DNA from: an uncultured Bacteriovoracaceae bacterium
Lineage (GTDB): Bacteria > Bdellovibrionota > Bacteriovoracia > Bacteriovoracales > Bacteriovoracaceae
Assembly: GCA_950054155.1 (NCBI GenBank)
Contig: CATLOT010000010.1
Coordinates: 1 to 64,000 of the forward strand
Direction of reading: 5' to 3'
DNA length: 64,000 bases
Positions within the stretch are counted from its first letter, which is position 1. Each line of letters opens with the position of its first letter. Both the position numbers and the translations under genes were made by a program. This document shows, in pieces, positions 1-64,000 of this stretch. Under the pieces are notes generated by a model. The model was not told the origin of the DNA. It did not search any database and worked only from the letters and a program-made list of their open reading frames with translations.

Positions 1-387
1 GTTAATACCCAAAGCGATGGGGAAGAATTCTATAGAAGAAAATCCACTTTTAAAAAAGACGGTTTTGAAATTATTCACATGGTCAACGTCAACGGCCCTC
101 AAAAAACGGTATGCTCTCATTCCTTAAGAATTAAAGAAAAAAGTTGGGTACCAAAAGGAGCATTTAAAATAATATCTTTTTTAACAGGAGTTAAAGTTAA
201 GGTTCCAACTGATAGGCCTAGAGAGCATAAAGGTATTATTAAAGAGTTTTCCGATGGCTATAGGGCGCTCTTTACTTTTAGAAATGATTTTAAAATCGAT
301 ATCCTCGGACCAAATCATTGCCCAAAAATAAAGCTCAAGGGCTTTCCAGCATTCAACATAAGAAACTCAAACAAACAAAACCCATAG
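1..387 (+). CDS. Unknown protein, 3' part only (5' end outside window)
   Basis: The frame is open from base 1 to a TAG at 385-387, giving 128 visible residues. The first in-frame ATG, at 79, is probably internal, since the reading frame upstream of it is uninterrupted and looks coding. The visible part is basic and rich in Lys, Phe and Ile, with no membrane segment and no motif I recognise. The last dozen residues are Asn/Gln/Lys-rich and run into the G-poor spacer that follows, so the C-terminus may have been extended by stop-codon loss. Function unknown. Confidence 0.55.
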   Translation, partial: VNTQSDGEEFYRRKSTFKKDGFEIIHMVNVNGPQKTVCSHSLRIKEKSWVPKGAFKIISFLTGVKVKVPTDRPREHKGIIKEFSDGYRALFTFRNDFKIDILGPNHCPKIKLKGFPAFNIRNSNKQNP

Positions 388-602
388 CCCCAACCAAAAA
401 ACCGCCCAAAACCCAAGGCAAAGAACCTCTAACCCCCCAAAACCCCATACCAAACAAACCTCATTGTGACATTTTCTTCACATTTCTTTCCCCCTCCTAA
501 GTCCCCGTTAGTTAAGAAAACCTAACAACAAACCCAATTCTTAACCTCCTCCTCCCCCCAAACCACCGTAAAATAATCCAAAGGCAAACGGAGAAAAGAG
601 AC
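388..602. other. G-poor, C/A-rich spacer with potential G-quadruplex on the minus strand
   Basis: The plus strand here is nearly free of G and full of C runs and A runs. It includes CCC-AAAA-CCC at 405-414 and CCCCCC-AAAA-CCCC at 433-446, so the minus strand has four G tracts that could pair as a quadruplex with an 18-nt central loop. The second half (about 480-560) is pyrimidine-rich, then gives way to the ribosome binding site of the next small gene. A 60-codon frame through this stretch (318-500) has proline/lysine composition dictated by the base bias and is not called. Confidence 0.5.
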
Positions 603-767
603 ATGACAAAGGCAGTAAAAGTACAAAAAGAAGAGGTCCTCTTTGACACAGATTCAGGAGAGGCCATAGGCTTAGATAACCTCCTCTCAACCTGGGAAGA
701 CCTCATAGAAGAAGAAGTCGCTTCAAGCCTTGAAACTTTAGAAAAGAGAGTGGTGGAAAGATTCTAA
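603..767 (+). CDS. 54-aa acidic protein of unknown function
   Basis: An ATG at 603 follows a GGAG at 590-593 with 9-nt spacing, and the frame runs 54 codons to TAA at 765-767. The peptide begins MTKAVKVQKEEVLF and continues acidic, with a predicted amphipathic helix (LLSTWEDLIEEEVASSLETL) and a basic end. It has no signal peptide or membrane segment. Its stop codon interlocks with that of deoC on the other strand (764-767). The good ribosome binding site and the helix-forming composition support a real gene. I do not recognise the family. Confidence 0.6.
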   Translation: MTKAVKVQKEEVLFDTDSGEAIGLDNLLSTWEDLIEEEVASSLETLEKRVVERF

Positions 768-1408
768 GAGGTAACGATAGAAATACCAGAACTCGTCCCA
801 ATACGACTAGCACCAGCTTCAATCATGGAAAGGGCAGTTTCTCGATCCCTAATCCCACCACTGGCCTTAACGAAGAGTTCATCTCCAACGGTTTCTTTCA
901 TCAACTTAACAGCGTGAAGACTCGCTCCCCCTGTCGAAAACCCAGTACTGGTCTTCACAAATTGCGCCTTAGCTTCAAGAGCGGCCCGACAGGCACGACG
1001 AATTTCATCATCAGTTAAAAGACAGGATTCAATAATGACCTTCACAAGGCGACCACTAGCGGCCTCGACAACACTGGCGATATCTTTAGTCACAAGATCC
1101 CATTGCCCTGCCTTAGCGCTACTTAAGTCAATAACCATATCAATTTCTGTAGCTCCAGCATCAACGCACATCCGCGTCTCAAAGGCCTTAACTGAGGAGA
1201 GAGTGGTTCCAAGAGGAAAACCGACCACAGTACAGACAGCAACATCACTACCACTTAAGAGCTCAACGGCCTTCTTAACCCAATGAGGATGAACACAAAC
1301 GGCCTTAAAGTGATGCTCCTTAGCTTCTTTACAAAGCTTCTTAATATCAGCTTCACAAGCCTCGGGTTTAAGTAAAGTATGATCGATATATTTGTTTAAG
1401 TTTTCCAT
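764..1408 (-). CDS. deoC: Deoxyribose-phosphate aldolase
   Basis: This 214-aa cytosolic enzyme cleaves 2-deoxyribose 5-phosphate to acetaldehyde and glyceraldehyde 3-phosphate in deoxynucleoside catabolism. The TIM-barrel aldolase signature is clear: the Schiff-base lysine is K152 in FVKTSTGFSTGGA, the proton-relay lysine is K181 in VKASGGIRD, and D90 lies in TEIDMV. Length matches the compact bacterial DeoC family. No other deo gene (deoA, deoB, deoD) is adjacent, so it is a stand-alone salvage gene. That would suit an organism feeding on DNA, but this is inference. A TATAAT hexamer lies 7 nt before the ATG, so the mRNA may be leaderless. The stop codon overlaps that of the small gene 603-767. 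Confidence 0.95.
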   Translation of the reverse strand: MENLNKYIDHTLLKPEACEADIKKLCKEAKEHHFKAVCVHPHWVKKAVELLSGSDVAVCTVVGFPLGTTLSSVKAFETRMCVDAGATEIDMVIDLSSAKAGQWDLVTKDIASVVEAASGRLVKVIIESCLLTDDEIRRACRAALEAKAQFVKTSTGFSTGGASLHAVKLMKETVGDELFVKASGGIRDRETALSMIEAGASRIGTSSGISIVTS

Positions 1409-1415
1409 ATCGCCT

Positions 1416-1443
1416 ATTATACAGAGGACGGTCTTGGCGTCTA
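1416..1443 (-). promoter_or_regulatory. Predicted deoC promoter, leaderless geometry
   Basis: On the minus strand a perfect TATAAT (1421 down to 1416) is preceded by TAGACG (1443-1438, 4 of 6 matches to the -35 consensus) with a 16-nt spacer. Only 7 nt separate the -10 from the deoC ATG, so transcription would begin at or next to the A of ATG. Confidence 0.5.
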
Positions 1444-1471
1444 GTCAGGGTCTAGCATGTAGGAGAGTCTG

Positions 1472-2425
1472 GTGATCAGATATCGGTGGATTACAAATCC
1501 TGTTACAGTTTTTATTTTTAGCCTCATTGCACTAGGCTCCAGCCTGTGGCTCTATATCCACTCTTACCTGCGGGTCAATGACGCCTTTCAAGAGTTTGTC
1601 AGAAAGAGAAATCTTGACCCAAGTCCTCTTTTAGAAACCGAAACATGGGTGATGATTCTCATCGTCTCGGTTCTTGTCGCTCTTATTCTTATTGGGGTGA
1701 TTATTATCTTTGTTTACTATCAAAAGATGATTCAGCTCTATCGGATGCAACAAAACTTTATCAATGGATTTACTCACGAACTGAAAACCCCCATTGCAAG
1801 CCTGCGGCTCTTTCTCGATACCTTTTCTCGCCATAAACTCGATGAGGAGTCGCAAAAGAAATATCTAGGCTACATGATTCGCGATACAGAGCGCTTAAGT
1901 GATAACGTCAATCAGATTCTCAACCTCGCCCGCATTGAAGATAAGAAGTATGAGGCCCAGTGGGAAGTCGGTGATATCCGCCTCTTTATTCAAAATTGGC
2001 TGCAAAAGACAAGTTACTGGAGTGAGGATGCCGATGTCATTTTTATGGAGCAAGTAGGCCAACCCCTCTATGTGAAATATGATATTAATCTCTTGCCCCT
2101 CGTCTTTATGAACTTGGTCAATAATGCCCAAATTCACAATAAGAGCGACAGACCACGAGTTGAAATTTCTGCGCGCCTCCAAGGAAAGAATGTCACTGTG
2201 AGTTTTAAAGATAATGGCATTGGAATTTCTAAGGCCGAGGCCAAGAAGGTCTTTCGAAAATTCTATCAAGTTAAAAAGGCAGCAAAGGGCAGTGGGATTG
2301 GTCTTTATTTGGTGCAAACAGTGATGCGCTTTCATAAGGGGAGTGTCCGCCTCTTTAGCGAAGGCGAGGAAAGTGGCACTACTTTTATTCTCAGTTTTCC
2401 TTTTTGTGACGAGGTCTCCCCATGA
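1472..2425 (+). CDS. Membrane sensor histidine kinase
   Basis: A 317-aa two-component sensor. Two membrane helices (about residues 12-32 and 58-83) bracket a short external loop of about 25 residues, too small for a classic ligand domain, so it may sense within the membrane. The HisKA H-box has H102 in FTHELKTPIAS. The ATPase domain shows the N-box (NLVNNAQ), the G1 box DNGIGI and the G2 box GSGIGLYLVQ. The start is GTG at 1472, with AGGAG at 1461-1465 giving good spacing. The last four bases overlap the ATG of the response regulator, so the pair is translationally coupled. Signal unknown. Confidence 0.92.
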   Translation: MIRYRWITNPVTVFIFSLIALGSSLWLYIHSYLRVNDAFQEFVRKRNLDPSPLLETETWVMILIVSVLVALILIGVIIIFVYYQKMIQLYRMQQNFINGFTHELKTPIASLRLFLDTFSRHKLDEESQKKYLGYMIRDTERLSDNVNQILNLARIEDKKYEAQWEVGDIRLFIQNWLQKTSYWSEDADVIFMEQVGQPLYVKYDINLLPLVFMNLVNNAQIHNKSDRPRVEISARLQGKNVTVSFKDNGIGISKAEAKKVFRKFYQVKKAAKGSGIGLYLVQTVMRFHKGSVRLFSEGEESGTTFILSFPFCDEVSP

Positions 2426-3129
2426 AACCAAGAATTTTAGTCATTGAAGATGAACGCCATATTGCAGAGGGACTCAAGATTAATTTGGAACTCGCGGGTT
2501 ACGATGTCACTGTCGCAGTCAATGGAAAGGTCGGAATTCAAAAGTGGGAGGAAGTGAAGCCTCAACTGATTCTCCTTGATATAATGATGCCTGAGCTTGA
2601 TGGCCATGGGGTCCTTGAGAGAGTGAGGCGAAAGGATTCAAAGATTCCCATTCTCATTCTCTCGGCAAAGAACGCCAGCGTGGACAAGGTTAAGGCCTTT
2701 CACGGGGGAGTGGATGATTATCTTGGAAAGCCATTTAGTGTCGAAGAGCTTCTTCTACGGGTTGAGCGCCTCCTCCTGAGGGCGAGTTGGAATAAAGAAG
2801 AAAACGGCGTGAGTGAGCTCTATGAGTTTGGGCCTCACCGCATTGATTTCTCACTCTTTAAAGCGACCACCCCCGATGGGATGATCGACCTCACTGAACA
2901 GGAGGCCAAGATCTTGCGCTTCTTTTTCACCCATCCTCATAAGGCCCTCACAAGGGCTGAGCTTCTTGAAGAGGGTTGGGGCTATGCCGAGGATATTAAC
3001 ACCAGAACCCTCGATAATTTTATGGTGCGCTTTAGAAAGTACTTTGAAAGTGATCCCAAAAAGCCCAAGTATTTTTGTTCAGTACGAGGGGTTGGCTATA
3101 TTTTTGATCCCGAGGGTAAGGGGCGCTAG
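2422..3129 (+). CDS. OmpR-family response regulator
   Basis: A 235-aa DNA-binding regulator and partner of the kinase just upstream (ATGA overlap). The receiver domain (about 1-120) has the acidic pair E9-D10, phospho-acceptor D53 in LLDIMMPELDG and conserved K103 in GKPF. The C-terminal winged helix (about 135-232) carries the OmpR/PhoB features LTEQEAKILRFF, the RTLDNFMVRFRKYF recognition helix and the RGVGYIF wing. Targets cannot be read from the sequence; the following HD-GYP-like gene (44 nt downstream) may be co-transcribed. Confidence 0.93.
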   Translation: MKPRILVIEDERHIAEGLKINLELAGYDVTVAVNGKVGIQKWEEVKPQLILLDIMMPELDGHGVLERVRRKDSKIPILILSAKNASVDKVKAFHGGVDDYLGKPFSVEELLLRVERLLLRASWNKEENGVSELYEFGPHRIDFSLFKATTPDGMIDLTEQEAKILRFFFTHPHKALTRAELLEEGWGYAEDINTRTLDNFMVRFRKYFESDPKKPKYFCSVRGVGYIFDPEGKGR

Positions 3130-3172
3130 TTTTTCCTTAAGGTTAGGCCTCTTCTGTGTCGATACTGTACCT

Positions 3173-4549
3173 ATGGAATTAGTTTTTATTCATCCTGATG
3201 ATAAGAGTAGAAGCCTTTATCGCATCTATCTTGAAAATATTTTAGAAGACTGCAAGGTCATAGAATTCTTTAATTTTAAGAAGGCCCAAGATTTTGTCTC
3301 CCAGAGAGTTGAAAAAGGGGAGAAGGCCTGTGATCTTATTCTCGCGGCCAGTGAAGGTGAGTTTGAAGATCATAGTGCAGCAACCTTCGCTCTTTACTGT
3401 GACCAGCATTTAAGCCGCGTGCCTTTTGTAACGATTGGAGAGAGGCCCCTAGAAGAAATTGCGGGCTTTGATAGTGATCACATTAATAAGGCGACAACTC
3501 ATCATATTCTCTTGCCCTTATCGCCTGCTGATTTTAGAGCGCAAATTCTCGGTGTCGTCTATCCCGATCGCATGCGCTTAGAGCCGATAGCGGCCTTTCA
3601 AAAGGTACGCCTGATCAATTTCTTTCGCTATAATAAGACTCACTGTAATGTTTATATTCGCCTTGGTCGCCTCAAGTATGTGAAGGTTTTAAATGCCAAC
3701 ACCCTCTATAATAAGAGTGATCTTGATAAGTTGAAGGCCCGTGATATCGAGTTTCTCTATATTCGAAATGATGATTTTCAGCGCTTTCAGGTCAATTACT
3801 TTCATAATCGCTTTCTTGAATTTGACGCTTCACTGGCAACAACTGAGGAGCTCAAAGCAAAGCTTGAATTTACCCATGTTATTTTACAAGAGCTCGTCAC
3901 CAGTCTTGGCTTTAGCCAAAGTGCCATTGACCTCACCGAAAAATCCCTCAAAGCGATCTATGCCCTAATCGACAAGGAACACTCTCTCGGTGTCCTCCTC
4001 CATCATTTTAGCTTAAGAGATGACTACCTCTACGATCATAGTTACCTGACAAGCCTTGTGGCCTGTGATCTTTTGAGGCGCATGAATTGGTTCACAGGTG
4101 AGCGCCTCGACGCTCTCGGTTTCGCGGCCCTCTTCCATGATATCACTGTCAAGGAAGTGAGCCTTGCTCGCATTAATCGCCGCGATGATGAGCGCTTTTG
4201 TCACTACAATGAAAGTGTCAAAGAGAAGTATCTTAAACACCCCCTTGAAGCGACACTCCTGGTGCAAAGTCATCCGCATATTCCTAAGGATGCTTGCATT
4301 GTGATTGAACAGCACCATGAAAACCCCGAAGGCAATGGTTTTCCAAAAGCACTTAAGGCCCAAGAGATTAATCCTCTTAGTGCGGTCTTTATTATCGCCC
4401 ATGAATTTGTGGCCGAGCTTGAGAAAAAGGATTACGACCAAGATCAAATGAATAGCATTTTAAAATCTATGGCGGCGCGTTTTAATAAGGGTCACTTCAA
4501 AAAGCCTATGGATGCCTTTTGCGCCTCTTTCTTGTCTGAAGCCGCCTAG
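3173..4549 (+). CDS. Degenerate HD-GYP domain protein with N-terminal receiver-like domain
   Basis: A 458-aa soluble protein. Residues about 1-130 resemble a receiver fold without a clear phospho-acceptor. About 145-205 resemble the linker domain often found before HD-GYP domains (CNVYIRLGRLKYVKVLN). The C-terminal half is an HD-GYP relative: HD at 322-323, KHP at 355-357, HHE at 381-383 and GNGFP at 387-391, where the defining GYP is GFP. The metal-binding HD and HHE residues are kept, so c-di-GMP hydrolysis is possible but unproven. The open frame extends upstream to 2966, but those residues lie in another frame of the regulator gene. The ATG at 3173 begins the first plausible domain. No Shine-Dalgarno sequence is visible. 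Confidence 0.75.
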   Translation: MELVFIHPDDKSRSLYRIYLENILEDCKVIEFFNFKKAQDFVSQRVEKGEKACDLILAASEGEFEDHSAATFALYCDQHLSRVPFVTIGERPLEEIAGFDSDHINKATTHHILLPLSPADFRAQILGVVYPDRMRLEPIAAFQKVRLINFFRYNKTHCNVYIRLGRLKYVKVLNANTLYNKSDLDKLKARDIEFLYIRNDDFQRFQVNYFHNRFLEFDASLATTEELKAKLEFTHVILQELVTSLGFSQSAIDLTEKSLKAIYALIDKEHSLGVLLHHFSLRDDYLYDHSYLTSLVACDLLRRMNWFTGERLDALGFAALFHDITVKEVSLARINRRDDERFCHYNESVKEKYLKHPLEATLLVQSHPHIPKDACIVIEQHHENPEGNGFPKALKAQEINPLSAVFIIAHEFVAELEKKDYDQDQMNSILKSMAARFNKGHFKKPMDAFCASFLSEAA

Positions 4550-4620
4550 TTGACGCGCGGTATCTATCCAAGTCCTCACAGGCCCTCTAAACTAGGGACG
4601 ATTTTTTAAGGAGGCCTTTT

Positions 4621-5391
4621 ATGGGTATTTTAGATGGAAAGAAAGTTTTAATTCTTGGTGTGGCCAATGAGCGCTCAATTGCATGGGGTATCGCCCGCGC
4701 GATGAAGGCCCAAGGGGCAAGTCTCGCCATGAGTTATCTCAATGATAAATTAAAGGATCGTGTGATTCCTTTGGCCGAGGAAGTTGGTGCTGACTTTACC
4801 TTTGAGCTGGATGTAACAATTGATGAGCACTACGAAAATCTTAAGAAAACTGTTGAAGAGAAATGGGGAAAATTTGATGTCCTCGTTCACTCCTTAGCTT
4901 TTGCTGATAAGAATGATCTCAAAAGTAATTTCACTAACACCAGTCGCGAAGGTTTTAAACTGGCGTGTGATATTTCGGCCTTTTCTCTGATTGGCCTTTG
5001 TCAGCACTTGCGCTCCCTTATGAATGAAGGGGGCTCAGTTATTAGTATGACCTATCATGGTGCTCAGCAAGTCGTGCCTGGCTACAATGTGATGGGTGTT
5101 GCGAAGGCCGCTCTTGAGGCCTCTAGCCGCTACCTTGCAGATGATCTTGGTAATGATGGCATTCGTGTTAATGCTATTAGTGCGGGTCCCATTCGTACCC
5201 TTGCCGCAAGTGGTGTTCCGGGGCTGCGTAAAATGTTTGATACAGTAGAAGAGCGTGCTCCTCTTAAGAGAAATGTCACCACCGAAGATGTGGGTGGCAG
5301 TGCCGTTTATCTTGCCAGTGACCTTTCAAGTGGTGTCTCTGGTCAGATTATTTATGTCGACAGTGGTATCTCCACTATCGCCTGCGTTTAA
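4621..5391 (+). CDS. fabI: Enoyl-ACP reductase (NADH)
   Basis: A 256-aa short-chain dehydrogenase-fold enzyme that performs the last reduction in each fatty-acid elongation cycle. The N-terminal nucleotide-binding stretch LILGVANERSIAWGIA is the FabI-specific variant. The catalytic pair is Y155 and K162 (Y-x6-K spacing), with the additional FabI tyrosine Y145. The C-terminal GISTIACV end is typical. A strong AAGGAGG precedes the ATG. A clear intrinsic terminator follows, so this is probably a single-gene transcript. It is the only fatty-acid synthesis gene in the window. Confidence 0.96.
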   Translation: MGILDGKKVLILGVANERSIAWGIARAMKAQGASLAMSYLNDKLKDRVIPLAEEVGADFTFELDVTIDEHYENLKKTVEEKWGKFDVLVHSLAFADKNDLKSNFTNTSREGFKLACDISAFSLIGLCQHLRSLMNEGGSVISMTYHGAQQVVPGYNVMGVAKAALEASSRYLADDLGNDGIRVNAISAGPIRTLAASGVPGLRKMFDTVEERAPLKRNVTTEDVGGSAVYLASDLSSGVSGQIIYVDSGISTIACV

Positions 5392-5402
5392 GTCCTAATA
5401 AA

Positions 5403-5446
5403 AAGGCCTCACATAAGTGAGGCCTTCTCTTATTTTCAATTTTTTT
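5403..5446. terminator. Intrinsic terminator after fabI, probably bidirectional
   Basis: A perfect 10-bp stem (5403-5412 with 5417-5426) with a 4-nt loop is followed by a T-rich tract on the plus strand (to about 5446). Read from the minus strand the same hairpin lies downstream of the 39-aa gene and is followed by TTTTTATT, so it can end both convergent transcripts. Confidence 0.9.
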
Positions 5447-5452
5447 TAAATC

Positions 5453-5572
5453 TTAGTGGTGACCATCATCCATTTGTTCGTCATCAAAGTCCGTCATGGC
5501 AATGATAAGAGAGATGGGAAGAAGCGCCCAGATACCGACTAAACAAACTGCTACGAAAAACTCAAAGCTCAT
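5453..5572 (-). CDS. 39-aa single-span membrane peptide
   Basis: An ATG at 5572 on the minus strand has GGTGGA about 6 nt upstream. The peptide has one hydrophobic helix (about residues 4-26: FFVAVCLVGIWALLPISLII) and an acidic, His-ending tail (DFDDEQMDDGHH). The layout resembles small accessory subunits of membrane complexes such as respiratory oxidases, but I cannot assign it to one. It is separated from the PAP2 gene upstream by 83 nt and followed by a good terminator, which supports it as an expressed gene. Confidence 0.65.
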   Translation of the reverse strand: MSFEFFVAVCLVGIWALLPISLIIAMTDFDDEQMDDGHH

Positions 5573-5655
5573 AAAAATTCCACCAAAAATTAAATGTCTA
5601 CAGTGCCCTCAGTATAGAGGAAGTTTTCTGAAATTCAAAGACTAAAAACAAGGTG

Positions 5656-6567
5656 TTAAGGCCTTACGGGAATAAAGAAAAAGGCCACACGATGACAGAA
5701 GTAGGCCAGGGGAAAGGCGCATAAGAGGTCTAAAATATAGTGATAACGAAGGGCTAGAGTGGCAAAGATGATGAAAAGAGTGGTGAGGGCTAAAATATAG
5801 CGAGCAGGGTGCTTGATTCGAAACATCCAAATCGACACCAAGAAAGCGATGCCCGTGTGTCCTGAGGGAAAGCAGTCTATAAATGTTGTTTGCCCATCGT
5901 TGACGGCCTGCCACAGCACCTGGCCAAAGGCACTGAGAGGAAGGGCGATGCCAAAGTCATGGGCATGAAAGTACTGGGGTCCTGATACCGGTACAATAAG
6001 ATAGAAGAGAAAGTTGAGGGAGAAGAAGAGGATGACGCTAAAGAAGTAGCGGCCTACTTTGAGTTTCTCTTTAAGGCTGCGATAATAAAAGATCCCACCG
6101 ATAATAGGTAAAAAGAAGTAACTCATATAAGACATCATCATAATGTCGTAGAAGACACTGCGAAGGGGCCCTAGAAAAGCGAGTCCTTCGTAAAAGGCCC
6201 GCGCCACCGGCATGCTAAAGAGCCACAGGTCAAATTGGCTAAAGAGCTCATCCTTTCGCACTAGTCCATCGACGCTCTGATCAAGCACGCCGATAAGATA
6301 ATAGTTAAGAAGCACACAGATGAGCATGGGGATAATATTGAGGATGAACTTATACTTAGAATCGAGGCGAATCACCAAAGGCCTCATCGCAAAGAAGGCG
6401 ATGGAGAGCAGGGCAGGATAGAGGGCGCGCACCTGATAGGTTCCAAAGGCGGTGCCCGAGAGGAAGAATAAGAAGGTGTTATAAAAGGCCAGAAAGAGCA
6501 GGATACGCCCTAGACCCATATCCTCTCGATAATTCTCCCATGCCCTTTGAATTTTATACTCGAACAC
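5656..6567 (-). CDS. PAP2-family membrane phosphatase
   Basis: A 303-aa polytopic inner-membrane protein with about six to eight predicted helices. The PAP2 active-site motifs are present: FPSGHTG (H237) and R274-Y-H276 ... D280 in LRYHYILD. The first PAP2 motif (KxxxxxxRP) is not obvious, which is common in the PAP2_3/inositol-phosphoceramide-synthase-like branch. Family members dephosphorylate phosphatidate, undecaprenyl pyrophosphate or similar lipids at the outer face of the inner membrane; the substrate here is unknown. The frame starts at GTG 6567 with weak upstream signals, divergent from msrA. Confidence 0.85.
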   Translation of the reverse strand: MFEYKIQRAWENYREDMGLGRILLFLAFYNTFLFFLSGTAFGTYQVRALYPALLSIAFFAMRPLVIRLDSKYKFILNIIPMLICVLLNYYLIGVLDQSVDGLVRKDELFSQFDLWLFSMPVARAFYEGLAFLGPLRSVFYDIMMMSYMSYFFLPIIGGIFYYRSLKEKLKVGRYFFSVILFFSLNFLFYLIVPVSGPQYFHAHDFGIALPLSAFGQVLWQAVNDGQTTFIDCFPSGHTGIAFLVSIWMFRIKHPARYILALTTLFIIFATLALRYHYILDLLCAFPLAYFCHRVAFFFIPVRP

Positions 6568-6579
6568 CTTATACGCACC

Positions 6580-6607
6580 TTGACTTAGGGGGCCATCATT
6601 CTATTGT
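6580..6607 (+). promoter_or_regulatory. Predicted msrA promoter
   Basis: TTGACT (6580-6585) and TATTGT (6602-6607) are separated by 16 nt. Transcription would begin about 6613-6615, one to three bases before the ATG at 6616. This also argues against the in-frame TTG at 6604, which lies inside the -10 element. Confidence 0.5.
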
Positions 6608-6615
6608 ATAGGAGT

Positions 6616-7143
6616 ATGGAAAATCAAAAAAGTATTAGTTTTGGTGCAGGTTGTTTTTGGGGTGTCGAGCACGCTTTCAAGCAACTTGAAGGTGTCCTCT
6701 CAACAAGCGTAGGCTTTCAAGGCGGTCATAAGAAAATGCCCACCTATGAAGAGGTGTGCGCCAAGGATACGGGCCATGTGGAAGTGGTTAAAGTTGATTT
6801 TGATGCCTCGGTTTTGCCGGTTAAGAGAATTCTTGAGGCATTCTTCTTCATGCATGATCCCACCCAAGAAAATCGTCAAGGCCCTGATGTCGGTCCCCAG
6901 TATCGAAGTGCTCTCTTCTGTTTTGACTCTGAGACTTTTAAGGAAGTGAAAGAACTTGTGGCCCTCTATAAAGAAGCGTTTTTAAAAGCAAATCCAAATC
7001 AGGCCGTCACGACGACGGTTGATCTTAACGAGCACTTCTTTGCGGCGACTCCAGAGCATCAGGATTACCTGGCAAAGAATCCAACAGGCTACTGCCATAT
7101 TGGCTTTGATACCTTTCAAAAACTAAAACTTGGGCAATTCTAA
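6616..7143 (+). CDS. msrA: Peptide methionine sulfoxide reductase A
   Basis: A 175-aa enzyme that repairs methionine-S-sulfoxide in proteins using thioredoxin. The catalytic motif GAGCFWG places the nucleophile at C13. Downstream family motifs are present: GGHKKMPTYEEVCAKDTGHVE, FFMHDPTQENRQGPDVGPQYRS and GYCHI. A second cysteine lies in YCHIGF near the C-terminus. I prefer ATG 6616; a TTG at 6604 would add four residues. The stop codon overlaps the ATG of the HAD gene by one base, so they form an operon. Confidence 0.95.
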   Translation: MENQKSISFGAGCFWGVEHAFKQLEGVLSTSVGFQGGHKKMPTYEEVCAKDTGHVEVVKVDFDASVLPVKRILEAFFFMHDPTQENRQGPDVGPQYRSALFCFDSETFKEVKELVALYKEAFLKANPNQAVTTTVDLNEHFFAATPEHQDYLAKNPTGYCHIGFDTFQKLKLGQF

Positions 7144-7805
7144 TGATCACCCTTGATCACTTCTCTTTGCTTGAAGGGCGTGTGAGAGAGGCCGCTCCTG
7201 CTCTTGTGCTCTTTGATCTTGACGGCACTCTTATCAATAGTGAGCCACTGCATATTCAGGCCATCGTCTATACTCTCACTGAGTTTGACCAAACGGTGAG
7301 TCTTTCTGATTTAATACAACTTCAGGCCAAGGGAATAAACGAGAAAATGGTGGGGGTTAATGACTCTCGCGTCTATGAGATTATTGCCGAGGAATTAGGG
7401 GTCACTTATCAGCATAGTATTGATGAATTAATCGAACAGAAAAATGATTTTCTTAAAGGGGAGGAAGTTCTCGCCCTCTTAAAGAGTGCAAAGTGCTGTG
7501 CTCCTGAATTGATGAATGAACTTAGAAAACTTAAGGATCAAGGCCACCGCTTAGGTCTTGTCAGTGCCAGTCAAAGAGAGTTTGTCGATCATGTTGTGAA
7601 TTCTCTTGGATGGCAAGAGCTCTTTGAGTTGGTTATTTGCCGAGAAGACACTGAGTTTACCAAACCTAATCCTGCTCCCTATCTAAAGGCCTTTGAATTG
7701 ACCCAGAGTGTGGCCCATGAAGTTCTGATCTTTGAAGATAGTGACACAGGTTTAAAGAGTGCTCTTGATAGTGGGGCTCAAGTGACAAAAGTGAGTTGGT
7801 ACTAG
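7143..7805 (+). CDS. HAD-superfamily phosphatase (beta-phosphoglucomutase-like subfamily)
   Basis: A 220-aa cytosolic hydrolase. Motif I is LFDLDGTL, with nucleophile D25 and acid/base D27. Motif II is SASQRE, the lysine motif is KPNPAPYLKAF, and the C-terminal acidic motif is FEDSDTGLKSAL. The helical cap sits between motifs I and II (about 35-110). The substrate is probably a small sugar phosphate or nucleotide but is not readable. It is translationally coupled to msrA. Its TAG stop shares the palindrome CTAG (7802-7805) with the stop of the convergent radical SAM gene. Confidence 0.88.
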   Translation: MITLDHFSLLEGRVREAAPALVLFDLDGTLINSEPLHIQAIVYTLTEFDQTVSLSDLIQLQAKGINEKMVGVNDSRVYEIIAEELGVTYQHSIDELIEQKNDFLKGEEVLALLKSAKCCAPELMNELRKLKDQGHRLGLVSASQREFVDHVVNSLGWQELFELVICREDTEFTKPNPAPYLKAFELTQSVAHEVLIFEDSDTGLKSALDSGAQVTKVSWY

Positions 7806-8560
7806 GCCTTAAAATAGTCTTCTCCAGGAAGCTTGGTTTGAATACGATTGCAACCAGCACAAGTCTTATAGTGATGGCGCAATCCCTTCTTGAGATCCCT
7901 TCTCAATTTCTTATACTCTTCACTATTCCAAATTTCTTTAAGAGGTGTCTGAAAGAGATTACCCATTTCATGGTTTTGAAAGAAGTCTTCAAAGCAAGGG
8001 AGAATATTCCCTTCTACGGTGATGGTGACGAGAAAGTCAGGGATCATGCAGGGAAGAAGATGCTCTGCTCCTCCTCCAATATCCGGTAGGGCACCACCGC
8101 GATTGGTTTTCTTGAGGGCACTATGCTCTTGAAAGCGGATGGCCTTTTGAATGGTGGGGCTCAGATCATCTTTGAAGTCTTCAACCAGCAGCTTTTTGAT
8201 GCCAATATGTTTAGTGATAATAAATTCATCAACGCCACACTCATAGAGCGTGATGAGTTTTTCTTGAGTGAGCTTGGTGCCATTGGTGTAGAGTTCGATC
8301 TTAGTGTCAGGGAGCTTCTTTTTAGTGCGCCTTAAGATTTCTTCAAAGTCAGGATGAAGGGTAGGCTCACCATAGAACTCGTGACTTAAGCGGCCAACAA
8401 AGCCCATTTCCCTAAGTTGATCAAGGATGAGGTCATAATTTTCAAGGGACATCTCGCCCTTTTCCTTGCGTTCAAATTCACGATTGGGGCAATAGGAACA
8501 GGCCAAGTTGCATTGGCTATTGATTTCAATTTCAACGATTTTAAAGAGTTCCTCTGACAT
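7802..8560 (-). CDS. Radical SAM protein with SPASM-like C-terminus
   Basis: A 252-aa iron-sulfur enzyme. The radical SAM motif CNLACSYC supplies C17, C21 and C24 for the 4Fe-4S cluster, and YGEPTLHPDFEEIL is the second conserved element. The C-terminal part has a cysteine in GNILPCFED and CAGCN (C234, C237), as in SPASM/twitch auxiliary-cluster domains of enzymes that modify peptides or handle electron transfer. Substrate unknown. It lies 32 nt downstream of hemN and may be read from the haem operon. However, a TATAAT (8572-8567 on the minus strand) lies 6 nt before its ATG, suggesting its own leaderless transcript. No precursor-peptide gene is adjacent. Confidence 0.85.
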   Translation of the reverse strand: MSEELFKIVEIEINSQCNLACSYCPNREFERKEKGEMSLENYDLILDQLREMGFVGRLSHEFYGEPTLHPDFEEILRRTKKKLPDTKIELYTNGTKLTQEKLITLYECGVDEFIITKHIGIKKLLVEDFKDDLSPTIQKAIRFQEHSALKKTNRGGALPDIGGGAEHLLPCMIPDFLVTITVEGNILPCFEDFFQNHEMGNLFQTPLKEIWNSEEYKKLRRDLKKGLRHHYKTCAGCNRIQTKLPGEDYFKA

Positions 8561-8592
8561 AGCTCTATTATAAGGGGGGTTAGGAAAAAAGA

Positions 8593-9861
8593 CTATTTTC
8601 CCTCTAGGCGCTGAAGGATATTTTTAAGGAAAAAGCGGCCATAGGGGCTGATTTCAAGGAAATCGGCCTTAGGAATAAACCATAATTCCTGCTCTTTGGG
8701 GCTAAAGAGGCTGATCTTGTCAGCTTTGAGGATTCCTCGTTGAACCGCATCTCTGATATATCCCCTAAAAGAAATCTCCTCTTCACTCATCTTATGGGTC
8801 TTAATAAGGGGAGAGTGGCCTTTCGTATTTAGAGTGTGAAGGTACTTATCAAGAATTTTAACATTTTGCGTGTGGTAGTCTCCAATATGAGAGAGGGCCC
8901 CTACTCCAAGACCCACCATATCCCCAAGGGAGTGAGGAAAGAGACCACACACGTAGCGGCTTAGGTGCTTTTCTTTAAAAGCTTGAAAGAGCCCACCGTC
9001 TTTCGATATAAAATGGCCAAAGGCGAAGTGTTCAAAATTGGCCTCGGTGAGGGCATCGACGCCCTCTTCAAAGAGCGCATATTTTTCAGGGAGTTCAGGC
9101 AGAGTAAAGTCACCAAAGGCATTTTGGTAGGTTTCAAGCCAGCCCACTTTGGCCAGGGGATAGAAGCTTACCCAATGAAGGGGGTAGTCTTTAAGTGGCC
9201 TTCTCCACTCTCTCATTGTTTCCCTCTTCTGATGGGGTAGGCCCCAAATGAGATCGATACCCGCTTGATCAGAGGGAGTGAGAAGAGAGAGCGCGCGCTC
9301 AATATCAGTTAGGCTTTGGTGGCGATTGACGTTTGCCGTAATGTCTTCATTAAAATCTTGCACCCCAAAGCTAAAGCGCTTGATGCCAAGCTCGTGGCAA
9401 AGGGCTTGAAACTCTTGAGTAAAGCTTTGAGGACTCGCCTCAGTCAGGCCGTCTTTGATGCCGTGGGGGAGTTCTGATTGAAGGAACTTAAGAAGCTCTT
9501 CTTGGGCCAGGGGATGAAGCACACTTGGGGTGCCACCGCCAAAAATAAGGGATTCTAGGGGGTGGGCCTTGAGTTCTTCAATAAAGGCGCCACTTTGAGG
9601 TGAGGCCTTAAGAAGTTCCCACTCTGCTTTGAGCGCCTTAATATAGTCGAGGTGATCTTCGGCCCTTTTAGAGATTCTGATATTACAGCCACAAAAGGTG
9701 CAAAGATTTTCGCAAAAGGGCAGATGAATATAAAGAGAGGCCTGCCCTTTAAAACTAAAGGGAGCGTCCGGCTTACTTTTCTTCCAGGACTTCGCACTCG
9801 GGTAATAGGCGTAGCGATTACCCGGGGAATGATAGTGAAGAAGCTCTTCTTTAATACTCAA
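8593..9861 (-). CDS. hemN: Oxygen-independent coproporphyrinogen III oxidase/HemN-family radical SAM
   Basis: A 422-aa radical SAM enzyme that decarboxylates coproporphyrinogen III to protoporphyrinogen IX without oxygen. The cluster motif is CENLCTFCGC (C50, C54, C57, plus C59). The fourth cysteine in CGC is the HemN signature and argues against the HemW chaperone. Further family motifs include FGGGTPSVL, RFSFGVQDFN and GIDLIWGLPHQ. The protein is somewhat shorter than E. coli HemN (457 aa). It starts at TTG 9861 behind AGGAAAAG and overlaps the end of hemE by 11 nt, so it is part of the haem operon. Confidence 0.88.
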   Translation of the reverse strand: MSIKEELLHYHSPGNRYAYYPSAKSWKKSKPDAPFSFKGQASLYIHLPFCENLCTFCGCNIRISKRAEDHLDYIKALKAEWELLKASPQSGAFIEELKAHPLESLIFGGGTPSVLHPLAQEELLKFLQSELPHGIKDGLTEASPQSFTQEFQALCHELGIKRFSFGVQDFNEDITANVNRHQSLTDIERALSLLTPSDQAGIDLIWGLPHQKRETMREWRRPLKDYPLHWVSFYPLAKVGWLETYQNAFGDFTLPELPEKYALFEEGVDALTEANFEHFAFGHFISKDGGLFQAFKEKHLSRYVCGLFPHSLGDMVGLGVGALSHIGDYHTQNVKILDKYLHTLNTKGHSPLIKTHKMSEEEISFRGYIRDAVQRGILKADKISLFSPKEQELWFIPKADFLEISPYGRFFLKNILQRLEGK

Positions 9862-10891
9862 ACTTTTCCTGAATAAGAGCGACCGCGTTTCTCACATTCT
9901 CTTCAGGAGTGTGCTGAAGAACACCGTGACCGAGTCCACAAATCCAGCGTGACAGATCAGCGCCACTCGTTGAAATCTCTTGCCACCACTTAAGGAGCTT
10001 TTCTTCTAAGATTGGCCAAGGCAGGTGCAGGTGAGCGGGATCAAAGTTTCCTTGAATCATATAGTCTTTTGAAAATTCTTTAAGAACATCAGCGATATTA
10101 AAGCGCCAGTCAACGCCAAGGACATCAATACAGTCTTCTTGGAGTTCGCGCAGGTATTCTACATGAGTGAATTTTGAATAATAAATGAGCTTGGTATCAG
10201 GATTTCTTCTTTTAAACTCCTGAGCAATCCTTTTGATCTGCGGCACGATAAAGTCACGGTAGTCTTCTTTTGTACACTCGCCAGCGGCGGTATCAAAGAG
10301 GCACATGCCATCGGCCCCACCAGCGACTTGGATGTCCATTTCTGTGAGGACATTTTCAAAGAGGACTTCGTTAAAGCCTTGCCAGCGACCATCATAGAAT
10401 CCCTTCTTTGGGTTAATGAGGTTGCCACTGTGACCTCCATCAACAGCGTAAGTGTAAAGAGTCCAGGGAGCACCAACAAATCCCAGGAGAGTCTTATTGG
10501 CAGGAAGTGTCTCTTTGAGAAGCTTACACGCTTCTCCTTGAAAGGCGTAGAAAGTCTTGGCGTCTTCGATGACTTTAAGATCTTTCATTTTCTCTGGTGA
10601 GTCCAGGTGAGTATCAAGCTTAGGTCCTGGTGCATACTTAAGGCCTAGTCCCATTTGTTCAAGAGGAAAGAGAAGGTCACTAAAGAGAATGGCCGCATCA
10701 AATTTAAAATCACGAATCGGTCCCATGGTGACTTCACAAGCAAGCTCTGGGCCTTTACAAAGGGCCATGAAATCATGGTCCTTCTTCATGCCCTGGTAGT
10801 GCGCGTGGTAGCGACCCGCCTGGCGCATAAACCATACTGGTACCGCCGTTTTGCCATTTTCTTTCACTGTTCTGTCGTTAAATAGACCCAT
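9851..10891 (-). CDS. hemE: Uroporphyrinogen decarboxylase
   Basis: A 346-aa cytosolic enzyme converting uroporphyrinogen III to coproporphyrinogen III. Family hallmarks are PVWFMRQAGRY near residue 19, the ILFSDLLFPLEQMG aspartate region, GFVGAPWTLYTYAVDGG and GLGHGVLQHTP near the C-terminus. Length is normal. GAGG is 9 nt before the ATG. It starts 4 nt after the response regulator gene and overlaps hemN downstream, so the two-component genes sit inside the hem operon. Confidence 0.96.
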   Translation of the reverse strand: MGLFNDRTVKENGKTAVPVWFMRQAGRYHAHYQGMKKDHDFMALCKGPELACEVTMGPIRDFKFDAAILFSDLLFPLEQMGLGLKYAPGPKLDTHLDSPEKMKDLKVIEDAKTFYAFQGEACKLLKETLPANKTLLGFVGAPWTLYTYAVDGGHSGNLINPKKGFYDGRWQGFNEVLFENVLTEMDIQVAGGADGMCLFDTAAGECTKEDYRDFIVPQIKRIAQEFKRRNPDTKLIYYSKFTHVEYLRELQEDCIDVLGVDWRFNIADVLKEFSKDYMIQGNFDPAHLHLPWPILEEKLLKWWQEISTSGADLSRWICGLGHGVLQHTPEENVRNAVALIQEKFEY

Positions 10892-10895
10892 TTTC

Positions 10896-11585
10896 TTAAC
10901 CTCGAGTATTGAGTTTATATCCGATGCCGCGGATAGATTGTATTTCTATTGATTGGTCTGAGTCGGTCTCACACCACTTTCTTAATTTCACAATATAATT
11001 ATCAACCGTACGGTTGCTGGGGTATTTATCCTCGCCCCAGATTTGAGCAATCAGCTCTTCACGGCTAACCACCTGGCCGCGCTTTTGGTAGAGCATCTTT
11101 AAAATGGCGCATTCCTTTTGGCCAAGTTCAACACTCTTGCCATGAGCATCTTCCACTTGAAAGCGGGCAAACCAAATTTTGAGCCTGCCATGTTCAATAA
11201 GGTCACTCTCTTGATGCACTTCCTTGGCAAATTGCAAAGACTTCTCAAGGCGCAATGTGAGCTCCTTAAGAGCAAAGGGCTTGGTGATATAGTCTTCGGC
11301 GCCAATTTCAAGACCCTCTAGTTTTGTATCGGGGTCATTAAGAGCGGAGAGAAAGAGGAGAAGAAAATCCTTTCTCTTTTCTCTAAGCTCCTTTGCGAGG
11401 TCAAGCCCAGAGCCATCGGGCAGCCCTATATCCATTAAAATGATATTGGGATGATGTTCACTAAAAAGAGCGCGCGCCTCACTCACACTTTGCGCGAGGT
11501 GGGTGCTAAAGCCCTTACTTGTTAAATATTCTGAAAGCGTAAAGCCTAGGTTGTCTTCATCTTCAACGATAAGGATTGTATTCAA
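10896..11585 (-). CDS. OmpR-family response regulator inside the haem operon
   Basis: A 229-aa regulator with receiver E8-D9-E10, phospho-acceptor D52 in LMDIGLPDGSG, K102 in TKPF, and a C-terminal winged helix (ELGQKECAILKMLY, RTVDNYIVKLRKW, RGIGYKL). It overlaps the kinase gene by 4 nt (ATGA) and is 4 nt from hemE. The position implies co-expression with haem synthesis enzymes. It may autoregulate the operon or respond to haem, redox or porphyrin state, but that is inference. Confidence 0.92.
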   Translation of the reverse strand: MNTILIVEDEDNLGFTLSEYLTSKGFSTHLAQSVSEARALFSEHHPNIILMDIGLPDGSGLDLAKELREKRKDFLLLFLSALNDPDTKLEGLEIGAEDYITKPFALKELTLRLEKSLQFAKEVHQESDLIEHGRLKIWFARFQVEDAHGKSVELGQKECAILKMLYQKRGQVVSREELIAQIWGEDKYPSNRTVDNYIVKLRKWCETDSDQSIEIQSIRGIGYKLNTRG

Positions 11586-12460
11586 AGCTCATCCCCTTTG
11601 TTAAAGAGAAAGGAGTAGTGCATATGAGGCACCGTTGTAATCGTAAGGCTTCCCTTCATTTTTTGGGTGAGCTTTAAGATAAGGTAGAGGCCGATACCTG
11701 AACCTTTCTTTGAATTATGCTTATAGAAGAGCTTTCCTAGCTTTTGGGTGTCACCTGTGAACTCCCCATCATCTTCATAATGAAGAGCAATTTGGCCACC
11801 TTGCTCCTTTGCCCTTATCTTCGCTCTTTTTTGGGTGCTATGATTAAGAGTGTTTTCAAAGAGATTTCTTAGAATAAGATTAAAGGCAAATTCATCCCCA
11901 AGAATTTCAAGATCTTCCTTAATATCAAGTGTTACTTCAAGTTCAATATCCCAGCGCTTTAGGGCGTTCTTACACAGCTCAAGGAGATTGAGTTGAGTGA
12001 GATTAAGATTACCGCCGCCTTCAAGGCGAGACAGTTGTAAAATCTTATCCATCTGAGTTTCAAGTTTATTGGTATCTTGAATGAGGCGATTAACAAGGGT
12101 TGTGGAGCGCTGATCACATTTTGAATCATCAAGTTCTTCTTTAAGAACTTCCGTTTGCAAACGAATGGAAGCCAGTGGTGTCTTAAGCTCATGAGTCATG
12201 CTTGCAAAGAAGGCCTGGAGTCCCTTTGTCTTCTTTTGATCCTTTATATAGAGAAAGAGCAGACTCGCGCTTAAGAGCACGAGAAGAGTAAAGAAGGTCG
12301 CTCCCTCCCACTTCACCATCGCTGCCACTTTTGAACCCGCAAACGGTTCAAGCTTCTCACTATATTGGATAATGAGATAGAGCCACCATGAGCCCAGAGC
12401 AAGGAGCAAGGCCGCATAGAGAAAGCTTAAAATAAGAAAGAGCTTACTCGTTCTTTTCAT
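11582..12460 (-). CDS. Membrane sensor histidine kinase inside the haem operon
   Basis: A 292-aa sensor with two membrane helices (about 6-31 and 54-72) and only about 22 residues outside, suggesting intramembrane sensing. The H-box is MTHELKTPLAS with H90. The N-box is NLFENTLNHS and the G2 box is GSGIGLYLIL. The G1 box is degenerate (DDGEF instead of DxGxG). Domain layout and size are close to the kinase at 1472-2425, so the two are probably paralogues. Its ATG overlaps the hemL stop (TAATG), a strong sign of one transcript. Confidence 0.9.
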   Translation of the reverse strand: MKRTSKLFLILSFLYAALLLALGSWWLYLIIQYSEKLEPFAGSKVAAMVKWEGATFFTLLVLLSASLLFLYIKDQKKTKGLQAFFASMTHELKTPLASIRLQTEVLKEELDDSKCDQRSTTLVNRLIQDTNKLETQMDKILQLSRLEGGGNLNLTQLNLLELCKNALKRWDIELEVTLDIKEDLEILGDEFAFNLILRNLFENTLNHSTQKRAKIRAKEQGGQIALHYEDDGEFTGDTQKLGKLFYKHNSKKGSGIGLYLILKLTQKMKGSLTITTVPHMHYSFLFNKGDEL

Positions 12461-13725
12461 TAGCTAAAGAGCCTCTCCTTAAGTTCGCTTTGCACACTTT
12501 CATCGTGGGCCAAGGAGACAAATCCGACTTCATAAGCATTGGGCGCTAAATAGATCCCTTTATTAAGAAGAATCTCAAAGAGGTCCTTAAATTGTGGCCC
12601 TAAATCAGCGCTGATTTCAGAGGCCTTAGTGGGAAGAAAGTCGGGATGAATCCAAAAGAGACTTCCTTCGTGAATCATCTGAAGATTCTTAAAGCGACCA
12701 TTTTCAAAAGTCTCAAACCATTCTTTAAAGATGGCGACAATACTTTCTGTGTAAGTTGAAAGCTTCTGATACGCTTCAGGCGTAAGTTTCTTAAGGGTTT
12801 CAAGTCCTCCAACCATGGCAAGAGGATTAGCGCTCAATGTTCCCGCCTGATAGACGCCACCAAGAGGCGCGAGGTTTTCCATCACTTTACTACTTGAGGC
12901 CACGGCCCCCACTGGAAGACCACCGCCAATAATTTTTCCATAGGTCACCATATCAGGTTTGATTCCCGTTTTTTGGGCCATCCCGCGAAATCCCATACGA
13001 AAGCCACTGATCACTTCATCAAAGAGAAGAAGAGCACCACTTTCATCACAGAGATCACGCAGTCCCTGCAGGAATTCTTGGGAGAGGGGGAGAAGACCAT
13101 TATTGGCCGGAAGGGGTTCCACGGCGATCAGGGCAACGTCATTAGGGTAGCGCTTTATAATGTCACGACAGCCCTCTAAGCCGCCAAGTTCCAAAATAAG
13201 GGTGCCCATAGAAAAACTAGCCGGTACCCAGGTGCTTGAGGCCTCAGCAGTTCCAGCGAGACCACTACCCGCTTTAATAAGAAGACTATCAAGGTGACCA
13301 TGATAGCAGCCATCAAATTTGATGATCTTCTTTCTGCCAGTCATTCCGCGCGCCAGGCGCACGGCCGTCATCACGGCCTCAGTTCCTGAGTTGACGAAGC
13401 GAATTTGCTCGATATGAGGTAGCCTCTCTGTCAGAAACTCAGCAAGTTTTAAACTATAGGGCTCACAAGCTCCATAAGACCAACCCTTTTCAAGCTGACC
13501 TTCAAGGGCCTTTTGAACATCTTCATTCTTATGGCCTAAGATAAGAGGACCAAAGCTCATGCAAAAATCGATATAGTCTTTATTGTCGACGTCCCAGATT
13601 TTGGCGCCTTTGGCCTTTTCAAAAAATCTTGGCGTCGTGTGAAGTCCTTTAAAGGAGCGCACAGGCGAGTGCACACCACCGGGGACAAGTTCTTTAGAGC
13701 GTTCAAAAAGTTGTTCTTGGTTCAT
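12460..13725 (-). CDS. hemL: Glutamate-1-semialdehyde 2,1-aminomutase
   Basis: A 421-aa PLP enzyme that makes 5-aminolevulinate from glutamate-1-semialdehyde, the second step of the C5 pathway. The PLP lysine is K264 in TYGKIIGGGLPVGA, D236 is in LLFDEVISGFR, and the family motifs SGTEAVMTAVRLAR and FDGCYHGHLDSLL are present. The start overlaps hemC-hemD by 4 nt (13722-13725) with AAGGAAG upstream. Confidence 0.97.
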   Translation of the reverse strand: MNQEQLFERSKELVPGGVHSPVRSFKGLHTTPRFFEKAKGAKIWDVDNKDYIDFCMSFGPLILGHKNEDVQKALEGQLEKGWSYGACEPYSLKLAEFLTERLPHIEQIRFVNSGTEAVMTAVRLARGMTGRKKIIKFDGCYHGHLDSLLIKAGSGLAGTAEASSTWVPASFSMGTLILELGGLEGCRDIIKRYPNDVALIAVEPLPANNGLLPLSQEFLQGLRDLCDESGALLLFDEVISGFRMGFRGMAQKTGIKPDMVTYGKIIGGGLPVGAVASSSKVMENLAPLGGVYQAGTLSANPLAMVGGLETLKKLTPEAYQKLSTYTESIVAIFKEWFETFENGRFKNLQMIHEGSLFWIHPDFLPTKASEISADLGPQFKDLFEILLNKGIYLAPNAYEVGFVSLAHDESVQSELKERLFS

Positions 13726-15368
13726 TGATTCTTCCTTAGCCAGTTCTTAAGTTCTGTCATCGTTGAAAAGTTAATGCGCTGATCTTTAGAGAGATCGCTG
13801 TCCTGATCAAGGCAGGCCGCTGTTTTTCCAAGGCCGCTGCCATGAAGGGCCTTAGGATTAAGTTTCGTATTCTCTTTAAACCACTGGTATTGAGTGGGTG
13901 AGGTCCAGTAGTAAAAGTCACAAGTTTCTAGGGAGCTTAAATAATCTTGATCCTCTTTGCTAACCTCTTTCTTATAGACACCGATGGTAGGTCCAAGATC
14001 ATTTCCCACTTCGTTATTGGTGATCACCTTCCAAGAAGTCTCACCCTTCATCAGTTTCACAAGCTCACTCTCTCGCAAGACCTTAAGGGTGCTCTCACCC
14101 AGACTGTCGGCAGAGCCGTTAACCCACAGACCCTTTGAAGCGAGGGCCTTCATGGTCTTATTGCCACTGGCCCAAAGTGAGTTCATCTCGAGGTGAAGAA
14201 GATCACTGCCATAGTCAACGGTGCTTGGACTTGTGAAGAAGTAGTCATGGGCGGTGTCGGTTGGAATGGCCTCTTTATAATTACAAGCTGTTTTGATAAA
14301 GACCTGATCTTTCTCAAGGGTGAGATCAAGTTCTTTAAAACTCTCTATTGTTGAAAGTCCGATAAAGGCCTTGCTTATTTTTGGATGCTGCTTTTTTTCT
14401 GTAATAAGAGAGAGCTCATTAATGATTTTGTTATCGGCTACACCTCTTAGACTTTGGCGCAGGAAACCTTCACCTTTACTCGCTGTGATGCCAACAGCGA
14501 GGTGGCAGCCACCTCCAAATTCTTGAAAGCGCTTTCTTTCAATTTTAACTTCTTCAATAGTGCGCTCATGATTGAGTTTATTGAGAATTTCCTTAAGTTC
14601 CTGGTGCCTTTTAAGACCTTGCTCACTTTGATCTACACTTTCCTCTAGGCACTCAATTCCAAGGGCACCTTGGCTCGCTGCCGCGGGAAATGTTGAGGTC
14701 GGAAGGATCATAAAATCAAAGTCATCAAGAAGACCGCCTAGGATTTCTCTGGGGTCACCATGCTTTTCAAAGGCTTCATTTTGATGGTCTGGCAGACCAA
14801 GGGCGAGTCTTTCAATGCCGGGTAGGGCAAGGACGATGGCATCAAAGGCACCATCCTTACACTTTTTAATTCTGGTATTCACATTCCCTCTTAGGGATTC
14901 TGTTTTCACCTTGAGTTCTTCACCATAGGGAAGATAGGGCGCAAGGTAGTTTTCAAGATTGGTCATGCGTCTTGGAGACGAGGTCCCCACCAGAACTTCA
15001 CTGCGTTTGCGACTTTGAAGTTCTTTCACCACACTCTTTCTCATGAGAAGGACGTCGTGGGGAAACTTTCTTTGCGTGATGGCCGCAAGCTCTATGCCAA
15101 TAGGTCTTTCACTTCCAAGATCTTTATAGCTGTGGACAACCAGATCGATTTCACCTTTTAAAAGGGCGGTATCAAGCTCCTTCGTGAAGAAGTCTTTGCC
15201 ATCCATTTGCCATAGGGGCTTTTCCGTATTCTCATCCCCCTCAGTTTTGATAATGATGAGTTCATAAGTAGCGTCACTCATTTCTTCTAATTGTTTTTTC
15301 ACTTGAAGGCATTGAGTGAGGGCGAGGAGGGAACCACGGGTTCCAATCTTAAAATGTTTCTTTTTCAT
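13722..15368 (-). CDS. hemC: HemC-HemD fusion: porphobilinogen deaminase + uroporphyrinogen III synthase
   Basis: A 548-aa fusion. The N-terminal ~310 residues are hydroxymethylbilane synthase: TRGSLLAL, catalytic D83 in HSYKDLGSERP, GTSSPRR, SLRGNVNTR, AASQGALGIE, and C288 in GGGCHLAVG, which carries the dipyrromethane cofactor. Residues about 330-548 match the weakly conserved HemD fold, with FFTSPSTVDY, YYWTSPTQYQWF and a C-terminal LHGSGLGKTAACL. Fusion would pass unstable hydroxymethylbilane directly to cyclisation. The HemD assignment rests on weak motifs plus context. The ATG lacks a Shine-Dalgarno sequence; TGC-TATAAA (minus strand, hexamer 15381-15376) lies 7 nt before it, so an internal leaderless start is possible. 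Confidence 0.87.
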   Translation of the reverse strand: MKKKHFKIGTRGSLLALTQCLQVKKQLEEMSDATYELIIIKTEGDENTEKPLWQMDGKDFFTKELDTALLKGEIDLVVHSYKDLGSERPIGIELAAITQRKFPHDVLLMRKSVVKELQSRKRSEVLVGTSSPRRMTNLENYLAPYLPYGEELKVKTESLRGNVNTRIKKCKDGAFDAIVLALPGIERLALGLPDHQNEAFEKHGDPREILGGLLDDFDFMILPTSTFPAAASQGALGIECLEESVDQSEQGLKRHQELKEILNKLNHERTIEEVKIERKRFQEFGGGCHLAVGITASKGEGFLRQSLRGVADNKIINELSLITEKKQHPKISKAFIGLSTIESFKELDLTLEKDQVFIKTACNYKEAIPTDTAHDYFFTSPSTVDYGSDLLHLEMNSLWASGNKTMKALASKGLWVNGSADSLGESTLKVLRESELVKLMKGETSWKVITNNEVGNDLGPTIGVYKKEVSKEDQDYLSSLETCDFYYWTSPTQYQWFKENTKLNPKALHGSGLGKTAACLDQDSDLSKDQRINFSTMTELKNWLRKNQ

Positions 15369-15397
15369 AGGTCGCTTTATAGCAAGGATGCTAGGGG

Positions 15398-16345
15398 TTA
15401 GGCAAAGAGGAGCTCATCCCAACCAAAAGGAATATTAATCGTAAAGTGCCCATTGCGATGCTCTGTGGCCTCTTCAATGGCACTAAGGGCCTGTTCAACT
15501 TTTTCACTCTTTTGGGCCGAATGCTCTTGGCCAATTTTAAAAACTTCTTCCAAAGAGTAGTAGCTCTTTTGTCCCTTTAGCCAGGTAAAAGGAGTGGGCT
15601 CACCGAGATCAACAAAGCACTCAAAGGGAGTGGGGTTAATCATGGGCTTAATAAAGGATTGGTCGGTACCAATGGTATTAAGAATAAAGCGCTCACCATA
15701 AATCTCATCACGCCTCTCCCACGGAAGAACCTCAATACCATAGGTTTTCTGTAGTTCGGCTACGCGTTCACTATTGCGGGCACAGAGAATGATAGTAAAG
15801 CGGCGGCGAGAGATCTTAATAAAGTCCTCGCTCAATTGACCGGAGCCAAGGACCACCACGCGCGCGCCAATTTTAGTTTTCTCACTTAAGATCTTGCGAG
15901 AAATGCCCGCATAAGTTTGCAGACCAATATTCTTAAGGTGCATTGAGCGGATATCTTTAGCGTCTTTAAAGAGCTTTTCAAGTACTGTTTGAATGAGGCG
16001 ATTGGGTTTTTCTGTCATCAAAAAAGCACCATAGGCTTCTTTGAATTGATGAACGATTTCATTTTCCCCAAGAATGCGGCTCTTAAGACCACAGATGGTT
16101 TGCAGTAAAAACTCATAGGCCTTAAGACCACTGTAAATTTCTGTCTTAATGGCTTCACTCTGCTTTTCTTGAGACGCGCTTTCAGAGAGACCTTCTAAAA
16201 TACGCTCGGGCTGACGGTTAAAACCAAGCATAAGAGTTCGCTGACAGGTCCTAAGAATGAAGACCTGTCCCTTGGCACGGGCATGAAGAAGCTCTTCAAG
16301 CTCAGGGCAGGGAAGACAATTGATGAGTTTTAAACCATTTAGCAT
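15398..16345 (-). CDS. hemA: Compact glutamyl-tRNA reductase
   Basis: First gene of the haem operon, reducing glutamyl-tRNA to glutamate-1-semialdehyde with NADPH. The catalytic motif RTCQR has C34 (family STCNR). The GLKSRILGENEIVHQFKEAYG block and a Rossmann motif VVVLGSGQLSEDF are clear. At 315 aa it is about 100 residues shorter than usual: the first helix region is trimmed, and the C-terminal dimerisation domain is reduced to a short tail. An in-frame TAA four codons upstream of the ATG rules out a longer N-terminus. No hemB, hemH or hemG/Y is present in the window. Confidence 0.87.
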   Translation of the reverse strand: MLNGLKLINCLPCPELEELLHARAKGQVFILRTCQRTLMLGFNRQPERILEGLSESASQEKQSEAIKTEIYSGLKAYEFLLQTICGLKSRILGENEIVHQFKEAYGAFLMTEKPNRLIQTVLEKLFKDAKDIRSMHLKNIGLQTYAGISRKILSEKTKIGARVVVLGSGQLSEDFIKISRRRFTIILCARNSERVAELQKTYGIEVLPWERRDEIYGERFILNTIGTDQSFIKPMINPTPFECFVDLGEPTPFTWLKGQKSYYSLEEVFKIGQEHSAQKSEKVEQALSAIEEATEHRNGHFTINIPFGWDELLFA

Positions 16346-16363
16346 GGGTGTAATTTAGCAAAG

Positions 16364-16400
16364 GTGGATCATGGAATTGTCACAGTTTTGTAGGATCCAC
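16364..16400. promoter_or_regulatory. Inverted repeat in the hemA / membrane-protein divergent region
   Basis: GTGGATC (16364-16370) and GATCCAC (16394-16400) form a perfect 7-bp inverted repeat with 23 nt between, 19 bp upstream of the hemA ATG. The spacing would suit a dimeric regulator, such as the OmpR-type protein encoded in the operon, or a transcript hairpin. No convincing -35/-10 pair was found here. Confidence 0.3.
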
Positions 16401-16483
16401 AAAATTTATAACTTCCTGTAATTTAAAAGGGATTATTTACCAATAAGTGGCGCGACTGGGCAAGTTTTGCTATGGTGGCGGCC

Positions 16484-16798
16484 ATGAATACAAAGACAGA
16501 GGTTCAAATTAAGACTCCCTGGTGGAAGCGCCTCATTCCCTATATTCCAAGCTTTGTGAAAGAGCCCTTTATGCGCTTTGACCGCAAGGTTGATGGAGCG
16601 GCGAGCTTCTTTCTGAAGCACTACGGAAAGAGCCGCTTTATGATCGCGATGAGTAAAAAGGCGCAGTATTTGGGAATCGAGAGGCTGTGGGAGAAAGGCC
16701 CAAAAGCCTTTATTTACTTCTTTCTCTTCTATCTTATCAGGGACACCATCCTCTACATTCTGATCCCTATCTTCTTTGCATCCCTCACGAGTAGCTAG
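16484..16798 (+). CDS. Small membrane protein of unknown function
   Basis: A 104-aa protein with a basic, amphipathic N-terminal two-thirds (WWKRLIPYIPSFVKEPF) and one C-terminal membrane helix (about 78-100, FIYFFLFYLIRDTILYILIPIFF). An ATG at 16472 would add four residues. I prefer 16484 because an extended -10 (TGC-TATGGT, hexamer 16471-16476) ends 7 nt before it. It is 9 nt upstream of the Na/Pi-transporter relative and probably co-transcribed with it. Family not recognised. Confidence 0.6.
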   Translation: MNTKTEVQIKTPWWKRLIPYIPSFVKEPFMRFDRKVDGAASFFLKHYGKSRFMIAMSKKAQYLGIERLWEKGPKAFIYFFLFYLIRDTILYILIPIFFASLTSS

Positions 16799-16807
16799 GC
16801 GACAATT

Positions 16808-18403
16808 TTGGAAATCATCACTCTTATTGCCATGGGCTGCACCCTCATTGTCTTTGGAATTCAAAGGCTCAGTGGGCATCTCTTAGAAATATTAGAAAAG
16901 CCGCTCTTTCATCTTTTTAAAGAGGGTGAAAATGGTCACAGCTTCTTTAAGGGAATCTTGGTTTCAGGCCTCACGGGTTCAACTCTGACAAGTGTGAGCA
17001 CACTCTTAGGTCTTGTTAATGCGGGTCTGGTGCGCGTGGGGGCGGGGCTGCGCTTTATGGCCGGCGCCCATATTGGTCCTTTGGCCCTTCTCTTTCTTCT
17101 CAATCTCATTACCTTTAAGGGTGCCACTCTTTTCATGGCCTGCGCTTTGGTGGTCTATATTTTAAAGAGGGGAATTAAACCGGCCCTCTTTCAAAAGTTT
17201 CTAGGGGTGTTCCTAGGTTTAGGCCTGGTGGGGCTTGGTCGCCACTTTCTCTTTGAAGCCCTCTTAAGCCATCCCGCCCTTGATGCGCACTTTCTTTCAA
17301 CCCTGACAGATGCGCCCTTTCTTTTAAGTCTTCTCACGGGAGTGACGCTCGGGGGAGTGCTTTGCTACGCTCTGCGCTCATCGATGGTGACGATGCTCAT
17401 CCTGATTATTTTAAGTGATGCCACGAGCCTTAATCCCTCGCTTCTTCTTCAGGTTGTTATCGGGGTGCACACCCTCAATTTTCTGCCCAACTACCGCCTC
17501 GGTTTAAGAGGCAATACCTTTGCCGCTCGCGTGGCCGGAGGTCAAATGATGGTTGGTGTCTTAGGGCTCATCATCGGAAGTCTTCTGCTCTTCTTTTTTG
17601 AAGACTTCTTCTCTGGTTCAAAAGGCCTAAGCCTGATGATCTTCTTCTTTGTGGTGCGCTCTTTAAGTGTGCTTTTCTTTATGGCCTTTTTAAGACCTCT
17701 TAGGCGTTTTCTTCAAAGACGCTGGCCTCGGGGAGAGGAGAAGTCTCCCTTTGAGCTTGAAAACCTTGGGCGCACCGAAGATATGGTGCCTGTGATGAGT
17801 CTGGTGCAAAGTGCGATTCATCTCAATAAACTTAAGAATATTGTCGATCGCCTCTTTAGCCTCACAGAGGATTACCTTTGTGACTCAGAGGCCAGTGGGC
17901 GCATCATGGCGAAGATTAAGCACTATGAGCGCATCACGGATAATATGAATAAAGAGGTTCGCCTCTATCTTGGTCAGTTGATGGAAAATAGCCTCTCTCC
18001 CATGCAGGCCAATACAGTGACGGCCCACCTGAGAATTGCGGATAGTTTGGAAAATATCGCGGACTACGTCGATAAAGTGGCCAGTTATCACACCCGCTAC
18101 CTGCAAGGGGGAGCGCCTGGGAATTGGCGCCAGGAATTTGTTGGTTTTTATCGTCAGGTGAGGGACTTTTACACTTTGGTGGCGCAAGACTTACCAGGCC
18201 AAGGGGATCGCGATGAAAAGATGATTCGCATCCAGGCCCAGAAACTTAAGATTGCCGCAGAAGCTCTGCGCGAAGAACATATGGGCCGCTTTGAAGAATT
18301 CTCCCAAGATCCCATGAATCTTATGACCTATTCCGATATGATTGTCTGTATGCGCAAAATGCGCGGCCACACGCTCAAGCTTCATCAACGCCTCTTGCCA
18401 TAA
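16808..18403 (+). CDS. Na/Pi-cotransporter II-related membrane protein with PhoU-like C-terminus
   Basis: A 531-aa inner-membrane protein. The N-terminal ~310 residues hold eight to ten helices in two repeats, matching the NptA/YjbB (Na/Pi cotransporter) fold. The C-terminal ~190 residues are helical and PhoU-like (HLRIADSLENIADYVDKV). The transport signature QSSS is not intact: the first repeat reads TGSTLTSVSTL and the second LRSSMVTML, so the substrate or activity may differ from phosphate. The start is TTG at 16808 with a poor ribosome binding site. Confidence 0.72.
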   Translation: MEIITLIAMGCTLIVFGIQRLSGHLLEILEKPLFHLFKEGENGHSFFKGILVSGLTGSTLTSVSTLLGLVNAGLVRVGAGLRFMAGAHIGPLALLFLLNLITFKGATLFMACALVVYILKRGIKPALFQKFLGVFLGLGLVGLGRHFLFEALLSHPALDAHFLSTLTDAPFLLSLLTGVTLGGVLCYALRSSMVTMLILIILSDATSLNPSLLLQVVIGVHTLNFLPNYRLGLRGNTFAARVAGGQMMVGVLGLIIGSLLLFFFEDFFSGSKGLSLMIFFFVVRSLSVLFFMAFLRPLRRFLQRRWPRGEEKSPFELENLGRTEDMVPVMSLVQSAIHLNKLKNIVDRLFSLTEDYLCDSEASGRIMAKIKHYERITDNMNKEVRLYLGQLMENSLSPMQANTVTAHLRIADSLENIADYVDKVASYHTRYLQGGAPGNWRQEFVGFYRQVRDFYTLVAQDLPGQGDRDEKMIRIQAQKLKIAAEALREEHMGRFEEFSQDPMNLMTYSDMIVCMRKMRGHTLKLHQRLLP

Positions 18404-18484
18404 GCTTGTCTAATAACTTTTCAGAGACGGGAGCTTTTGGTACGTTCTCATGTAGCCCAAAATTTCTCAATTCAAGGAGTATCC

Positions 18485-19546
18485 ATGGCCCTCATGTTCA
18501 ATGGTCGTGACATTTTAAAGCGCGATAAAGGTCTCACTTTTGACGATGTTCTTCTGGTTCCCCGTCACTCGCAGATCTCTAGTCGCCGCAACACTAATCT
18601 CTTAAGTAAGGTGACCAAGAAAGTCTCCCTTGAGCTTCCTTTGATCACGGCAAATATGGATACCATTACGGAGACCGCCATGGCTTGTGCGATGGCAGAG
18701 ATGGGCGGGCTTGGCTCCCTTCACCGCTTTTACGACACTGAAGGGCAGGTGGCGATGGTCAAAGAAATTAAGGCCCATCATGAAAAGAATGGTTTAAAAA
18801 CACCGATTGCAGCTTCCATTGGTGTTAAAGAAGAAGGGATGCGACGAGGGGATGCTCTGGTCGATGCCGGCGTTGAGATTATCACCCTTGATATCGCTCA
18901 CGGTGATTCGGTAATGATGCTCGAAGTTTTAGAATATATGAAAAAGACCCATCCCCATGTGGAAGTTATCGCAGGAAATGTGGCGACCACAGACGGTGCC
19001 GCACGCTTAATCAGCGCGGGTGCTGATTCTATTAAGTGTGGTATCGGTCCCGGTTCGATGTGTACGACAAGAATTATCACAGGCCACGGGGTGCCTCAGT
19101 TGACGGCGATTGCCATGTGTGTAGAGGCGGCCGCCCCTCATGGTGTTCCAGTTATTGCTGATGGTGGTATTAAAAATAGTGGCGATATGGTGAAGGCCCT
19201 CTGTGCTGGCGCAAGTGCGATAATGGTGGGCTCTCTTGTGAGTGGAACTCTTGAAACTCCTGGTGAGATGAAAGGGGGAAAGAAGCTCTACAGGGGTATG
19301 GCCTCAAAGTCAGCGCAAGTGAGCTGGCGAGGAGAACTTCCTCAAGGCATGGCCGCAGAAGGGGAGGCGACCTTTGTTTCTTGCAAGGGGAGTGTGAAGG
19401 ATGTGATGCACGAAGTGGCCGGAGGGATTCGCTCGGGTATGACTTATCTAGGGGTTGAAACAGTTGATCAAATGCTTGAAGCGGGACTTTTTATGGAAAT
19501 GAGTGCTTCTGGTATGAGCGAAAGTCGTCCCCATGGTGTAAACTAA
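18485..19546 (+). CDS. IMP dehydrogenase/GMP reductase family protein (CBS-less, probably GMP reductase)
   Basis: A 353-aa TIM-barrel enzyme of purine interconversion. The catalytic loop [11 protein letters not shown] contains C193, and the phosphate-binding site [12 protein letters not shown] is present. It lacks the CBS domain pair of IMPDH. The flap region ([21 protein letters not shown]) resembles GMP reductase (ASEG motif) more than IMPDH, which has an Arg-Tyr flap. I therefore favour GMP to IMP conversion, with an IMPDH-type role as the alternative. The ATG at 18485 has AAGGAG 5 nt upstream; an in-frame GTG at 18437 is less likely. Confidence 0.82.
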
Positions 19547-19551
19547 GCACG

Positions 19552-21360
19552 ATGATACTAACAAAAATGCAAAAAATAGTCTTAAGCTATCCCAAGCTTA
19601 AGGAGCGCATAAGCAACCGGGAAAATCCTGAAAAGGAGCGCCAAAAAGCTCTTAAGAATCTTGATGAAATTCGCGCTGAGTTTTCACCCGCGACCATCAA
19701 AACTTTTCAGCGCTTTCTCGATACCACCCTTCCTAAGCTCTACGATGACATCAACTTTGATGACAGCAAGTCTAATATTAAAGAGCTTCTTAAAGATAAG
19801 TGTGTGGTTCTTGTTCCCAATCATCAGTCCCATGCGGATTACCTGGCGATTAATTATATTTTCTATAAAACCTATAAAATGCCCCTCTATGTCGCTGGTG
19901 GCGTGAACCTTGATATCTTTCCCATTGGTAAGCTCTTTAGAAAGTCGGGTTGCTTCTTTATTAGAAGAAGCTTTGCTAGTGATGTGACTTATAAGCTCAC
20001 TCTTGAGGCCTATCTCTACTATCTTCTTAAAATGGGCAGACCCATTGAGTTCTTCTTTGAGGGCGGACGCTCTCGTACGGGAAAATTACTTCCCCCGCGC
20101 TACGGTCTCTATGGGATGCTTCTTGATGCACATAAGGCCTTGCAAGAAGAGCGCAATACGCCTCTTGTCTTTGTGCCGGTCTCTATTGTTCATGAGTATG
20201 TGCCTGAGCAAAAGAGCCTCGCTAAAGAGTTGGGTGGGGCCAAGAAAAAGAAAGAGAGCACCGGGCAATTGCTTGGTCTCTTTAAACTCTTTGCCTATCA
20301 ATTTGGCTCTATTCACGTGCGCCTTGGAAAGCCGGTTGAAGTCACTGATCAGCTTAAAGAGAAGGGTGATGACGGTGAGTGGTTGAAAAAGTACACCCAA
20401 GACGTCGCCTTTAAGTGCTTTCGAGAAGTGGGGCGCGGCATGATGGTGACCCCGACGTCTCTTCTTGCTATGGTTCTTCTTGATGAGCCATCAGGGGCGA
20501 TGCTGTGGCAGGATATTCTCACGAAGGCCCAGGCCATCTTAAATTATTGCCGCAAATTTGATATCCCCACCACCGCCAATCTCTCTGAGGAGCACAGCTC
20601 TAAGAGTCTTGAAAGGGCCATGGATATTCTCATTGGCAATGGCAAGGTCGATGTGATTGGAAGAGAGAGTCAATCAAGTCTCTATTACTCTATTCGTGAG
20701 GAGAGTCGCCAGGAGATTCTCTACTTTAAAAATACTATTTTACACCACTTTCTAATCCCCGCCATTATTGGAGACGCGTGGATTAACCTCTTTAGTGGCC
20801 AGATTACTTGTGTCAAAGACCTTAAAGAGTTCTTTCTCTTTCAAAGGCGCTCTTTAAAATATGAATTCTATCTTCCGACTGTTAAGGAGTTCTTCTTTGG
20901 AACACTTACGGTTGTCAGTGACTGCATTGGCAGGCGAGTGGGCTCTCTTGAAGATCTTATGGAACTTAATCATAAAGAGCTCTACTCGATTGCTTCAACG
21001 GTCGGTCTCTTCAATAGGGCCCTCACTTATATTATGGAAGCCTATTATGTGGCCGGTTTAACGCTTAAAGAACTTCATACTAAGAATAGTGAAGGCTTTA
21101 AGATTGATGCCTTTAATAAGAGAGTCAAAGAGATTCACGAAGATGAGCGCGCTCTTGGTCGCCTTATCCGCTATCCTGAGTCCTTCTCTCTTCCCCTTAT
21201 GAAGTCGGCTCTTAAGTACTATACGAATTCTTATACCGTTGAGAACTCCATGGGGACTCTTAAAGTCACAAGGGAAGAGGACTTTGAAGAAATCGTTAAG
21301 CGCATTGAGAAAAATCTTAATGACCTGCTGACCATAAGCATTCGGGCAGTGAAAAATTGA
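19552..21360 (+). CDS. PlsB-like glycerol-3-phosphate acyltransferase
   Basis: A 602-aa acyltransferase, 5 nt after the preceding gene. The catalytic motif is H91-QSHA-D96, followed by the substrate-binding motif FFFEGGRSRTGK and the later VPVSIVHE block. This is the PlsB/GPAT arrangement rather than the smaller PlsC one, although E. coli PlsB is about 800 aa. It would form lysophosphatidate at the membrane surface from acyl-ACP or acyl-CoA. The C-terminal ~280 residues are helical and specific to this family. Confidence 0.82.
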   Translation: MILTKMQKIVLSYPKLKERISNRENPEKERQKALKNLDEIRAEFSPATIKTFQRFLDTTLPKLYDDINFDDSKSNIKELLKDKCVVLVPNHQSHADYLAINYIFYKTYKMPLYVAGGVNLDIFPIGKLFRKSGCFFIRRSFASDVTYKLTLEAYLYYLLKMGRPIEFFFEGGRSRTGKLLPPRYGLYGMLLDAHKALQEERNTPLVFVPVSIVHEYVPEQKSLAKELGGAKKKKESTGQLLGLFKLFAYQFGSIHVRLGKPVEVTDQLKEKGDDGEWLKKYTQDVAFKCFREVGRGMMVTPTSLLAMVLLDEPSGAMLWQDILTKAQAILNYCRKFDIPTTANLSEEHSSKSLERAMDILIGNGKVDVIGRESQSSLYYSIREESRQEILYFKNTILHHFLIPAIIGDAWINLFSGQITCVKDLKEFFLFQRRSLKYEFYLPTVKEFFFGTLTVVSDCIGRRVGSLEDLMELNHKELYSIASTVGLFNRALTYIMEAYYVAGLTLKELHTKNSEGFKIDAFNKRVKEIHEDERALGRLIRYPESFSLPLMKSALKYYTNSYTVENSMGTLKVTREEDFEEIVKRIEKNLNDLLTISIRAVKN

Positions 21361-21839
21361 TCGGTCCCTTTGAAGGACCTGTCCTTAAAAAAACCGGGCA
21401 TGCGCGACTTCTTTATCTCCCCCATGACAACCCCAAGTCTCTGTGGTCAGAGTGGCCAGAGAAATTAAATCTTCTTGATGATTATCTTAAGAATCAACCA
21501 CGCTTAAGCACGGCGACGGATAAGATTTATCTCTACTTCTTTGGTCCAGATAAGAGCACGGCATGGTTTGGCAGGGAGATTATCGGCCATCCCACCCGTC
21601 TGCCCGAGGGACTCGCTAGCTTTGACTCCTTTGCCTCAGAGGTCTTTGAGTGGCGCCTACCCAGGCATGAGGGCTTTAAGCTCACGGGAGGCGAAGTGCT
21701 TGGGGTGGAGAAGCAATTGCGCTCCTTAGCCCAGGAAGCCCTGGCCCCAACGTGGAGAGTCGAGATCAGTGGGGTTGAACCGTGGATGCGAAGCGTTGAT
21801 AACTATGATGTCGCTTTTCAATTTTATAAATTGGTTTAA
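21357..21839 (+). CDS. Unknown 160-aa protein coupled to the acyltransferase
   Basis: The frame begins at TTG 21357, overlapping the acyltransferase TGA, so translation is probably coupled. The product is soluble, mixed alpha/beta in composition, rich in Trp and Pro, with no membrane segment. No domain is recognised. The codon pattern matches its neighbours and the gene fills the space before infC, supporting it as real. Confidence 0.6.
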   Translation: MIGPFEGPVLKKTGHARLLYLPHDNPKSLWSEWPEKLNLLDDYLKNQPRLSTATDKIYLYFFGPDKSTAWFGREIIGHPTRLPEGLASFDSFASEVFEWRLPRHEGFKLTGGEVLGVEKQLRSLAQEALAPTWRVEISGVEPWMRSVDNYDVAFQFYKLV

Positions 21840-21969
21840 AATAGTGACGAAAGAATTTTTGACCACTTCACCTTGTAGAAACTTTGCACTTATTTGTCAG
21901 AGTGCCCGTTTCTGAAGTAATGTGAGGCAAAGTTTTAAGGACTTAGGTCTTCTTATTAACAGTACTGTT

Positions 21970-21983
21970 GGAGGTATCCTATT
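21970..21983 (+). promoter_or_regulatory. Shine-Dalgarno and AUU start of infC
   Basis: GGAGG (21970-21974) is followed after 6 nt by ATT (21981-21983) and then AAA GAC CGC in the IF-3 frame. This mirrors E. coli infC, which starts AUU AAA. IF-3 discriminates against AUU, giving autoregulation. No ATG or GTG occurs at the right place; the GTG at 22095 would remove the conserved N-terminal domain strand. Confidence 0.85.
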
Positions 21984-22619
21984 AAAGACCGCAGAAATGG
22001 CAGAGGCAGAGGGCCACAAGGGCCAAGAGTAAATGATCAAATTCGCGTACCCGAGTGTCGCCTTATCGGTGGAGACGGTACAGCTCACGGTGTAGTGAGC
22101 CTCGATCAGGCACGCAAGATTGCCGCAGACGAAGGCATGGACCTTGTTGAAGTTTCGCCCAATGCAAAGCCACCCGTTGTTAAGATTATTGACTACGGTA
22201 AGTTTAAGTACGACCAACAAAAGAAGGCCAACGAAGCCAAGAAGAAACAGGCTCAAGCGCAACTTAAAGAAATTCAAATGCGCCCCAATATTGAGGCTCA
22301 CGATCTTGAGACCAAGCTCAAGCGTGTTTACCGCTTCCTTGAAGGGGGCGATAAGGTCAAGATGGTGATGCAATTTCGTGGGCGTGAGATGGCCTATCGT
22401 GATGCTGGTCTTGAAAAGTTTAAAGAAATCCTCTCAGGAATCTGTGATTACGGTGCCGTTGAGGAGTCTCAGGCCAAACTTATGGGAAATCGTATTATTT
22501 CCATTCTTGCTCCCAATAAAAAAGAGCTAGATAAGAGGGCTAAAGAGCGTAAACGCCTAGAAAAACTAGAAAAGAAAGAAGCCGAAGCCCAGGCCAAGGA
22601 AGAGGAAGCGTCCTCTTAG
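21981..22619 (+). CDS. infC: Translation initiation factor IF-3 (AUU start)
   Basis: A 212-aa factor that binds the 30S subunit and checks start-codon pairing. From the AUU at 21981 the protein contains the canonical N-domain (VNDQIRVPECRLIG, GVVSLDQARKIAADEGMDLVEVSPNAKPPV, KIIDYGKFKYDQQKK) and C-domain (MVMQFRGREMAYRDAGLEKF). A Lys/Glu-rich C-terminal tail of about 30 residues extends beyond the usual end. The short basic, Gly/Arg-rich leader (DRRNGRGRGPQGPR) precedes the conserved start. It is followed by rpmI and rplT in the universal order. Confidence 0.95.
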   Translation: MKDRRNGRGRGPQGPRVNDQIRVPECRLIGGDGTAHGVVSLDQARKIAADEGMDLVEVSPNAKPPVVKIIDYGKFKYDQQKKANEAKKKQAQAQLKEIQMRPNIEAHDLETKLKRVYRFLEGGDKVKMVMQFRGREMAYRDAGLEKFKEILSGICDYGAVEESQAKLMGNRIISILAPNKKELDKRAKERKRLEKLEKKEAEAQAKEEEASS

Positions 22620-22690
22620 GGCCTGGGGTCATTGAAATAATTCCTACTTAAATTTAAGGATTTACAAACCCTTATAAATTTTGGTAAGTA

Positions 22691-22709
22691 TAGCGTCTTA
22701 ATTACGCTA
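22691..22709 (+). promoter_or_regulatory. Hairpin in the rpmI leader
   Basis: TAGCGT (22691-22696) pairs with ACGCTA (22704-22709) around a 7-nt loop, 25 nt before the rpmI ATG. Ribosomal protein L20 represses rpmI-rplT by binding leader RNA in several bacteria, so this could be part of such a site, but the match is by position only. It could also merely flank a promoter in this AT-rich spacer. Confidence 0.3.
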
Positions 22710-22734
22710 AAGTTGAAAAAGTTAGGAGAGCAAA

Positions 22735-22935
22735 ATGCCTAAAATGAAAACACGTCGTGCTGTTGCGAAGAGATTTAAAGTAACAGGTACGGGAAAACTA
22801 AAAAGAAAAAGAGCAAACCTTCGTCACATCCTTGAGAAGAAATCTAACAAGGAAAAGAGAAGAAACGTAAAGACTGACTACGTTCACGCGGCTGATGAAG
22901 CACGTATGAAGCGTTGTCTTCCTGGTGTTAAATAA
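22735..22935 (+). CDS. rpmI: 50S ribosomal protein L35
   Basis: A 66-aa highly basic ribosomal protein with the family start [30 protein letters not shown] precedes the ATG with 6-nt spacing. It lies between infC and rplT as in most bacteria. Confidence 0.98.
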
Positions 22936-23015
22936 ATAAGAGAAATTAGTAATAAGAACTGAACATTGGGTTCAAGAGGTTGTGTCCCCCCAATGGATCG
23001 TTGAAGGAGTAAGAA

Positions 23016-23360
23016 ATGGCAAGAGCAAGAAGAGGTTTTAAAGCCCGCCAAAGAAGAAACAAAGTACTTAAGCTTGCAAAAGGTTTTCACTTTTCAAGAA
23101 GACAAAAATACTACCACGCTGCTGAAACGGTAAAAAGAGCTCTCCACTACCGTTACATCGGTCGTCGTCTTCTTAAGAGAGATATGAGAAGACTTTGGAT
23201 CACACGTATTTCTGCAGCTGCAAAAATGCTTGATGGTTCATACTCTAAGTTCATGGGTAACCTTAAGAAGAAAGACATCGGTCTTAACCGTAAGATGCTT
23301 TCTGAGATTGCTGCTCGTGACTTCGATGGTTTCAAGGCCATCTACGAAGCTTCTAAGTAA
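23016..23360 (+). CDS. rplT: 50S ribosomal protein L20
   Basis: A 114-aa large-subunit assembly protein and, in several bacteria, the repressor of its own operon. The basic N-terminal arm (GFKARQRRNKVLKLAKGF) and globular domain (RLWITRISAAAKMLDGSYSKFM) are standard. AAGGAG precedes the ATG. A strong terminator follows. Confidence 0.98.
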   Translation: MARARRGFKARQRRNKVLKLAKGFHFSRRQKYYHAAETVKRALHYRYIGRRLLKRDMRRLWITRISAAAKMLDGSYSKFMGNLKKKDIGLNRKMLSEIAARDFDGFKAIYEASK

Positions 23361-23400
23361 GCCTCTTAATAGATCTAAAGAAAAATCTAAAGACAAAATT

Positions 23401-23429
23401 AAGCTCCCTTTCGAGGGAGCTTTTTTTTT
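23401..23429 (+). terminator. Intrinsic terminator of the infC-rpmI-rplT operon
   Basis: A perfect 9-bp stem (23401-23409 with 23414-23422) is closed by a stable TTCG tetraloop and followed by an unbroken T run to 23429. In the other direction the hairpin is followed only by a broken T tract, so it is a weaker end signal for feoB. Confidence 0.95.
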
Positions 23430-23458
23430 GTCTCATTTTAAAGGGGGGTCTCTCCGTT

Positions 23459-25480
23459 CTAGGAGAGAAGGTTATAGGCAAAGAGACTACCTAGATAACC
23501 TAAGGCGACGGTGTAGCCTAGAGTATAGAGAGGCCATTTCCAGCCCCCTGTCTCCTTCTTAAGGATCGCAAGGGTAGAAGTACACTGCAGGCTAAAAACG
23601 AAGAAGATAAGAATAGACCATGCGGTGGCGAGGTCAAAGAGAGGTCTGCCAGTCCTAGGGTCGCGCTCAGCGAGAAGTTTCTCTCGAAGACCTTCATTCT
23701 CTTCATCCACCTCATCGCCTAGGGCGTAGAGAGTGCCAAGGGCGGAGACAAAGAGCTCACGTGCCCCAAAAGAAACAAGAAGACCCACTCCTACTTTCCA
23801 GTTCATACCAAGGGGCTCAATGATGGGCTCGATGCCTTTTCCCATTTGCCCTAGAAGAGAAGACTCTAGGCGAACGGCACTGGCCTCTTGATCACTGAGA
23901 CCATTGAGCTTTTCTTGATTGACCTCGGGGAAGGTTGAGAGGGTCCAGATCACAATAGAGAGGGCCAAGATAACGGTACCCGCCTTTTTGAGAAAGTTCT
24001 TCCCTTTAAACCAAGACTGCTTAAGAGCAACCCTTATTGAGGGACGTTGGTAGGGAGGAAGGTCAATCAGAAAGTTGCCGCTCTCTCCTTTAAAGACACT
24101 TAAGCGCATAACCTTAGCGATGATCAGGGCCGAAATGGAGCCCAGAAAGTAGAGAAAGAAGAAGCTTAGTGCGCGAGCATTAAAGATCCCAAGCACCGTC
24201 GTGTCGGGGACAAAGGTTCCCACCAAGAGAATATAGACGGGCAGGCGCGCGCTACAGGTGATAAGAGGAAGAGTTAAAATCGTGGCCATGCGCTCGCGTT
24301 GATTAGAGAGGGTGCGCGCGGCCATAATCCCCGGAATGGCACAGGCAAAGCCAGAGAGGTAGGGTAGGAAGGCCTTACCATTGAGGCCAAAGACACTCAT
24401 GATTTTATCGGTAACGAGGGCCGCTCGACTGATATAGCCAGATTGCTCAAGCAGACTTAATAAGAAGAAGAGCACCATGATTTGCGGCAAGAAGATGACC
24501 ACCCCGCCCGTACCTGCGAAGATGCCATCGACGATCAGACTCTTAAAGAGACCTTCTGGAAGGTAGTTTCCAATAAAGTTTCCAAGATTGATAACGAGGG
24601 CCTCTGTGAAGTCCATCGCGGGTCCAGCCCAGGTGTAGATAGAATTAAAAATAAAGTAAAAGAGCGCCACAAAGATGATGCCGCCAAAAACAGGGTGAAG
24701 GACAATACGGTCAATTTTTTGGGAGGCATTGGACTCGGGAGCAAGTTTTCTTTCTGTAAAAACAGAGTTGATAATAGTGCGCGCAGTATTGAGCTCTTTC
24801 GCAATTTGGGCCTCCACTTGGGCCTCTCCCTCGCTTCCCTCGACCACGCTGTAGGGAAGCTCTTTAGTGTCGAGAAGATCCGCTGCTGGAAAGAAGCTGG
24901 CGGCCATCGGAGTTACCTTAAGGCGTTCTCTCTTAAGAGGGGTCACTTCTGGGGTAGGACCGTGTTGGCGAATAAAGTGATCAATGACATTCTTATCGGT
25001 ACTGAGGGCCGACATGGTCAGTATATGAGCCTTGAGCTGACGCTGCATCTCTTTTCTAAGCTCTGGTTTTATCTCTCCTTCATCGTCTTTATTGATGAGA
25101 AAGAGCAGGTCATCATTGATATATTCTTTAATTGAGAGGGCTAAGTTAAGACTGGCCTCAAGGCGTTGATAGTCTAGGAGCACAATGATTTTATCCCACT
25201 TCATTTGGGGATAGAGTCCAAGGAGAGTCGCAACTGTCACACCCTCATCACTACTTGAGGGATTGAGGTTATAGATGCCTGGAAGATCGACGATCTCTAT
25301 ACTCTGATTATTTTCTTCATTGCTTAGAAACTCCCCAAAGGCGGCATCAACAGTGATGCCACTGTAGTTACTCACCTTGCGGTTGCCGCCTGTGAGACCA
25401 TTAAAGAGGGTTGATTTTCCGGCGTTTGGCAGACCTACAATCAAGAGGCGCAGCTTTTGATTCTTCGTTACTTGGTCCAC
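23459..25480 (-). CDS. feoB: Ferrous iron transporter FeoB
   Basis: A 673-aa inner-membrane Fe2+ importer with a cytosolic GTPase domain. G1 is GLPNAGKST (residues 16-24), the switch region is VDLPGIYNL and the G4-like motif is NKDD. The membrane part has the two Gate motifs, with the core cysteines in GFACAIPGIMAARTL and LITCSARLPVYILL. It is shorter than E. coli FeoB (773 aa) in the linker. It overlaps feoA by 13 nt. Confidence 0.96.
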   Translation of the reverse strand: MDQVTKNQKLRLLIVGLPNAGKSTLFNGLTGGNRKVSNYSGITVDAAFGEFLSNEENNQSIEIVDLPGIYNLNPSSSDEGVTVATLLGLYPQMKWDKIIVLLDYQRLEASLNLALSIKEYINDDLLFLINKDDEGEIKPELRKEMQRQLKAHILTMSALSTDKNVIDHFIRQHGPTPEVTPLKRERLKVTPMAASFFPAADLLDTKELPYSVVEGSEGEAQVEAQIAKELNTARTIINSVFTERKLAPESNASQKIDRIVLHPVFGGIIFVALFYFIFNSIYTWAGPAMDFTEALVINLGNFIGNYLPEGLFKSLIVDGIFAGTGGVVIFLPQIMVLFFLLSLLEQSGYISRAALVTDKIMSVFGLNGKAFLPYLSGFACAIPGIMAARTLSNQRERMATILTLPLITCSARLPVYILLVGTFVPDTTVLGIFNARALSFFFLYFLGSISALIIAKVMRLSVFKGESGNFLIDLPPYQRPSIRVALKQSWFKGKNFLKKAGTVILALSIVIWTLSTFPEVNQEKLNGLSDQEASAVRLESSLLGQMGKGIEPIIEPLGMNWKVGVGLLVSFGARELFVSALGTLYALGDEVDEENEGLREKLLAERDPRTGRPLFDLATAWSILIFFVFSLQCTSTLAILKKETGGWKWPLYTLGYTVALGYLGSLFAYNLLS

Positions 25481-25704
25481 AGTTCAACCTCCACAAATTG
25501 AGAAGCTTCCTTTCTAATCGCAAAACTTTGCGCCTCTCCATGACCGATAACTTGGGGGCCACCAAAGGGGGCGCAACTGATAACGTCTATGGGGTCACCG
25601 GGGAGGATTCCGAGGCTAATAAGTTTAAAGCGCACTGTGGGATCATCGCCAAAATGGATAATTTTCACGCGATGACCTGCTTTGATCTCTGAAAGCTTGG
25701 CCAT
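25468..25704 (-). CDS. feoA: FeoA iron-transport accessory protein
   Basis: A 78-aa SH3-fold cytosolic protein required for FeoB function. Family motifs are LISLGILPGDPIDVI and the C-terminal SFAIRKEASQFVEVE. I chose ATG 25704, which has AGGA 6 nt upstream; an in-frame start at 25770 would add 22 atypical residues and run into the promoter. The 3' end overlaps feoB. Confidence 0.92.
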   Translation of the reverse strand: MAKLSEIKAGHRVKIIHFGDDPTVRFKLISLGILPGDPIDVISCAPFGGPQVIGHGEAQSFAIRKEASQFVEVELWTK

Positions 25705-25741
25705 GATTTTCCTATAAATTCGGGGTGTAAGCTGTTTTGAC

Positions 25742-25772
25742 GTTGTATTCATATGGGTTTGAATAGTCAAAC
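25742..25772 (-). promoter_or_regulatory. feoAB promoter overlapped by a perfect palindrome
   Basis: On the minus strand TTGACT (25770-25765) and TACAAC (25747-25742) are 17 nt apart, in the right place to drive feoA. The -35 lies inside the perfect inverted repeat GTTTGA-ATAG-TCAAAC (25757-25772), and a second repeat, TATTCA-N8-TGAATA (25746-25765), covers the spacer. This is the geometry of a repressor operator. The sequence does not resemble the standard Fur box, so the regulator is unidentified. Confidence 0.5.
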
Positions 25773-25927
25773 AAAGGAGTCTTTCATTTTTACACTCTGT
25801 TTAGTTTTTAATCAGTTTCTTTCTTTTAAGGCCCTCAAGGCGTTGATTTTTCATAGAGAGCCCACCTCACACCTTGGCATAGCTTTCGCAGGTTTTAAGA
25901 GTATTGAAAACGAGAGAGGAGAACCCT

Positions 25928-26188
25928 ATGAAAGCCCTAGTTGCGCTCTTATTGCTAAGCTCATTTTCTGCCTTTGCTGAAGGTGAAGAGGTGAATCTTG
26001 AGTTTATGAATTATGAAAAAGTGATGGCAGGACTCACGCCGGTTGAGGTGGATATTCCGACAGAAAAAGAGAGGAAGCCTCAAAGCGTGGTGGACTTTAA
26101 GAGAGTACCTGGAAAAGAAGTGAAGAGAGCACCGGCCCTTGAAGATATTGATGCGAGGCATGAGATCGGTGAAGCCAAATATCAATAA
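25928..26188 (+). CDS. Small exported protein of unknown function
   Basis: An 86-aa protein with a clear signal peptide (MKALVALLLLSSFSAFA, cleavage before EGEE) and a mature part of about 69 charged residues with no cysteine, probably periplasmic and perhaps unstructured. AGGAGAA precedes the ATG at 25928; an in-frame TTG at 25904 would spoil the signal peptide. It lies 42 nt upstream of the mscS-like gene, which has its own promoter. Confidence 0.72.
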   Translation: MKALVALLLLSSFSAFAEGEEVNLEFMNYEKVMAGLTPVEVDIPTEKERKPQSVVDFKRVPGKEVKRAPALEDIDARHEIGEAKYQ

Positions 26189-26196
26189 AACATCAC

Positions 26197-26225
26197 TTGA
26201 CCAATAAATTTCATCACGCCATAAA
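26197..26225 (+). promoter_or_regulatory. Promoter of the MscS-like gene, leaderless geometry
   Basis: TTGACC (26197-26202) and CATAAA (26220-26225) are separated by exactly 17 nt. The ATG follows after 5 nt with no Shine-Dalgarno sequence, so transcription should start at about the ATG. Confidence 0.6.
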
Positions 26226-26230
26226 ATGGC

Positions 26231-27040
26231 ATGGAAAATTTAGATAAGGTAATTGCTTTCCTCAAAGCAAATGCAGCAAACATTTCTTTGTCTCTCCTTC
26301 TGCTGATCGGCGGTTGGATCTTTATCAACATCGTAAGTGGCGCTCTTAAGAATCGTCTTAACGCTAAAAAGGTAGCACCTGAGCTCGTCCCCTTCACGAC
26401 AACCCTTCTTCAAGTCACTCTTAAGATTGCTCTTTTGATTACGATTGCAGGGAACTTCGGTGTGAAGACCACAAGTTTTGTGGCCATTCTTGGTGCCGCT
26501 GGTCTTGCTATTGGTATGGCCCTTAAAGACAGCTTGAACCACTTCGCCTCAGGTGTTGTGCTTCTGTGGTACCGTCCTTTCAAAGTTGGTGACTTTGTTG
26601 ATGGTGGTGGCGTTTCAGGAACGGTTAAAGAACTGCAACTCTTTGCAACTGTTCTGACCACTGCGGATAATAAGACTATTATTGTTCCTAACGGACAGCT
26701 TCTTAATGGCACGGTGACGAACTTTTCAACGCAAGCAACTCGTCGTGTGGACATCACTTTTGGTATTGCCTATAGCGATGACTTTGAAGTGGCGAAGAAA
26801 GAACTTATGGGTCTTATTCAAGCGGATGAGCGAATTCTCAAAGATCCCGCACCTTTTGTTAGAGTTTCTAACTTAGGGGCCTCAAGTGTTGATATCACCA
26901 CTCGCTCTTGGGTTAAAAAAGAAGATTACTGGGCCGTTTACTTTGATCTGATGGAAAACACCAAGAAGCGCTTTGATGAAGTGGGACTTAACTTTCCCTT
27001 TCCTCAGAGTGAAGTTTGGATGCACCAAGCGGACTCCTAA
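26231..27040 (+). CDS. mscS: Small-conductance mechanosensitive channel (MscS family)
   Basis: A 269-aa inner-membrane channel that releases solutes on hypo-osmotic shock. Three N-terminal helices lead to the glycine/alanine-rich pore helix (FVAILGAAGLAIGMALKDSL). The beta domain follows (KVGDFVDGGGVSGTVKELQLFATVLTT... VPNGQLLNGTVTNFS; split here for clarity), then the C-terminal alpha/beta domain. Size is close to E. coli MscS (286 aa). The last 53 bases overlap, in antiparallel orientation, the end of a second MscS-family gene. Confidence 0.93.
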   Translation: MENLDKVIAFLKANAANISLSLLLLIGGWIFINIVSGALKNRLNAKKVAPELVPFTTTLLQVTLKIALLITIAGNFGVKTTSFVAILGAAGLAIGMALKDSLNHFASGVVLLWYRPFKVGDFVDGGGVSGTVKELQLFATVLTTADNKTIIVPNGQLLNGTVTNFSTQATRRVDITFGIAYSDDFEVAKKELMGLIQADERILKDPAPFVRVSNLGASSVDITTRSWVKKEDYWAVYFDLMENTKKRFDEVGLNFPFPQSEVWMHQADS

Positions 27041-27902
27041 ATTCGACAGAGGAAAGTTGTGGTTTAAGACCATGTTTTTTAAGGGTGTTAATCACAGCTT
27101 TTCTCATATCTGATTTTAAACTCCAGCCCGTGCTGGGGTTCTTTGCCCAGGCCGCCAGCCAAAGTTTAATCGCATCTTTTTCTACTCCCATATTCCACAC
27201 TTGGGGGTCTTCAAATTTTTGAGTGTTAAAGAAAGGTGATTTCTTTGTGATCTCGATAATTTCCTTTTCAATAAGCTCAAGATCTCCATCTGGTTCGACG
27301 TAGAATTCAATACAGGCCCATATATGCTTGTCCGTTAGGGAGTAGTTGAGAAACTCTTTACTGATGAGTTTAGCATTTGGTACCAGGTAGCGGCGCCAAT
27401 CCCAAACTTTAATAGTCGTATAAGTGAGGTTGATTTCTTCAACGGTGCCGTAGTGGCCATCAATCTCCACAGTGTCACCAATGCGCGCACTATTGCTGAA
27501 ACTTATCACAAGGCCTGCAAAGAGGTTTTCGACAAAGGGTTTGGCCGCAATAGAGAGAAAGACAGTGATGATCGTGAAGATAATCGACGTGTAGGTTTTT
27601 GAGGCTGTATCAAGATAAGGGATGCCAAGAAAGATAATCCAAAGCCCTAAGGTCATAGGAAGAAGAACCTTTCTAAAAAAGCCAAAACGAGTTTCGATAT
27701 TTTCAAGACCCCTCGTGAGGGCCTCTTCATAGTTTTCATCAATTGGTGATTCCGTCACCATTGATTCAAGAGTCTTTCTCTTTTCAAGGAGTTTTCTCTT
27801 TCTTCTTTCTACGCCCTTCATCAAGGTAATGAGAATGATATAAATTAAAAAGAGAACTGCCGTAACACTGGCTGAGTAAAAGGAAATGGGAAGTTCTTTC
27901 AT
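26988..27902 (-). CDS. Second MscS-family channel protein
   Basis: A 304-aa membrane protein with one N-terminal helix (about 9-28), a charged coiled stretch (30-75), two or three further helices (about 80-125) and an MscS beta domain (ARIGDTVEIDGHYGTVEEINLTYTTI, then RRYLVPNAKLISKEFLNYS). The pore region (AKPFVENLFAGLVISF) is less glycine-rich than in the neighbour. This divergent subclass is often annotated as mechanosensitive ion channel without proof of gating. The 3' end overlaps the other mscS gene by 53 bp; the 5' end overlaps nothing upstream except a 4-nt ATGA coupling to the amidohydrolase gene. Confidence 0.82.
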   Translation of the reverse strand: MKELPISFYSASVTAVLFLIYIILITLMKGVERRKRKLLEKRKTLESMVTESPIDENYEEALTRGLENIETRFGFFRKVLLPMTLGLWIIFLGIPYLDTASKTYTSIIFTIITVFLSIAAKPFVENLFAGLVISFSNSARIGDTVEIDGHYGTVEEINLTYTTIKVWDWRRYLVPNAKLISKEFLNYSLTDKHIWACIEFYVEPDGDLELIEKEIIEITKKSPFFNTQKFEDPQVWNMGVEKDAIKLWLAAWAKNPSTGWSLKSDMRKAVINTLKKHGLKPQLSSVEFRSPLGASKLHSEERES

Positions 27903-28912
27903 TTACGGTCCTTGAAACCACTTAAAAATGAGACGACATTATCTCCAAGATCTCTGGTGAAGTAGCCGCCTTCTTGGCAAATGACGGTCGGAAGCTTGAG
28001 GGCATCAAACTCCTTGGCCATTTTCTTATAATCAGCAGTTTCAAGGGCAAACCTTCCTATCGGATCTAACTTATAAGTATCAAAGCCCGCACTGATGACT
28101 AAGAAATCGGGCTCAAACCTTTTTACGGCATTAAGAAACACGGTTCTTAGCGCTTTTTTATAAGCAGGCCATTTTGTTCCGGTGGGAAGGATGACATTGA
28201 GATTGTGGCCAAGCCCCGCGCCGGAGCCTTGTTCACTGGGAAAGCCACAGAAATAGGGAAAGTATTCTCTTGGGTCGCCGTGAATGGAGGCGACGAAGAC
28301 ATCATCACTCTTATAGAAAATTTCTTGAGAGCCATTGCCATGGTGAAAGTCGATATCCACGAGGGCCACGCGACCTTTTGTTCGTAAAACTTTGGCGGCA
28401 ATGGCGGCGTTATTAAAATAACAATAGCCCCCATAGGTATCGCGACTGGCGTGATGGCCAGGGGGTCTGCTGAGAGCGTAGCTTACCGGATCTCCGGCGA
28501 GAACGCTCTTGGCCGCATAGTAACTGCTGGCCGCTGACCAACTTGCTGCTTGCCAGGTCTTATTATTGAGAGGGGTTCCACTGTCAAAGCAGAAGAAGCC
28601 TGCGTGGTTGATATTGGTGGGATCAGCCTTTGCTTTCGCTCGTTGGGGAAAGACACTGGGATAGTACGCCTCTTCATCCGCAAGTTCCATTGCCGTGTTA
28701 TAGAGGGTTATCAGTTGATAGTTATGATTATCTCTAATGGCCTTGAGAGGGATTTTAGGTGGCTCTGCAAGTTCTATCCAAGACTCAGCCTTGAGTTTCC
28801 TAAATATATTTTGGGCCCTCTTTGTGGTTTCAGGATGCTTGATCCTATTGCCAAGGGCCCACTCAAATTTGGGGTGAAATTCTAATTGATCTTTGTGAAA
28901 GAATGCCTTCAT
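27899..28912 (-). CDS. Acetylpolyamine amidohydrolase / class II histone-deacetylase-like enzyme
   Basis: A 337-aa zinc hydrolase. The HDAC-fold motifs are complete: SRPPGHHASRDTYGGYCYFNN with the catalytic histidine pair, zinc ligands in VDIDFHHGNG and SAGFDTY, and the transition-state tyrosine in EGGYF. The stretch YFPYFCGFPSEQGSGAG and the N-terminus resemble acetylpolyamine amidohydrolase (AphA) most. The likely reaction is removal of acetyl groups from polyamines, with protein deacetylation as the alternative. It lies 22 nt after a GNAT acetyltransferase gene and is coupled (4-nt overlap) to the MscS-like gene. Confidence 0.85.
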   Translation of the reverse strand: MKAFFHKDQLEFHPKFEWALGNRIKHPETTKRAQNIFRKLKAESWIELAEPPKIPLKAIRDNHNYQLITLYNTAMELADEEAYYPSVFPQRAKAKADPTNINHAGFFCFDSGTPLNNKTWQAASWSAASSYYAAKSVLAGDPVSYALSRPPGHHASRDTYGGYCYFNNAAIAAKVLRTKGRVALVDIDFHHGNGSQEIFYKSDDVFVASIHGDPREYFPYFCGFPSEQGSGAGLGHNLNVILPTGTKWPAYKKALRTVFLNAVKRFEPDFLVISAGFDTYKLDPIGRFALETADYKKMAKEFDALKLPTVICQEGGYFTRDLGDNVVSFLSGFKDRK

Positions 28913-28934
28913 TCTCTTATTGTAATCCTTTTAG

Positions 28935-29456
28935 CTACGCAGTTAAAGGATAGCGATAGAGGTGAAAACCTTCCTCATAGTAGGACTCTAAAAGACCGTC
29001 TTTCCAATTAATAATTTTTTCCTTTTCCGTCATATAGCGTTCAAAGCCATACTTCTCATAGGCCTTGACGGCCCACTTCGCCTCGGGATGGGCAATGAGG
29101 ACCATTTCTTTTTGACCCTTATCCTTGCTGACCTCTTTAGCGTGATCAATAAGTTTATGACCGAATCCTTTTCCGACGTGATCGGTGTGCAGATAGATAT
29201 AACCAAGATAGGTGACGTCATCAAAGAATTGCAAACTGATCGTGCCTACATCTTCTTCTTTTGGAGTTTTTCCAATATAGAAGTCTCTCTTTTTAAAGTT
29301 TTCCTCTTTCCATGTGTCGTCCACATAGTGTTCATCGAGGTCTTTTTCATCAAGAAAGGGCTCATACCATCTCGCACTAGAGCGAATGAACTGAGCGATG
29401 GTGTCCATATCTTTTCGTGTCGCTGGTTTAATTTCAAGAGCGTGCTTTTTTAACAA
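28935..29456 (-). CDS. GNAT-family N-acetyltransferase
   Basis: A 173-aa enzyme with the GNAT acetyl-CoA-binding motif A (IYLHTDHVGKGFGHKLIDHA) and a C-terminal motif B (AVKAYEKYGFERYM). The N-terminus (EIKPATRKDMDTIAQFI) is typical. The start is TTG 29456 with AAAGGAT upstream. First gene of a unit with the acetylpolyamine amidohydrolase, suggesting opposing acetylation and deacetylation of a shared substrate; that is inference from context. Confidence 0.85.
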   Translation of the reverse strand: MLKKHALEIKPATRKDMDTIAQFIRSSARWYEPFLDEKDLDEHYVDDTWKEENFKKRDFYIGKTPKEEDVGTISLQFFDDVTYLGYIYLHTDHVGKGFGHKLIDHAKEVSKDKGQKEMVLIAHPEAKWAVKAYEKYGFERYMTEKEKIINWKDGLLESYYEEGFHLYRYPLTA

Positions 29457-29535
29457 AACGAGTATCCTTTGAGAGAGGTTAGCTTTACTTGACTATACTG
29501 AGGGCCCTTTGCATTCTTAAGACCTTCTCGCTTTG

Positions 29536-29552
29536 ATTAGGAAAAACCTAAT
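29536..29552. promoter_or_regulatory. LysR-type operator candidate
   Basis: ATTAGG-AAAAA-CCTAAT is a perfect 6-5-6 inverted repeat containing a T-N11-A core, the LysR-family box format. It lies in the 279-bp divergent region between the GNAT gene and the LysR regulator at 29736, the usual position for such an operator. The rest of this spacer is AT-rich, with no gene visible. Confidence 0.4.
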
Positions 29553-29735
29553 AGCTATTTATGCGACTTTCCTGTTAATTGCAATAAAAACAGATGTTTA
29601 GCTTTATTTTTACCTTCCCTCTTTAGGTTTCAAAGAAAGGTATAAGGAAAATCAACTCGTTTTTTTCTGTGAATTAGTTTAGGGTAATCAGAAGAAGGGT
29701 TGTTAAAAACCGAATTAAGAAAATGGAATAATACT

Positions 29736-30704
29736 ATGCTTAAGAAACTCAAAGATATTAATTGGAATCATCTCTATTGCTTCTATGAAGTGGCGAAGGC
29801 CAAGAGTTTAAAGGATGGAACCAAGGTACTCGGTGTGGCCTCCTCTACCGCTAGTGAGCAAATTAAGAAGCTAGAGGAAACGATTGGTCTCAAACTCTTT
29901 CACCGCTCAAGCCGTGGTCTGATGCTAACGAAAGAGGGAGAAAATCTCTTCGCTCATACTAGGGAGATCTTTGAAGCAGGCAGTAAGCTTCTTGATGATA
30001 TCAGCGTTAGTGATGTGGGTGGTTATTCGGTGACTGTGGGGATTGAGGAGACGATCTCTCATTCTGTCGCCGCTGAGTTTTGCTCCCAATATTGGGATTT
30101 TTACACTCAATTTGGAACCGTTAATACTTCCCGCCAATATGAACATCAGCAACTTGTGGAAAACCTTAATAATGGCAATCTTGACTGGGGTATTAGTTTA
30201 AAGCCACCAACAAAGAAGAGCATTGATTATGCCAAAATTGGCAGCTTCGAATTAGTGTTTGCGTGCTCAAGTGAGCTCTATCATCAGTTTATTGAAAAAG
30301 AGGACATCCTTCGCAATATCCCCATGGCCCAGGTGAGTTGGGATGTGACCCTCAATGAGAGTATTAATAACTTTCTTAAAGAATATGAAGTTCAACCCAA
30401 GGAATATATTCAGTCGGATCACCAAGAGTATATTATGAAGCTTTGTGATCGCGGCCGTTGTGTGATGGTGATTGCTGAAAATCCTATGGAAGAGTATGAG
30501 GGGTTAACGAAATTTAGTATTGGAAAGTCACTTAAGATTAACCTCTATGCCCTGTGGCCAAAGAAGAAAGAGAATCTTTTGAGCATTAAGAAACTTAAGG
30601 ATCTTATCACTTCAAAGCTTGAAAATGTCCCAACGAATTATACAGATCAGACTTATCAAATTGAAGTGAATGAGGTGAGTGAGGAACTACTCAAAGGAGA
30701 GTAG
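29736..30704 (+). CDS. LysR-family transcriptional regulator (NhaR-like)
   Basis: A 322-aa regulator. The N-terminal winged helix reads INWNHLYCFYEVAKAKSLKDG ... STASEQIKKLEETIGLKLFHR, closest in style to NhaR. The C-terminal effector domain (about 95-290) is divergent. I chose ATG 29736. The frame is open to a TTG at 29700, which would need a ribosome site directly abutting it. It is divergent from the GNAT/amidohydrolase/MscS unit, which is a natural candidate target. The 3' end overlaps the convergent PqqD-like gene by 18 nt. Confidence 0.85.
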   Translation: MLKKLKDINWNHLYCFYEVAKAKSLKDGTKVLGVASSTASEQIKKLEETIGLKLFHRSSRGLMLTKEGENLFAHTREIFEAGSKLLDDISVSDVGGYSVTVGIEETISHSVAAEFCSQYWDFYTQFGTVNTSRQYEHQQLVENLNNGNLDWGISLKPPTKKSIDYAKIGSFELVFACSSELYHQFIEKEDILRNIPMAQVSWDVTLNESINNFLKEYEVQPKEYIQSDHQEYIMKLCDRGRCVMVIAENPMEEYEGLTKFSIGKSLKINLYALWPKKKENLLSIKKLKDLITSKLENVPTNYTDQTYQIEVNEVSEELLKGE

Positions 30705-30950
30705 TTGGTGCTCCTGTAATTTATTAAGAACGGTCTTGATCTCTTTCTCAGGGGCTTGGGTTTTCACTTCACCTGCGAGATCTTCAAGACTGTTGATCTC
30801 TTTTTGGTGGATGAGTCCTTCAATTTGCTGCCAGAGATCTTCAATCGTCTCGTCAATGGCAAAGGCCTTGCCATGAGTATTGACGAGAACCTTATTTCCC
30901 TTTTGATCAAAAGCGGTCTTTCCCGTTAATTGAATTGAGTAGTTACTCAT
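30687..30950 (-). CDS. PqqD-like (RRE-fold) small protein
   Basis: An 87-aa protein starting at ATG 30950 with a strong GGAGG (minus strand of 30956-30960). It has the PqqD layout: short beta strands (VLVNTHGKAFAID), an ETIEDLWQQI helix, SLEDLAGEV, then EIKTVLNKLQEHQLLSF as the recognition-type winged helix. PqqD-like proteins bind leader peptides of ribosomally made, modified peptides, or act in other winged-helix roles. No precursor peptide or modification enzyme is adjacent, so the role is unknown. A longer frame to 31028 has no good start signal. Confidence 0.6.
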   Translation of the reverse strand: MSNYSIQLTGKTAFDQKGNKVLVNTHGKAFAIDETIEDLWQQIEGLIHQKEINSLEDLAGEVKTQAPEKEIKTVLNKLQEHQLLSFE

Positions 30951-31071
30951 GATTGCCTCCTGTCTCTTATAGTACTGAAGCCTCTTTATCTTAGGCACAA
31001 CTTTCAGGAAGTCTTCGGTTTTTCCCAATTTTAAGATGGACTCTACAGGCTAAATCCCTTTAAATAGGGGG

Positions 31072-32010
31072 ATGGATTGGAGCTTATTTGACCGCTATCG
31101 AAATTTTATTCCAGACTTTGAGGGATTTCTTAAATCTCTTGAAGAGCCCTTTCCAACAGGGCTTAGAGGGACAGGGGATTTAGGCCCTTGGCTTGAATGT
31201 GTGTCAGATCAGGCCTACAAGAAACCCTTTGAAGAACTTTTCTTCTATGAAGTTGAGGGTGAGAGAAAGTTTTGGGGAGGTCGTTTAGAGCATCACCATG
31301 GCCACTATTTCATGCAGGCCTTTAGCTCTCTTTTAAGCGTCCTTGCTCTGAGTCCTGATGAGAATGAAACGATCCTCGATATGTGTGCCGCTCCAGGGGG
31401 GAAAACCACCCATCTGGCACAGATGATGAAAAATACCGGACTTCTTATTGCTCTTGAGCCAGACCTTAATAGACGGCGAGTCCTTAAAGCGAATCTTAAT
31501 CGTATGCTTGTCGCCAATTGCATGGTTTATGCGAGTAAGGGGCAGGATATTTCACTGGGGTCTCTACGCTTTGATCGAATTCTCTTGGATGGCCCTTGCT
31601 CGAGTGAGGGGACCTTTCGCCATGACACTCTTCTCGGAAAGAAAAGGCGCAAAGTTAATTACCTCTCCTATAATAAAGAGTTTCGTGAAAAACTTCATCG
31701 TGAACAGGCAGCGCTTCTTGATCATAGTGTTAGCCTTCTTAAAGAAAATGGAATTCTCGTCTATAGTACCTGTACCTATGATCCCGATGAAAATGAAGGG
31801 GCGATCTCAAAACTTCTTAAGCGTCATCCTAACCTCGTTATTGAGGAGATTCCCTTTTCTCAAGAAATTGAAGATAAACTTTCTCAAGGTATTTGTGAGT
31901 ATGAAGGACAAGATTTTGGCGCTGACCTTTTAAAAACTCGTCGGGTCTATCCCCACAAACTTAATTCCATAGGATTCTATGTCGCAAGAATTAGAAAACT
32001 CTCTTCTTAA
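31072..32010 (+). CDS. RsmB/RsmF-type RNA (cytosine-5)-methyltransferase, catalytic part
   Basis: A 312-aa SAM-dependent enzyme of the NOL1/NOP2/Sun family, which methylates C5 of cytosine in rRNA or tRNA. Motif I is LDMCAAPGGKTTHLAQ, motif IV is LDGPCSSEGTF with the release cysteine, and motif VI is YSTCTYDPDENEGAI with the nucleophilic cysteine. The protein ends at GFYVARIRKLSS, exactly where the methyltransferase domain ends in full-length RsmF. The C-terminal domain is supplied by the next gene. Substrate base unknown. Confidence 0.9.
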   Translation: MDWSLFDRYRNFIPDFEGFLKSLEEPFPTGLRGTGDLGPWLECVSDQAYKKPFEELFFYEVEGERKFWGGRLEHHHGHYFMQAFSSLLSVLALSPDENETILDMCAAPGGKTTHLAQMMKNTGLLIALEPDLNRRRVLKANLNRMLVANCMVYASKGQDISLGSLRFDRILLDGPCSSEGTFRHDTLLGKKRRKVNYLSYNKEFREKLHREQAALLDHSVSLLKENGILVYSTCTYDPDENEGAISKLLKRHPNLVIEEIPFSQEIEDKLSQGICEYEGQDFGADLLKTRRVYPHKLNSIGFYVARIRKLSS

Positions 32011-32476
32011 AGAAGAAGACAGGGCCCAACTTATTCACTACCTCTTTGACCGCTATGGAATAAAAGAAGCCTTTTGGGACTCATGGGACTTTATTAAAAG
32101 AAAGGAAGGACTGTGGTTATTTCCTAGAGGAAGTTATGAATTGAGTAATCAAGGCGCGGAGGAATCAGCTGGTCTTCGTTTGTTCAGTGGTACAGAGTTT
32201 CCCTATAAAGTAACCCATCAATTTGGTCTCTTCTGTCAGGAGGCGGTCAAAAAGGGAACGATCGATGCTGATCATGAAAGTGCCGTTAAACTTCTTAAGC
32301 GAGAGGTTGATTTAGATTTTGTCACTCAAGAGACAAGGCCTGGGTATTATCTTATTCAGTATGAGGGCAAGTTTGTTGGAGTGGCGCTTCTTTCAAGAGG
32401 GAAGTGGACTTCTCAAGTGCCAAAGTCACTAAAGGCCCAACTTCCCCAGAATTTATCAATTAGAAATTTGCGATAA
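31979..32476 (+). CDS. Detached C-terminal domain of an RsmF-like methyltransferase
   Basis: A 165-aa protein whose ATG lies inside the end of the methyltransferase gene (32-nt overlap, different frame). Its second half (YLIQYEGKFVGVALLSRGKWTSQ... SLKAQLPQNLSIRNLR) resembles the PUA-like C-terminal domain of RsmF/YebU-type enzymes, which normally ends with a LKNHYPKGLR-like motif. The two genes probably form a two-subunit enzyme. The domain boundary is clean, so a sequencing frameshift is unlikely. The 3' end overlaps the convergent gene by 17 nt. Confidence 0.65.
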   Translation: MSQELENSLLKEEDRAQLIHYLFDRYGIKEAFWDSWDFIKRKEGLWLFPRGSYELSNQGAEESAGLRLFSGTEFPYKVTHQFGLFCQEAVKKGTIDADHESAVKLLKREVDLDFVTQETRPGYYLIQYEGKFVGVALLSRGKWTSQVPKSLKAQLPQNLSIRNLR

Positions 32477-33167
32477 GAGCTGTCGTGTAAGTGAAGTCAA
32501 ACTTCTTATTGCCAGCAACAGGAAGGTTGTCATACTTACCAAGATAACCCCACTTAAGAGCAAGATTATTATGAAAGTGATAGTTAAAGCTTGGCTCAAA
32601 GTTAAGCTGCCAGTCTTCTCCAATCGTGAAGTTTGGGAGGTATTCAACTGTCATCTTCATTGAAAATTCCTCGCTCTTTTTACGGACACCTTCTAGGAAG
32701 AGACGCGCTTGTGATTGACGAAGGACTTCATCAGCAAGGTTTTTTTCCTGGCGATAGCGATAACCAAACTCTGAATTGATGTAAGACTTGTCTTTTTTGT
32801 AAATCTGATAAGTTCCACCAGCATCGAGGTTTGTTCTGAGTTGAATACCAGCAAATTCATCGGCTTCAACTTTAACACCGGTGAAGACACCAATCTTCTT
32901 TGAAAGGGAGCGCTCATACTTAGTGTTCACATCCCAGTTACGAGAGTTTTCAACACCACTACTTGTCCCATACATATAGTGACCACCAAAGGTGACGTGG
33001 TTACGATCGTCTTTACCCCATGAGAGAGTATTTGTTGTTTTACCGTTATAGATTTCAACTTCAGTGTTACCGCCAGTAACGACAACCCCAAGTTGAGTCT
33101 CATGCTTGAATTCACCTGCCTGTGCTGTTCCTACAAATACAAGGAGGCAAAGAAAAAGATTTCTCAC
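32460..33167 (-). CDS. DUF481 (YdiY-like) outer-membrane beta-barrel protein
   Basis: A 235-aa exported protein. The signal peptide MRNLFLCLLVFVGTAQA is followed by alternating beta strands and the DUF481 hallmark LGVVVTGGNTEVEIY, ending in a C-terminal strand with terminal F (YTTALIANF), a typical outer-membrane assembly signal. The start is GTG 33167 with AAAGG about 8 nt upstream. A TATAAT sits only 2 nt before it and cannot serve this start. Proteins of this type are sometimes called salt-induced; the function is unknown. Confidence 0.8.
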   Translation of the reverse strand: MRNLFLCLLVFVGTAQAGEFKHETQLGVVVTGGNTEVEIYNGKTTNTLSWGKDDRNHVTFGGHYMYGTSSGVENSRNWDVNTKYERSLSKKIGVFTGVKVEADEFAGIQLRTNLDAGGTYQIYKKDKSYINSEFGYRYRQEKNLADEVLRQSQARLFLEGVRKKSEEFSMKMTVEYLPNFTIGEDWQLNFEPSFNYHFHNNLALKWGYLGKYDNLPVAGNKKFDFTYTTALIANF

Positions 33168-33292
33168 TTATTATACCTTTGTTTTAGTTAGTAATACTTA
33201 AGGTAATACCTAGGGGTTCGCGCGAAGGTCAATAAAAAACAGGCTTAAAGTGTGGGCGAATAGCAAAAAAGCGCGACTTGTTTTCATTCATA

Positions 33293-33312
33293 AATAAAAA
33301 TAAATTTTTATT
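33293..33312. repeat. AT-only inverted repeat in a divergent promoter region
   Basis: AATAAAAA-TAAA-TTTTTATT is a perfect 8-4-8 palindrome in a 292-bp AT-rich spacer (33168-33459) between the divergent DUF481 and PilZ genes. It could be a binding site for a nucleoid protein or a regulator. Nothing else in the spacer looks like a gene. Confidence 0.35.
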
Positions 33313-33459
33313 ATTTTACTGCTATATATCGAAAATATAGTTAATAATGGCCTAAATAAAATTTTTCTCTCTTTAGGTAAGTCATTTGGCCCATTTAGGG
33401 GTAAAATACCTATTAATATGAGTTAAGCTTTTAATCTGTGACTTTTTAAAGGGCATGTC

Positions 33460-34167
33460 GTGATAAGCACTGGTAACCTCAGAAATTGCCACCACTATAG
33501 CGAGATCTTAAATGGTCTTGTACGCCTCTCCATTCGAGAGGGTTCGGGTTTCTTATGGCAGAGACAAAAAGAGAAACGAATGCTTTGGCCTGTGAAGGTT
33601 TGTAATCTCGATGTCAGTTCAAAGGTCTTAAAAGTCGCCCTTGATTTTGATCTCCAAATACCGCTTGAAGATAGTGAGATTTCCTTAAGCTTTGATGATC
33701 TTGATCCCGGTACCGACCTCTATTTTAAAGGGGATGAAAAAGAAATTCTCTTTAAGAGTGAGGGAGGAGAGTTCTTTATTTATGAAGATCAAATCAATAT
33801 TCCCATTCCGCAAATTGCGTTCTTTAAAGAATACCGCTCTCATCCTCGCTTAGATCTAGAGGAGCCAATGAGTCTGGCCTTTAAAACGCTTAAAGAAAAT
33901 AAAGATAATTTCCAGATTCTTATGGATTGTCACAATATTGGCAGAGGCGGAATAGGTGCGAGCATTGCCGCAGGCCATGCTCATCTCTTTCACAAGGGTG
34001 ATTGTCTCTTCCTAGAGAGAATGGGTGATATCAGACTCAAAGAGCCTATAGAAGTTCAGATTGTTTATAAGAGGCAAGTCAAGAGCGATGAGAAGACCTC
34101 TATTTTGGTCGGACTAAAATTTAAAGAGGAAATTTCAGAAGACTTTCTTAACTCTCTAAAGAAATAG
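33460..34167 (+). CDS. PilZ-domain protein
   Basis: A 235-aa soluble protein. The C-terminal half holds the c-di-GMP-binding PilZ signature: R126-x3-R130 in YRSHPRLDL and N159-x-G161 in HNIGRGGIGA, where the usual (D/N)xSxxG has Gly in place of Ser. The N-terminal ~115 residues are beta-rich, like YcgR-N-type domains. The start is GTG 33460 after AAAGGG. Likely a c-di-GMP effector; partner unknown. Confidence 0.75.
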   Translation: MISTGNLRNCHHYSEILNGLVRLSIREGSGFLWQRQKEKRMLWPVKVCNLDVSSKVLKVALDFDLQIPLEDSEISLSFDDLDPGTDLYFKGDEKEILFKSEGGEFFIYEDQINIPIPQIAFFKEYRSHPRLDLEEPMSLAFKTLKENKDNFQILMDCHNIGRGGIGASIAAGHAHLFHKGDCLFLERMGDIRLKEPIEVQIVYKRQVKSDEKTSILVGLKFKEEISEDFLNSLKK

Positions 34168-34170
34168 TAC

Positions 34171-34500
34171 TTATTGGCAGCGAAACTCGTAGACACGAAC
34201 CTGGGTGTTGCGGCGATAATCTATTCTTAAGGTCACAAAATCAGTCCCCATTATTTTATCGTTAGTGATCCTAAACTGGCGAGGAGCACATGTTTCTCGC
34301 ATCTTCTTTTTGGTCTTAATATTTCTGGCCTTACTCATAGCCGCGGTCTTTGCAAGAGGGTAGTGAATGCGAGCAAAGGTAATAATGCCGTTGCGATCTC
34401 TGATAAAGGAATCAAGTTCAGCATCCCACTTATTGGGGTCGTCCTTTTCGTTATTGGCACAGGATGCGAGAAAGAGAAGGCAGAGAATTAAATATTTCAT
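34171..34500 (-). CDS. Small lipoprotein
   Basis: A 109-aa lipoprotein. MKYLILCLLFLASC gives a lipobox with lipidated C14. The mature part is basic (KTAAMSKARNIKTKKKMRETC) with two further cysteines, one at the C-terminus (EFRCQ). AAGG precedes ATG 34500 with good spacing; the longer frame to 34632 overlaps the divergent tsaC gene and is not supported. Function unknown. It ends 3 nt from the PilZ gene stop. Confidence 0.75.
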   Translation of the reverse strand: MKYLILCLLFLASCANNEKDDPNKWDAELDSFIRDRNGIITFARIHYPLAKTAAMSKARNIKTKKKMRETCAPRQFRITNDKIMGTDFVTLRIDYRRNTQVRVYEFRCQ

Positions 34501-34588
34501 AAGATTTCCTTTTCTTTTCATTTTGACCGCGGCCAGAGTGTTTGGCAAACCACTTGTCGCAATGAGTAACAAATGATAAATAAGGGAA

Positions 34589-35554
34589 ATGTCTGCATTT
34601 CTCTCTGATTCCCTTTCTGAAGCAATCGCCACCTGGAAGCGAGGTGGGCTGGTTGCGATGCCTACTGAAACCGTCTTTGGTTTGGCCGCACCTATAAATC
34701 AAAGAGAACTTATTTCTCAGATCTTTAAGTTTAAAGAGCGCCCTCTCTTTGATCCTCTCATTGTCCATATTTGTAGCCTTGAGCAAGCGCGCTCTTGTAG
34801 CGAAGAGTGGGGGGATGTCGAAGATGAATTAGCTCGTCTTTTTTGGCCAGGGCCCTTAACGATTGTGACTCCTAAATCTGAGCTTATCGATCCTCTCATT
34901 ACAAGTGGCCTTGAAACGGTTGGTCTTAGGATGCCCGATCATTCGTTGGCAATAGATCTTATAAAAGAAGCCCAGTCTCCCCTGGCCGCCCCAAGTGCCA
35001 ATAAGTTTACAAAGACGAGCCCCACTCAGTATGAGCACGTTCTTGAAAACTTTCCTAACGAAGATATTTGCGTTTTAAAAAGTCCTGCCTGTGTGGGGGG
35101 AATCGAATCAACTATTGTTCGCGTTAATCGTGAAAAAGGTCATTTGGAGATTCTAAGACCTGGTCTTATCACTCACGAGGATCTGCTTCAGGTTGGAGAA
35201 AAATTTGCTCTGACAGTGACTAAGGCCGAAACTGCCTTTGAAGAGAAGGCACGTGTGCAAGCGCCTGGGCAATACCATATTCACTACAGACCAGCTTTTC
35301 CCCTCTTTTACTGTGAGCAAAAGAATTTTAAAGGAGCTGGTGAAGAGTATGATGTCATTACTCTTTCTCAAGATGCTGCTCTTGCTGCGCGAGAGCTCTA
35401 TTGTGTGATGCAAGCGAAATTAGGGGAGAATAAGCACAAGAGAATCATTCTCATCCCCGATCAAAGCAAAGACGTGAACTCCAAGCAAGGAGAGATCTTC
35501 CAAAGTATTCTCAACCGTCTCAAAAAAGCGGGTGAGCTCTATGAGAGCAAGTAG
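34589..35554 (+). CDS. Threonylcarbamoyl-AMP synthase, long (Sua5) type
   Basis: A 321-aa enzyme that makes threonylcarbamoyl-AMP from threonine, bicarbonate and ATP for the universal t6A37 tRNA modification. The YrdC domain spans about 1-200 (AMPTETVFGLAAP, KFKERPLFDPLIVH, AAPSANKFTKTSPT, GIESTIVR). The C-terminal Sua5 domain begins at the conserved APGQYHIHYRP. AAGGGA precedes the ATG. The end overlaps the convergent AsnB-like gene by 16 nt. Confidence 0.92.
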   Translation: MSAFLSDSLSEAIATWKRGGLVAMPTETVFGLAAPINQRELISQIFKFKERPLFDPLIVHICSLEQARSCSEEWGDVEDELARLFWPGPLTIVTPKSELIDPLITSGLETVGLRMPDHSLAIDLIKEAQSPLAAPSANKFTKTSPTQYEHVLENFPNEDICVLKSPACVGGIESTIVRVNREKGHLEILRPGLITHEDLLQVGEKFALTVTKAETAFEEKARVQAPGQYHIHYRPAFPLFYCEQKNFKGAGEEYDVITLSQDAALAARELYCVMQAKLGENKHKRIILIPDQSKDVNSKQGEIFQSILNRLKKAGELYESK

Positions 35555-37431
35555 TCTTCAAGATTAATTTTGCGATCAAAGTCGTCACTTTCTCTACCAT
35601 CAAGAAACTCAGTCGCCCAAACTTCAAGACTTAAGAGAGTGAATATTCTATAGCCATGATGCTTGAGCTCAAGAAGCTCATAGTCTTTCGCCTCTTGGTT
35701 TTCAAACTCTTTAAAAAGACTATCGAGAAATTCCTCGTTATACCATCCTCTATTCTTCAAACGGGTCAAAAGGGCTGAAAGAACTTTCGGTCGAGGTTTT
35801 AAAATTTTGTACCAGGGAATATCAAAGCTTCTGTTGTAAATCTCTTCTCTTTTAAGATAGCGACTGAGCGCCATTTTGTGAAAGCGGCGATTAATAGTTT
35901 TGTTATTTGTTAAGCGATGAAGAGTTGTTCCCCCATTGATCCACTCATAGGGTAGGGAGTTGATAAAATCGATGACTTCTTTATTAATAGTAGGTAGATA
36001 AAAGGGCGTATTAAAGTGTTCAACAGAGCGATAGGTTGAAAAACTTTGGTAGGGGTAAAATGCATTATAGAGTTTCCCTGAAATCAGCTGGTCTTGAAAA
36101 CCATCCTTTGTGAAAGGGACTTCGTAGGCGGCACTGGGAAGAGGGGTATTAAAAATTTCTTTTTTAAAGAGTTTCTTTTGAAAGTCAAAAGAGAAGTGGC
36201 GATAGGTGCAAAGCTTTGTCATGAATTGATGATAGTAATCATCTTCAGTAAAGAGGGCCGCTACATGGGAGAGTTCCCAAAATCTTTCCCAGTCCGTGAG
36301 TTTCACTCCTGCTTGCGCCATTTTCAAAGCACTCTTTCTTAAGCCCCTCGGGATATTCTTTATATAGCGGTGGTACTCAGCGACGGGAAAGTATTCTCCC
36401 CATAAAGTGTCACCGCCATCACCACCAAGCATGCCATCCACATGTTCACGGGCTTCCAGACTAAGTTTGTGCAGTGGAAGACTTGAGCCTACAACGGGTT
36501 CTTGATTGGCCCTGACCATGCTTACGATATAATCAAGGTCCTCGGGTTCAAAGGGGATGGGGTGAAAGTGGCCGTTAAACTTCTCACAGATATTCTTTGC
36601 AAAGGCTTCCTCATCCCAGGCCCAACCAGGAAAGGTCACTGTAAAACCATGAAGAGGTTTATCAAAGACCTTGCTACCTTGAATAAAAGCAAAGCTTGTG
36701 TCGTGGCCTCCACTTAAGAGTGAGCCACATGTCTTTGTTTGGGTGGCATTCTTCCAATTCTCAAGACCCGAGCGATAGAGGTTCTCATAGTCATCGAGTT
36801 TGCTTTCCAAATCAGAGAAGGGTTTTCTTTCAAATGAATATTCTGTGTCAGCATGATGAAAGAGGGTGCTCTCATTATCTTCCCTTTGTAGCCTGAAGCA
36901 GGGGAGAAACTTCTTAATAGATGAGATTTGAGTTTGATCGGGGCTTGTAAAGCCATTGCTGATAAAGGAGCGAATGGCCCCAAAGTGAGGTGTGACCTCC
37001 TTGGGCTCAAGGGAGTTTTTAATTTTTAGGATATCATTTGAAAAAATAAAGGGCACTTGACCACTTGTGTAATAGCCACTGGTGCACTGATAGCGATTAT
37101 TAAAGAGGTGGAGAACACCTTTTTTCTTTTGGTAGAAAATAATAAAGTGAAGACCATCGAGGTCCTGATAGAAGTCAGGCCCTTTTTGGTTAAAGAGATC
37201 CTCAATAATGTGGCCCATTCTCTGCGGGTCTTGATTGAAGTGTGAGTAGTCTTCCTTGCTCAGAAGATTCTTAAAGAGGGGACCATGAAGGGAGATGAGA
37301 GCATTTTCACTTTCAAAAATGGGCTGACTTGAGAGGAGAGTAAAATTGTCGGTCTTTTTCTTGAAAGGATAATCTTCCTTAGGGAGTGAATGAGGTTGCG
37401 CGTCTAAAGCACCCCAGAAATGCGAAAGCAT
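35539..37431 (-). CDS. Asparagine-synthetase-like protein lacking the glutaminase cysteine
   Basis: A 630-aa two-domain protein. The N-terminal ~200 residues keep the glutaminase (Ntn) fold pattern (LDGLHFIIFYQ, FSNDILKI), but residue 2 is Leu instead of the nucleophilic Cys, so glutamine cannot be hydrolysed in the usual way. The synthetase domain has the PP-loop SGGHDTSF at about 238-245 and LGGDGGDTLWGEY, so ATP-dependent adenylation is plausible. Related glutaminase-dead enzymes include lasso-peptide cyclases and beta-lactam synthetases. GAGGAA precedes the ATG. It is divergent from amt-asnB. Confidence 0.78.
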   Translation of the reverse strand: MLSHFWGALDAQPHSLPKEDYPFKKKTDNFTLLSSQPIFESENALISLHGPLFKNLLSKEDYSHFNQDPQRMGHIIEDLFNQKGPDFYQDLDGLHFIIFYQKKKGVLHLFNNRYQCTSGYYTSGQVPFIFSNDILKIKNSLEPKEVTPHFGAIRSFISNGFTSPDQTQISSIKKFLPCFRLQREDNESTLFHHADTEYSFERKPFSDLESKLDDYENLYRSGLENWKNATQTKTCGSLLSGGHDTSFAFIQGSKVFDKPLHGFTVTFPGWAWDEEAFAKNICEKFNGHFHPIPFEPEDLDYIVSMVRANQEPVVGSSLPLHKLSLEAREHVDGMLGGDGGDTLWGEYFPVAEYHRYIKNIPRGLRKSALKMAQAGVKLTDWERFWELSHVAALFTEDDYYHQFMTKLCTYRHFSFDFQKKLFKKEIFNTPLPSAAYEVPFTKDGFQDQLISGKLYNAFYPYQSFSTYRSVEHFNTPFYLPTINKEVIDFINSLPYEWINGGTTLHRLTNNKTINRRFHKMALSRYLKREEIYNRSFDIPWYKILKPRPKVLSALLTRLKNRGWYNEEFLDSLFKEFENQEAKDYELLELKHHGYRIFTLLSLEVWATEFLDGRESDDFDRKINLEDYLLS

Positions 37432-37446
37432 AGTGATTCCTCTTTT

Positions 37447-37475
37447 TTGACAAAAATACTTTTAAGTAATGATAC
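37447..37475 (+). promoter_or_regulatory. Predicted sigma70 promoter of amt-asnB
   Basis: TTGACA (37447-37452, perfect -35) and TGATAC (37470-37475) are separated by 17 nt, about 40 nt before the amt ATG. Confidence 0.65.
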
Positions 37476-37517
37476 ACTAGCTTTAAAACTAATGGGAAGG
37501 CTTTGGAGTAGAGATTG

Positions 37518-38615
37518 ATGGATCAATTTTGGCTTATATTTTGTGGATTACTCGTCTTTTTGATGATCTTTGGACTGGGTCTTATGGGAAGTGGTGTCGT
37601 TCGCTTTAAGAACTCTCTGAGCCAACTAATCCAAACCCTTTTGATTATTCCCCACGGTCTTTTGCTCTTTAGCTTAGTTATAGGTCCTGTCGTCTACGGG
37701 GGACTTGGGCCAGCTGATTTCTTCTATCAGTGTAGTTTCTTTTTGATCGCTCAGGCCATTTTGGTTGGGGTATGGGCAGAGAGGATGAGTCTAAAGAAAA
37801 TGCTTCTCTTTGTGAATCTTTGGGGCCTTGTGGTTTATCTGCCAGTTGCTTATGCGGTGTGGAGCTCAGAGGGATTTATTTTAAAGATGAAGGTGGTCGA
37901 TTTTGCTGGAGGCCTTGTTATTCATGTCACCACTGGCTTTAGTGCCCTCGCAATGACTTATCTTGCAAGACGAAGAGTCGACTACTTCAAGCTCATTAAG
38001 CATCATAGTAACCCCCAGATTTTCTGTGGATTGATTTTTCTGTGGCTTGGCTGGTTTGGCTTTAATGGCGGTAGTGCCCAAGGATTCGATAACCAGGCGC
38101 TCAGTGCCCTCTTAAATACCTTTATTACACCTGCTTTTAGTTTGTTGATTTGGTTTTGGATCGATCTTATTCACACTCCCCATCGCTCCTCACTTCTTCA
38201 TTTAAGTATGGCGGTGGTCGCTGGACTGGTTATGGTCACTCCTAGTGCCGGTCTGATCAGTACTCAAAGTGCTGCGATTCTTGGGGTTCTTGCGGGTGTC
38301 TTTACCAATTATAGTGTGCGCTTCATGCACAAAGTGTTCAATCAAGATGATGTGATGGAAGTCTTCTCGACTCATGGTCTCACTGGGTTATGTGGGACTC
38401 TCTTTCTTTGCTTCTTTCTACCTGGAGCTCAGGCGAGCACGCAGCTAATCGCCGGCGTTGGTGTAGCGGCTTATAGTTTTCTGATGACCTTTGCTGTGAT
38501 TAAGATCTTTGGCGTCGACTTCTTTCTTGTTAAAGCTGAAAAGGAAGAAAGTGGACTCGACATTGGTGACCACGGAGAGTATGTCCAAAATATTCCCAAA
38601 GGGGGATTGAGCTAG
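37518..38615 (+). CDS. amt: Ammonium transporter family protein
   Basis: A 365-aa inner-membrane channel with about ten to eleven helices. The Amt signature DFAGGLVIHVTTGFSALA holds the first pore histidine. FLWLGWFGFNGGSA and the second pore histidine in VFSTHGLTGLCGTLF are conserved. GGAG precedes ATG 37518; an in-frame TTG three bases earlier is possible. The stop overlaps the GTG of asnB by one base, so ammonium uptake and asparagine synthesis are co-expressed. No GlnK gene is present. Confidence 0.9.
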   Translation: MDQFWLIFCGLLVFLMIFGLGLMGSGVVRFKNSLSQLIQTLLIIPHGLLLFSLVIGPVVYGGLGPADFFYQCSFFLIAQAILVGVWAERMSLKKMLLFVNLWGLVVYLPVAYAVWSSEGFILKMKVVDFAGGLVIHVTTGFSALAMTYLARRRVDYFKLIKHHSNPQIFCGLIFLWLGWFGFNGGSAQGFDNQALSALLNTFITPAFSLLIWFWIDLIHTPHRSSLLHLSMAVVAGLVMVTPSAGLISTQSAAILGVLAGVFTNYSVRFMHKVFNQDDVMEVFSTHGLTGLCGTLFLCFFLPGAQASTQLIAGVGVAAYSFLMTFAVIKIFGVDFFLVKAEKEESGLDIGDHGEYVQNIPKGGLS

Positions 38616-40402
38616 TGTGTGGCTTCTTTTGCGCGATTGCTAAAGATCATCCTTTTAAAGAGGAAAGTTTTCTCAACTCCTTTCGCAATTCAGATCTCCT
38701 CATTCAGAGAGGCCCAGATGAGCAGGGCTTTTACCGTCATCCTCACCACTTTTGTTTTCATAGCCGCCTGCAAACCTTGAGTCTCCTTGATGAGGATAAT
38801 CTTGATAAGCAACCCCTTGTACGAGGGGAGGATTATCTGCTCTTTAATGGAGATATTTATAACTACCGCGACTTTAGCTCCACAGTGAAGAATGGGGACA
38901 CCAGCGCTCTCTTTACGCTTTTGCAAAAGAAATCAATTGCTGCCCTCAATGATCTCAATGGTAACTTTGCTCTTTGCTATAAAGAAGGTGAAAGATTATT
39001 TCTTGCTAGGGATCGCATGGGGATTAGGCCGCTCTTTTATACACTCTTAGAGGGCTTAGAAAAGCCGATGGTTGCCGCGAGCACGAATCTCTTTATTTTA
39101 GCTGAATTAAGAAAGAAGCATCACCACGAGCTCACCCTTAATAATGACTTCTTTTCTCAGTATCACACCTTACGCTATGGCGCCTCAGTGAGAGAGTGTG
39201 TGTTTCATGAAATTCATGCCGTGGCGCCAGGACACTTTATCGAAATTAATTTGAATGACCTTCTGATTGAAAAAAGAGTGAACCTTAAGGAAGTAACTTA
39301 TTGGGATATTAACTCAATCTCTCGTGCTACTGGTGAGGTTAGTGGAGAGGCTTGCGAAGACGAGCTTGCCTCCCTCCTAAAAGATGCCATTGAAATCCGC
39401 ACCCAGACCCATGGCCAGGAGTTTTCAACCTTTCTCAGTGGAGGAATTGATAGCGGTCTTATCAGTGCACTAGCGAGTAAGAAAAGTGGCTTTAAAGAGT
39501 CTCTTTATATGTCTCTTCCGGGTTCAAGTAACGAAGATGAGCGTCTGAATCGTTTTCAAAAGAGTTATGATCTTCCCCTTCGAAAGATAACCTACAATCC
39601 TCACAAAGATCTTAAGGTCTTTGATGCCCTAGAGCAGCCCTATGGAGACACGATCATTTTTCTTGTGGATCAGCTCTGTAAGGAGGCGGCCAAGAGTTCA
39701 CGGGTGGTTCTTAGTGGCGATGGGGCCGATGAAGTTTTTGGAGGCTACGTTCACCACCGTGTCTTCTTTATGGCGCAACTCTTTAATAAAGCTTTGCCAG
39801 GGCTGGGAAGAAGCGCCGTTTTAAAATTAATGGGCTCCTTGCCAACGTCCTTTTGGAATACTTTCTTTCCTTATAATCAGGCGCTTGATCAAAAGGGAAT
39901 TCAAAAATTCATCAAATTTCTCCATTCCTTTCAAAATCCCCTTAAGGCCTATCTCTCTTTGGTCTCTCTTGGCAGTGAGAAAGAAGAGGAAGCGGTCTAT
40001 ACTAAGTTAGAAAGGCAATGGCCAAGAAGCACGCCATTTTCTATGCATGAACTTCTACGCTTTGATCTTAAGTTTTGGTCGCCTCAGTACGCTCTTTATA
40101 AAATGGATCGTATTGGCTTTTCCCGTGGTCTTGATATTAGAGTGCCCTTCTTTGATCACCGTCTTGTTGAGTGGTCACTTCGTCATCATGAGGGCAAGCC
40201 CTGTCAAAGTCTTAGGGGCGCTAAAGTCCAGTTAAGAAGAGCTGTCGCGAAATATGGCCTTCTTAAAGATGAACTATGGAAAGAAAAGAAGTTTCCCTTT
40301 CGCCTCAGTGAAGTTGAGGGGGGCCTCTATGAAGGCAAGCGCAAGGTTGTGAGGGATCACGAGCAACAGTGGCATCGAGTTTACAAAGAGAGAATAAATT
40401 AA
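38615..40402 (+). CDS. asnB: Glutamine-hydrolysing asparagine synthetase
   Basis: A 595-aa enzyme. GTG 38615 is followed at once by Cys2-Gly-Phe-Phe, the processed glutaminase nucleophile. The glutaminase core (RGPDEQGFY, LLFNGDIYNY, RDRMGIRPLFY) and synthetase PP-loop SGGIDSGL (about residue 275), LSGDGADEVFGGY and DIRVPFFDHRLVE are all intact. It would convert aspartate to asparagine or amidate a related substrate. Coupled to amt upstream and 12 nt from the FliG-like gene downstream. Confidence 0.9.
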   Translation: MCGFFCAIAKDHPFKEESFLNSFRNSDLLIQRGPDEQGFYRHPHHFCFHSRLQTLSLLDEDNLDKQPLVRGEDYLLFNGDIYNYRDFSSTVKNGDTSALFTLLQKKSIAALNDLNGNFALCYKEGERLFLARDRMGIRPLFYTLLEGLEKPMVAASTNLFILAELRKKHHHELTLNNDFFSQYHTLRYGASVRECVFHEIHAVAPGHFIEINLNDLLIEKRVNLKEVTYWDINSISRATGEVSGEACEDELASLLKDAIEIRTQTHGQEFSTFLSGGIDSGLISALASKKSGFKESLYMSLPGSSNEDERLNRFQKSYDLPLRKITYNPHKDLKVFDALEQPYGDTIIFLVDQLCKEAAKSSRVVLSGDGADEVFGGYVHHRVFFMAQLFNKALPGLGRSAVLKLMGSLPTSFWNTFFPYNQALDQKGIQKFIKFLHSFQNPLKAYLSLVSLGSEKEEEAVYTKLERQWPRSTPFSMHELLRFDLKFWSPQYALYKMDRIGFSRGLDIRVPFFDHRLVEWSLRHHEGKPCQSLRGAKVQLRRAVAKYGLLKDELWKEKKFPFRLSEVEGGLYEGKRKVVRDHEQQWHRVYKERIN

Positions 40403-40414
40403 GGAGGAGTGAGA

Positions 40415-40843
40415 ATGAGCGATAAGAAATTAGCGGTGGATATAGCTGCCGATATGCTTAATGGGCTTGATCCTGAGCAAAAAGAGAAGGTGATTGAGCT
40501 CATGAAAGAGAAGGACCCCACGATGACGGCAGAGATTGTGGATCATCTCTTTAAGGTAGAAAGCCTCACACTCTTAACCCCAAAAATGATGTCCGACTTT
40601 CTTAAAGCTGTGCCCCTTAAAGTTTTAGGGCATGCCTTGAAAATCGAGGATAGAAGAATTGCCGATTTTTTCTATCAAAATATGAGTGCACGAATGGCCG
40701 AAGATTTGCGCTTTCATCTCGAGGAAGAAAAGATACCCAAGGAGAAGGCCTTTGAGGCCCATCGTGTGCTTAAGAAGACCTGTGAGAAGTTAATCGCTGA
40801 GGGAGCGATTATTTTACGTCATGATTCCGATAAGTTAGTTTAG
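40415..40843 (+). CDS. Stand-alone FliG-like protein (middle and C-terminal domains)
   Basis: A 142-aa soluble protein that aligns by eye with the middle and C-terminal parts of the flagellar switch protein FliG: LNGLDPEQKEKVIELMKEK, then LFKVESLTLLTPKMMSDFLKAVP (FliG FVFEDL-like), and FFYQNMSARMAEDLRFHLEEE (FliG NMSKRAA-like), ending EGAIIL. The FliG N-terminal domain that binds FliF is absent. AAGGAGG precedes ATG 40415 with 7-nt spacing. It is the third gene of the amt-asnB unit. Known FliG interacts with MotA and FliM; whether this one does is unknown. Confidence 0.68.
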   Translation: MSDKKLAVDIAADMLNGLDPEQKEKVIELMKEKDPTMTAEIVDHLFKVESLTLLTPKMMSDFLKAVPLKVLGHALKIEDRRIADFFYQNMSARMAEDLRFHLEEEKIPKEKAFEAHRVLKKTCEKLIAEGAIILRHDSDKLV

Positions 40844-40907
40844 TTTTGTCCTAACTTTTGACAGATGTGAAGCTTTTTCAAATTTAGACCAGCTCTCTCT
40901 CATTTGT

Positions 40908-40916
40908 TGGTATAAC
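40908..40916 (+). promoter_or_regulatory. Extended -10 promoter element
   Basis: TGG-TATAAC (40908-40916) fits the extended -10 form. A TTGACA (40858-40863) lies too far upstream for a normal spacer. The ATG of the next gene is 36 nt downstream behind a good ribosome binding site. Confidence 0.45.
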
Positions 40917-40951
40917 TAGAGGAACCCAAAAATAATCCTTTAGGAGAGACC

Positions 40952-41716
40952 ATGAAAAGCGTAATTTTAGCGGCCCTTATGGCCATTGGCACGACTCAAG
41001 CAGCTTCTATTCCTAAGAGTAAGAGTGACTACTGCTCTTCTCAAAAGTCAGTTAAGAGGCACCAAAGAATTTTAGAAGAAGATGATATGAGAATGGCCCG
41101 TCGAAATTATGGGGGACTTGTCGGTGGTGGAGTTTGCTGGTGGCATTCACGTTTTCAAAGAAACGCCGCCTACCTCACTATCTATCGTCCCGATAAAGCG
41201 AGACCAAGTGAGCGTAAATTAAAACGCTTGGTAAAAGATATTAGAAAAGGTCGTAAAGTAATCGAAATCCCCGGCTATAGTAATTTTAAAGAATTTAGTC
41301 GTGATAACTATGAAGAAATTCAAAAGAACCTAGAGTCATGGCAGCGTATTGATGGAATGGTTTTTCAACACTGGGTTATTGGCCTTGCTGGATCTTCTAT
41401 TCGTACACCTGAGGCCATGAAAAAAGAGATGGATGAACTCTACGCTCAAACTCAACAAGGTGATGTTGTTTATCAGAAGTTACAAATTAAAGGAATTACG
41501 GCCCACGCGTGGCTTGTGATTGGAATGGAAAAAACAACGAATGGTTATGACCTCTTTGTTGTTGATTCCAACTATCCAAACTCGACTCAGAAATACACTT
41601 ACGAAGAAGGTGATGATTCCTTCTACTATTATGGTTACGGTGCTTTCTCTCCCTACACGGGCAAGAATTCAGAACTTAATCGTATTAAAGAAATTGCTAG
41701 CGATTATTGTAACTAG
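40952..41716 (+). CDS. Secreted cysteine-hydrolase-like protein
   Basis: A 254-aa exported protein with signal peptide MKSVILAALMAIGTTQA. The mature part has a Cys-His-Asp/Asn arrangement typical of papain- or transglutaminase-fold enzymes: C62 in GGGVCWWHSR, H185 in TAHAWLVIG and D205 or N207 in FVVDSNYP. Spacing and order fit clan CA cysteine peptidases, but I do not recognise the family, so enzymatic activity is inference. Two extra cysteines (C28 and the penultimate residue) could form a disulfide. GGAGAG precedes the ATG. It ends one base before the apt stop on the other strand. Confidence 0.7.
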   Translation: MKSVILAALMAIGTTQAASIPKSKSDYCSSQKSVKRHQRILEEDDMRMARRNYGGLVGGGVCWWHSRFQRNAAYLTIYRPDKARPSERKLKRLVKDIRKGRKVIEIPGYSNFKEFSRDNYEEIQKNLESWQRIDGMVFQHWVIGLAGSSIRTPEAMKKEMDELYAQTQQGDVVYQKLQIKGITAHAWLVIGMEKTTNGYDLFVVDSNYPNSTQKYTYEEGDDSFYYYGYGAFSPYTGKNSELNRIKEIASDYCN

Positions 41717-41717
41717 A

Positions 41718-42260
41718 CTATTCGCCCTCAAAATCCACGAGGGCGCACCAAGGAATGCCATGGGCGGTGAGTTTTTCACCGCCTTTTAAATCGGGAAGAT
41801 CAACAACAAAACAGGCTTCAACCACTTGGGCCTTTGTCTTTTTGATCAGCTCATAAGCCCCAAGTGCCGTTCCCCCTGTCGCAAGAAGATCATCAACAAG
41901 AAGTACGCGCTGGCCTTCATTGAGGGCATCTTTATGAATTTCAATCGTATCAGTACCATACTCAAGCGAATAGTCTTGAGAAAAGGTCTCGCCAGGAAGC
42001 TTACCTTTCTTACGAATGGGCACAAAACCTAAGCCAAGTTCGTAGGCCATGGCCGCTCCAAGAATAAAACCACGCGCCTCAATACCAGCAATGACATCGA
42101 TCTTACCTTCATGGGTCTCAAGACACCTCTTACAAAGCAGTTGAATGGTCTCTTTTAGTCCTTGGGGATCGAGAAGAAGAGTCGTGATGTCACGAAACAT
42201 AATTCCTTCTTTTGGCCAATTAGGGATGGTGCGAATTTTACTCTTGAGTGATTCAGACAT
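41718..42260 (-). CDS. apt: Adenine phosphoribosyltransferase
   Basis: A 180-aa salvage enzyme making AMP from adenine and PRPP. The PRPP motif is VLLVDDLLATGGTA. The N-terminal FPKEGI-like motif appears as WPKEGIMFRDIT, and GIEARGFILGAAMA is standard. It lies 24 nt after the sensor kinase gene and may be read from the res operon. Confidence 0.96.
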   Translation of the reverse strand: MSESLKSKIRTIPNWPKEGIMFRDITTLLLDPQGLKETIQLLCKRCLETHEGKIDVIAGIEARGFILGAAMAYELGLGFVPIRKKGKLPGETFSQDYSLEYGTDTIEIHKDALNEGQRVLLVDDLLATGGTALGAYELIKKTKAQVVEACFVVDLPDLKGGEKLTAHGIPWCALVDFEGE

Positions 42261-42284
42261 AATTTCTCTTTCTTGGGTTTTGCT

Positions 42285-44198
42285 CTAATCTAGAAGATCA
42301 AAAGCTGATTGCATAATTTTATTAAAAGATTTGCTCTCTTTTTTGAAAGTGGGGATTCCCTCTAAGAAATGTTCTCTTTGTATATCGGCAATGCGCAGAT
42401 AAAAGGGCAGTGAGGTATTTTTATCTGAGAGGTAAAGGATAGGAATGTCCTTAAAGAATTGGCGAACCTTTCTTGCGAGTTCTTCAGGGCTAAAGTCATT
42501 AATGCTTTGATCGATGATGAGAATTTGACTTTGGTTTGGCTTTCGCTTCACTCGCTCTTTGATATTATCGAGAGTCTCTTGAGCACTCTCTGATACACTT
42601 ATATGATGCCCACGATTTTGCAGAAGATCTTTAAGAGGAGTTGTGACATCACTATTATCCCCAACAATATGAATGAATTCATCTCCCAGATAGGGATGAA
42701 GTCGCTCTTCACCTTTCTTTAAGATAAGAGGCAAGTAAATGGTAAAGGTTGTTCCTTGTCCCTTGGTGCTTTGAACTTCAATGTGACCGTTGTGGCGCTG
42801 AATGATTCCTTGAACAACGCTAAGGCCAAGACCTGTGCCTTTATCAATATCTTTGGTCGTAAAGAAAGGTTCAAAGATTCTCTCTTTAACTTCTTCGCTC
42901 ATGCCAATGCCGTTATCTGTCACTTTAATTACGAGGTAGTCTCCAGCTTCTAACTGAGAAGGAGGGCTGTTGAAAAAGGCTTCAGAGCTTATAAAAATTT
43001 TAAGTTTGGGATTGCTGATACCGTCTAAGGCCTGAAGAGCATTATTTCCAAGGTTGAGGAGGACTTGCTTAAGTTGCGTTTTGTCTCCGTAGATATTTCC
43101 GTTAGGTGGGTCAATGAAGAGGTCAATGGTGACTTGGCTATTTCGAGCGGCACGAAGAATCTCAACGACATCTTGGATAGGAGATATTGGTGAGAATTGA
43201 TTAAAAATACCTTCTTCTTGTTTGGTGTAAATAAGGATTTGCTTAACAAGTTCTCGTGCGCGATCCACCAGGTGATTGGCGGTATTGAGGCGAGAAAGGG
43301 CGTCAGCATTATCAATGACTTCCTCTTCAATAAGAAAGAGAGCATTGTAAAGGCCTTGGAGTATATTGTTAAAATCGTGAGCGATGCCACTGGCCAGTGT
43401 TCCAAGGGCTTCCATTTTTTGAGATTGAAGAAGCTGATCTTGAAAAGCTTTTCTTTGAATGACCTCTCTTCTAATTTTCTCTTGCATGAGGTTGAGGTTT
43501 GAGGCGAGTTCATCGAGCTCATCTGCCTTTTCCTGAGGGGCGCGATTGAGCACCAGCTGCTTGCCAATATTATCAAGACTCGTCTCACGGGCAAAGCGGC
43601 TAACGGCGATCAAATGTTTTGAAACAAGGACATTAAAGATAAAGAGAATAAAGAGGGAGACGATAAAAGTCTTAGCTCCTTGAGAAAGGAGGATAATGAG
43701 AACACGGGACTTGAGAGAATTCACGACAGGGCTGATGTCACTAATGATTCTTAGCGTGCCAAGATTAATTTCCTTTCCCTCTCTTTGATAGATGATGGGG
43801 TAGTTGGTCACGATCTCTTTAAAAGAGCGCACATTCTTACTTAATTTAATGGGGTCATCATCTTTTGGAAAAATGGTGAGGCTATTAACCGTTTCAATCT
43901 CAAGTAGACCCTTGAGCTGAATTTGAATCTGCTCATTATTAATATTCCAAAGGTTTTGGGCCAGTGATTCGAGTTGGGTGATTTTGATCTGATCGACGGT
44001 GTCGTAAATATTTTTCAGGCCCGCTCTATAATCAAAGTATATCTGAATGCTGGTGAGAAAAATGGTGATAATGGTTGAAAAAAAGAGAATGGAATAAAGG
44101 AGTTTCTTTCCAAGCTCTGACCTTTTAAAAGGCGCACTTAAAAAGGGGAAGGCTTCACTTTTTAAGAAGCCTTTTATATTTTGGTCGTCTTGAGTCAC
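42285..44198 (-). CDS. Hybrid-type sensor histidine kinase with pseudo-receiver, in the resBC operon
   Basis: A 637-aa membrane kinase. Two helices (about 32-54 and 172-193) bracket a ~115-residue periplasmic domain. A linker precedes the HDFNN-type H-box ([12 protein letters not shown]274). The ATPase boxes are [16 protein letters not shown] and GTGLGLSVV. Residues about 510-637 have a receiver-like fold ([10 protein letters not shown] with a possible acceptor Asp) but weak acidic residues, so phosphorelay is doubtful. The start is GTG, 1 nt after the ccsA/resC stop. No response regulator is next to it. Confidence 0.85.
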
Positions 44199-44199
44199 T

Positions 44200-45732
44200 T
44201 TATCCCATTACGGTTTCTGATTTCTTGCTGGTTAATACAATTATAACTGTTTGTACCAGAAAAAAGCTACCAAGAAAGACAGCGCCCCCTTCACTAAATC
44301 CGTAAGAATGCAGGCCAGAAGCGAGGATGTAATTGACTCCAAACCATGCCATCATAATTGACATAAATGCTCCTGCAACAAGAGGAATGAATCTCTTATT
44401 GGGAATCCATGAAGTGTAGCGGCCATGGAGGATCGCCATATAGATGACAAAAGCAATAAGACTCCACGTCTCTTTAGGGTCCCAGCCCCAAAAGCGGCCC
44501 CAGGAGTAATCGGCCCAGACACCACCAAGAATGATGCCCGCTCCAAGCATAATCGTGCCCCATTTGAGGGTCGTGTAGATATGATCGGCATAATAGACTT
44601 CGTCTGATTGAGTGAGCCCACCAAGCTTTCTTTTAATAAGAACCGTATTGGCCAAAATCCAGCTTAGAGCTAGTGCACCATAGGAGAGTATAATAGTTGT
44701 CACATGGGTCGAAAGCCAAAAGTTATCCCTTAAAACGGGTACGAGAGGGCTAATATTGTCAGAGAGCATGCCTGTGGCAAAGTTCATCATCATGAGGGTA
44801 CAGGCATTATACATGAGCCCCATGTAGACATAGACTTTCTCTTTCTTGAAGTGACCGACTACGAGGGACAAAAAGAGAGCGCCAAAGCCAGAAAAGAGAA
44901 CGGTCTCATACATATTGGTGATGGGAGCGCGCCCACTAATAAGAACTCTAAAGGTAATTAAAGCAAGCTGAAGAATGATCGTAAGAAAGCTTAATCCAAG
45001 GGCCCATTTAAATTTCTTAAAGAGCGTTAAAGCGGCTAGCGCCAAAAGAGTCACCACCATACTGACGATAGGAAGTCTCATTTTCATAAAGCGGTATTCA
45101 AGAAGGTGTTCAGTAGTCTTTTGATCTTCAAACCTCTTCACTTCATCGAAAATGACTTTTAAAAAGGGAGTAGAACTCACTTTCTTTGCCTCGCGAATTT
45201 TACCTTCGCTAAGAAATGCGGTTATCGGAATCCAGTCCACACGATCACCTGTGAGCGCGGGAAAGAGCCAGTTATTGCCGGTTGTGATTTCCTGATAGAT
45301 TGCCGCCTGATTAAGAAGCGTTTGAAAGGCCTTCTTCAAGCTATCTTGGTCTTTTGATTTTCTCACCTCACGCTGGAGGCGTGAGATTTCACCGGTGAGG
45401 CTTGCCAGAGGAATAGTCTTCTTTCCCTCTGGGAGGTTAAAGAATTTTTGAGCGTCCACATGATCGACGCGGGCTTCTAACTTTATCGGACTCTCAAGCC
45501 CCATGGCCTGCAGACTGAGAAGGCAATACGTTTGCACGGCGGAGAGGTTTTCATAACTCCTCTTACCCGTAAGATATTTCATGAGTTCACGTGCATGGAC
45601 GTAGAGTGGTTTGACTCGACCTCCCTGACGAATAGGAATCGCGCCTAATTTATCTTGGCAAAAGTAAGTTTGATCAATCTTTGCTTCGGCACTGAAAGTT
45701 AATAAGGCCGTTAAGAGAATAAGGAATTTCAT
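44200..45732 (-). CDS. resC: Cytochrome c maturation protein CcsA/ResC (System II)
   Basis: A 510-aa membrane protein that, with ResB, exports haem and attaches it to CxxCH motifs. The haem-handling tryptophan-rich motif SWGRFWGWDPKETWSL lies at about 405-425, with conserved histidines in flanking loops. It has an N-terminal signal (MKFLILLTALLTFSAEA) and a ~220-residue periplasmic domain before the first CcsA helix. This arrangement is longer than Bacillus ResC. It overlaps resB by 4 nt. Confidence 0.92.
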   Translation of the reverse strand: MKFLILLTALLTFSAEAKIDQTYFCQDKLGAIPIRQGGRVKPLYVHARELMKYLTGKRSYENLSAVQTYCLLSLQAMGLESPIKLEARVDHVDAQKFFNLPEGKKTIPLASLTGEISRLQREVRKSKDQDSLKKAFQTLLNQAAIYQEITTGNNWLFPALTGDRVDWIPITAFLSEGKIREAKKVSSTPFLKVIFDEVKRFEDQKTTEHLLEYRFMKMRLPIVSMVVTLLALAALTLFKKFKWALGLSFLTIILQLALITFRVLISGRAPITNMYETVLFSGFGALFLSLVVGHFKKEKVYVYMGLMYNACTLMMMNFATGMLSDNISPLVPVLRDNFWLSTHVTTIILSYGALALSWILANTVLIKRKLGGLTQSDEVYYADHIYTTLKWGTIMLGAGIILGGVWADYSWGRFWGWDPKETWSLIAFVIYMAILHGRYTSWIPNKRFIPLVAGAFMSIMMAWFGVNYILASGLHSYGFSEGGAVFLGSFFLVQTVIIVLTSKKSETVMG

Positions 45733-47378
45733 GCTAGGTCCTCTTCTTGAAGTGCCGCCATAAGGGGGGTCACTTTTTTTTTCTTCTTTTTCTTTCTAAA
45801 GTTGAGCCAGTAATGCCACATAGATCCAAGCACTAGCATAAGAGAGCCAGCATACTTAAAGGGTCTTCCGGGATCGACATTAACACTTAAAGTTGAACTA
45901 TAATTACCCTGACGGTCTTGGCTATAGCTTGCTTGATAGAAGGTGAAGCCAGAGTGTTTGAGGGGATTATTCATGTAAATATGATGATTGCTCGGGCCGT
46001 CTTCAGTGAAGAGCCTCACAAAAGACTCGTAACTTGCCGGGCGATTTGTTCCAGGGTCCTTATCCATTTTGAATTGGGTGAGAACAAACTCAAAGGGAAG
46101 AGTGAGGCTTTCTTTTTGTAAGCTAAAAACCACACGCTTACCATTAATGAGAAGTTGCACGGGAGTATCATTTGAGACCCAGTAACTATTGCCTTGAACA
46201 ATGAGTTCGAGGGAGCGGGTGTTTCCCTTAATCATTTCATTATTCTTTTGGATAGGGAGAACGCCTTCAGGAATATTGGCGGGCACATCTTTATCACTAT
46301 GCTCTTCAAGCACTAAATCAAAGCCCATCCAAGGCAACTGAAGGGGCTTACCCTTGGTGAGTTCATGGGAGGTCCACTTTTCTTCGTCGGCGATATAGTA
46401 AGCACTGGTCTTACCAAAGAGAAAGAGATTGGGTTTTTCTTCAAAGAGGGTCTTAGAAAAAATACGAAGATTGGCCCCGCGCTCGACTTGCTTTTGTTCA
46501 TTAAAGGGCCAAGGGCTAACATCGGGGAAGAAGGCCATGACCTTATCCCCGTGGTTAAAGGCTAAGAAGCGGTTGCCACTCTCTGCTTTTTGAATGGAGA
46601 TGTCGCGCTCTTCCGGTGTGAAACATTCACTCTTGGTGCGGTCCCAGAGGATGAGCTTACTTGGGTTGTTGCGGCCAAAACAAGGGGCCAAAGACTCTGG
46701 AAGGTAATGAACTGTGAGGGGCCCCATTGTTAGAGTTGATTCGTAGTCAACGCTCTCTGGATGAAGGCTAAGGGTAAATTCTTGCGCGACCATCTCATTT
46801 GCTACGGAGTACTTAGAGGAGTGGCGAGTATCAATGTTTGAGTAACTTCTCTTTTCTTTGATCCACTTAAAATTTTTGTCGGCAAAGGGTAGGTAACGAC
46901 CAAGTTCTATTCCTTGGTAAGTTTCACCCACTCTTGTTGCAAAGCCCGTATAAGGTAGCTTAAAGCTTACGACACGCCCTTCATCAGGAAACCTAATTTT
47001 GAGAACATCATCACTTAGAATCACTTCTCTATTGGGTGTGTTCGGAGGCAAGAGGAGCGAGCCATCAACACCTGCGTAATAAGTCATAAAGGAGCCCGCA
47101 CCAATAGTGACGAGGCCCGCGTGAATGGTATAGAAACCATAGAGGCGCTTCTTGGGTGGTAATCTTACAAAGACAGCAAAGACAATGGAAATACCCATGC
47201 CAGCTTGAATGAGCATGAAGAACCAGGTCTTATAAACAGTTCTATTAGCAAAGTCGGTTCCATAATAACTTTCAAAGAAAGTCCCCACGATCATGCCAAG
47301 GGCAAAGAGAGTGAGGATGATAACCGCGAATTTGAGCCCTCCGAGGGTGCGCTCAATTTTTGTAAAGTTAAAGTTCAC
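45729..47378 (-). CDS. resB: Cytochrome c maturation protein ResB/CcsB (System II)
   Basis: A 549-aa membrane protein, partner of ResC. Three N-terminal helices (about 13-32, 50-70, 80-100), a long periplasmic domain and a C-terminal helix near 505-525 match ResB/Ccs1. Conserved features include the N-terminal LGGLKFAVIIL and the C-terminal periplasmic block MNNPLKHSGFTFYQASY. It ends with a polylysine stretch (RKKKKKKKVTP) in the cytosol. The start is GTG 47378 behind AGGAG. Confidence 0.9.
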   Translation of the reverse strand: MNFNFTKIERTLGGLKFAVIILTLFALGMIVGTFFESYYGTDFANRTVYKTWFFMLIQAGMGISIVFAVFVRLPPKKRLYGFYTIHAGLVTIGAGSFMTYYAGVDGSLLLPPNTPNREVILSDDVLKIRFPDEGRVVSFKLPYTGFATRVGETYQGIELGRYLPFADKNFKWIKEKRSYSNIDTRHSSKYSVANEMVAQEFTLSLHPESVDYESTLTMGPLTVHYLPESLAPCFGRNNPSKLILWDRTKSECFTPEERDISIQKAESGNRFLAFNHGDKVMAFFPDVSPWPFNEQKQVERGANLRIFSKTLFEEKPNLFLFGKTSAYYIADEEKWTSHELTKGKPLQLPWMGFDLVLEEHSDKDVPANIPEGVLPIQKNNEMIKGNTRSLELIVQGNSYWVSNDTPVQLLINGKRVVFSLQKESLTLPFEFVLTQFKMDKDPGTNRPASYESFVRLFTEDGPSNHHIYMNNPLKHSGFTFYQASYSQDRQGNYSSTLSVNVDPGRPFKYAGSLMLVLGSMWHYWLNFRKKKKKKKVTPLMAALQEEDLA

Positions 47379-47405
47379 TTAAGGACTCCTAAGGTTTGAT
47401 TATTC

Positions 47406-48086
47406 TTACCATGTATAGAAGAGGTAAACAAGGCCATAGAGCAGTGGTTGATGCAAGAGATAGATATACAAGCTGTGTTTGCTGGTCAAAGTAATAAACC
47501 TTATAGAGGGAAGGGTGACCTGATGGAGCCCAAAGTTCTTAGCCGCCATGCCAAGGAGCACCACGCCCATCCAAGGAAGAGCTGGGATGTAGTCCAGGGA
47601 GGCATGTTCCAATTTTATCCAAGGCCAGCGGTAGCCCCAAAGAAGGGGGGCTAGTATTATCAAGGAGAAGGTGAGGGCGGTTCTTGGCCTAGCGCGAAAT
47701 GGTACGGCAAAGAATGAACAGATCGCAATACAGTGCAGAGTCCCAAAGTAAATCCAGCGCGAGGGATAGGCAAAGTAAGTGAAGAGGGTAATGAGTGCAG
47801 CGCAAAATACAATCTTTCCCACGCGTTTAAAGAACTTCTGAGTATTGAGACCTTTTTCAAAACTTATTTCAAAGCTCATACCCATCGAAAAGAGAAAGAG
47901 AAAGACGATCACGCGGGGGAAGCTCCACCAAAAGAGGTTCCTCTGAAAGTCGATCTGGGCAAAACCAAAAATTTTGAGATCAAAGGAGAGGTGAAAAATG
48001 ACCATGAGATACACGGCAAGAGCACGGGTGTAGTCAACCAGGGGAAAGCGGGAATTTCTTTTGTCGGTATCTTGTAACTGATTCAT
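47406..48086 (-). CDS. DUF1624/heparan-glucosaminide-acetyltransferase-like membrane protein
   Basis: A 226-aa inner-membrane protein with about seven helices. The start of the family signature is visible: FPLVDYTRALAVYLMVIFHLSFDL, where the histidine is the conserved one, and the C-terminal SLYIYLLHQPLLYGL resembles acyltransferase-3 membrane proteins. It may transfer acetyl groups across the membrane to a sugar; the substrate is unknown. I chose ATG 48086; a longer frame to 48176 overlaps the divergent acylase gene. Located 27 nt downstream of the resB start on the same strand, in the opposite direction of flow, so it is the gene upstream of resB. Confidence 0.75.
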   Translation of the reverse strand: MNQLQDTDKRNSRFPLVDYTRALAVYLMVIFHLSFDLKIFGFAQIDFQRNLFWWSFPRVIVFLFLFSMGMSFEISFEKGLNTQKFFKRVGKIVFCAALITLFTYFAYPSRWIYFGTLHCIAICSFFAVPFRARPRTALTFSLIILAPLLWGYRWPWIKLEHASLDYIPALPWMGVVLLGMAAKNFGLHQVTLPSIRFITLTSKHSLYIYLLHQPLLYGLVYLFYTW

Positions 48087-48129
48087 AATAGAAGTTCTCT
48101 TATTGTAACCCCCATTAAAGAGGGAATGA

Positions 48130-50451
48130 ATGAAAAAGTTTTTGCTTATTGCTATTGGTGTTTTGACAAGTGTCACTCTCTTGATTCTAGCGACGCTCTT
48201 CGCTCTGCCCCAAAAGGGAGTGCCTCAGTATAGTGGTAAGGCCGACCTTGTCGATTTAAAGGCGCCAGTAAAAGTGAGCTACGATAAAGTTGGCATCCCT
48301 CATATAAAGGCCGAAAGTGAGCAAGATGCCTATCGAGCTCTTGGCTACGTTATGGCCCAAGACCGCCTCCTCCAAATGGATCTCATTAGACGGGTGGCGA
48401 CTGGTCGCCTGGCTGAATTGGTAGGGGAAAAGGCCCTTAAAAGTGATAAGCTCTTTCGGACCCTCGCTCTTACGAGAAATTATCAGCTGCAAAAAGAGCA
48501 AGGTCTTCTCGACCCTGCGATTGAATCATCCCTGCTTGCTTTTATTGGGGGAGTTAATGACTTTATTAAGAGAGGCCAGTTTCCCTTTGAATACCTGTTA
48601 TTGGGAAGTGATCCCGCGCCCTTCACAGTTGAAGACTCCTATTCGATTCTTGGTTACATGGCCTATAGTTTTGCTATGGGGCTTAAGGCTGATCTCTTCT
48701 ACGAATCTCTTGAGCAAGGGGAAGATCTCAAGGCCTATCCTGCAAAGAAGAGAATGAGTTTTGAAGAGACTCTCTTTTACAAAGGTCATCAATTTGCTCA
48801 GGACTCCATTGGTCTCTTTACAGGTTCAAACGCCTGGGTTCTCGCTAAAGAGAGAACAAAGAAAGGGCAGGCGCCTCTTTTAGCGAGTGATCCTCATGTG
48901 CGCTTTTCAAGTCCTGGTCTTTGGTATGAGGCCCATGTGAAGTGGCCTCACGGTGAATTTTATGGCCACTTTGTGCCGTTACTTCCCTTCGCGGCCATGG
49001 TCCACAATAAGACTCACGGCTGGGGCGTCACCATTAGTTATATCGATGATATGGATTTCTCTTATGAGCGGCTCCAAGAAGGCAAAGTCATAAGTCTTGA
49101 TGGAAAGTCTCCTTTAGAGACCCTCGAGAGTGAAATCAAAATCAAAGGGGAGGAACCCCTTAAGTGGCAAGTCCAATTTGGGCCACGTGGTCCTCTCATT
49201 GATCATGTTCTTACGAACGCTCTTAAGAAAGAGTCTTTTTTAAACTTTAAAGAAGGCGAGAGGCTTTCCATGAAGTGGGGTCATTATAATCCTCAAAATA
49301 ATGGCATGAAGACACTGTATTACGCGCAAAGAGCAAAGAGCGTGAAAGAATTTGAAAAGGCCATGACTTATGCGGGTTCTCCCGGTCTCAATATTATTTA
49401 CGCCCATAAAGAAGCCAATCATATCGCGCGCTATATCGTTGGTACTCAGTATGAAAGGGTTGGGGTGCGCTCGCGTGAAGTCAATAAGGGCTGGCTCTTA
49501 AGTAAGGACTCTTCAAAGCACTGGAGAGATGTACCCTTTGAGCAAAGACCTCATTTAAGAAATCCTGCTAAAGGAGTGATTGTCAGCGCCAATCAAAAAC
49601 CAGAAGACACAGCTGATCAGTTTGCGGGTTATTTTCATCCCATGGACCGCTACCATACCATTCACCATCTGCTTGAAGGTCAGGAGAAATGGGATAGTGA
49701 AGAGATGAAAGTGGTGCAAACTGCGAATACAAATGTCTTCTTCTTTAGTCATCGCGATCGTATTGGCGAGGTTATTTTAAAAGAAGAGCTTAGCGAATAT
49801 GAGAGAGGAGTCGCTCTTTGGTTTATGAAGTGGAACGGACTCTCTGAGGCCCAAAGCGGCGAGGCCCTGCTCTATTATAAGTTTATTGAATTCTTTAGAC
49901 GAGCGGCCTTTGCTGAGTTAAGTGAAAGTCAATTTCAACACTACTGTGGGCTCAATGATTTTAGCTTCGCTGTTTTTAGAAGGCTTTATGAAGAGCGCTA
50001 TCGTGAGTTTATTTCCCTTAGCTTTAAAAAGGCAGTGGCCCAATTAAGAAAGAGCTATGGAGAGGATTTTAAGGGGTGGCAACTTGGTCGTGAGCATACC
50101 TTAACTTTTCCCCATCCTCTTGGAAAGGCCTCAGCGTTGCTGGCAAAAATGCTGGATCATGGGCCTTATCCCATTGACGGAGGCTTTCATCAGATCAATC
50201 ACATGAGGGAAGTGGGCTGTAAGAGTGGCCTTAAAGTAGAGGCCGGTCCTTCAACGAGGCGTATCGTTGATTTTGAAAATCCACGCGAAAGTCTAGGGAT
50301 CTTACCGATGGGTAATAGTGGTCATCGTGGGAGTCCCTTTCTCTTTAATCAGTGGCCTCTCTTTAAAGAGGGCAAGTATCGCGCTCAATTGATGAGAGAG
50401 CTTAAAGAGTCAGAACTTCACAGTGAATTAGTTATTCATCCGAAAAAGTAA
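48130..50451 (+). CDS. Penicillin-acylase (S45) family Ntn hydrolase
   Basis: A 773-aa exported or membrane-anchored amidohydrolase that self-cleaves into alpha and beta chains. The N-terminal helix (about 4-27) is a signal or anchor. The alpha chain shows DKVGIPHIKAESEQDAYRALGY and AQDRLLQMDLIRR. Cleavage before S233 (TGS-NAW) would free the nucleophile. The beta chain shows ASDPHV and the WGVTISYIDDMD region. Family members hydrolyse acyl-homoserine lactones, beta-lactam side chains or other N-acyl compounds; the substrate is unknown. The 3' end overlaps the convergent TPK gene by 20 nt. Confidence 0.9.
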   Translation: MKKFLLIAIGVLTSVTLLILATLFALPQKGVPQYSGKADLVDLKAPVKVSYDKVGIPHIKAESEQDAYRALGYVMAQDRLLQMDLIRRVATGRLAELVGEKALKSDKLFRTLALTRNYQLQKEQGLLDPAIESSLLAFIGGVNDFIKRGQFPFEYLLLGSDPAPFTVEDSYSILGYMAYSFAMGLKADLFYESLEQGEDLKAYPAKKRMSFEETLFYKGHQFAQDSIGLFTGSNAWVLAKERTKKGQAPLLASDPHVRFSSPGLWYEAHVKWPHGEFYGHFVPLLPFAAMVHNKTHGWGVTISYIDDMDFSYERLQEGKVISLDGKSPLETLESEIKIKGEEPLKWQVQFGPRGPLIDHVLTNALKKESFLNFKEGERLSMKWGHYNPQNNGMKTLYYAQRAKSVKEFEKAMTYAGSPGLNIIYAHKEANHIARYIVGTQYERVGVRSREVNKGWLLSKDSSKHWRDVPFEQRPHLRNPAKGVIVSANQKPEDTADQFAGYFHPMDRYHTIHHLLEGQEKWDSEEMKVVQTANTNVFFFSHRDRIGEVILKEELSEYERGVALWFMKWNGLSEAQSGEALLYYKFIEFFRRAAFAELSESQFQHYCGLNDFSFAVFRRLYEERYREFISLSFKKAVAQLRKSYGEDFKGWQLGREHTLTFPHPLGKASALLAKMLDHGPYPIDGGFHQINHMREVGCKSGLKVEAGPSTRRIVDFENPRESLGILPMGNSGHRGSPFLFNQWPLFKEGKYRAQLMRELKESELHSELVIHPKK

Positions 50452-51040
50452 TGATGAGGGGCTGATCACTTGAAAGGCTAAAGCTGCCGTAGGCTTGGTT
50501 ACTGAGACCTAAGCTTGAAAGTGGTGAAAGGGTGAATTCACCTTGGTACTTTATTTCGCCACTGAGTTTGAGTGAGGCTAAGTTTAAGCTAAAGACACTG
50601 ACGAGGGCGTGGGCCTGAAATTCATTTTCGCCCGTGGCAATCGCCGCTCTCCTTTGGCCTGTCTCGTCATAAAAGGTAAAGCGGTGGTGATTTGAGGCCA
50701 CAACTTTACAGGCCTCCCCCAAATTGGCCAATTGATGATCTAAGCGCTCCCCATAGAGACCATAACAGTGAAAGTGGAGACTCTCTTCGTCTTTAAACCT
50801 ATCAAGAGCAAGGGCGAAGTCGCTTACGTCTTTATCTTCTGGAAAGTGGTGATCAAGAGTGGCTTTTGAACTGTCGCCATCGCCGATACTAAAGAGGAGG
50901 GGATGATCGGGTAGCTCAAGCTGTTCTTTATGAAGGAGTCCTCCATCAATAAATACTATCGGCGCATTCTTGGGGTGAAGGGAAATGCTGCAAAGTGATG
51001 TTGGACCAAGAAGAATGATGGGGCTGTTGTTTGAATTCAT
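50432..51040 (-). CDS. Thiamine pyrophosphokinase
   Basis: A 202-aa enzyme transferring pyrophosphate from ATP to thiamine. The TPK motifs are FIDGG, SIGDGDSS (GDfDS-like), DVSDFALAL (the KDxTD helix) and GLYGERLDHQLANL. The C-terminal ~80 residues form the beta-sheet substrate domain. There is no Shine-Dalgarno sequence; a perfect TATAAT (minus strand, 51052-51047) stands 6 nt before the ATG, suggesting a leaderless mRNA. Confidence 0.85.
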   Translation of the reverse strand: MNSNNSPIILLGPTSLCSISLHPKNAPIVFIDGGLLHKEQLELPDHPLLFSIGDGDSSKATLDHHFPEDKDVSDFALALDRFKDEESLHFHCYGLYGERLDHQLANLGEACKVVASNHHRFTFYDETGQRRAAIATGENEFQAHALVSVFSLNLASLKLSGEIKYQGEFTLSPLSSLGLSNQAYGSFSLSSDQPLIITFSDE

Positions 51041-51046
51041 ATGGCC

Positions 51047-51052
51047 ATTATA
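51047..51052 (-). promoter_or_regulatory. -10 element directly before the TPK gene
   Basis: A perfect TATAAT, 6 nt from the ATG. The -35 region is not well matched. Predicts a transcript starting at the ATG. Confidence 0.45.
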
Positions 51053-51153
51053 GGGGTGTCAGGGGGAATAAGTTAGTAAAATTGTTGCCGTCTTTTTCAT
51101 TGAGAGGTAAATTAGGGGTATTCAAATTGGCACATGAGAATTGGGAGGATGCG

Positions 51154-51459
51154 TTGTTTAAGACTACAGCACTCGTTATTGGATTATCTTTAATTACTTT
51201 TTCTTCAACGGCAGCGGACGCTGCGCGCGGACAAACTCTTTATAAGACTTGTATTCAGTGCCATGGGGAAGATGGTCGCGGAAATCCTGATCAAGAAGCT
51301 CCGAGAATTGCCGGCCAATATGATTGGTATATTATTTCAAGTATTGAGCAATTTAAGGCCGGTGTTGAACGCAAGAACCCTAAAATGTTACCCTATATTA
51401 AGAATTTATCGAGCACCGATATTGAAGACCTCGCCGCTTATATCAGCAAGATGAAATAG
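51154..51459 (+). CDS. Class I c-type cytochrome (c553-like)
   Basis: A 101-aa periplasmic electron carrier. The signal peptide (FKTTALVIGLSLITFSSTAADA) precedes the haem-binding CIQCH at 33-37. M78 in NPKMLPY is the likely axial ligand, followed by the C-terminal helix DIEDLAAYISKM. TTG 51154 follows GGGAGG with 5-nt spacing and gives a clean signal peptide; the frame is open to 51031 but the upstream residues do not fit a secreted protein. A substrate for the ResBC system in this window. Confidence 0.9.
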   Translation: MFKTTALVIGLSLITFSSTAADAARGQTLYKTCIQCHGEDGRGNPDQEAPRIAGQYDWYIISSIEQFKAGVERKNPKMLPYIKNLSSTDIEDLAAYISKMK

Positions 51460-51478
51460 ACTTAAGAAAAGGGAATAC

Positions 51479-51922
51479 ATGAGCCTCAATTTTTTTAGTG
51501 CAGACAAACCCAAGGAAATGAAGAGGGTTTACGAGTACACTATCGACGCCTTCAGTGACACACCAGACTTTAATTGGAATCTTGATGAGATTAAAAGGGA
51601 AGTGAAGGATGGCTGGAGTCTTTATGGTGTTACTAATGAAGACGAAGAAATTGTGGCCGCTGTTTTCTTTAGAAAGGATGATAACTCTCTCCTGACAAAG
51701 AACACGGGCTTAAAAATAAATCATCAAGGTGCTGGCTATAATCATCTGATCAAGGAATTCTTTGAAAGAAAAGCAAAGGAACTTGGGGTCGGCTCTATTA
51801 AGCACTATTGTCGAATTGATAACTTTCGTATGTATTCTCTCAACGAAAGTCATGGCTATGCTAAAACGGCAAATACCATTGAAGATGGTCAAATTGTCGA
51901 ATGGGAAAAGCTACTCGCTTAA
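51479..51922 (+). CDS. GNAT-family N-acetyltransferase
   Basis: A 147-aa protein with GNAT beta strands (GVTNEDEEIVAAVFFR), an acetyl-CoA loop (INHQGAGYNHLIKEFFERKAKE) and a C-terminal NESHGYAKT block. AAGGG precedes the ATG, 19 nt after the cytochrome gene. Substrate unknown. Its TAA stop shares TTAA (51919-51922) with the convergent gene. Confidence 0.8.
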   Translation: MSLNFFSADKPKEMKRVYEYTIDAFSDTPDFNWNLDEIKREVKDGWSLYGVTNEDEEIVAAVFFRKDDNSLLTKNTGLKINHQGAGYNHLIKEFFERKAKELGVGSIKHYCRIDNFRMYSLNESHGYAKTANTIEDGQIVEWEKLLA

Positions 51923-53133
51923 TTCTTTTTCATTACACCGGAATACTTTAGGTGAACTTCTTGGGAGATCACCTTATCCGCTATACTTTTCTTCTTTTGA
52001 TCTGTTTCAAAGAGCTCATTACATTGCATGGTGGGATTACCCCTAGGAAAAACCTCTTTGCCGGTGAGGTAGTTCACACACTTCTTTGAATAGTGAGCGA
52101 TATATTCAGGAAAGTTCTTTGCCATATGCTGGGTAAAGACCTTTCTCTTGAGGGAATTTTCATGGGCGAAGACTTTCCCTGGTAATGGGTCCATCTGAGT
52201 GAGCTTTTTAAATATATGACCTCTGAGAGCATAGTTTTGAGAAAGTTCTTCAAGATTATTCCAGGCCAAATTCAAAAGGGGTCCCTCTTCGGGCTCCGTT
52301 AAGTAGTAGTGAGTGAGCCAATAGGATTCTTCAATAGGGCTTAAGGCCTTAAGGTGGTGAAGAACGGTGAAGAGATGGGTGTTTGGCCTATCTTCGAGAA
52401 AGAGCGTCGTCTTAAGATAGGGAGTGATGAGGTCCCAGCATTCTTTATGGGCCATCTCCTTTGTCGTCACTTGAAGTCTCTTTTCTGAGCTTTCATCAAG
52501 GGCAATCTCAAGGTTTTGGTCGATAAGGTATTTGGTAAAGACCTTCTGAATATTGGGCTTGTCACAATAGAATTTTGAGAGGTCTTGCTTAACAAGCTTT
52601 TCAATAAAGGGAAAGCTATCTCCCTTGGGAAAGAAGCCAAGGTGCAGGAGCATAAGCTGATAGCCAGTCTCTGCTTCCTTGCGACTTGTTTTCCAAAAGG
52701 ATTCCATTTGCTTCTTACATTTAAGGGCAAATCCTTGGCCTAGACAGGAATTAAAATAACCCAGAACGTAGGCTTCTCTTTTGACCTGAAAGAATTCATC
52801 TCTTTTAAATTCAGGCCACGCCGCAATCTTTTCGACCTTTTGAAAGTCTTCTTCTTTAAAGCGCTCTTTCCTTCTTAAGTCATCAAGCCAATTGGTGCCC
52901 ATATCACTGAGCATCTCATACCAGCTCTTATCCCTTTGGGTGGGGACGATATCTTTAGCATGTTTAAAGAACTCGTTATAACTTTTTTGAGACTGGAGAA
53001 TCTCAAGATCGGCTTTGGAATAGAGGAGGGTGTTAGCCTGCAAGGAGAAGGTGATAAGGAGTAGACCGAGTAAAAGGCTCAGCCTCATAGGGGGGGTAAC
53101 TGAAAGCCTCAAGTTTGTGCTGTGACGAAACAT
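51919..53133 (-). CDS. Exported protein of unknown function (404 aa)
   Basis: ATG 53133 has AAGGAG 6 nt upstream. A signal-type helix (MRLSLLLGLLLITFSLQA, from residue 16) follows a longer than usual basic N-region. The mature ~370 residues are alpha-helical, rich in aromatic and charged residues, with six to seven cysteines. The repeated helix pairs suggest a solenoid, but no repeat unit is clear. No family recognised. It starts the block of exported genes that extends to 56.7 kb. Confidence 0.7.
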   Translation of the reverse strand: MFRHSTNLRLSVTPPMRLSLLLGLLLITFSLQANTLLYSKADLEILQSQKSYNEFFKHAKDIVPTQRDKSWYEMLSDMGTNWLDDLRRKERFKEEDFQKVEKIAAWPEFKRDEFFQVKREAYVLGYFNSCLGQGFALKCKKQMESFWKTSRKEAETGYQLMLLHLGFFPKGDSFPFIEKLVKQDLSKFYCDKPNIQKVFTKYLIDQNLEIALDESSEKRLQVTTKEMAHKECWDLITPYLKTTLFLEDRPNTHLFTVLHHLKALSPIEESYWLTHYYLTEPEEGPLLNLAWNNLEELSQNYALRGHIFKKLTQMDPLPGKVFAHENSLKRKVFTQHMAKNFPEYIAHYSKKCVNYLTGKEVFPRGNPTMQCNELFETDQKKKSIADKVISQEVHLKYSGVMKKN

Positions 53134-53267
53134 CCGTGTCTCCTTATCATCCATAATTAATTGTAGTAATTATTCTTAGAAGACGTCAATTTTTACTCAA
53201 TTCTTTTTGCTCGATTCCGAAGGTATCAGTCCTCGTAAGAGATAATCCTAAAAAGCCCAAGAGTCCG

Positions 53268-53561
53268 ATGAGTCCTAGCGAAAAGCAAAAGCAAATTGAT
53301 TCAGAAAAGGAAAAAAGTCAGTTTCTTGAGCGTGAAAAAGAGCGCGAGCAAAAAGCACGTGAACAAAGGCTGCTAGAGCACCGTGAACAGTTGCGCCAGC
53401 AGATGTTTTTAAGAAGTGACTATTATCAACTTAGCTTTATAACCAAGTTCTTCATTTTTACCTTAGTCTTTTTGTTGGTTTTCTTTTCCTTGATTCTAGC
53501 TCTCAGTTACTCCGAGAGTTTAAAACCCCTTATTTTTAGTTTTATAAAATTAATTATTTAG
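53268..53561 (+). CDS. Coiled-coil, tail-anchored membrane protein
   Basis: A 97-aa protein. Residues about 4-45 are almost entirely Lys, Glu, Gln and Arg in heptads (coiled coil), and one membrane helix spans about 58-81 (FIFTLVFLLVFFSLILALSY). The C-terminus is hydrophobic. Possibly a divisome- or scaffold-type small membrane protein; no family recognised. The ribosome binding site is weak. Confidence 0.6.
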   Translation: MSPSEKQKQIDSEKEKSQFLEREKEREQKAREQRLLEHREQLRQQMFLRSDYYQLSFITKFFIFTLVFLLVFFSLILALSYSESLKPLIFSFIKLII

Positions 53562-53606
53562 CCGATAAAAGAAAAAAGCGATCTAACTTATTTAAGGTGA
53601 TTTGAT

Positions 53607-54236
53607 ATGAAACTTTTGTCTGCATTAGTTCTCACTCTACTTTTTAATCTTTCCTATGCTGAGGACTGTGCCCATTGTGGTAATAAAATGACAGGGGCTA
53701 ATGAAGGGACATTGGTCCTTAAGTATATGTCTGGCTCTGAACTCATTGAAAATCTTGCCTGTACTCCAGGAGCCGATCTCTCTGAAAGCTTTTGTACTCT
53801 TCTCACCGTTTTTGACAATATTGATGATTACCATACTTTTATCAAACGATGCTTTCCCAATACAAGCCTTGATGAGATTTATGGCAGGGCCTTCTTTGCT
53901 TGCTCCGATGTGGGTTATCATCAAGATGAGATAAGTCTTTTGAGTCACCTTGCGATTCAATTTCCTGGTTTTTCGGTGGGCATCATGCCGGTAGTGCGTG
54001 GGTATCGTGACCAAGGACGACTCGAGCGCTTTAGTGAGCTTCTTAATCAAAAGGATTCTCAAGGGCGTACCTTCCTTGATGTTTATAAAGAAGCCCTTGA
54101 TAAGGGAGAGTATATTGGCACCCAGCTCCCCGCGGCCACTGCCAGTATTATCAAAAAAGCCTGTATGTTAGGCGGGGTTTATAACAAATACCCCCAACCG
54201 GCAGACTGTAAGAGAAAGGATAAACTTTTCAAGTAA
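53607..54236 (+). CDS. Exported cysteine-containing protein of unknown function
   Basis: A 209-aa protein with signal peptide MKLLSALVLTLLFNLSYA. The mature N-terminus begins EDCAHCGNK (CxxC), with further cysteines (ACTPG, FCTLL, RCFPN, ACSD, ACML, DCKRK), eight in all, likely paired as disulfides in the periplasm. No family recognised. The gene is followed within 61 nt by the large exported protein gene. Confidence 0.68.
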   Translation: MKLLSALVLTLLFNLSYAEDCAHCGNKMTGANEGTLVLKYMSGSELIENLACTPGADLSESFCTLLTVFDNIDDYHTFIKRCFPNTSLDEIYGRAFFACSDVGYHQDEISLLSHLAIQFPGFSVGIMPVVRGYRDQGRLERFSELLNQKDSQGRTFLDVYKEALDKGEYIGTQLPAATASIIKKACMLGGVYNKYPQPADCKRKDKLFK

Positions 54237-54297
54237 TCTTCATCTCTTTCTTCGTAATAAAATTTAATGTTCTTAGCTAAGTTTCCGAAATGTAAGC

Positions 54298-56679
54298 ATG
54301 AGGAAATTAAAACTGAAAAGAGATGTGGCAACACTTCTTTTTCTCTACTCTCATTTAAGTTGGGGCCAGGGCTTTAATTGTTTAAAAGCGCAGCCTTTTA
54401 GCGAAGCGGTAGCCTTTGAAAAGACAGACTGCTCTGAGGCCTATGAGATGAGCGAGTCACTTCTTGATGACTTTAAAGAGCAGCGCATGACAACGATTAA
54501 GGCTAATCTTGGTCTTGCTCTTAATAATTCTGTCGTCAAGGCCGTCGATAGTATGGCCCAGGTCGACTTTTTAAATTCCTATTTTAAAAAGGACTATGGA
54601 AAGGAGAGTAGCTGCTCCCTTTCAAAGGCCTATGAAACTTTTCCTTGTTTAAAAGAGGGGAATCAAAACCTTGCTGAGCTTACCAATGGCAGGCATAGTG
54701 ACGTCAAAGACCTCTTCTCATCCATTGCTAAACGCTACAGCGAGAATGTCAGTGGAACGGTATCCAATGATCCTAAGAAGTGTCTCAATCCTTTCTTAAG
54801 AAAGAAAATGGCAATGGATCGCTTTCTTAAGGACAATAAAGACTTAGATCTTAAGAAGCTTATGGAGCAAGGGACTGATGGCCTTAATGAAGAGGGCTTA
54901 AAAGATTATAATAATATCCTTGGCCCACTCTTTATGAACACAGGTGATATTGATCTTTCCCACATTGAAGGGGATACACTGAGTGAACAAGTGGAATCAG
55001 TTCTTAGTCATAATAGTGAAAATCTAGAAAAGCACACGATAGCAACTTGTCAAAAAATGATTGAAAAGGTTGTTGGTGTGGTTTGCTCACCTGTTAATCA
55101 CCATAGTGTTGATGATAGTGGATTTAATAGCGTGGTTTTTCAATATGAGCAGGACTCCCATATGGCGGGGTTTGATGAGTTTGAAGCGGAATTTTCTGAT
55201 GTTCCCGTCGATCAAACCTACGGTCACTTCATCCTTAATTGCCAACCGGCCTGTGAGAAAGACTGTGAAAAGGTGACCACCCTTAAAGAGATCAAAGAGA
55301 AATACTTTGGTGAAAATATCGAAGATCATTTTGTTTATAACGATCTTCAAGAGCAGTATTATCACACAACAGTTGATGAGGAATTCTGTCCTTTAATCGC
55401 CTGTGGCAATGGTCTTGAAGTTCAAAAGGGTGCCCAGTGTGAGCCTTTAGAGGTTAAAAGAACACCTCAAGAGATGAGAGAATATCTCAACTGCGAAGAG
55501 GATCAATACTGTCAAACCCGCTCATTTCAAGGATTCACGAATCTTCTTGAGCTTCCAGGGCAAGACTCCGATCACTATTATTCTAGCTTTTCTCGCCAGT
55601 TCCTAGGAGAAACCTTTACCCCTGTGCCGGTCTCTACAGGAAAGAGTGAGGTTGCAAGTTCAACAGAAGCTGTCACACCATTAAGACCAGAGGAGCCCGC
55701 CCCTGAAATTGCGAGGCGAATAAAAAAATCAAAACCTCAAAAAATTGCGACTGCTTCTAAGCCTCAAAGCGCCTTAAGTGTGCAAGAGTCTCCACGGAAT
55801 GCTCCTCAAGATGCTGTTGTTACAGAGGTGCCACTGAAAACCTCAGGTGCTGTCAGTGAAAATCAATTTGACCGCGATCTTTACAAAAGAATGGGAAGTA
55901 TTATCAGAGACTCCCTTGAACACCAGGAAAAGAGTACTGATTACTATGAAAAGAATTTAGAAGAAATTGTTGCTGCCAACAAAGAATTAGAGCAACGAAT
56001 AAATTCGCGCATGGGAGAGGGGCCAACAACTGTCGCCAAACAATTTTCGCCACCACCGCAAGTGAGAACACCCCTTCGTCCAGAGGTCAGAAGAGCTGAA
56101 GTTGATAACTCAGCATGGCAAAGTGCACTAGCAGAGAATAAGAAACTCAATGCTCAGTGGAATAATCTGAACCAATCTCGAAATGTTGACGGAGCGTCAC
56201 CAGCACCAAGTGAAGCCTTTGAGACAAATCCTGGTCGACCTGGTGGTGGAGGGCGATCTCTTGCTTCTCAAGCCACTTCTGGTGGGACACTTGGTTCTAC
56301 GGCTGGGGCCGCAGCAAGCTCAGAAACTGGTGAAGATAATGCAGGGGCTAAGCGTCTTGGTGCCCTGGCAGGCGGTGGCATTCTTCAAGAAAATTTAAAA
56401 TCTATTGAGACACAGATTAACACTCTTCCTCAAATGGACCATAATGAACTGACAGCGCGAGGTGTAAGTCTTGAAGAGCCCTTCTTACTTAAAGTAAAGG
56501 TTGAAGGGCGCTTTGTGACAGTACCTGTGCGGCCCTTTCTCTATAAGGGCAAGAAAATGCTAGCCCCTGTGATTGACCAGGAGAATTGGATTCTAAGTAG
56601 CGTACTGCGAAAGTCTCCTCTTTTTACCAGCTACTATGATTATGAAAGGAAGCGTGAGGCCAAACTTTCAGCTCTTTAG
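54298..56679 (+). CDS. Large exported protein of unknown function (793 aa)
   Basis: A 793-aa protein with a signal peptide (cleavage near SWGQG). The first ~430 residues are cysteine-rich and folded-looking (CLKAQP, DCSEAY, SLSKAYETFPCL, NCQPACEKDCEK). About 440-700 is a long low-complexity linker rich in Pro, Ala, Ser and Gly with a short coiled coil (YYEKNLEEIVAANKEL). A compact C-terminal domain of ~80 residues (LLKVKVEGRFVTVPVRPFLY) ends the chain. The layout suggests an envelope or cell-surface protein with a spacer. No family recognised. Confidence 0.68.
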   Translation: MRKLKLKRDVATLLFLYSHLSWGQGFNCLKAQPFSEAVAFEKTDCSEAYEMSESLLDDFKEQRMTTIKANLGLALNNSVVKAVDSMAQVDFLNSYFKKDYGKESSCSLSKAYETFPCLKEGNQNLAELTNGRHSDVKDLFSSIAKRYSENVSGTVSNDPKKCLNPFLRKKMAMDRFLKDNKDLDLKKLMEQGTDGLNEEGLKDYNNILGPLFMNTGDIDLSHIEGDTLSEQVESVLSHNSENLEKHTIATCQKMIEKVVGVVCSPVNHHSVDDSGFNSVVFQYEQDSHMAGFDEFEAEFSDVPVDQTYGHFILNCQPACEKDCEKVTTLKEIKEKYFGENIEDHFVYNDLQEQYYHTTVDEEFCPLIACGNGLEVQKGAQCEPLEVKRTPQEMREYLNCEEDQYCQTRSFQGFTNLLELPGQDSDHYYSSFSRQFLGETFTPVPVSTGKSEVASSTEAVTPLRPEEPAPEIARRIKKSKPQKIATASKPQSALSVQESPRNAPQDAVVTEVPLKTSGAVSENQFDRDLYKRMGSIIRDSLEHQEKSTDYYEKNLEEIVAANKELEQRINSRMGEGPTTVAKQFSPPPQVRTPLRPEVRRAEVDNSAWQSALAENKKLNAQWNNLNQSRNVDGASPAPSEAFETNPGRPGGGGRSLASQATSGGTLGSTAGAAASSETGEDNAGAKRLGALAGGGILQENLKSIETQINTLPQMDHNELTARGVSLEEPFLLKVKVEGRFVTVPVRPFLYKGKKMLAPVIDQENWILSSVLRKSPLFTSYYDYERKREAKLSAL

Positions 56680-56747
56680 AAGATAGCGAACATGGTTAAA
56701 AAGGTAGTCAAAATTTGATGATCTCATGATAGGGTAGGGGCCAATAA

Positions 56748-59700
56748 ATGGAGAGGATAATGACAGAAACTAATGATAAGCCATTATTGGCTAAGACCCC
56801 GGTTATTCCCGTTGTTAAGGAAACAAGTCTCAAGGTCCGCGAGGATGATTGGACTCTTAAATACTATCCCGAGTTTGAAAATATCATCACTGATTATAAA
56901 GAAGATTTGATTCGTCAACTGGCGCCTTTTTGTCATGACGACTTTTCTTCCTTTAGGGTGCAGCTGATTGTTGGTGGAATTCCACTGCTCTTTGGTCTCT
57001 ATATTAAAGAGAAGACGATTGGAGTGTATTCGCCACGTCTAGGGCGTGAGCTCTTTCTTATTGAGCAGATCCAACAAAATAAGAACGAAGAACCTTGTGC
57101 GACTCTTGTTCATACTGAGGAATATAAGACTTTTAAAGATTATGCTGAAATGGTGGCAGCCTTGCCTCTGCATGAGTTTCCGTCTCAATATGATCTTGTC
57201 ACTAAGAAGTACGATCTTCCTGACCTGATCAATGATCGCTTTTATCAGGAACTCGAAACTGATATTGATGGGAAAATCCAAAAGCTTGTAAAGCATATCG
57301 ATACCTATAAGCCGTCTTTCTTTGAAAAGGTTTCCGATTTTGGTCTCGATTTAACAGCACGATTTGCGCTGATGAGAATTCATCTTCTCAAGTTTCTCGC
57401 TATTTTACCCTCTCTTGATCATGATGATAGTGGTCAAGAGGTCAAAAGAATTCTCCTTGAAACCTTTAGAAGGCTTGTGAGTGATTCGACGAAAGCGAAA
57501 CTCCTTAGAAAAAAAGGTCAGGAAGCCCCTTTACCTGGATATATTATTGCTGCCTTAAAGGTGGGCTCTTTTGTTGGTAATGCCCTCCCAGCAAAGACCC
57601 TTGCTGATATTGTCAGAAACTCTGTTCGTTTTATGGCAAAGAGATTTATAGCAGGGGAAAATATCGAATCTGTTCAGGCGTCTTTTAGCAACCTTTTTCA
57701 ATCCAAAAGAGATGTGACTCTCGACCAGCTAGGTGAATTGGTTGTCTCTGAAAAAGAAGCTGATAATTACTGCAGAGAAGTTCTTAATCTTATCGAAGGG
57801 TTTGGTCTCCACGTTAAAAAAGGGGACAAGAACAAGGCGGGCATTAACAGGGCCCACGTCTCTATTAAGGTGAGTGCACTTTGTAGTGACTTCAAACCGG
57901 AGGCCCCTGAGTATACCTATAATCTCGTTGCTCCCAGGCTTAAGGAAATACTTATTAAGGCCAAAGAGAAAGACGTTTTTATTAATATCGATGCGGAACA
58001 CTATGACTACCGGGACATTGTCTTTGATGTCTATAAACGAGTCCTCCTTGAGACCGAAGAACTCAAAGACTATGCCCAGACTGGTATTGTTCTCCAGGCC
58101 TATCTTCGTGATGCTTACGAACATTTAGTTGATATTAAGAATCTCGCCAGCGAGCGTGGGATTCGCATGCCCATTCGTATTGTTAAAGGTGCGTATTGGG
58201 ATGCTGAAACGGTAGAAGCAGATGCTCATTCATTTGATGCTCCCGAGTTTCTTAACAAGGAAGAAACGGATCTTAATTTTAGGCAACTGATCGTTAAGAT
58301 CTTTGACTTTGATCCTCATGTTCAGCTTTGTCTTGCCAGTCATAATTTTGCCGATCACTGCTTTGCTGAAGTTCTTAGAGAAAAGAAATATGCTCACACA
58401 CCAGAGATTGAGCACCAATGTCTTCATATGACCTATGAGGCCCTCTCAACGGGGCTTGCAAAAATGGGGTGGCCGACAAGAAACTATGTTCCCGTGGGAA
58501 GTCTTCTGGTGGGGATGGCCTACCTTGTAAGACGGATTATGGAAAATAGTAGTCAGGTTGGTGTCCTTACTATTATGCGCTCTCATAAGAAGTCTGGACG
58601 CATGGATAACCCTATGACTGTTCACCTTCGTCAAAAAGAAGAGTGGACTCTGGTTCACGACAAGACAGTGGGGAATATGACGAGCGAGTATTTTAATATC
58701 ACTCCTATTCGCCTCTATGTAAAAAGGCAGTGGGATGTTGTTAATAATGCCTATAAGAAATTTAAGAGTGAGCATCAGGTTAAAATTTTTGAAAATAATT
58801 TCCTTACTCAGGGAGAGGAAGTAGAAATTAAATCAAGTTCAGATCCTTCCATGGTGGTTGGTAAGATTCGAAATGCCTCTGTAGAGGATGTGGAGAAGGC
58901 GGTGCAAACGGTAGAGGCCAGCTACAATAAAGGAACGTGGTCTCGCTGCTTTTGGCTTACGCGCTCAAGTATTCTTCTCAAGGCCGCTGATATTATGCTC
59001 AGCCGCCGTAACGAACTTTCAGCACTCATCAGTTATGAAGCAGGAAAGGCCATTGCTGAAGCTTATGCCGATGTGGATGAGGCGGTCGACTTTCTCAATT
59101 ACTACGCCCGTGAGGAGAGAAAGATCACTGTCCACTCAAGTCAGATGGTCAGTCGCGGGCCAATCGTTGCGATCACACCTTGGAACTTTCCGATTGCGAT
59201 TCCTACTGGCATGGTATCGGGCCCCTTAGTTGCGGGTAATACCGTGATACTAAAATCTGCTGAACAAACGCCTCTTATCGCGCAAGAGATGGTTAATATT
59301 CTTCATGAAGCAGGTGTTCCTAAAGACGCCCTTATTCACCTTTCTGGAGAAGGTGAGACAGTTGGGGCCGCCCTTGTTAATCATGAGAAGGTTGCAGGCT
59401 ACGTCTTCACTGGTTCTAAAACGGTTGGGCAACTCATCGCCCACAGTGCCGGTAAGCGCTTTTATAAGAATGAATTATGGGGCATAGAATTTCCTGTCAA
59501 AGTTATTACTGAACTTGGTGGTAAGAACGCCATTATTGTAACGGCAAATGCGGAGCTAGATGAAACCGTCGCTGGCATTCTCTATTCTTCATTTGCCCAC
59601 GCAGGTCAAAAATGTAGTGCGGCCAGTAGAATTATTGTTGATCAATCAGTTAAAGAGCGCCTCATTGAAAGACTTAAAGAAGCGGTAGCCGATCTTGAGG

Positions 59701-60968
59701 TAAGCGAAGCGTTTAAGTTTAGTTGTAGTGTCAACCCGGTGATCACAAAAGAAGATCAAGAAAGGTTACGCCGCCAGGTTAAAGAGGCCAAAGAAGAGGC
59801 CATGCGAGTTGGGGGCAGAGTCGTGATTGACCGCTCTCAAGAAGAACTACCAGGTTATTGTGTGGGACCTGCTGTTATTGAAGTCCCCGCAAGCTTAGCC
59901 CGTGAGGAAAGTTATGCAAGAACCGAGCTCTTTGGGCCAGTTGTTCATATAATTGGTGTCAGTGGACTTGAAGAGTCTCTTGAGATTTTTAACAGTACTG
60001 ACTATGCCTTAACAGGTGGGATCTTTTCTCAGTCTCAAGACGATATTGATTTTCTAAGTGCTCAAATGGAGTGTGGCAATCTCTACGTCAATCGAACGAT
60101 CACTGGAGCCCGTGTTGGTATCGAGCCCTTTGGTGGCTTTAAGATGAGTGGGACTGGGCCTAAGGCCGGTGGGAAGGTTTACATACCTGCCTTTCACATT
60201 CACCGCCATGATGTTGATGACGTCAATACTCCGGAGGAGAGTGGCTTTCATGACAAAATTATTCTAGCCGGGCGAAGTGGCTTTGGAGCTCAAATGCGAG
60301 TTGAGCGCACGGAAGTGGCACTAGAACTTTTTATTCTTCATTTTCAAACCTTCTTTAAGGGGATCAGAGGCCATGACAAACGCCTCATTTCTAAGTTTAG
60401 AAAATGGATGAAATCAAACGCCCTACGCTACATAACAAAAGATCACGCCAATCAGGAAATTCCTGGGCAGGAGAGTTTTTCTAACTTTGAAATTCAAGGT
60501 GAGCACGCTCTTGCTGTGATGGCCCAAGAAGTTCCTCATATTTCAAGCTTTCTTCAAGTGGTCGCGGCCATCCTCATGGGAACCGGTGTAACAGTTCTTT
60601 GTCGTTCAAAGAAGAGTTATGAATGGTGGCAAGGAATTAGTAATTACTATTATCAAGCGGGTATTAGCCGCGAAAACTTTGTGGTTTATTTTCCAGGGGA
60701 TGAAGCCTTTGAGAAAACCCTCAAGCATCCTCTCGTGAGTTACTGCATTGTCGATGGTGATAAGAAGTGGGTGAGTCGCATTCTAGAGTCCATCTATGAT
60801 GGTGATTTTAATGAAAGGCGAATCAGAAATATTTATTCGCCCTTTGACACTTTTAATCCCACTGATTTTAAGAGACTCTGTGGCAATTATGTCTGGGTAA
60901 GGGCCTTTGCCGTTAATACCATGAGGCACGGAGCTCCACTTGATCTTGACCTTGATGTAGAAGTTTAA
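56748..60968 (+). CDS. putA: Bifunctional proline dehydrogenase / P5C dehydrogenase with C-terminal extension
   Basis: A 1406-aa enzyme that oxidises proline to glutamate. The FAD-dependent PRODH barrel spans about 330-660 (VSIKVSALCS, VLQAYLRDAYEHL, RIVKGAYWDAE). The NAD-dependent P5CDH domain spans about 710-1180 (ITPWNFPIAIP near 808, FTGSKTVGQ, ELGGKN, catalytic C956 in HAGQKCSAA). The last ~220 residues are a non-catalytic extension, as in long PutAs that carry an aldehyde-dehydrogenase-like C-terminal domain. There is no N-terminal ribbon-helix-helix repressor domain. ATG 56748 or ATG 56760 are both possible starts. Confidence 0.94.
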   Translation: MERIMTETNDKPLLAKTPVIPVVKETSLKVREDDWTLKYYPEFENIITDYKEDLIRQLAPFCHDDFSSFRVQLIVGGIPLLFGLYIKEKTIGVYSPRLGRELFLIEQIQQNKNEEPCATLVHTEEYKTFKDYAEMVAALPLHEFPSQYDLVTKKYDLPDLINDRFYQELETDIDGKIQKLVKHIDTYKPSFFEKVSDFGLDLTARFALMRIHLLKFLAILPSLDHDDSGQEVKRILLETFRRLVSDSTKAKLLRKKGQEAPLPGYIIAALKVGSFVGNALPAKTLADIVRNSVRFMAKRFIAGENIESVQASFSNLFQSKRDVTLDQLGELVVSEKEADNYCREVLNLIEGFGLHVKKGDKNKAGINRAHVSIKVSALCSDFKPEAPEYTYNLVAPRLKEILIKAKEKDVFINIDAEHYDYRDIVFDVYKRVLLETEELKDYAQTGIVLQAYLRDAYEHLVDIKNLASERGIRMPIRIVKGAYWDAETVEADAHSFDAPEFLNKEETDLNFRQLIVKIFDFDPHVQLCLASHNFADHCFAEVLREKKYAHTPEIEHQCLHMTYEALSTGLAKMGWPTRNYVPVGSLLVGMAYLVRRIMENSSQVGVLTIMRSHKKSGRMDNPMTVHLRQKEEWTLVHDKTVGNMTSEYFNITPIRLYVKRQWDVVNNAYKKFKSEHQVKIFENNFLTQGEEVEIKSSSDPSMVVGKIRNASVEDVEKAVQTVEASYNKGTWSRCFWLTRSSILLKAADIMLSRRNELSALISYEAGKAIAEAYADVDEAVDFLNYYAREERKITVHSSQMVSRGPIVAITPWNFPIAIPTGMVSGPLVAGNTVILKSAEQTPLIAQEMVNILHEAGVPKDALIHLSGEGETVGAALVNHEKVAGYVFTGSKTVGQLIAHSAGKRFYKNELWGIEFPVKVITELGGKNAIIVTANAELDETVAGILYSSFAHAGQKCSAASRIIVDQSVKERLIERLKEAVADLEVSEAFKFSCSVNPVITKEDQERLRRQVKEAKEEAMRVGGRVVIDRSQEELPGYCVGPAVIEVPASLAREESYARTELFGPVVHIIGVSGLEESLEIFNSTDYALTGGIFSQSQDDIDFLSAQMECGNLYVNRTITGARVGIEPFGGFKMSGTGPKAGGKVYIPAFHIHRHDVDDVNTPEESGFHDKIILAGRSGFGAQMRVERTEVALELFILHFQTFFKGIRGHDKRLISKFRKWMKSNALRYITKDHANQEIPGQESFSNFEIQGEHALAVMAQEVPHISSFLQVVAAILMGTGVTVLCRSKKSYEWWQGISNYYYQAGISRENFVVYFPGDEAFEKTLKHPLVSYCIVDGDKKWVSRILESIYDGDFNERRIRNIYSPFDTFNPTDFKRLCGNYVWVRAFAVNTMRHGAPLDLDLDVEV

Positions 60969-60979
60969 AGGATAATTCA

Positions 60980-61792
60980 ATGGCAAAATTAATGACCTTA
61001 GGCGCTGGCAATATGGCCAGTGCCCTTCTCTTTCCTATGAGAAACTCTTTAGAAGGCTTTTACGCTTTTACCCCTTCTGTGACTAAAGCCGCCGAACTGG
61101 CCAAAACAATGGGGGGCAAGTGTATTGAAACTCTTGATCGCTATCCCAAGGACGTTGATTTTCTCTTTCTTGCTTTTAAGCCCCAACAATTTGATCAGGC
61201 GAGTAACGAACTCCTTGAAAAGGCTAAGATCAAAGAGAGCACTGTTATTGTCAGTATGCTTGCTGGGACGCCGCTTGAGGTTCTTAAAGAGAAGTTTAAT
61301 AGTGATAGAGTGGTGAGAATTATGCCCAACACTCCCTGCACGACAGGCAAGGGTGTTATTTTAACTCTCTTCGGTGCCGGAGTTAATGATGAAGAGAAGA
61401 AAGAGCTTCTCTTTCTTCTGAATACCGCTGGTATGACCCATGACTGTGAAAGTGAAGATCAATTTGATGCGATCACGGCCGTAACAGGAAGTGGACCTGC
61501 CTATATCTTCGAGTATGCAAGGCAAATGGCGAGTTACTTAGAATCCGTTGGCGTTAAAGAGACTAAAGATCTTGTCGCTCAACTCTTTCTTGGCACCAGT
61601 AAATTAATGACTGATAGTCCCCTTGATTTTGAAACTCTACGTAATAATGTCACGAGTAAAAAGGGTGTCACCTATGAGGCCCTTGAAAGCTTTAAGGCCG
61701 ATAAGTGGGAGGAGCTCACTCACCGAGGTCTACAAAAAAATCTTAAGAGAAGTCTTGAACTCAGAGAAAATGCCCTTAAACTAAGAAAGTAA
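60980..61792 (+). CDS. proC: Pyrroline-5-carboxylate reductase
   Basis: A 270-aa NAD(P)H enzyme converting P5C to proline, the last step of proline synthesis. N-terminal GAGNMASAL (8-16) is the nucleotide-binding loop. RIMPNTPCTTGKGV and TAVTGSGPAYIFEY are family hallmarks. It lies 11 nt after putA, which runs the opposite chemistry. AAGGA precedes the ATG. Confidence 0.95.
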   Translation: MAKLMTLGAGNMASALLFPMRNSLEGFYAFTPSVTKAAELAKTMGGKCIETLDRYPKDVDFLFLAFKPQQFDQASNELLEKAKIKESTVIVSMLAGTPLEVLKEKFNSDRVVRIMPNTPCTTGKGVILTLFGAGVNDEEKKELLFLLNTAGMTHDCESEDQFDAITAVTGSGPAYIFEYARQMASYLESVGVKETKDLVAQLFLGTSKLMTDSPLDFETLRNNVTSKKGVTYEALESFKADKWEELTHRGLQKNLKRSLELRENALKLRK

Positions 61793-61809
61793 ATTTCACG
61801 GAGAAGACT

Positions 61810-62295
61810 ATGCTTAATTTTGTTCCTGAGGGTATTAAACAAACGGCCTTCGTGCGCCTCTTTGGTCTCGCTAAGATTCCTCTTATTTGGTTTATTCGCC
61901 CCAGTGTGCTTGAACTTAATGAGCGCGAAACGCGAATTAAAATTCCCTTCGTTCGAAAGAATAAAAACCATTTAGGCAGTATGTACTTTGGTGTCCTCTG
62001 TGCAGCAGCCGATATTGCCGGTGGCCTGGCCGCAATGGAGCATATTAAAAATAGTGGTAAGAAAATTAGCCTCTCCTTTAAGGACTTCAATGCTGAATTT
62101 CATAAGAGAGCGGAGGGAGATACGATCTTTCTTAATACACAGGGACCCGAGATTAAGGCTTTTATTGAGAAGGTGATCGCTAGTGGCGAGAGGGAAAATA
62201 TGACGGTCGATGTAGAGGCCAGGACTCCTGATCAATTCGGCGATGAGCCCGTGGCCACTTTCAAGTTAACACTTTCGTGTAAACTTAAGTCCTAG
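61810..62295 (+). CDS. DUF4442 hotdog-fold protein (thioesterase-like)
   Basis: A 161-aa protein with the hotdog layout: KIPLIWFIRPSVLELNERETRIKIP, NHLGSMYFGVLCAAADIAGGLAAM as the central helix, and a C-terminal sheet. The DUF4442 family is predicted to hydrolyse acyl-CoA or acyl-ACP; no activity can be read here. GGAG precedes the ATG, 17 nt after proC. Its TAG stop shares CTAG (62292-62295) with the convergent gene. Confidence 0.75.
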   Translation: MLNFVPEGIKQTAFVRLFGLAKIPLIWFIRPSVLELNERETRIKIPFVRKNKNHLGSMYFGVLCAAADIAGGLAAMEHIKNSGKKISLSFKDFNAEFHKRAEGDTIFLNTQGPEIKAFIEKVIASGERENMTVDVEARTPDQFGDEPVATFKLTLSCKLKS

Positions 62296-62588
62296 AACTC
62301 GGCTAGTTCGTCACAGACTACATCAACAATATCAAAACCGCCTTGATTACTCTGACCTTGAGTCAGGGTAAAGAGGCCTTCTGAACAATTAAAGCGCGCA
62401 TCAATCGACTTCTTTGAAACTTCCACGCTTTCACCGAAAGTGTCATCTTCGAGGCTTGTGAAAACGGGGGCACCAAACTGCGCCGTCAGACTTCCATAAA
62501 CCGCGACACCTTCTGATGCCTGGGCCTTTCTAAGACCGGATAGAGAGAACAAAGAAATAAGTGCTGTAAGAATAAGTAAGTTTTTCAT
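62292..62588 (-). CDS. Small exported protein of unknown function
   Basis: A 98-aa protein with signal peptide (MKNLLILTALISLFSLSGL, cleavage near AQASEG). The mature part is acidic with two cysteines (FNCSEG and VVCDE) that could form a disulfide, and Gly/Thr/Gln-rich beta-type sequence. No family recognised. Confidence 0.6.
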   Translation of the reverse strand: MKNLLILTALISLFSLSGLRKAQASEGVAVYGSLTAQFGAPVFTSLEDDTFGESVEVSKKSIDARFNCSEGLFTLTQGQSNQGGFDIVDVVCDELAEF

Positions 62589-62646
62589 GAGGCTATTTGT
62601 AATCTTTTCTCCTCATTTGTGCACATTATTTATTATCAAGTATAGT

Positions 62647-62663
62647 CATTAGAAATATTAATG
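62647..62663. promoter_or_regulatory. LysR-type operator candidate
   Basis: CATTA-N7-TAATG (62647-62663) contains the T-N11-A pattern and lies 34 bp before the start of the LysR gene at 62698, the typical autoregulatory position. Confidence 0.4.
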
Positions 62664-62697
62664 GGGTGCTGAGTCAAGTGCCTAAAAGGATGAAAGT

Positions 62698-63621
62698 TTG
62701 AATCTTTCTCATGTCAATTTAAACCATTTAAGGGTCTTTGAGTGTGTCTGCCGTAATAAAAGTATGACAAGGGCAGCTCTAGAGCTTCACCTTACTCAAA
62801 GTGGGGTGTCTCAAAATATCAAGGCACTCGAGGATATTCTCGGAGGAAAGCTCTTTGACCGTTATAAGGGAAGGCTTCTTCCTACACCCCAAGGCTCAAG
62901 GCTCTTTCATTTAGTGCATGGACAATTACGAGACCTCGAGGCCGAGCTCGCTGCTATTGCAGGAGTTGAGTTAAGTCTTCAGGGACGAATACGCATTGGT
63001 GTTCCCATTGAATATGGCAACCGCTTTGTCTTGCCCTTTGCCGCTCGTTTTATGAAAGAGCATCCCGGCGTTTCTCTTGAATTTACTTATGGTCACGCCG
63101 CTCAAATGAATGAACTGCTTTTGCAAGGGGAGCTTGAGTTTGCCATTGTTGACTCCTATGGCTTTTCTCCAGAGCTTCAGGTCGAAGATTTAGATTATGA
63201 GATCCATACTCTCTGTGCTCACCATAGTTATCTTGAAGGTCATAAAATCCCCTCAATACAAAAGGGGAGTTTTTTTAAAAAGCTTAAGTATGTTGCTTAC
63301 CTTCCCAGTCACCCCGTCCTTTCACGCTGGTTTCGCTTTCATTTAGGAAGGGAAATTAGTGACCTCAATATCGTGGCAACCTTAATGGATGTTCAGGGAG
63401 TGGCCCAACTCATCCTCAATGGTCTTGGTGTGGGGGTACTTCCTCTTCACGTTGTTCAGCGTTTAAGAAATGAAGGGCATGAGCTCATCGTCTTTGAGGG
63501 CTCTGGGCGTGAGTATCGAAACAGTTTAAGTCTGGTGAGTCTTAAAGGCAGAAGTTCTTCTTTTACGGTGACGACTTTTAAAGATGCCCTAAAAGAACAT
63601 CTCTACCAAAGAATGAATTAA
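62698..63621 (+). CDS. LysR-family transcriptional regulator
   Basis: A 307-aa regulator with winged helix NLNHLRVFECVCRNKSMTRAAL ... QSGVSQNIKALEDILGGKLFDR and a periplasmic-binding-protein-like effector domain (GRIRIGVPIEYGN, HPGVSLEFTYG). The start is TTG 62698; the upstream ATG is in another frame and hits a stop. Targets unknown. Its TAA shares TTAA (63618-63621) with the next gene. Confidence 0.88.
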   Translation: MNLSHVNLNHLRVFECVCRNKSMTRAALELHLTQSGVSQNIKALEDILGGKLFDRYKGRLLPTPQGSRLFHLVHGQLRDLEAELAAIAGVELSLQGRIRIGVPIEYGNRFVLPFAARFMKEHPGVSLEFTYGHAAQMNELLLQGELEFAIVDSYGFSPELQVEDLDYEIHTLCAHHSYLEGHKIPSIQKGSFFKKLKYVAYLPSHPVLSRWFRFHLGREISDLNIVATLMDVQGVAQLILNGLGVGVLPLHVVQRLRNEGHELIVFEGSGREYRNSLSLVSLKGRSSSFTVTTFKDALKEHLYQRMN

Positions 63622-64000
63622 GCTGGGTTGTCACTTGGAAAGTACTTGGTCTCAAGGGAGAATTTTTCTTCTATGAGTTTTTGCAGGAGCTGGACTCCAA
63701 ACTGTTCTGTCGCATTATGACCACCGGCAAACATATGAACGCCACTTTCTTTGGCCTCGTGCCAATCATGTTCACTCATCTCACCAGTGAGGTAAGAGTC
63801 TAGCCCTTGAAAACTTGCATCCATCCAACCGCTATTAGCACCTCCAGTGATGATGCCCATTGTTCTTAGGACTTGATCTTCATTAGGAGATGAGAGGTTG
63901 ATGTCGTGATCAAGAATCTCACTTAATTGCGCCTTTACTTCACTCGCTCTTCTCGGTGGAGAAAGCTCGCCTTTTAAGCCTGTCGGTGAGCCCTTGTAGT
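63618..64000 (-). CDS. NIF3/DUF34-family metal-binding protein, 3' part only
   Basis: The minus-strand frame is open from the stop at 63618 to the window edge; the ATG at 63860 is internal. Motifs GIITGGANSGW, GLDSYLTGEMSEHDWHEA and FAGGHNATEQFGVQLL are the C-terminal half of the NIF3 (YbgI, GTP cyclohydrolase 1 type 2-like) family, in which the Glu and His residues bind a di-metal site. The role of the family is uncertain. The N-terminal half lies outside the window. Confidence 0.88.
   Translation of the reverse strand, partial: YKGSPTGLKGELSPPRRASEVKAQLSEILDHDINLSSPNEDQVLRTMGIITGGANSGWMDASFQGLDSYLTGEMSEHDWHEAKESGVHMFAGGHNATEQFGVQLLQKLIEEKFSLETKYFPSDNPA

Follow-up and report, generated by a model that had tools for sequence, protein, structure and literature searches.

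A HemKR-type two-component system embedded in the heme biosynthesis operon of Bdellovibrionota, with a putative direct-repeat operator upstream of hemA

The heme biosynthesis operon of an uncultured Bacteriovoracaceae bacterium (phylum Bdellovibrionota), related to predatory bacteria, contains a histidine kinase and a response regulator that are, in all probability, the orthologues of Leptospira HemK and HemR and act as a dedicated feedback regulator of their own operon, in which phospho-HemR would activate transcription and a metabolite of the heme pathway would switch the kinase to its phosphatase state. The operon lies in a stretch of 64,000 nucleotides that was analyzed as a whole (contig CATLOT010000010.1, positions 1 to 64,000; hereafter the window). 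The arrangement is genuine and functionally meaningful, and it represents the known HemKR type, one half-site of its box having diverged. Comparison of sequences provides the orthology, the conservation of the operon, the box upstream of hemA and its spacing to the -10 element, the joint loss of pair and box, and the invariant residues of the sensor.

The genes hemA, hemCD, hemL, the histidine kinase, a PhoB-type regulator, hemE and hemN form a contiguous series that spans positions 16345 to 8593 of the minus strand (Table 1). The order hemA, hemC-hemD, hemL, kinase, regulator, hemE, hemN given in the first-pass annotation was recovered, with all genes at their positions and in the matching families. 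The same annotation described the junctions as 4-nt overlaps or gaps of 4–29 nt, which is correct for most of them (hemA/hemCD, gap of 29 nt; hemCD/hemL, overlap of 4; kinase/regulator, overlap of 4; regulator/hemE, gap of 4) and not for hemL/kinase (overlap of 1) and hemE/hemN (overlap of 11). The product of hemN carries the HemN-like motif CENLCTFCGC, although its TIGR00538 score is below the cut-off. A radical SAM/SPASM gene follows on the same strand 32 nt past hemN, and the operon is probably one gene longer. In close relatives such a gene was also found after hemN, with high identity, in four of the loci compared (L029, L030, L034 and L039). For this protein the best named models all scored far below their cut-offs.

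Table 1. Features of the hem operon and of the hemA promoter in the window.
Feature	Position	Strand	Evidence and remarks
hemA	15398-16345	(-)	Pfam GlutR_N 4.9e-16; short glutamyl-tRNA reductase, 315 aa
hemC-hemD	13722-15368	(-)	TIGR00212 6e-66, over cut-off; hydroxymethylbilane synthase with C-terminal extension
hemL	12460-13725	(-)	NF000818, 495.6 bits, over cut-off; glutamate-1-semialdehyde aminomutase
hemK-type sensor histidine kinase	11582-12460	(-)	HisKA + HATPase_c; H90, T94; W25, W26; E52
hemR-type OmpR/PhoB response regulator	10896-11585	(-)	Response_reg + Trans_reg_C; D52
hemE, uroporphyrinogen decarboxylase	9851-10891	(-)	Pfam URO-D 8e-81
hemN, oxygen-independent coproporphyrinogen III oxidase-like	8593-9861	(-)	TIGR00538 4.6e-56, under the curated cut-off
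Radical SAM/SPASM gene, probably the last of the operon	7802-8560	(-)	Pfam Radical_SAM + SPASM
hem-box direct repeat CTACA-AAACTG-TGACA (CTACAAAACTGTGACA), putative phospho-HemR site	16378-16393	(-)	Promoter position and spacer conserved
-10 element TAAATT	16352-16357	(-)	20 nt downstream of the box; TANNNT peak in aligned-promoter columns 36-41

Two of the biosynthetic proteins share features with their Leptospira counterparts. The family model search gave no match to the hemD model in the hemCD product; the gene is still read as a hemC-hemD fusion because the equivalent Leptospira gene is annotated as encoding a bifunctional deaminase/uroporphyrinogen synthase. In HemA, Pfam detected the N-terminal GlutR domain only, with no match to the dimerization domain, and the protein is 30% identical to HemA of L. 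interrogans over 178 positions. HemA is thus reduced in both phyla (315 aa here; 289 aa in L. interrogans) and hemC-hemD is fused in both, hinting at a single origin of the whole operon in Leptospira and Bdellovibrionota.

Orthology of the pair with HemK/HemR is well supported by the sequence comparisons. The kinase is 33% identical to that of L. interrogans over 293 positions (E 1e-46), which is nearly its full length and includes the membrane part, and the regulator is 38% identical over 221 positions (E 1e-52). As paralogue controls we used the other two-component pair of the window and seven of the remaining regulator loci of this genome, comparing pairwise scores. The Leptospira kinase scored 124 bits against the hem pair and 72 bits against the other window pair, the regulator 157 and 103 bits respectively, and at the seven further loci the Leptospira proteins scored below 72 and 103 bits. 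The best-matching paralogue among these, at 1472-3129 on the plus strand, consists of a kinase of 317 aa and an OmpR-type regulator of 235 aa. In a collection of plasmids (72,556 records), the sole strong match to the kinase was from Leptospira (E 8e-26), the next organism following at 3e-10. The named relatives recovered with the kinase were records of Bacteriovoracales, Halobacteriovoraceae and Bacteriovoracaceae, in keeping with a Bacteriovoracales-like genome. The best PDB match of the receiver domain was 4q7e (87 bits vs. 79 for ArcA), an entry entitled just “response regulator” that we take to be Leptospira HemR. The expected residues are also in place: D52 of the regulator aligns with D53 of L. 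interrogans, the phospho-accepting Asp of HemR, and is invariant in 61 sequences, and in the kinase the phospho-accepting histidine (H90) is present in 61 of 61 sequences and the phosphatase threonine at +4 (T94) in 98%.

Among the characterized systems compared, Leptospira HemKR (Hklep/Rrlep; L. biflexa and L. interrogans) is therefore the best sequence relative of the pair, and the likeness extends to its setting. In both, the kinase and regulator genes overlap, the regulator is of the PhoB type, the kinase has two transmembrane helices without a sensor domain and a HisKA histidine with threonine at +4 (H98/T102 in L. biflexa), and a direct-repeat hem-box with a 6-nt spacer lies upstream of hemA. 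The order in L. interrogans is hemA-hemCD-hemB-hemL-kinase-regulator-hemE-hemN, in which hemB takes the position it also has in some Bdellovibrionota (L092-L098 and L105, where it lies between hemCD and hemL). The window differs in the low identity of the pair (33–38%), in the first half-site of the box, which is CTACA here and in most of its family, in lacking hemB from the operon and carrying the radical SAM gene after hemN, and in the lack of a detectable box at the hemB and hemH of this genome. HssRS, the heme-stress system of Gram-positive bacteria, is likewise a two-component system concerned with heme; it differs in the larger extracellular sensor domain of HssS and in controlling the HrtAB efflux pump instead of a hem operon.

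About 60 stretches were compared for gene order, drawn from the family of the window and from at least eight further families of Bdellovibrionota. In almost every locus compared, hemA-hemCD-hemL-kinase-regulator-hemE follow each other on one strand, often with hemN next, and since at least nine families and dozens of genera share this arrangement it cannot be attributed to chance. Close relatives thus retain the pair inside the hem operon, and the absence from relatives that would have spoken against the first-pass annotation was not seen. The exceptions are loci truncated by contig ends; L072 and L098, where no hemA was found beside hemCD; the L048 genome and L212, where hemA and its box are several kilobases farther upstream; and G040, a genome whose operon is split. 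In L083, L084, L087-L090 and L102, hemB and hemA are transcribed divergently, which places the box between both genes. In G040 the kinase-regulator pair is divergent from hemA, and hemCD-hemL-hemE-hemN are located elsewhere in the genome; one box precedes hemA and a second lies about 110 nt before a gene read, from its sequence, as a probable ferrochelatase (hemH).

Kinase and pathway are also largely lost together. Within the window's family, 80 genomes have both kinase and hemE, 10 have neither and 7 are discordant (Fisher p 1.4e-8; counts made by hand from listings, and the test treats genomes as independent and ignores kinship and assembly incompleteness). A few genomes that have hemE lack the kinase, which weighs against the pair as dedicated regulator. 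Two of these discordant genomes belong to one genus (g18; G017 and G059, loci L219 and L220), where hemL abuts hemE and the pair is cleanly absent; the hem-box is absent from the 20-kb stretch of both. In two others (G019 and G025), hemE stands alone, with no other gene of this hem operon nearby.

The published Leptospira repeat served as the prior for a search upstream of hemA. After removal of near-duplicate loci, the pattern N[T/G]AC[A/G]-N6-TGACA (the relaxed first half-site of which was chosen after seeing the matches) was present on the sense strand ahead of hemA in all 56 loci, compared with an expected mean of 0.17 in composition-matched simulations, 0 on the opposite strand and 0–2 at other spacers from 3 to 11. 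The strict form (first half-site TGACA or CTACA) was found in 46 of the 56 loci vs. 0.04 expected. Because many loci were compared, the evidence for the target is stronger than one genome could give. Exact TGACA-N6-TGACA occurs in most other families and in some members of the window's family, which mostly has CTACA (or ATACA, GTACA, TTACA) as the first half-site. The window box matches the Leptospira consensus at 8 of 10 positions, with the 6-nt spacer and the second half-site exact; in L. interrogans, TGACACTTCTTTGACA is located 37 nt before hemA. G189, a genome from a different family that seemingly had the pair without the box, proved to carry the box with one mismatch (TGACCCTTCTATGACA). 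The operator is thus a well-supported candidate at the direct repeat of Table 1, predicted to be the target of the pair. The first-pass annotation had instead suggested the repeat at 16364-16400 as a possible shared operator. The arms of this inverted repeat (16364-16370/16394-16400) are not conserved in the aligned promoters, and the putative operator is rather the direct repeat enclosed between them.

In the aligned promoters a TANNNT -10-like element follows the box at a fixed distance of 20 nt. The box takes the place of the -35 element at an over-long distance from the -10 element, which suggests an activator-dependent promoter. The predicted transcription start, at about 16345, falls on the ATG of hemA and no Shine-Dalgarno sequence is present (16343-16357), so the hemA message may be leaderless; about a dozen relatives have the same spacing, and in several of the relatives the predicted start likewise coincides with the ATG. 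As a separate observation, residue 190 of the regulator is Ser with NTACA and Thr with NGACA first half-sites in the window's family (35 vs. 5 where the box was scored). This split is perfect inside the family and the rule fails in other families, and no recognition code is claimed.

The regulon beyond hemA is small or not resolvable by exact matches. In the 3.5-Mb genome there are just two exact CTACA-N6-TGACA sites, one at hemA and one that lies inside an ORF and was rejected as a regulon member, and no box at 9/10 or better was found at its own hemB and hemH loci. Sites lying before genes in relatives include those at hemA, in almost all genomes searched, and others 31 nt before the gene of a TonB-dependent receptor, 70 nt before that of a multiheme cytochrome c and 53 nt before that of a cytochrome c peroxidase. 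The box is thus present at hemA in all 56 loci and at some other genes of relatives, among them the probable hemH, and was not found at hemB and hemH of this genome; a regulon devoid of heme or respiration genes was not what we found. Exact-site counts in 16 relatives were often near the reversed-pattern control, so that single cases may be due to chance. The credible targets are the recurrent ones, i.e., hemA and a gene for a 181-aa membrane protein. This gene is divergent from a HEAT-repeat/Rieske gene pair, and its product has no Pfam or PDB relative. Six relatives, belonging to three genera, carry a box about 30–60 nt before it (L141, L144, L147, L199, L203, L206 and L209); the orthologue in the window's genome (L218) has none (best 7/10).

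The kinase had been described as having almost no periplasmic loop, and hydropathy and the AlphaFold model (helices 6-41 and 43-73; mean pLDDT 73, built from five sequences only) agree on a hairpin of two transmembrane helices with no periplasmic domain. In an alignment of 61 kinases (60 of Bdellovibrionota and that of L. interrogans), W25, W26 and E52 are the only invariant residues of the sensor half. The spacing between W26 and E52 ranges from 18 to 40 residues, and E52 invariably precedes the phospho-accepting histidine by exactly 38 residues, which would make residue 60 the conserved Glu in L. biflexa. This residue would lie inside the segment F31-S62 that was removed in a loop replacement in L. 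biflexa, where growth was still complemented and where, according to the primer sequence, the Trp residues were kept outside the replaced segment (PMC2266917). The cytoplasmic part of HemK is kinase-active alone (PMC11426443), and complementation of growth would therefore not reveal a lost off-switch. We tentatively suggest, as one possibility among others, that HemK represents a kinase class in which the whole two-helix hairpin is the input device and reads a heme-pathway metabolite in the membrane through W25, W26 and E52, the Glu being required for shutdown alone and not for the kinase-on state; the Glu is assigned to shutdown because the replacement would have lost it and growth as a readout is blind to this function.

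In the mechanism we propose, the membrane kinase would by default phosphorylate the regulator, dimers of which would bind the direct-repeat hem-box in the -35 place, 20 nt from the -10 element, and recruit RNA polymerase, so that hemA through hemN would be transcribed, the pair included. Accumulating heme-pathway metabolites would favor the phosphatase state of the two-helix sensor, at a site that, we infer, probably involves the invariant W25/W26 and E52; the regulator would be dephosphorylated and ALA synthesis would fall (negative feedback). Activation by phospho-HemR and shutdown by ALA are proposed by analogy, sign and signal being carried across phyla from Leptospira at 33–38% protein identity. 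L. biflexa mutants of the pair require heme or ALA and show lowered hemAEL expression (PMC2266917). Phospho-HemR binds TGACA-N6-TGACA, and in L. biflexa, the only species for which this is reported, ALA triggers the phosphatase activity of HemK, whereby HemR is dephosphorylated and HemKR is switched off (PMC11426443). Deletion of hemKR in L. biflexa did not significantly change the hemA operon, which indicates that other controls exist (PMC11426443). The suggestion that the pathway monitors itself through the embedded pair thus draws support from the orthology with Leptospira, the hem-boxes in 56 of 56 loci, the joint loss of pair and box, and the published shutdown by ALA (PMC11426443).

The nature of the signal allows a second reading, which we consider unlikely: the pair would be a true regulator of the hem operon through the hem-box, and the signal would be the redox or quinone state of the membrane (as for RegB/ArcB), with heme supply following respiration. 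A bare membrane hairpin with invariant Trp and Glu would suit such a sensor, as would the boxes that relatives carry before the membrane protein divergent from the HEAT-repeat/Rieske pair, the multiheme cytochrome and the cytochrome c peroxidase; however, the match to the RegB/PrrB model is weak (38 bits vs. a cut-off of 350) and covers generic kinase domains, and the Leptospira pair is shut off by ALA, not iron (PMC11426443). Of the signals listed in the first-pass annotation (membrane redox state, heme or porphyrin), a metabolite of the porphyrin pathway is thus the more likely and membrane redox is disfavored, on the strength of the Leptospira data. That the pair is a mere passenger of the operon (e.g., a phosphate or envelope regulator) controlling unrelated genes is highly improbable: operons can carry unrelated genes, and PhoB and CreC/PhoR are the best-matching named models, but these score far below their cut-offs, the hemA promoter has a conserved box, pair and pathway are lost together, and genus g18 lacks both box and pair.

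Feedback control by a HemKR orthologue, the reading we prefer, extends a known system. The same hem linkage was mentioned for Bdellovibrio bacteriovorus, of the same phylum, in 2008, without analysis and with data not shown (PMC2266917). New are the recurrence of the arrangement across nine families or more, the presence of the hem-box before hemA in each of 56 loci, the joint absence of pair and box in two relatives, and the three invariant sensor residues in 61 kinases. A literature search, which stopped short of the 2014 HemR paper, found no published description of the hem-box in Bdellovibrionota. HemKR thereby turns from a peculiarity of Leptospira into a system common to two phyla; its conserved target site allows regulons to be predicted, and natural deletions are at hand in which pair and box were lost together. 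W25, W26 and E52 are targets for mutation in studying how the heme pathway is read by a kinase that has no sensor domain.
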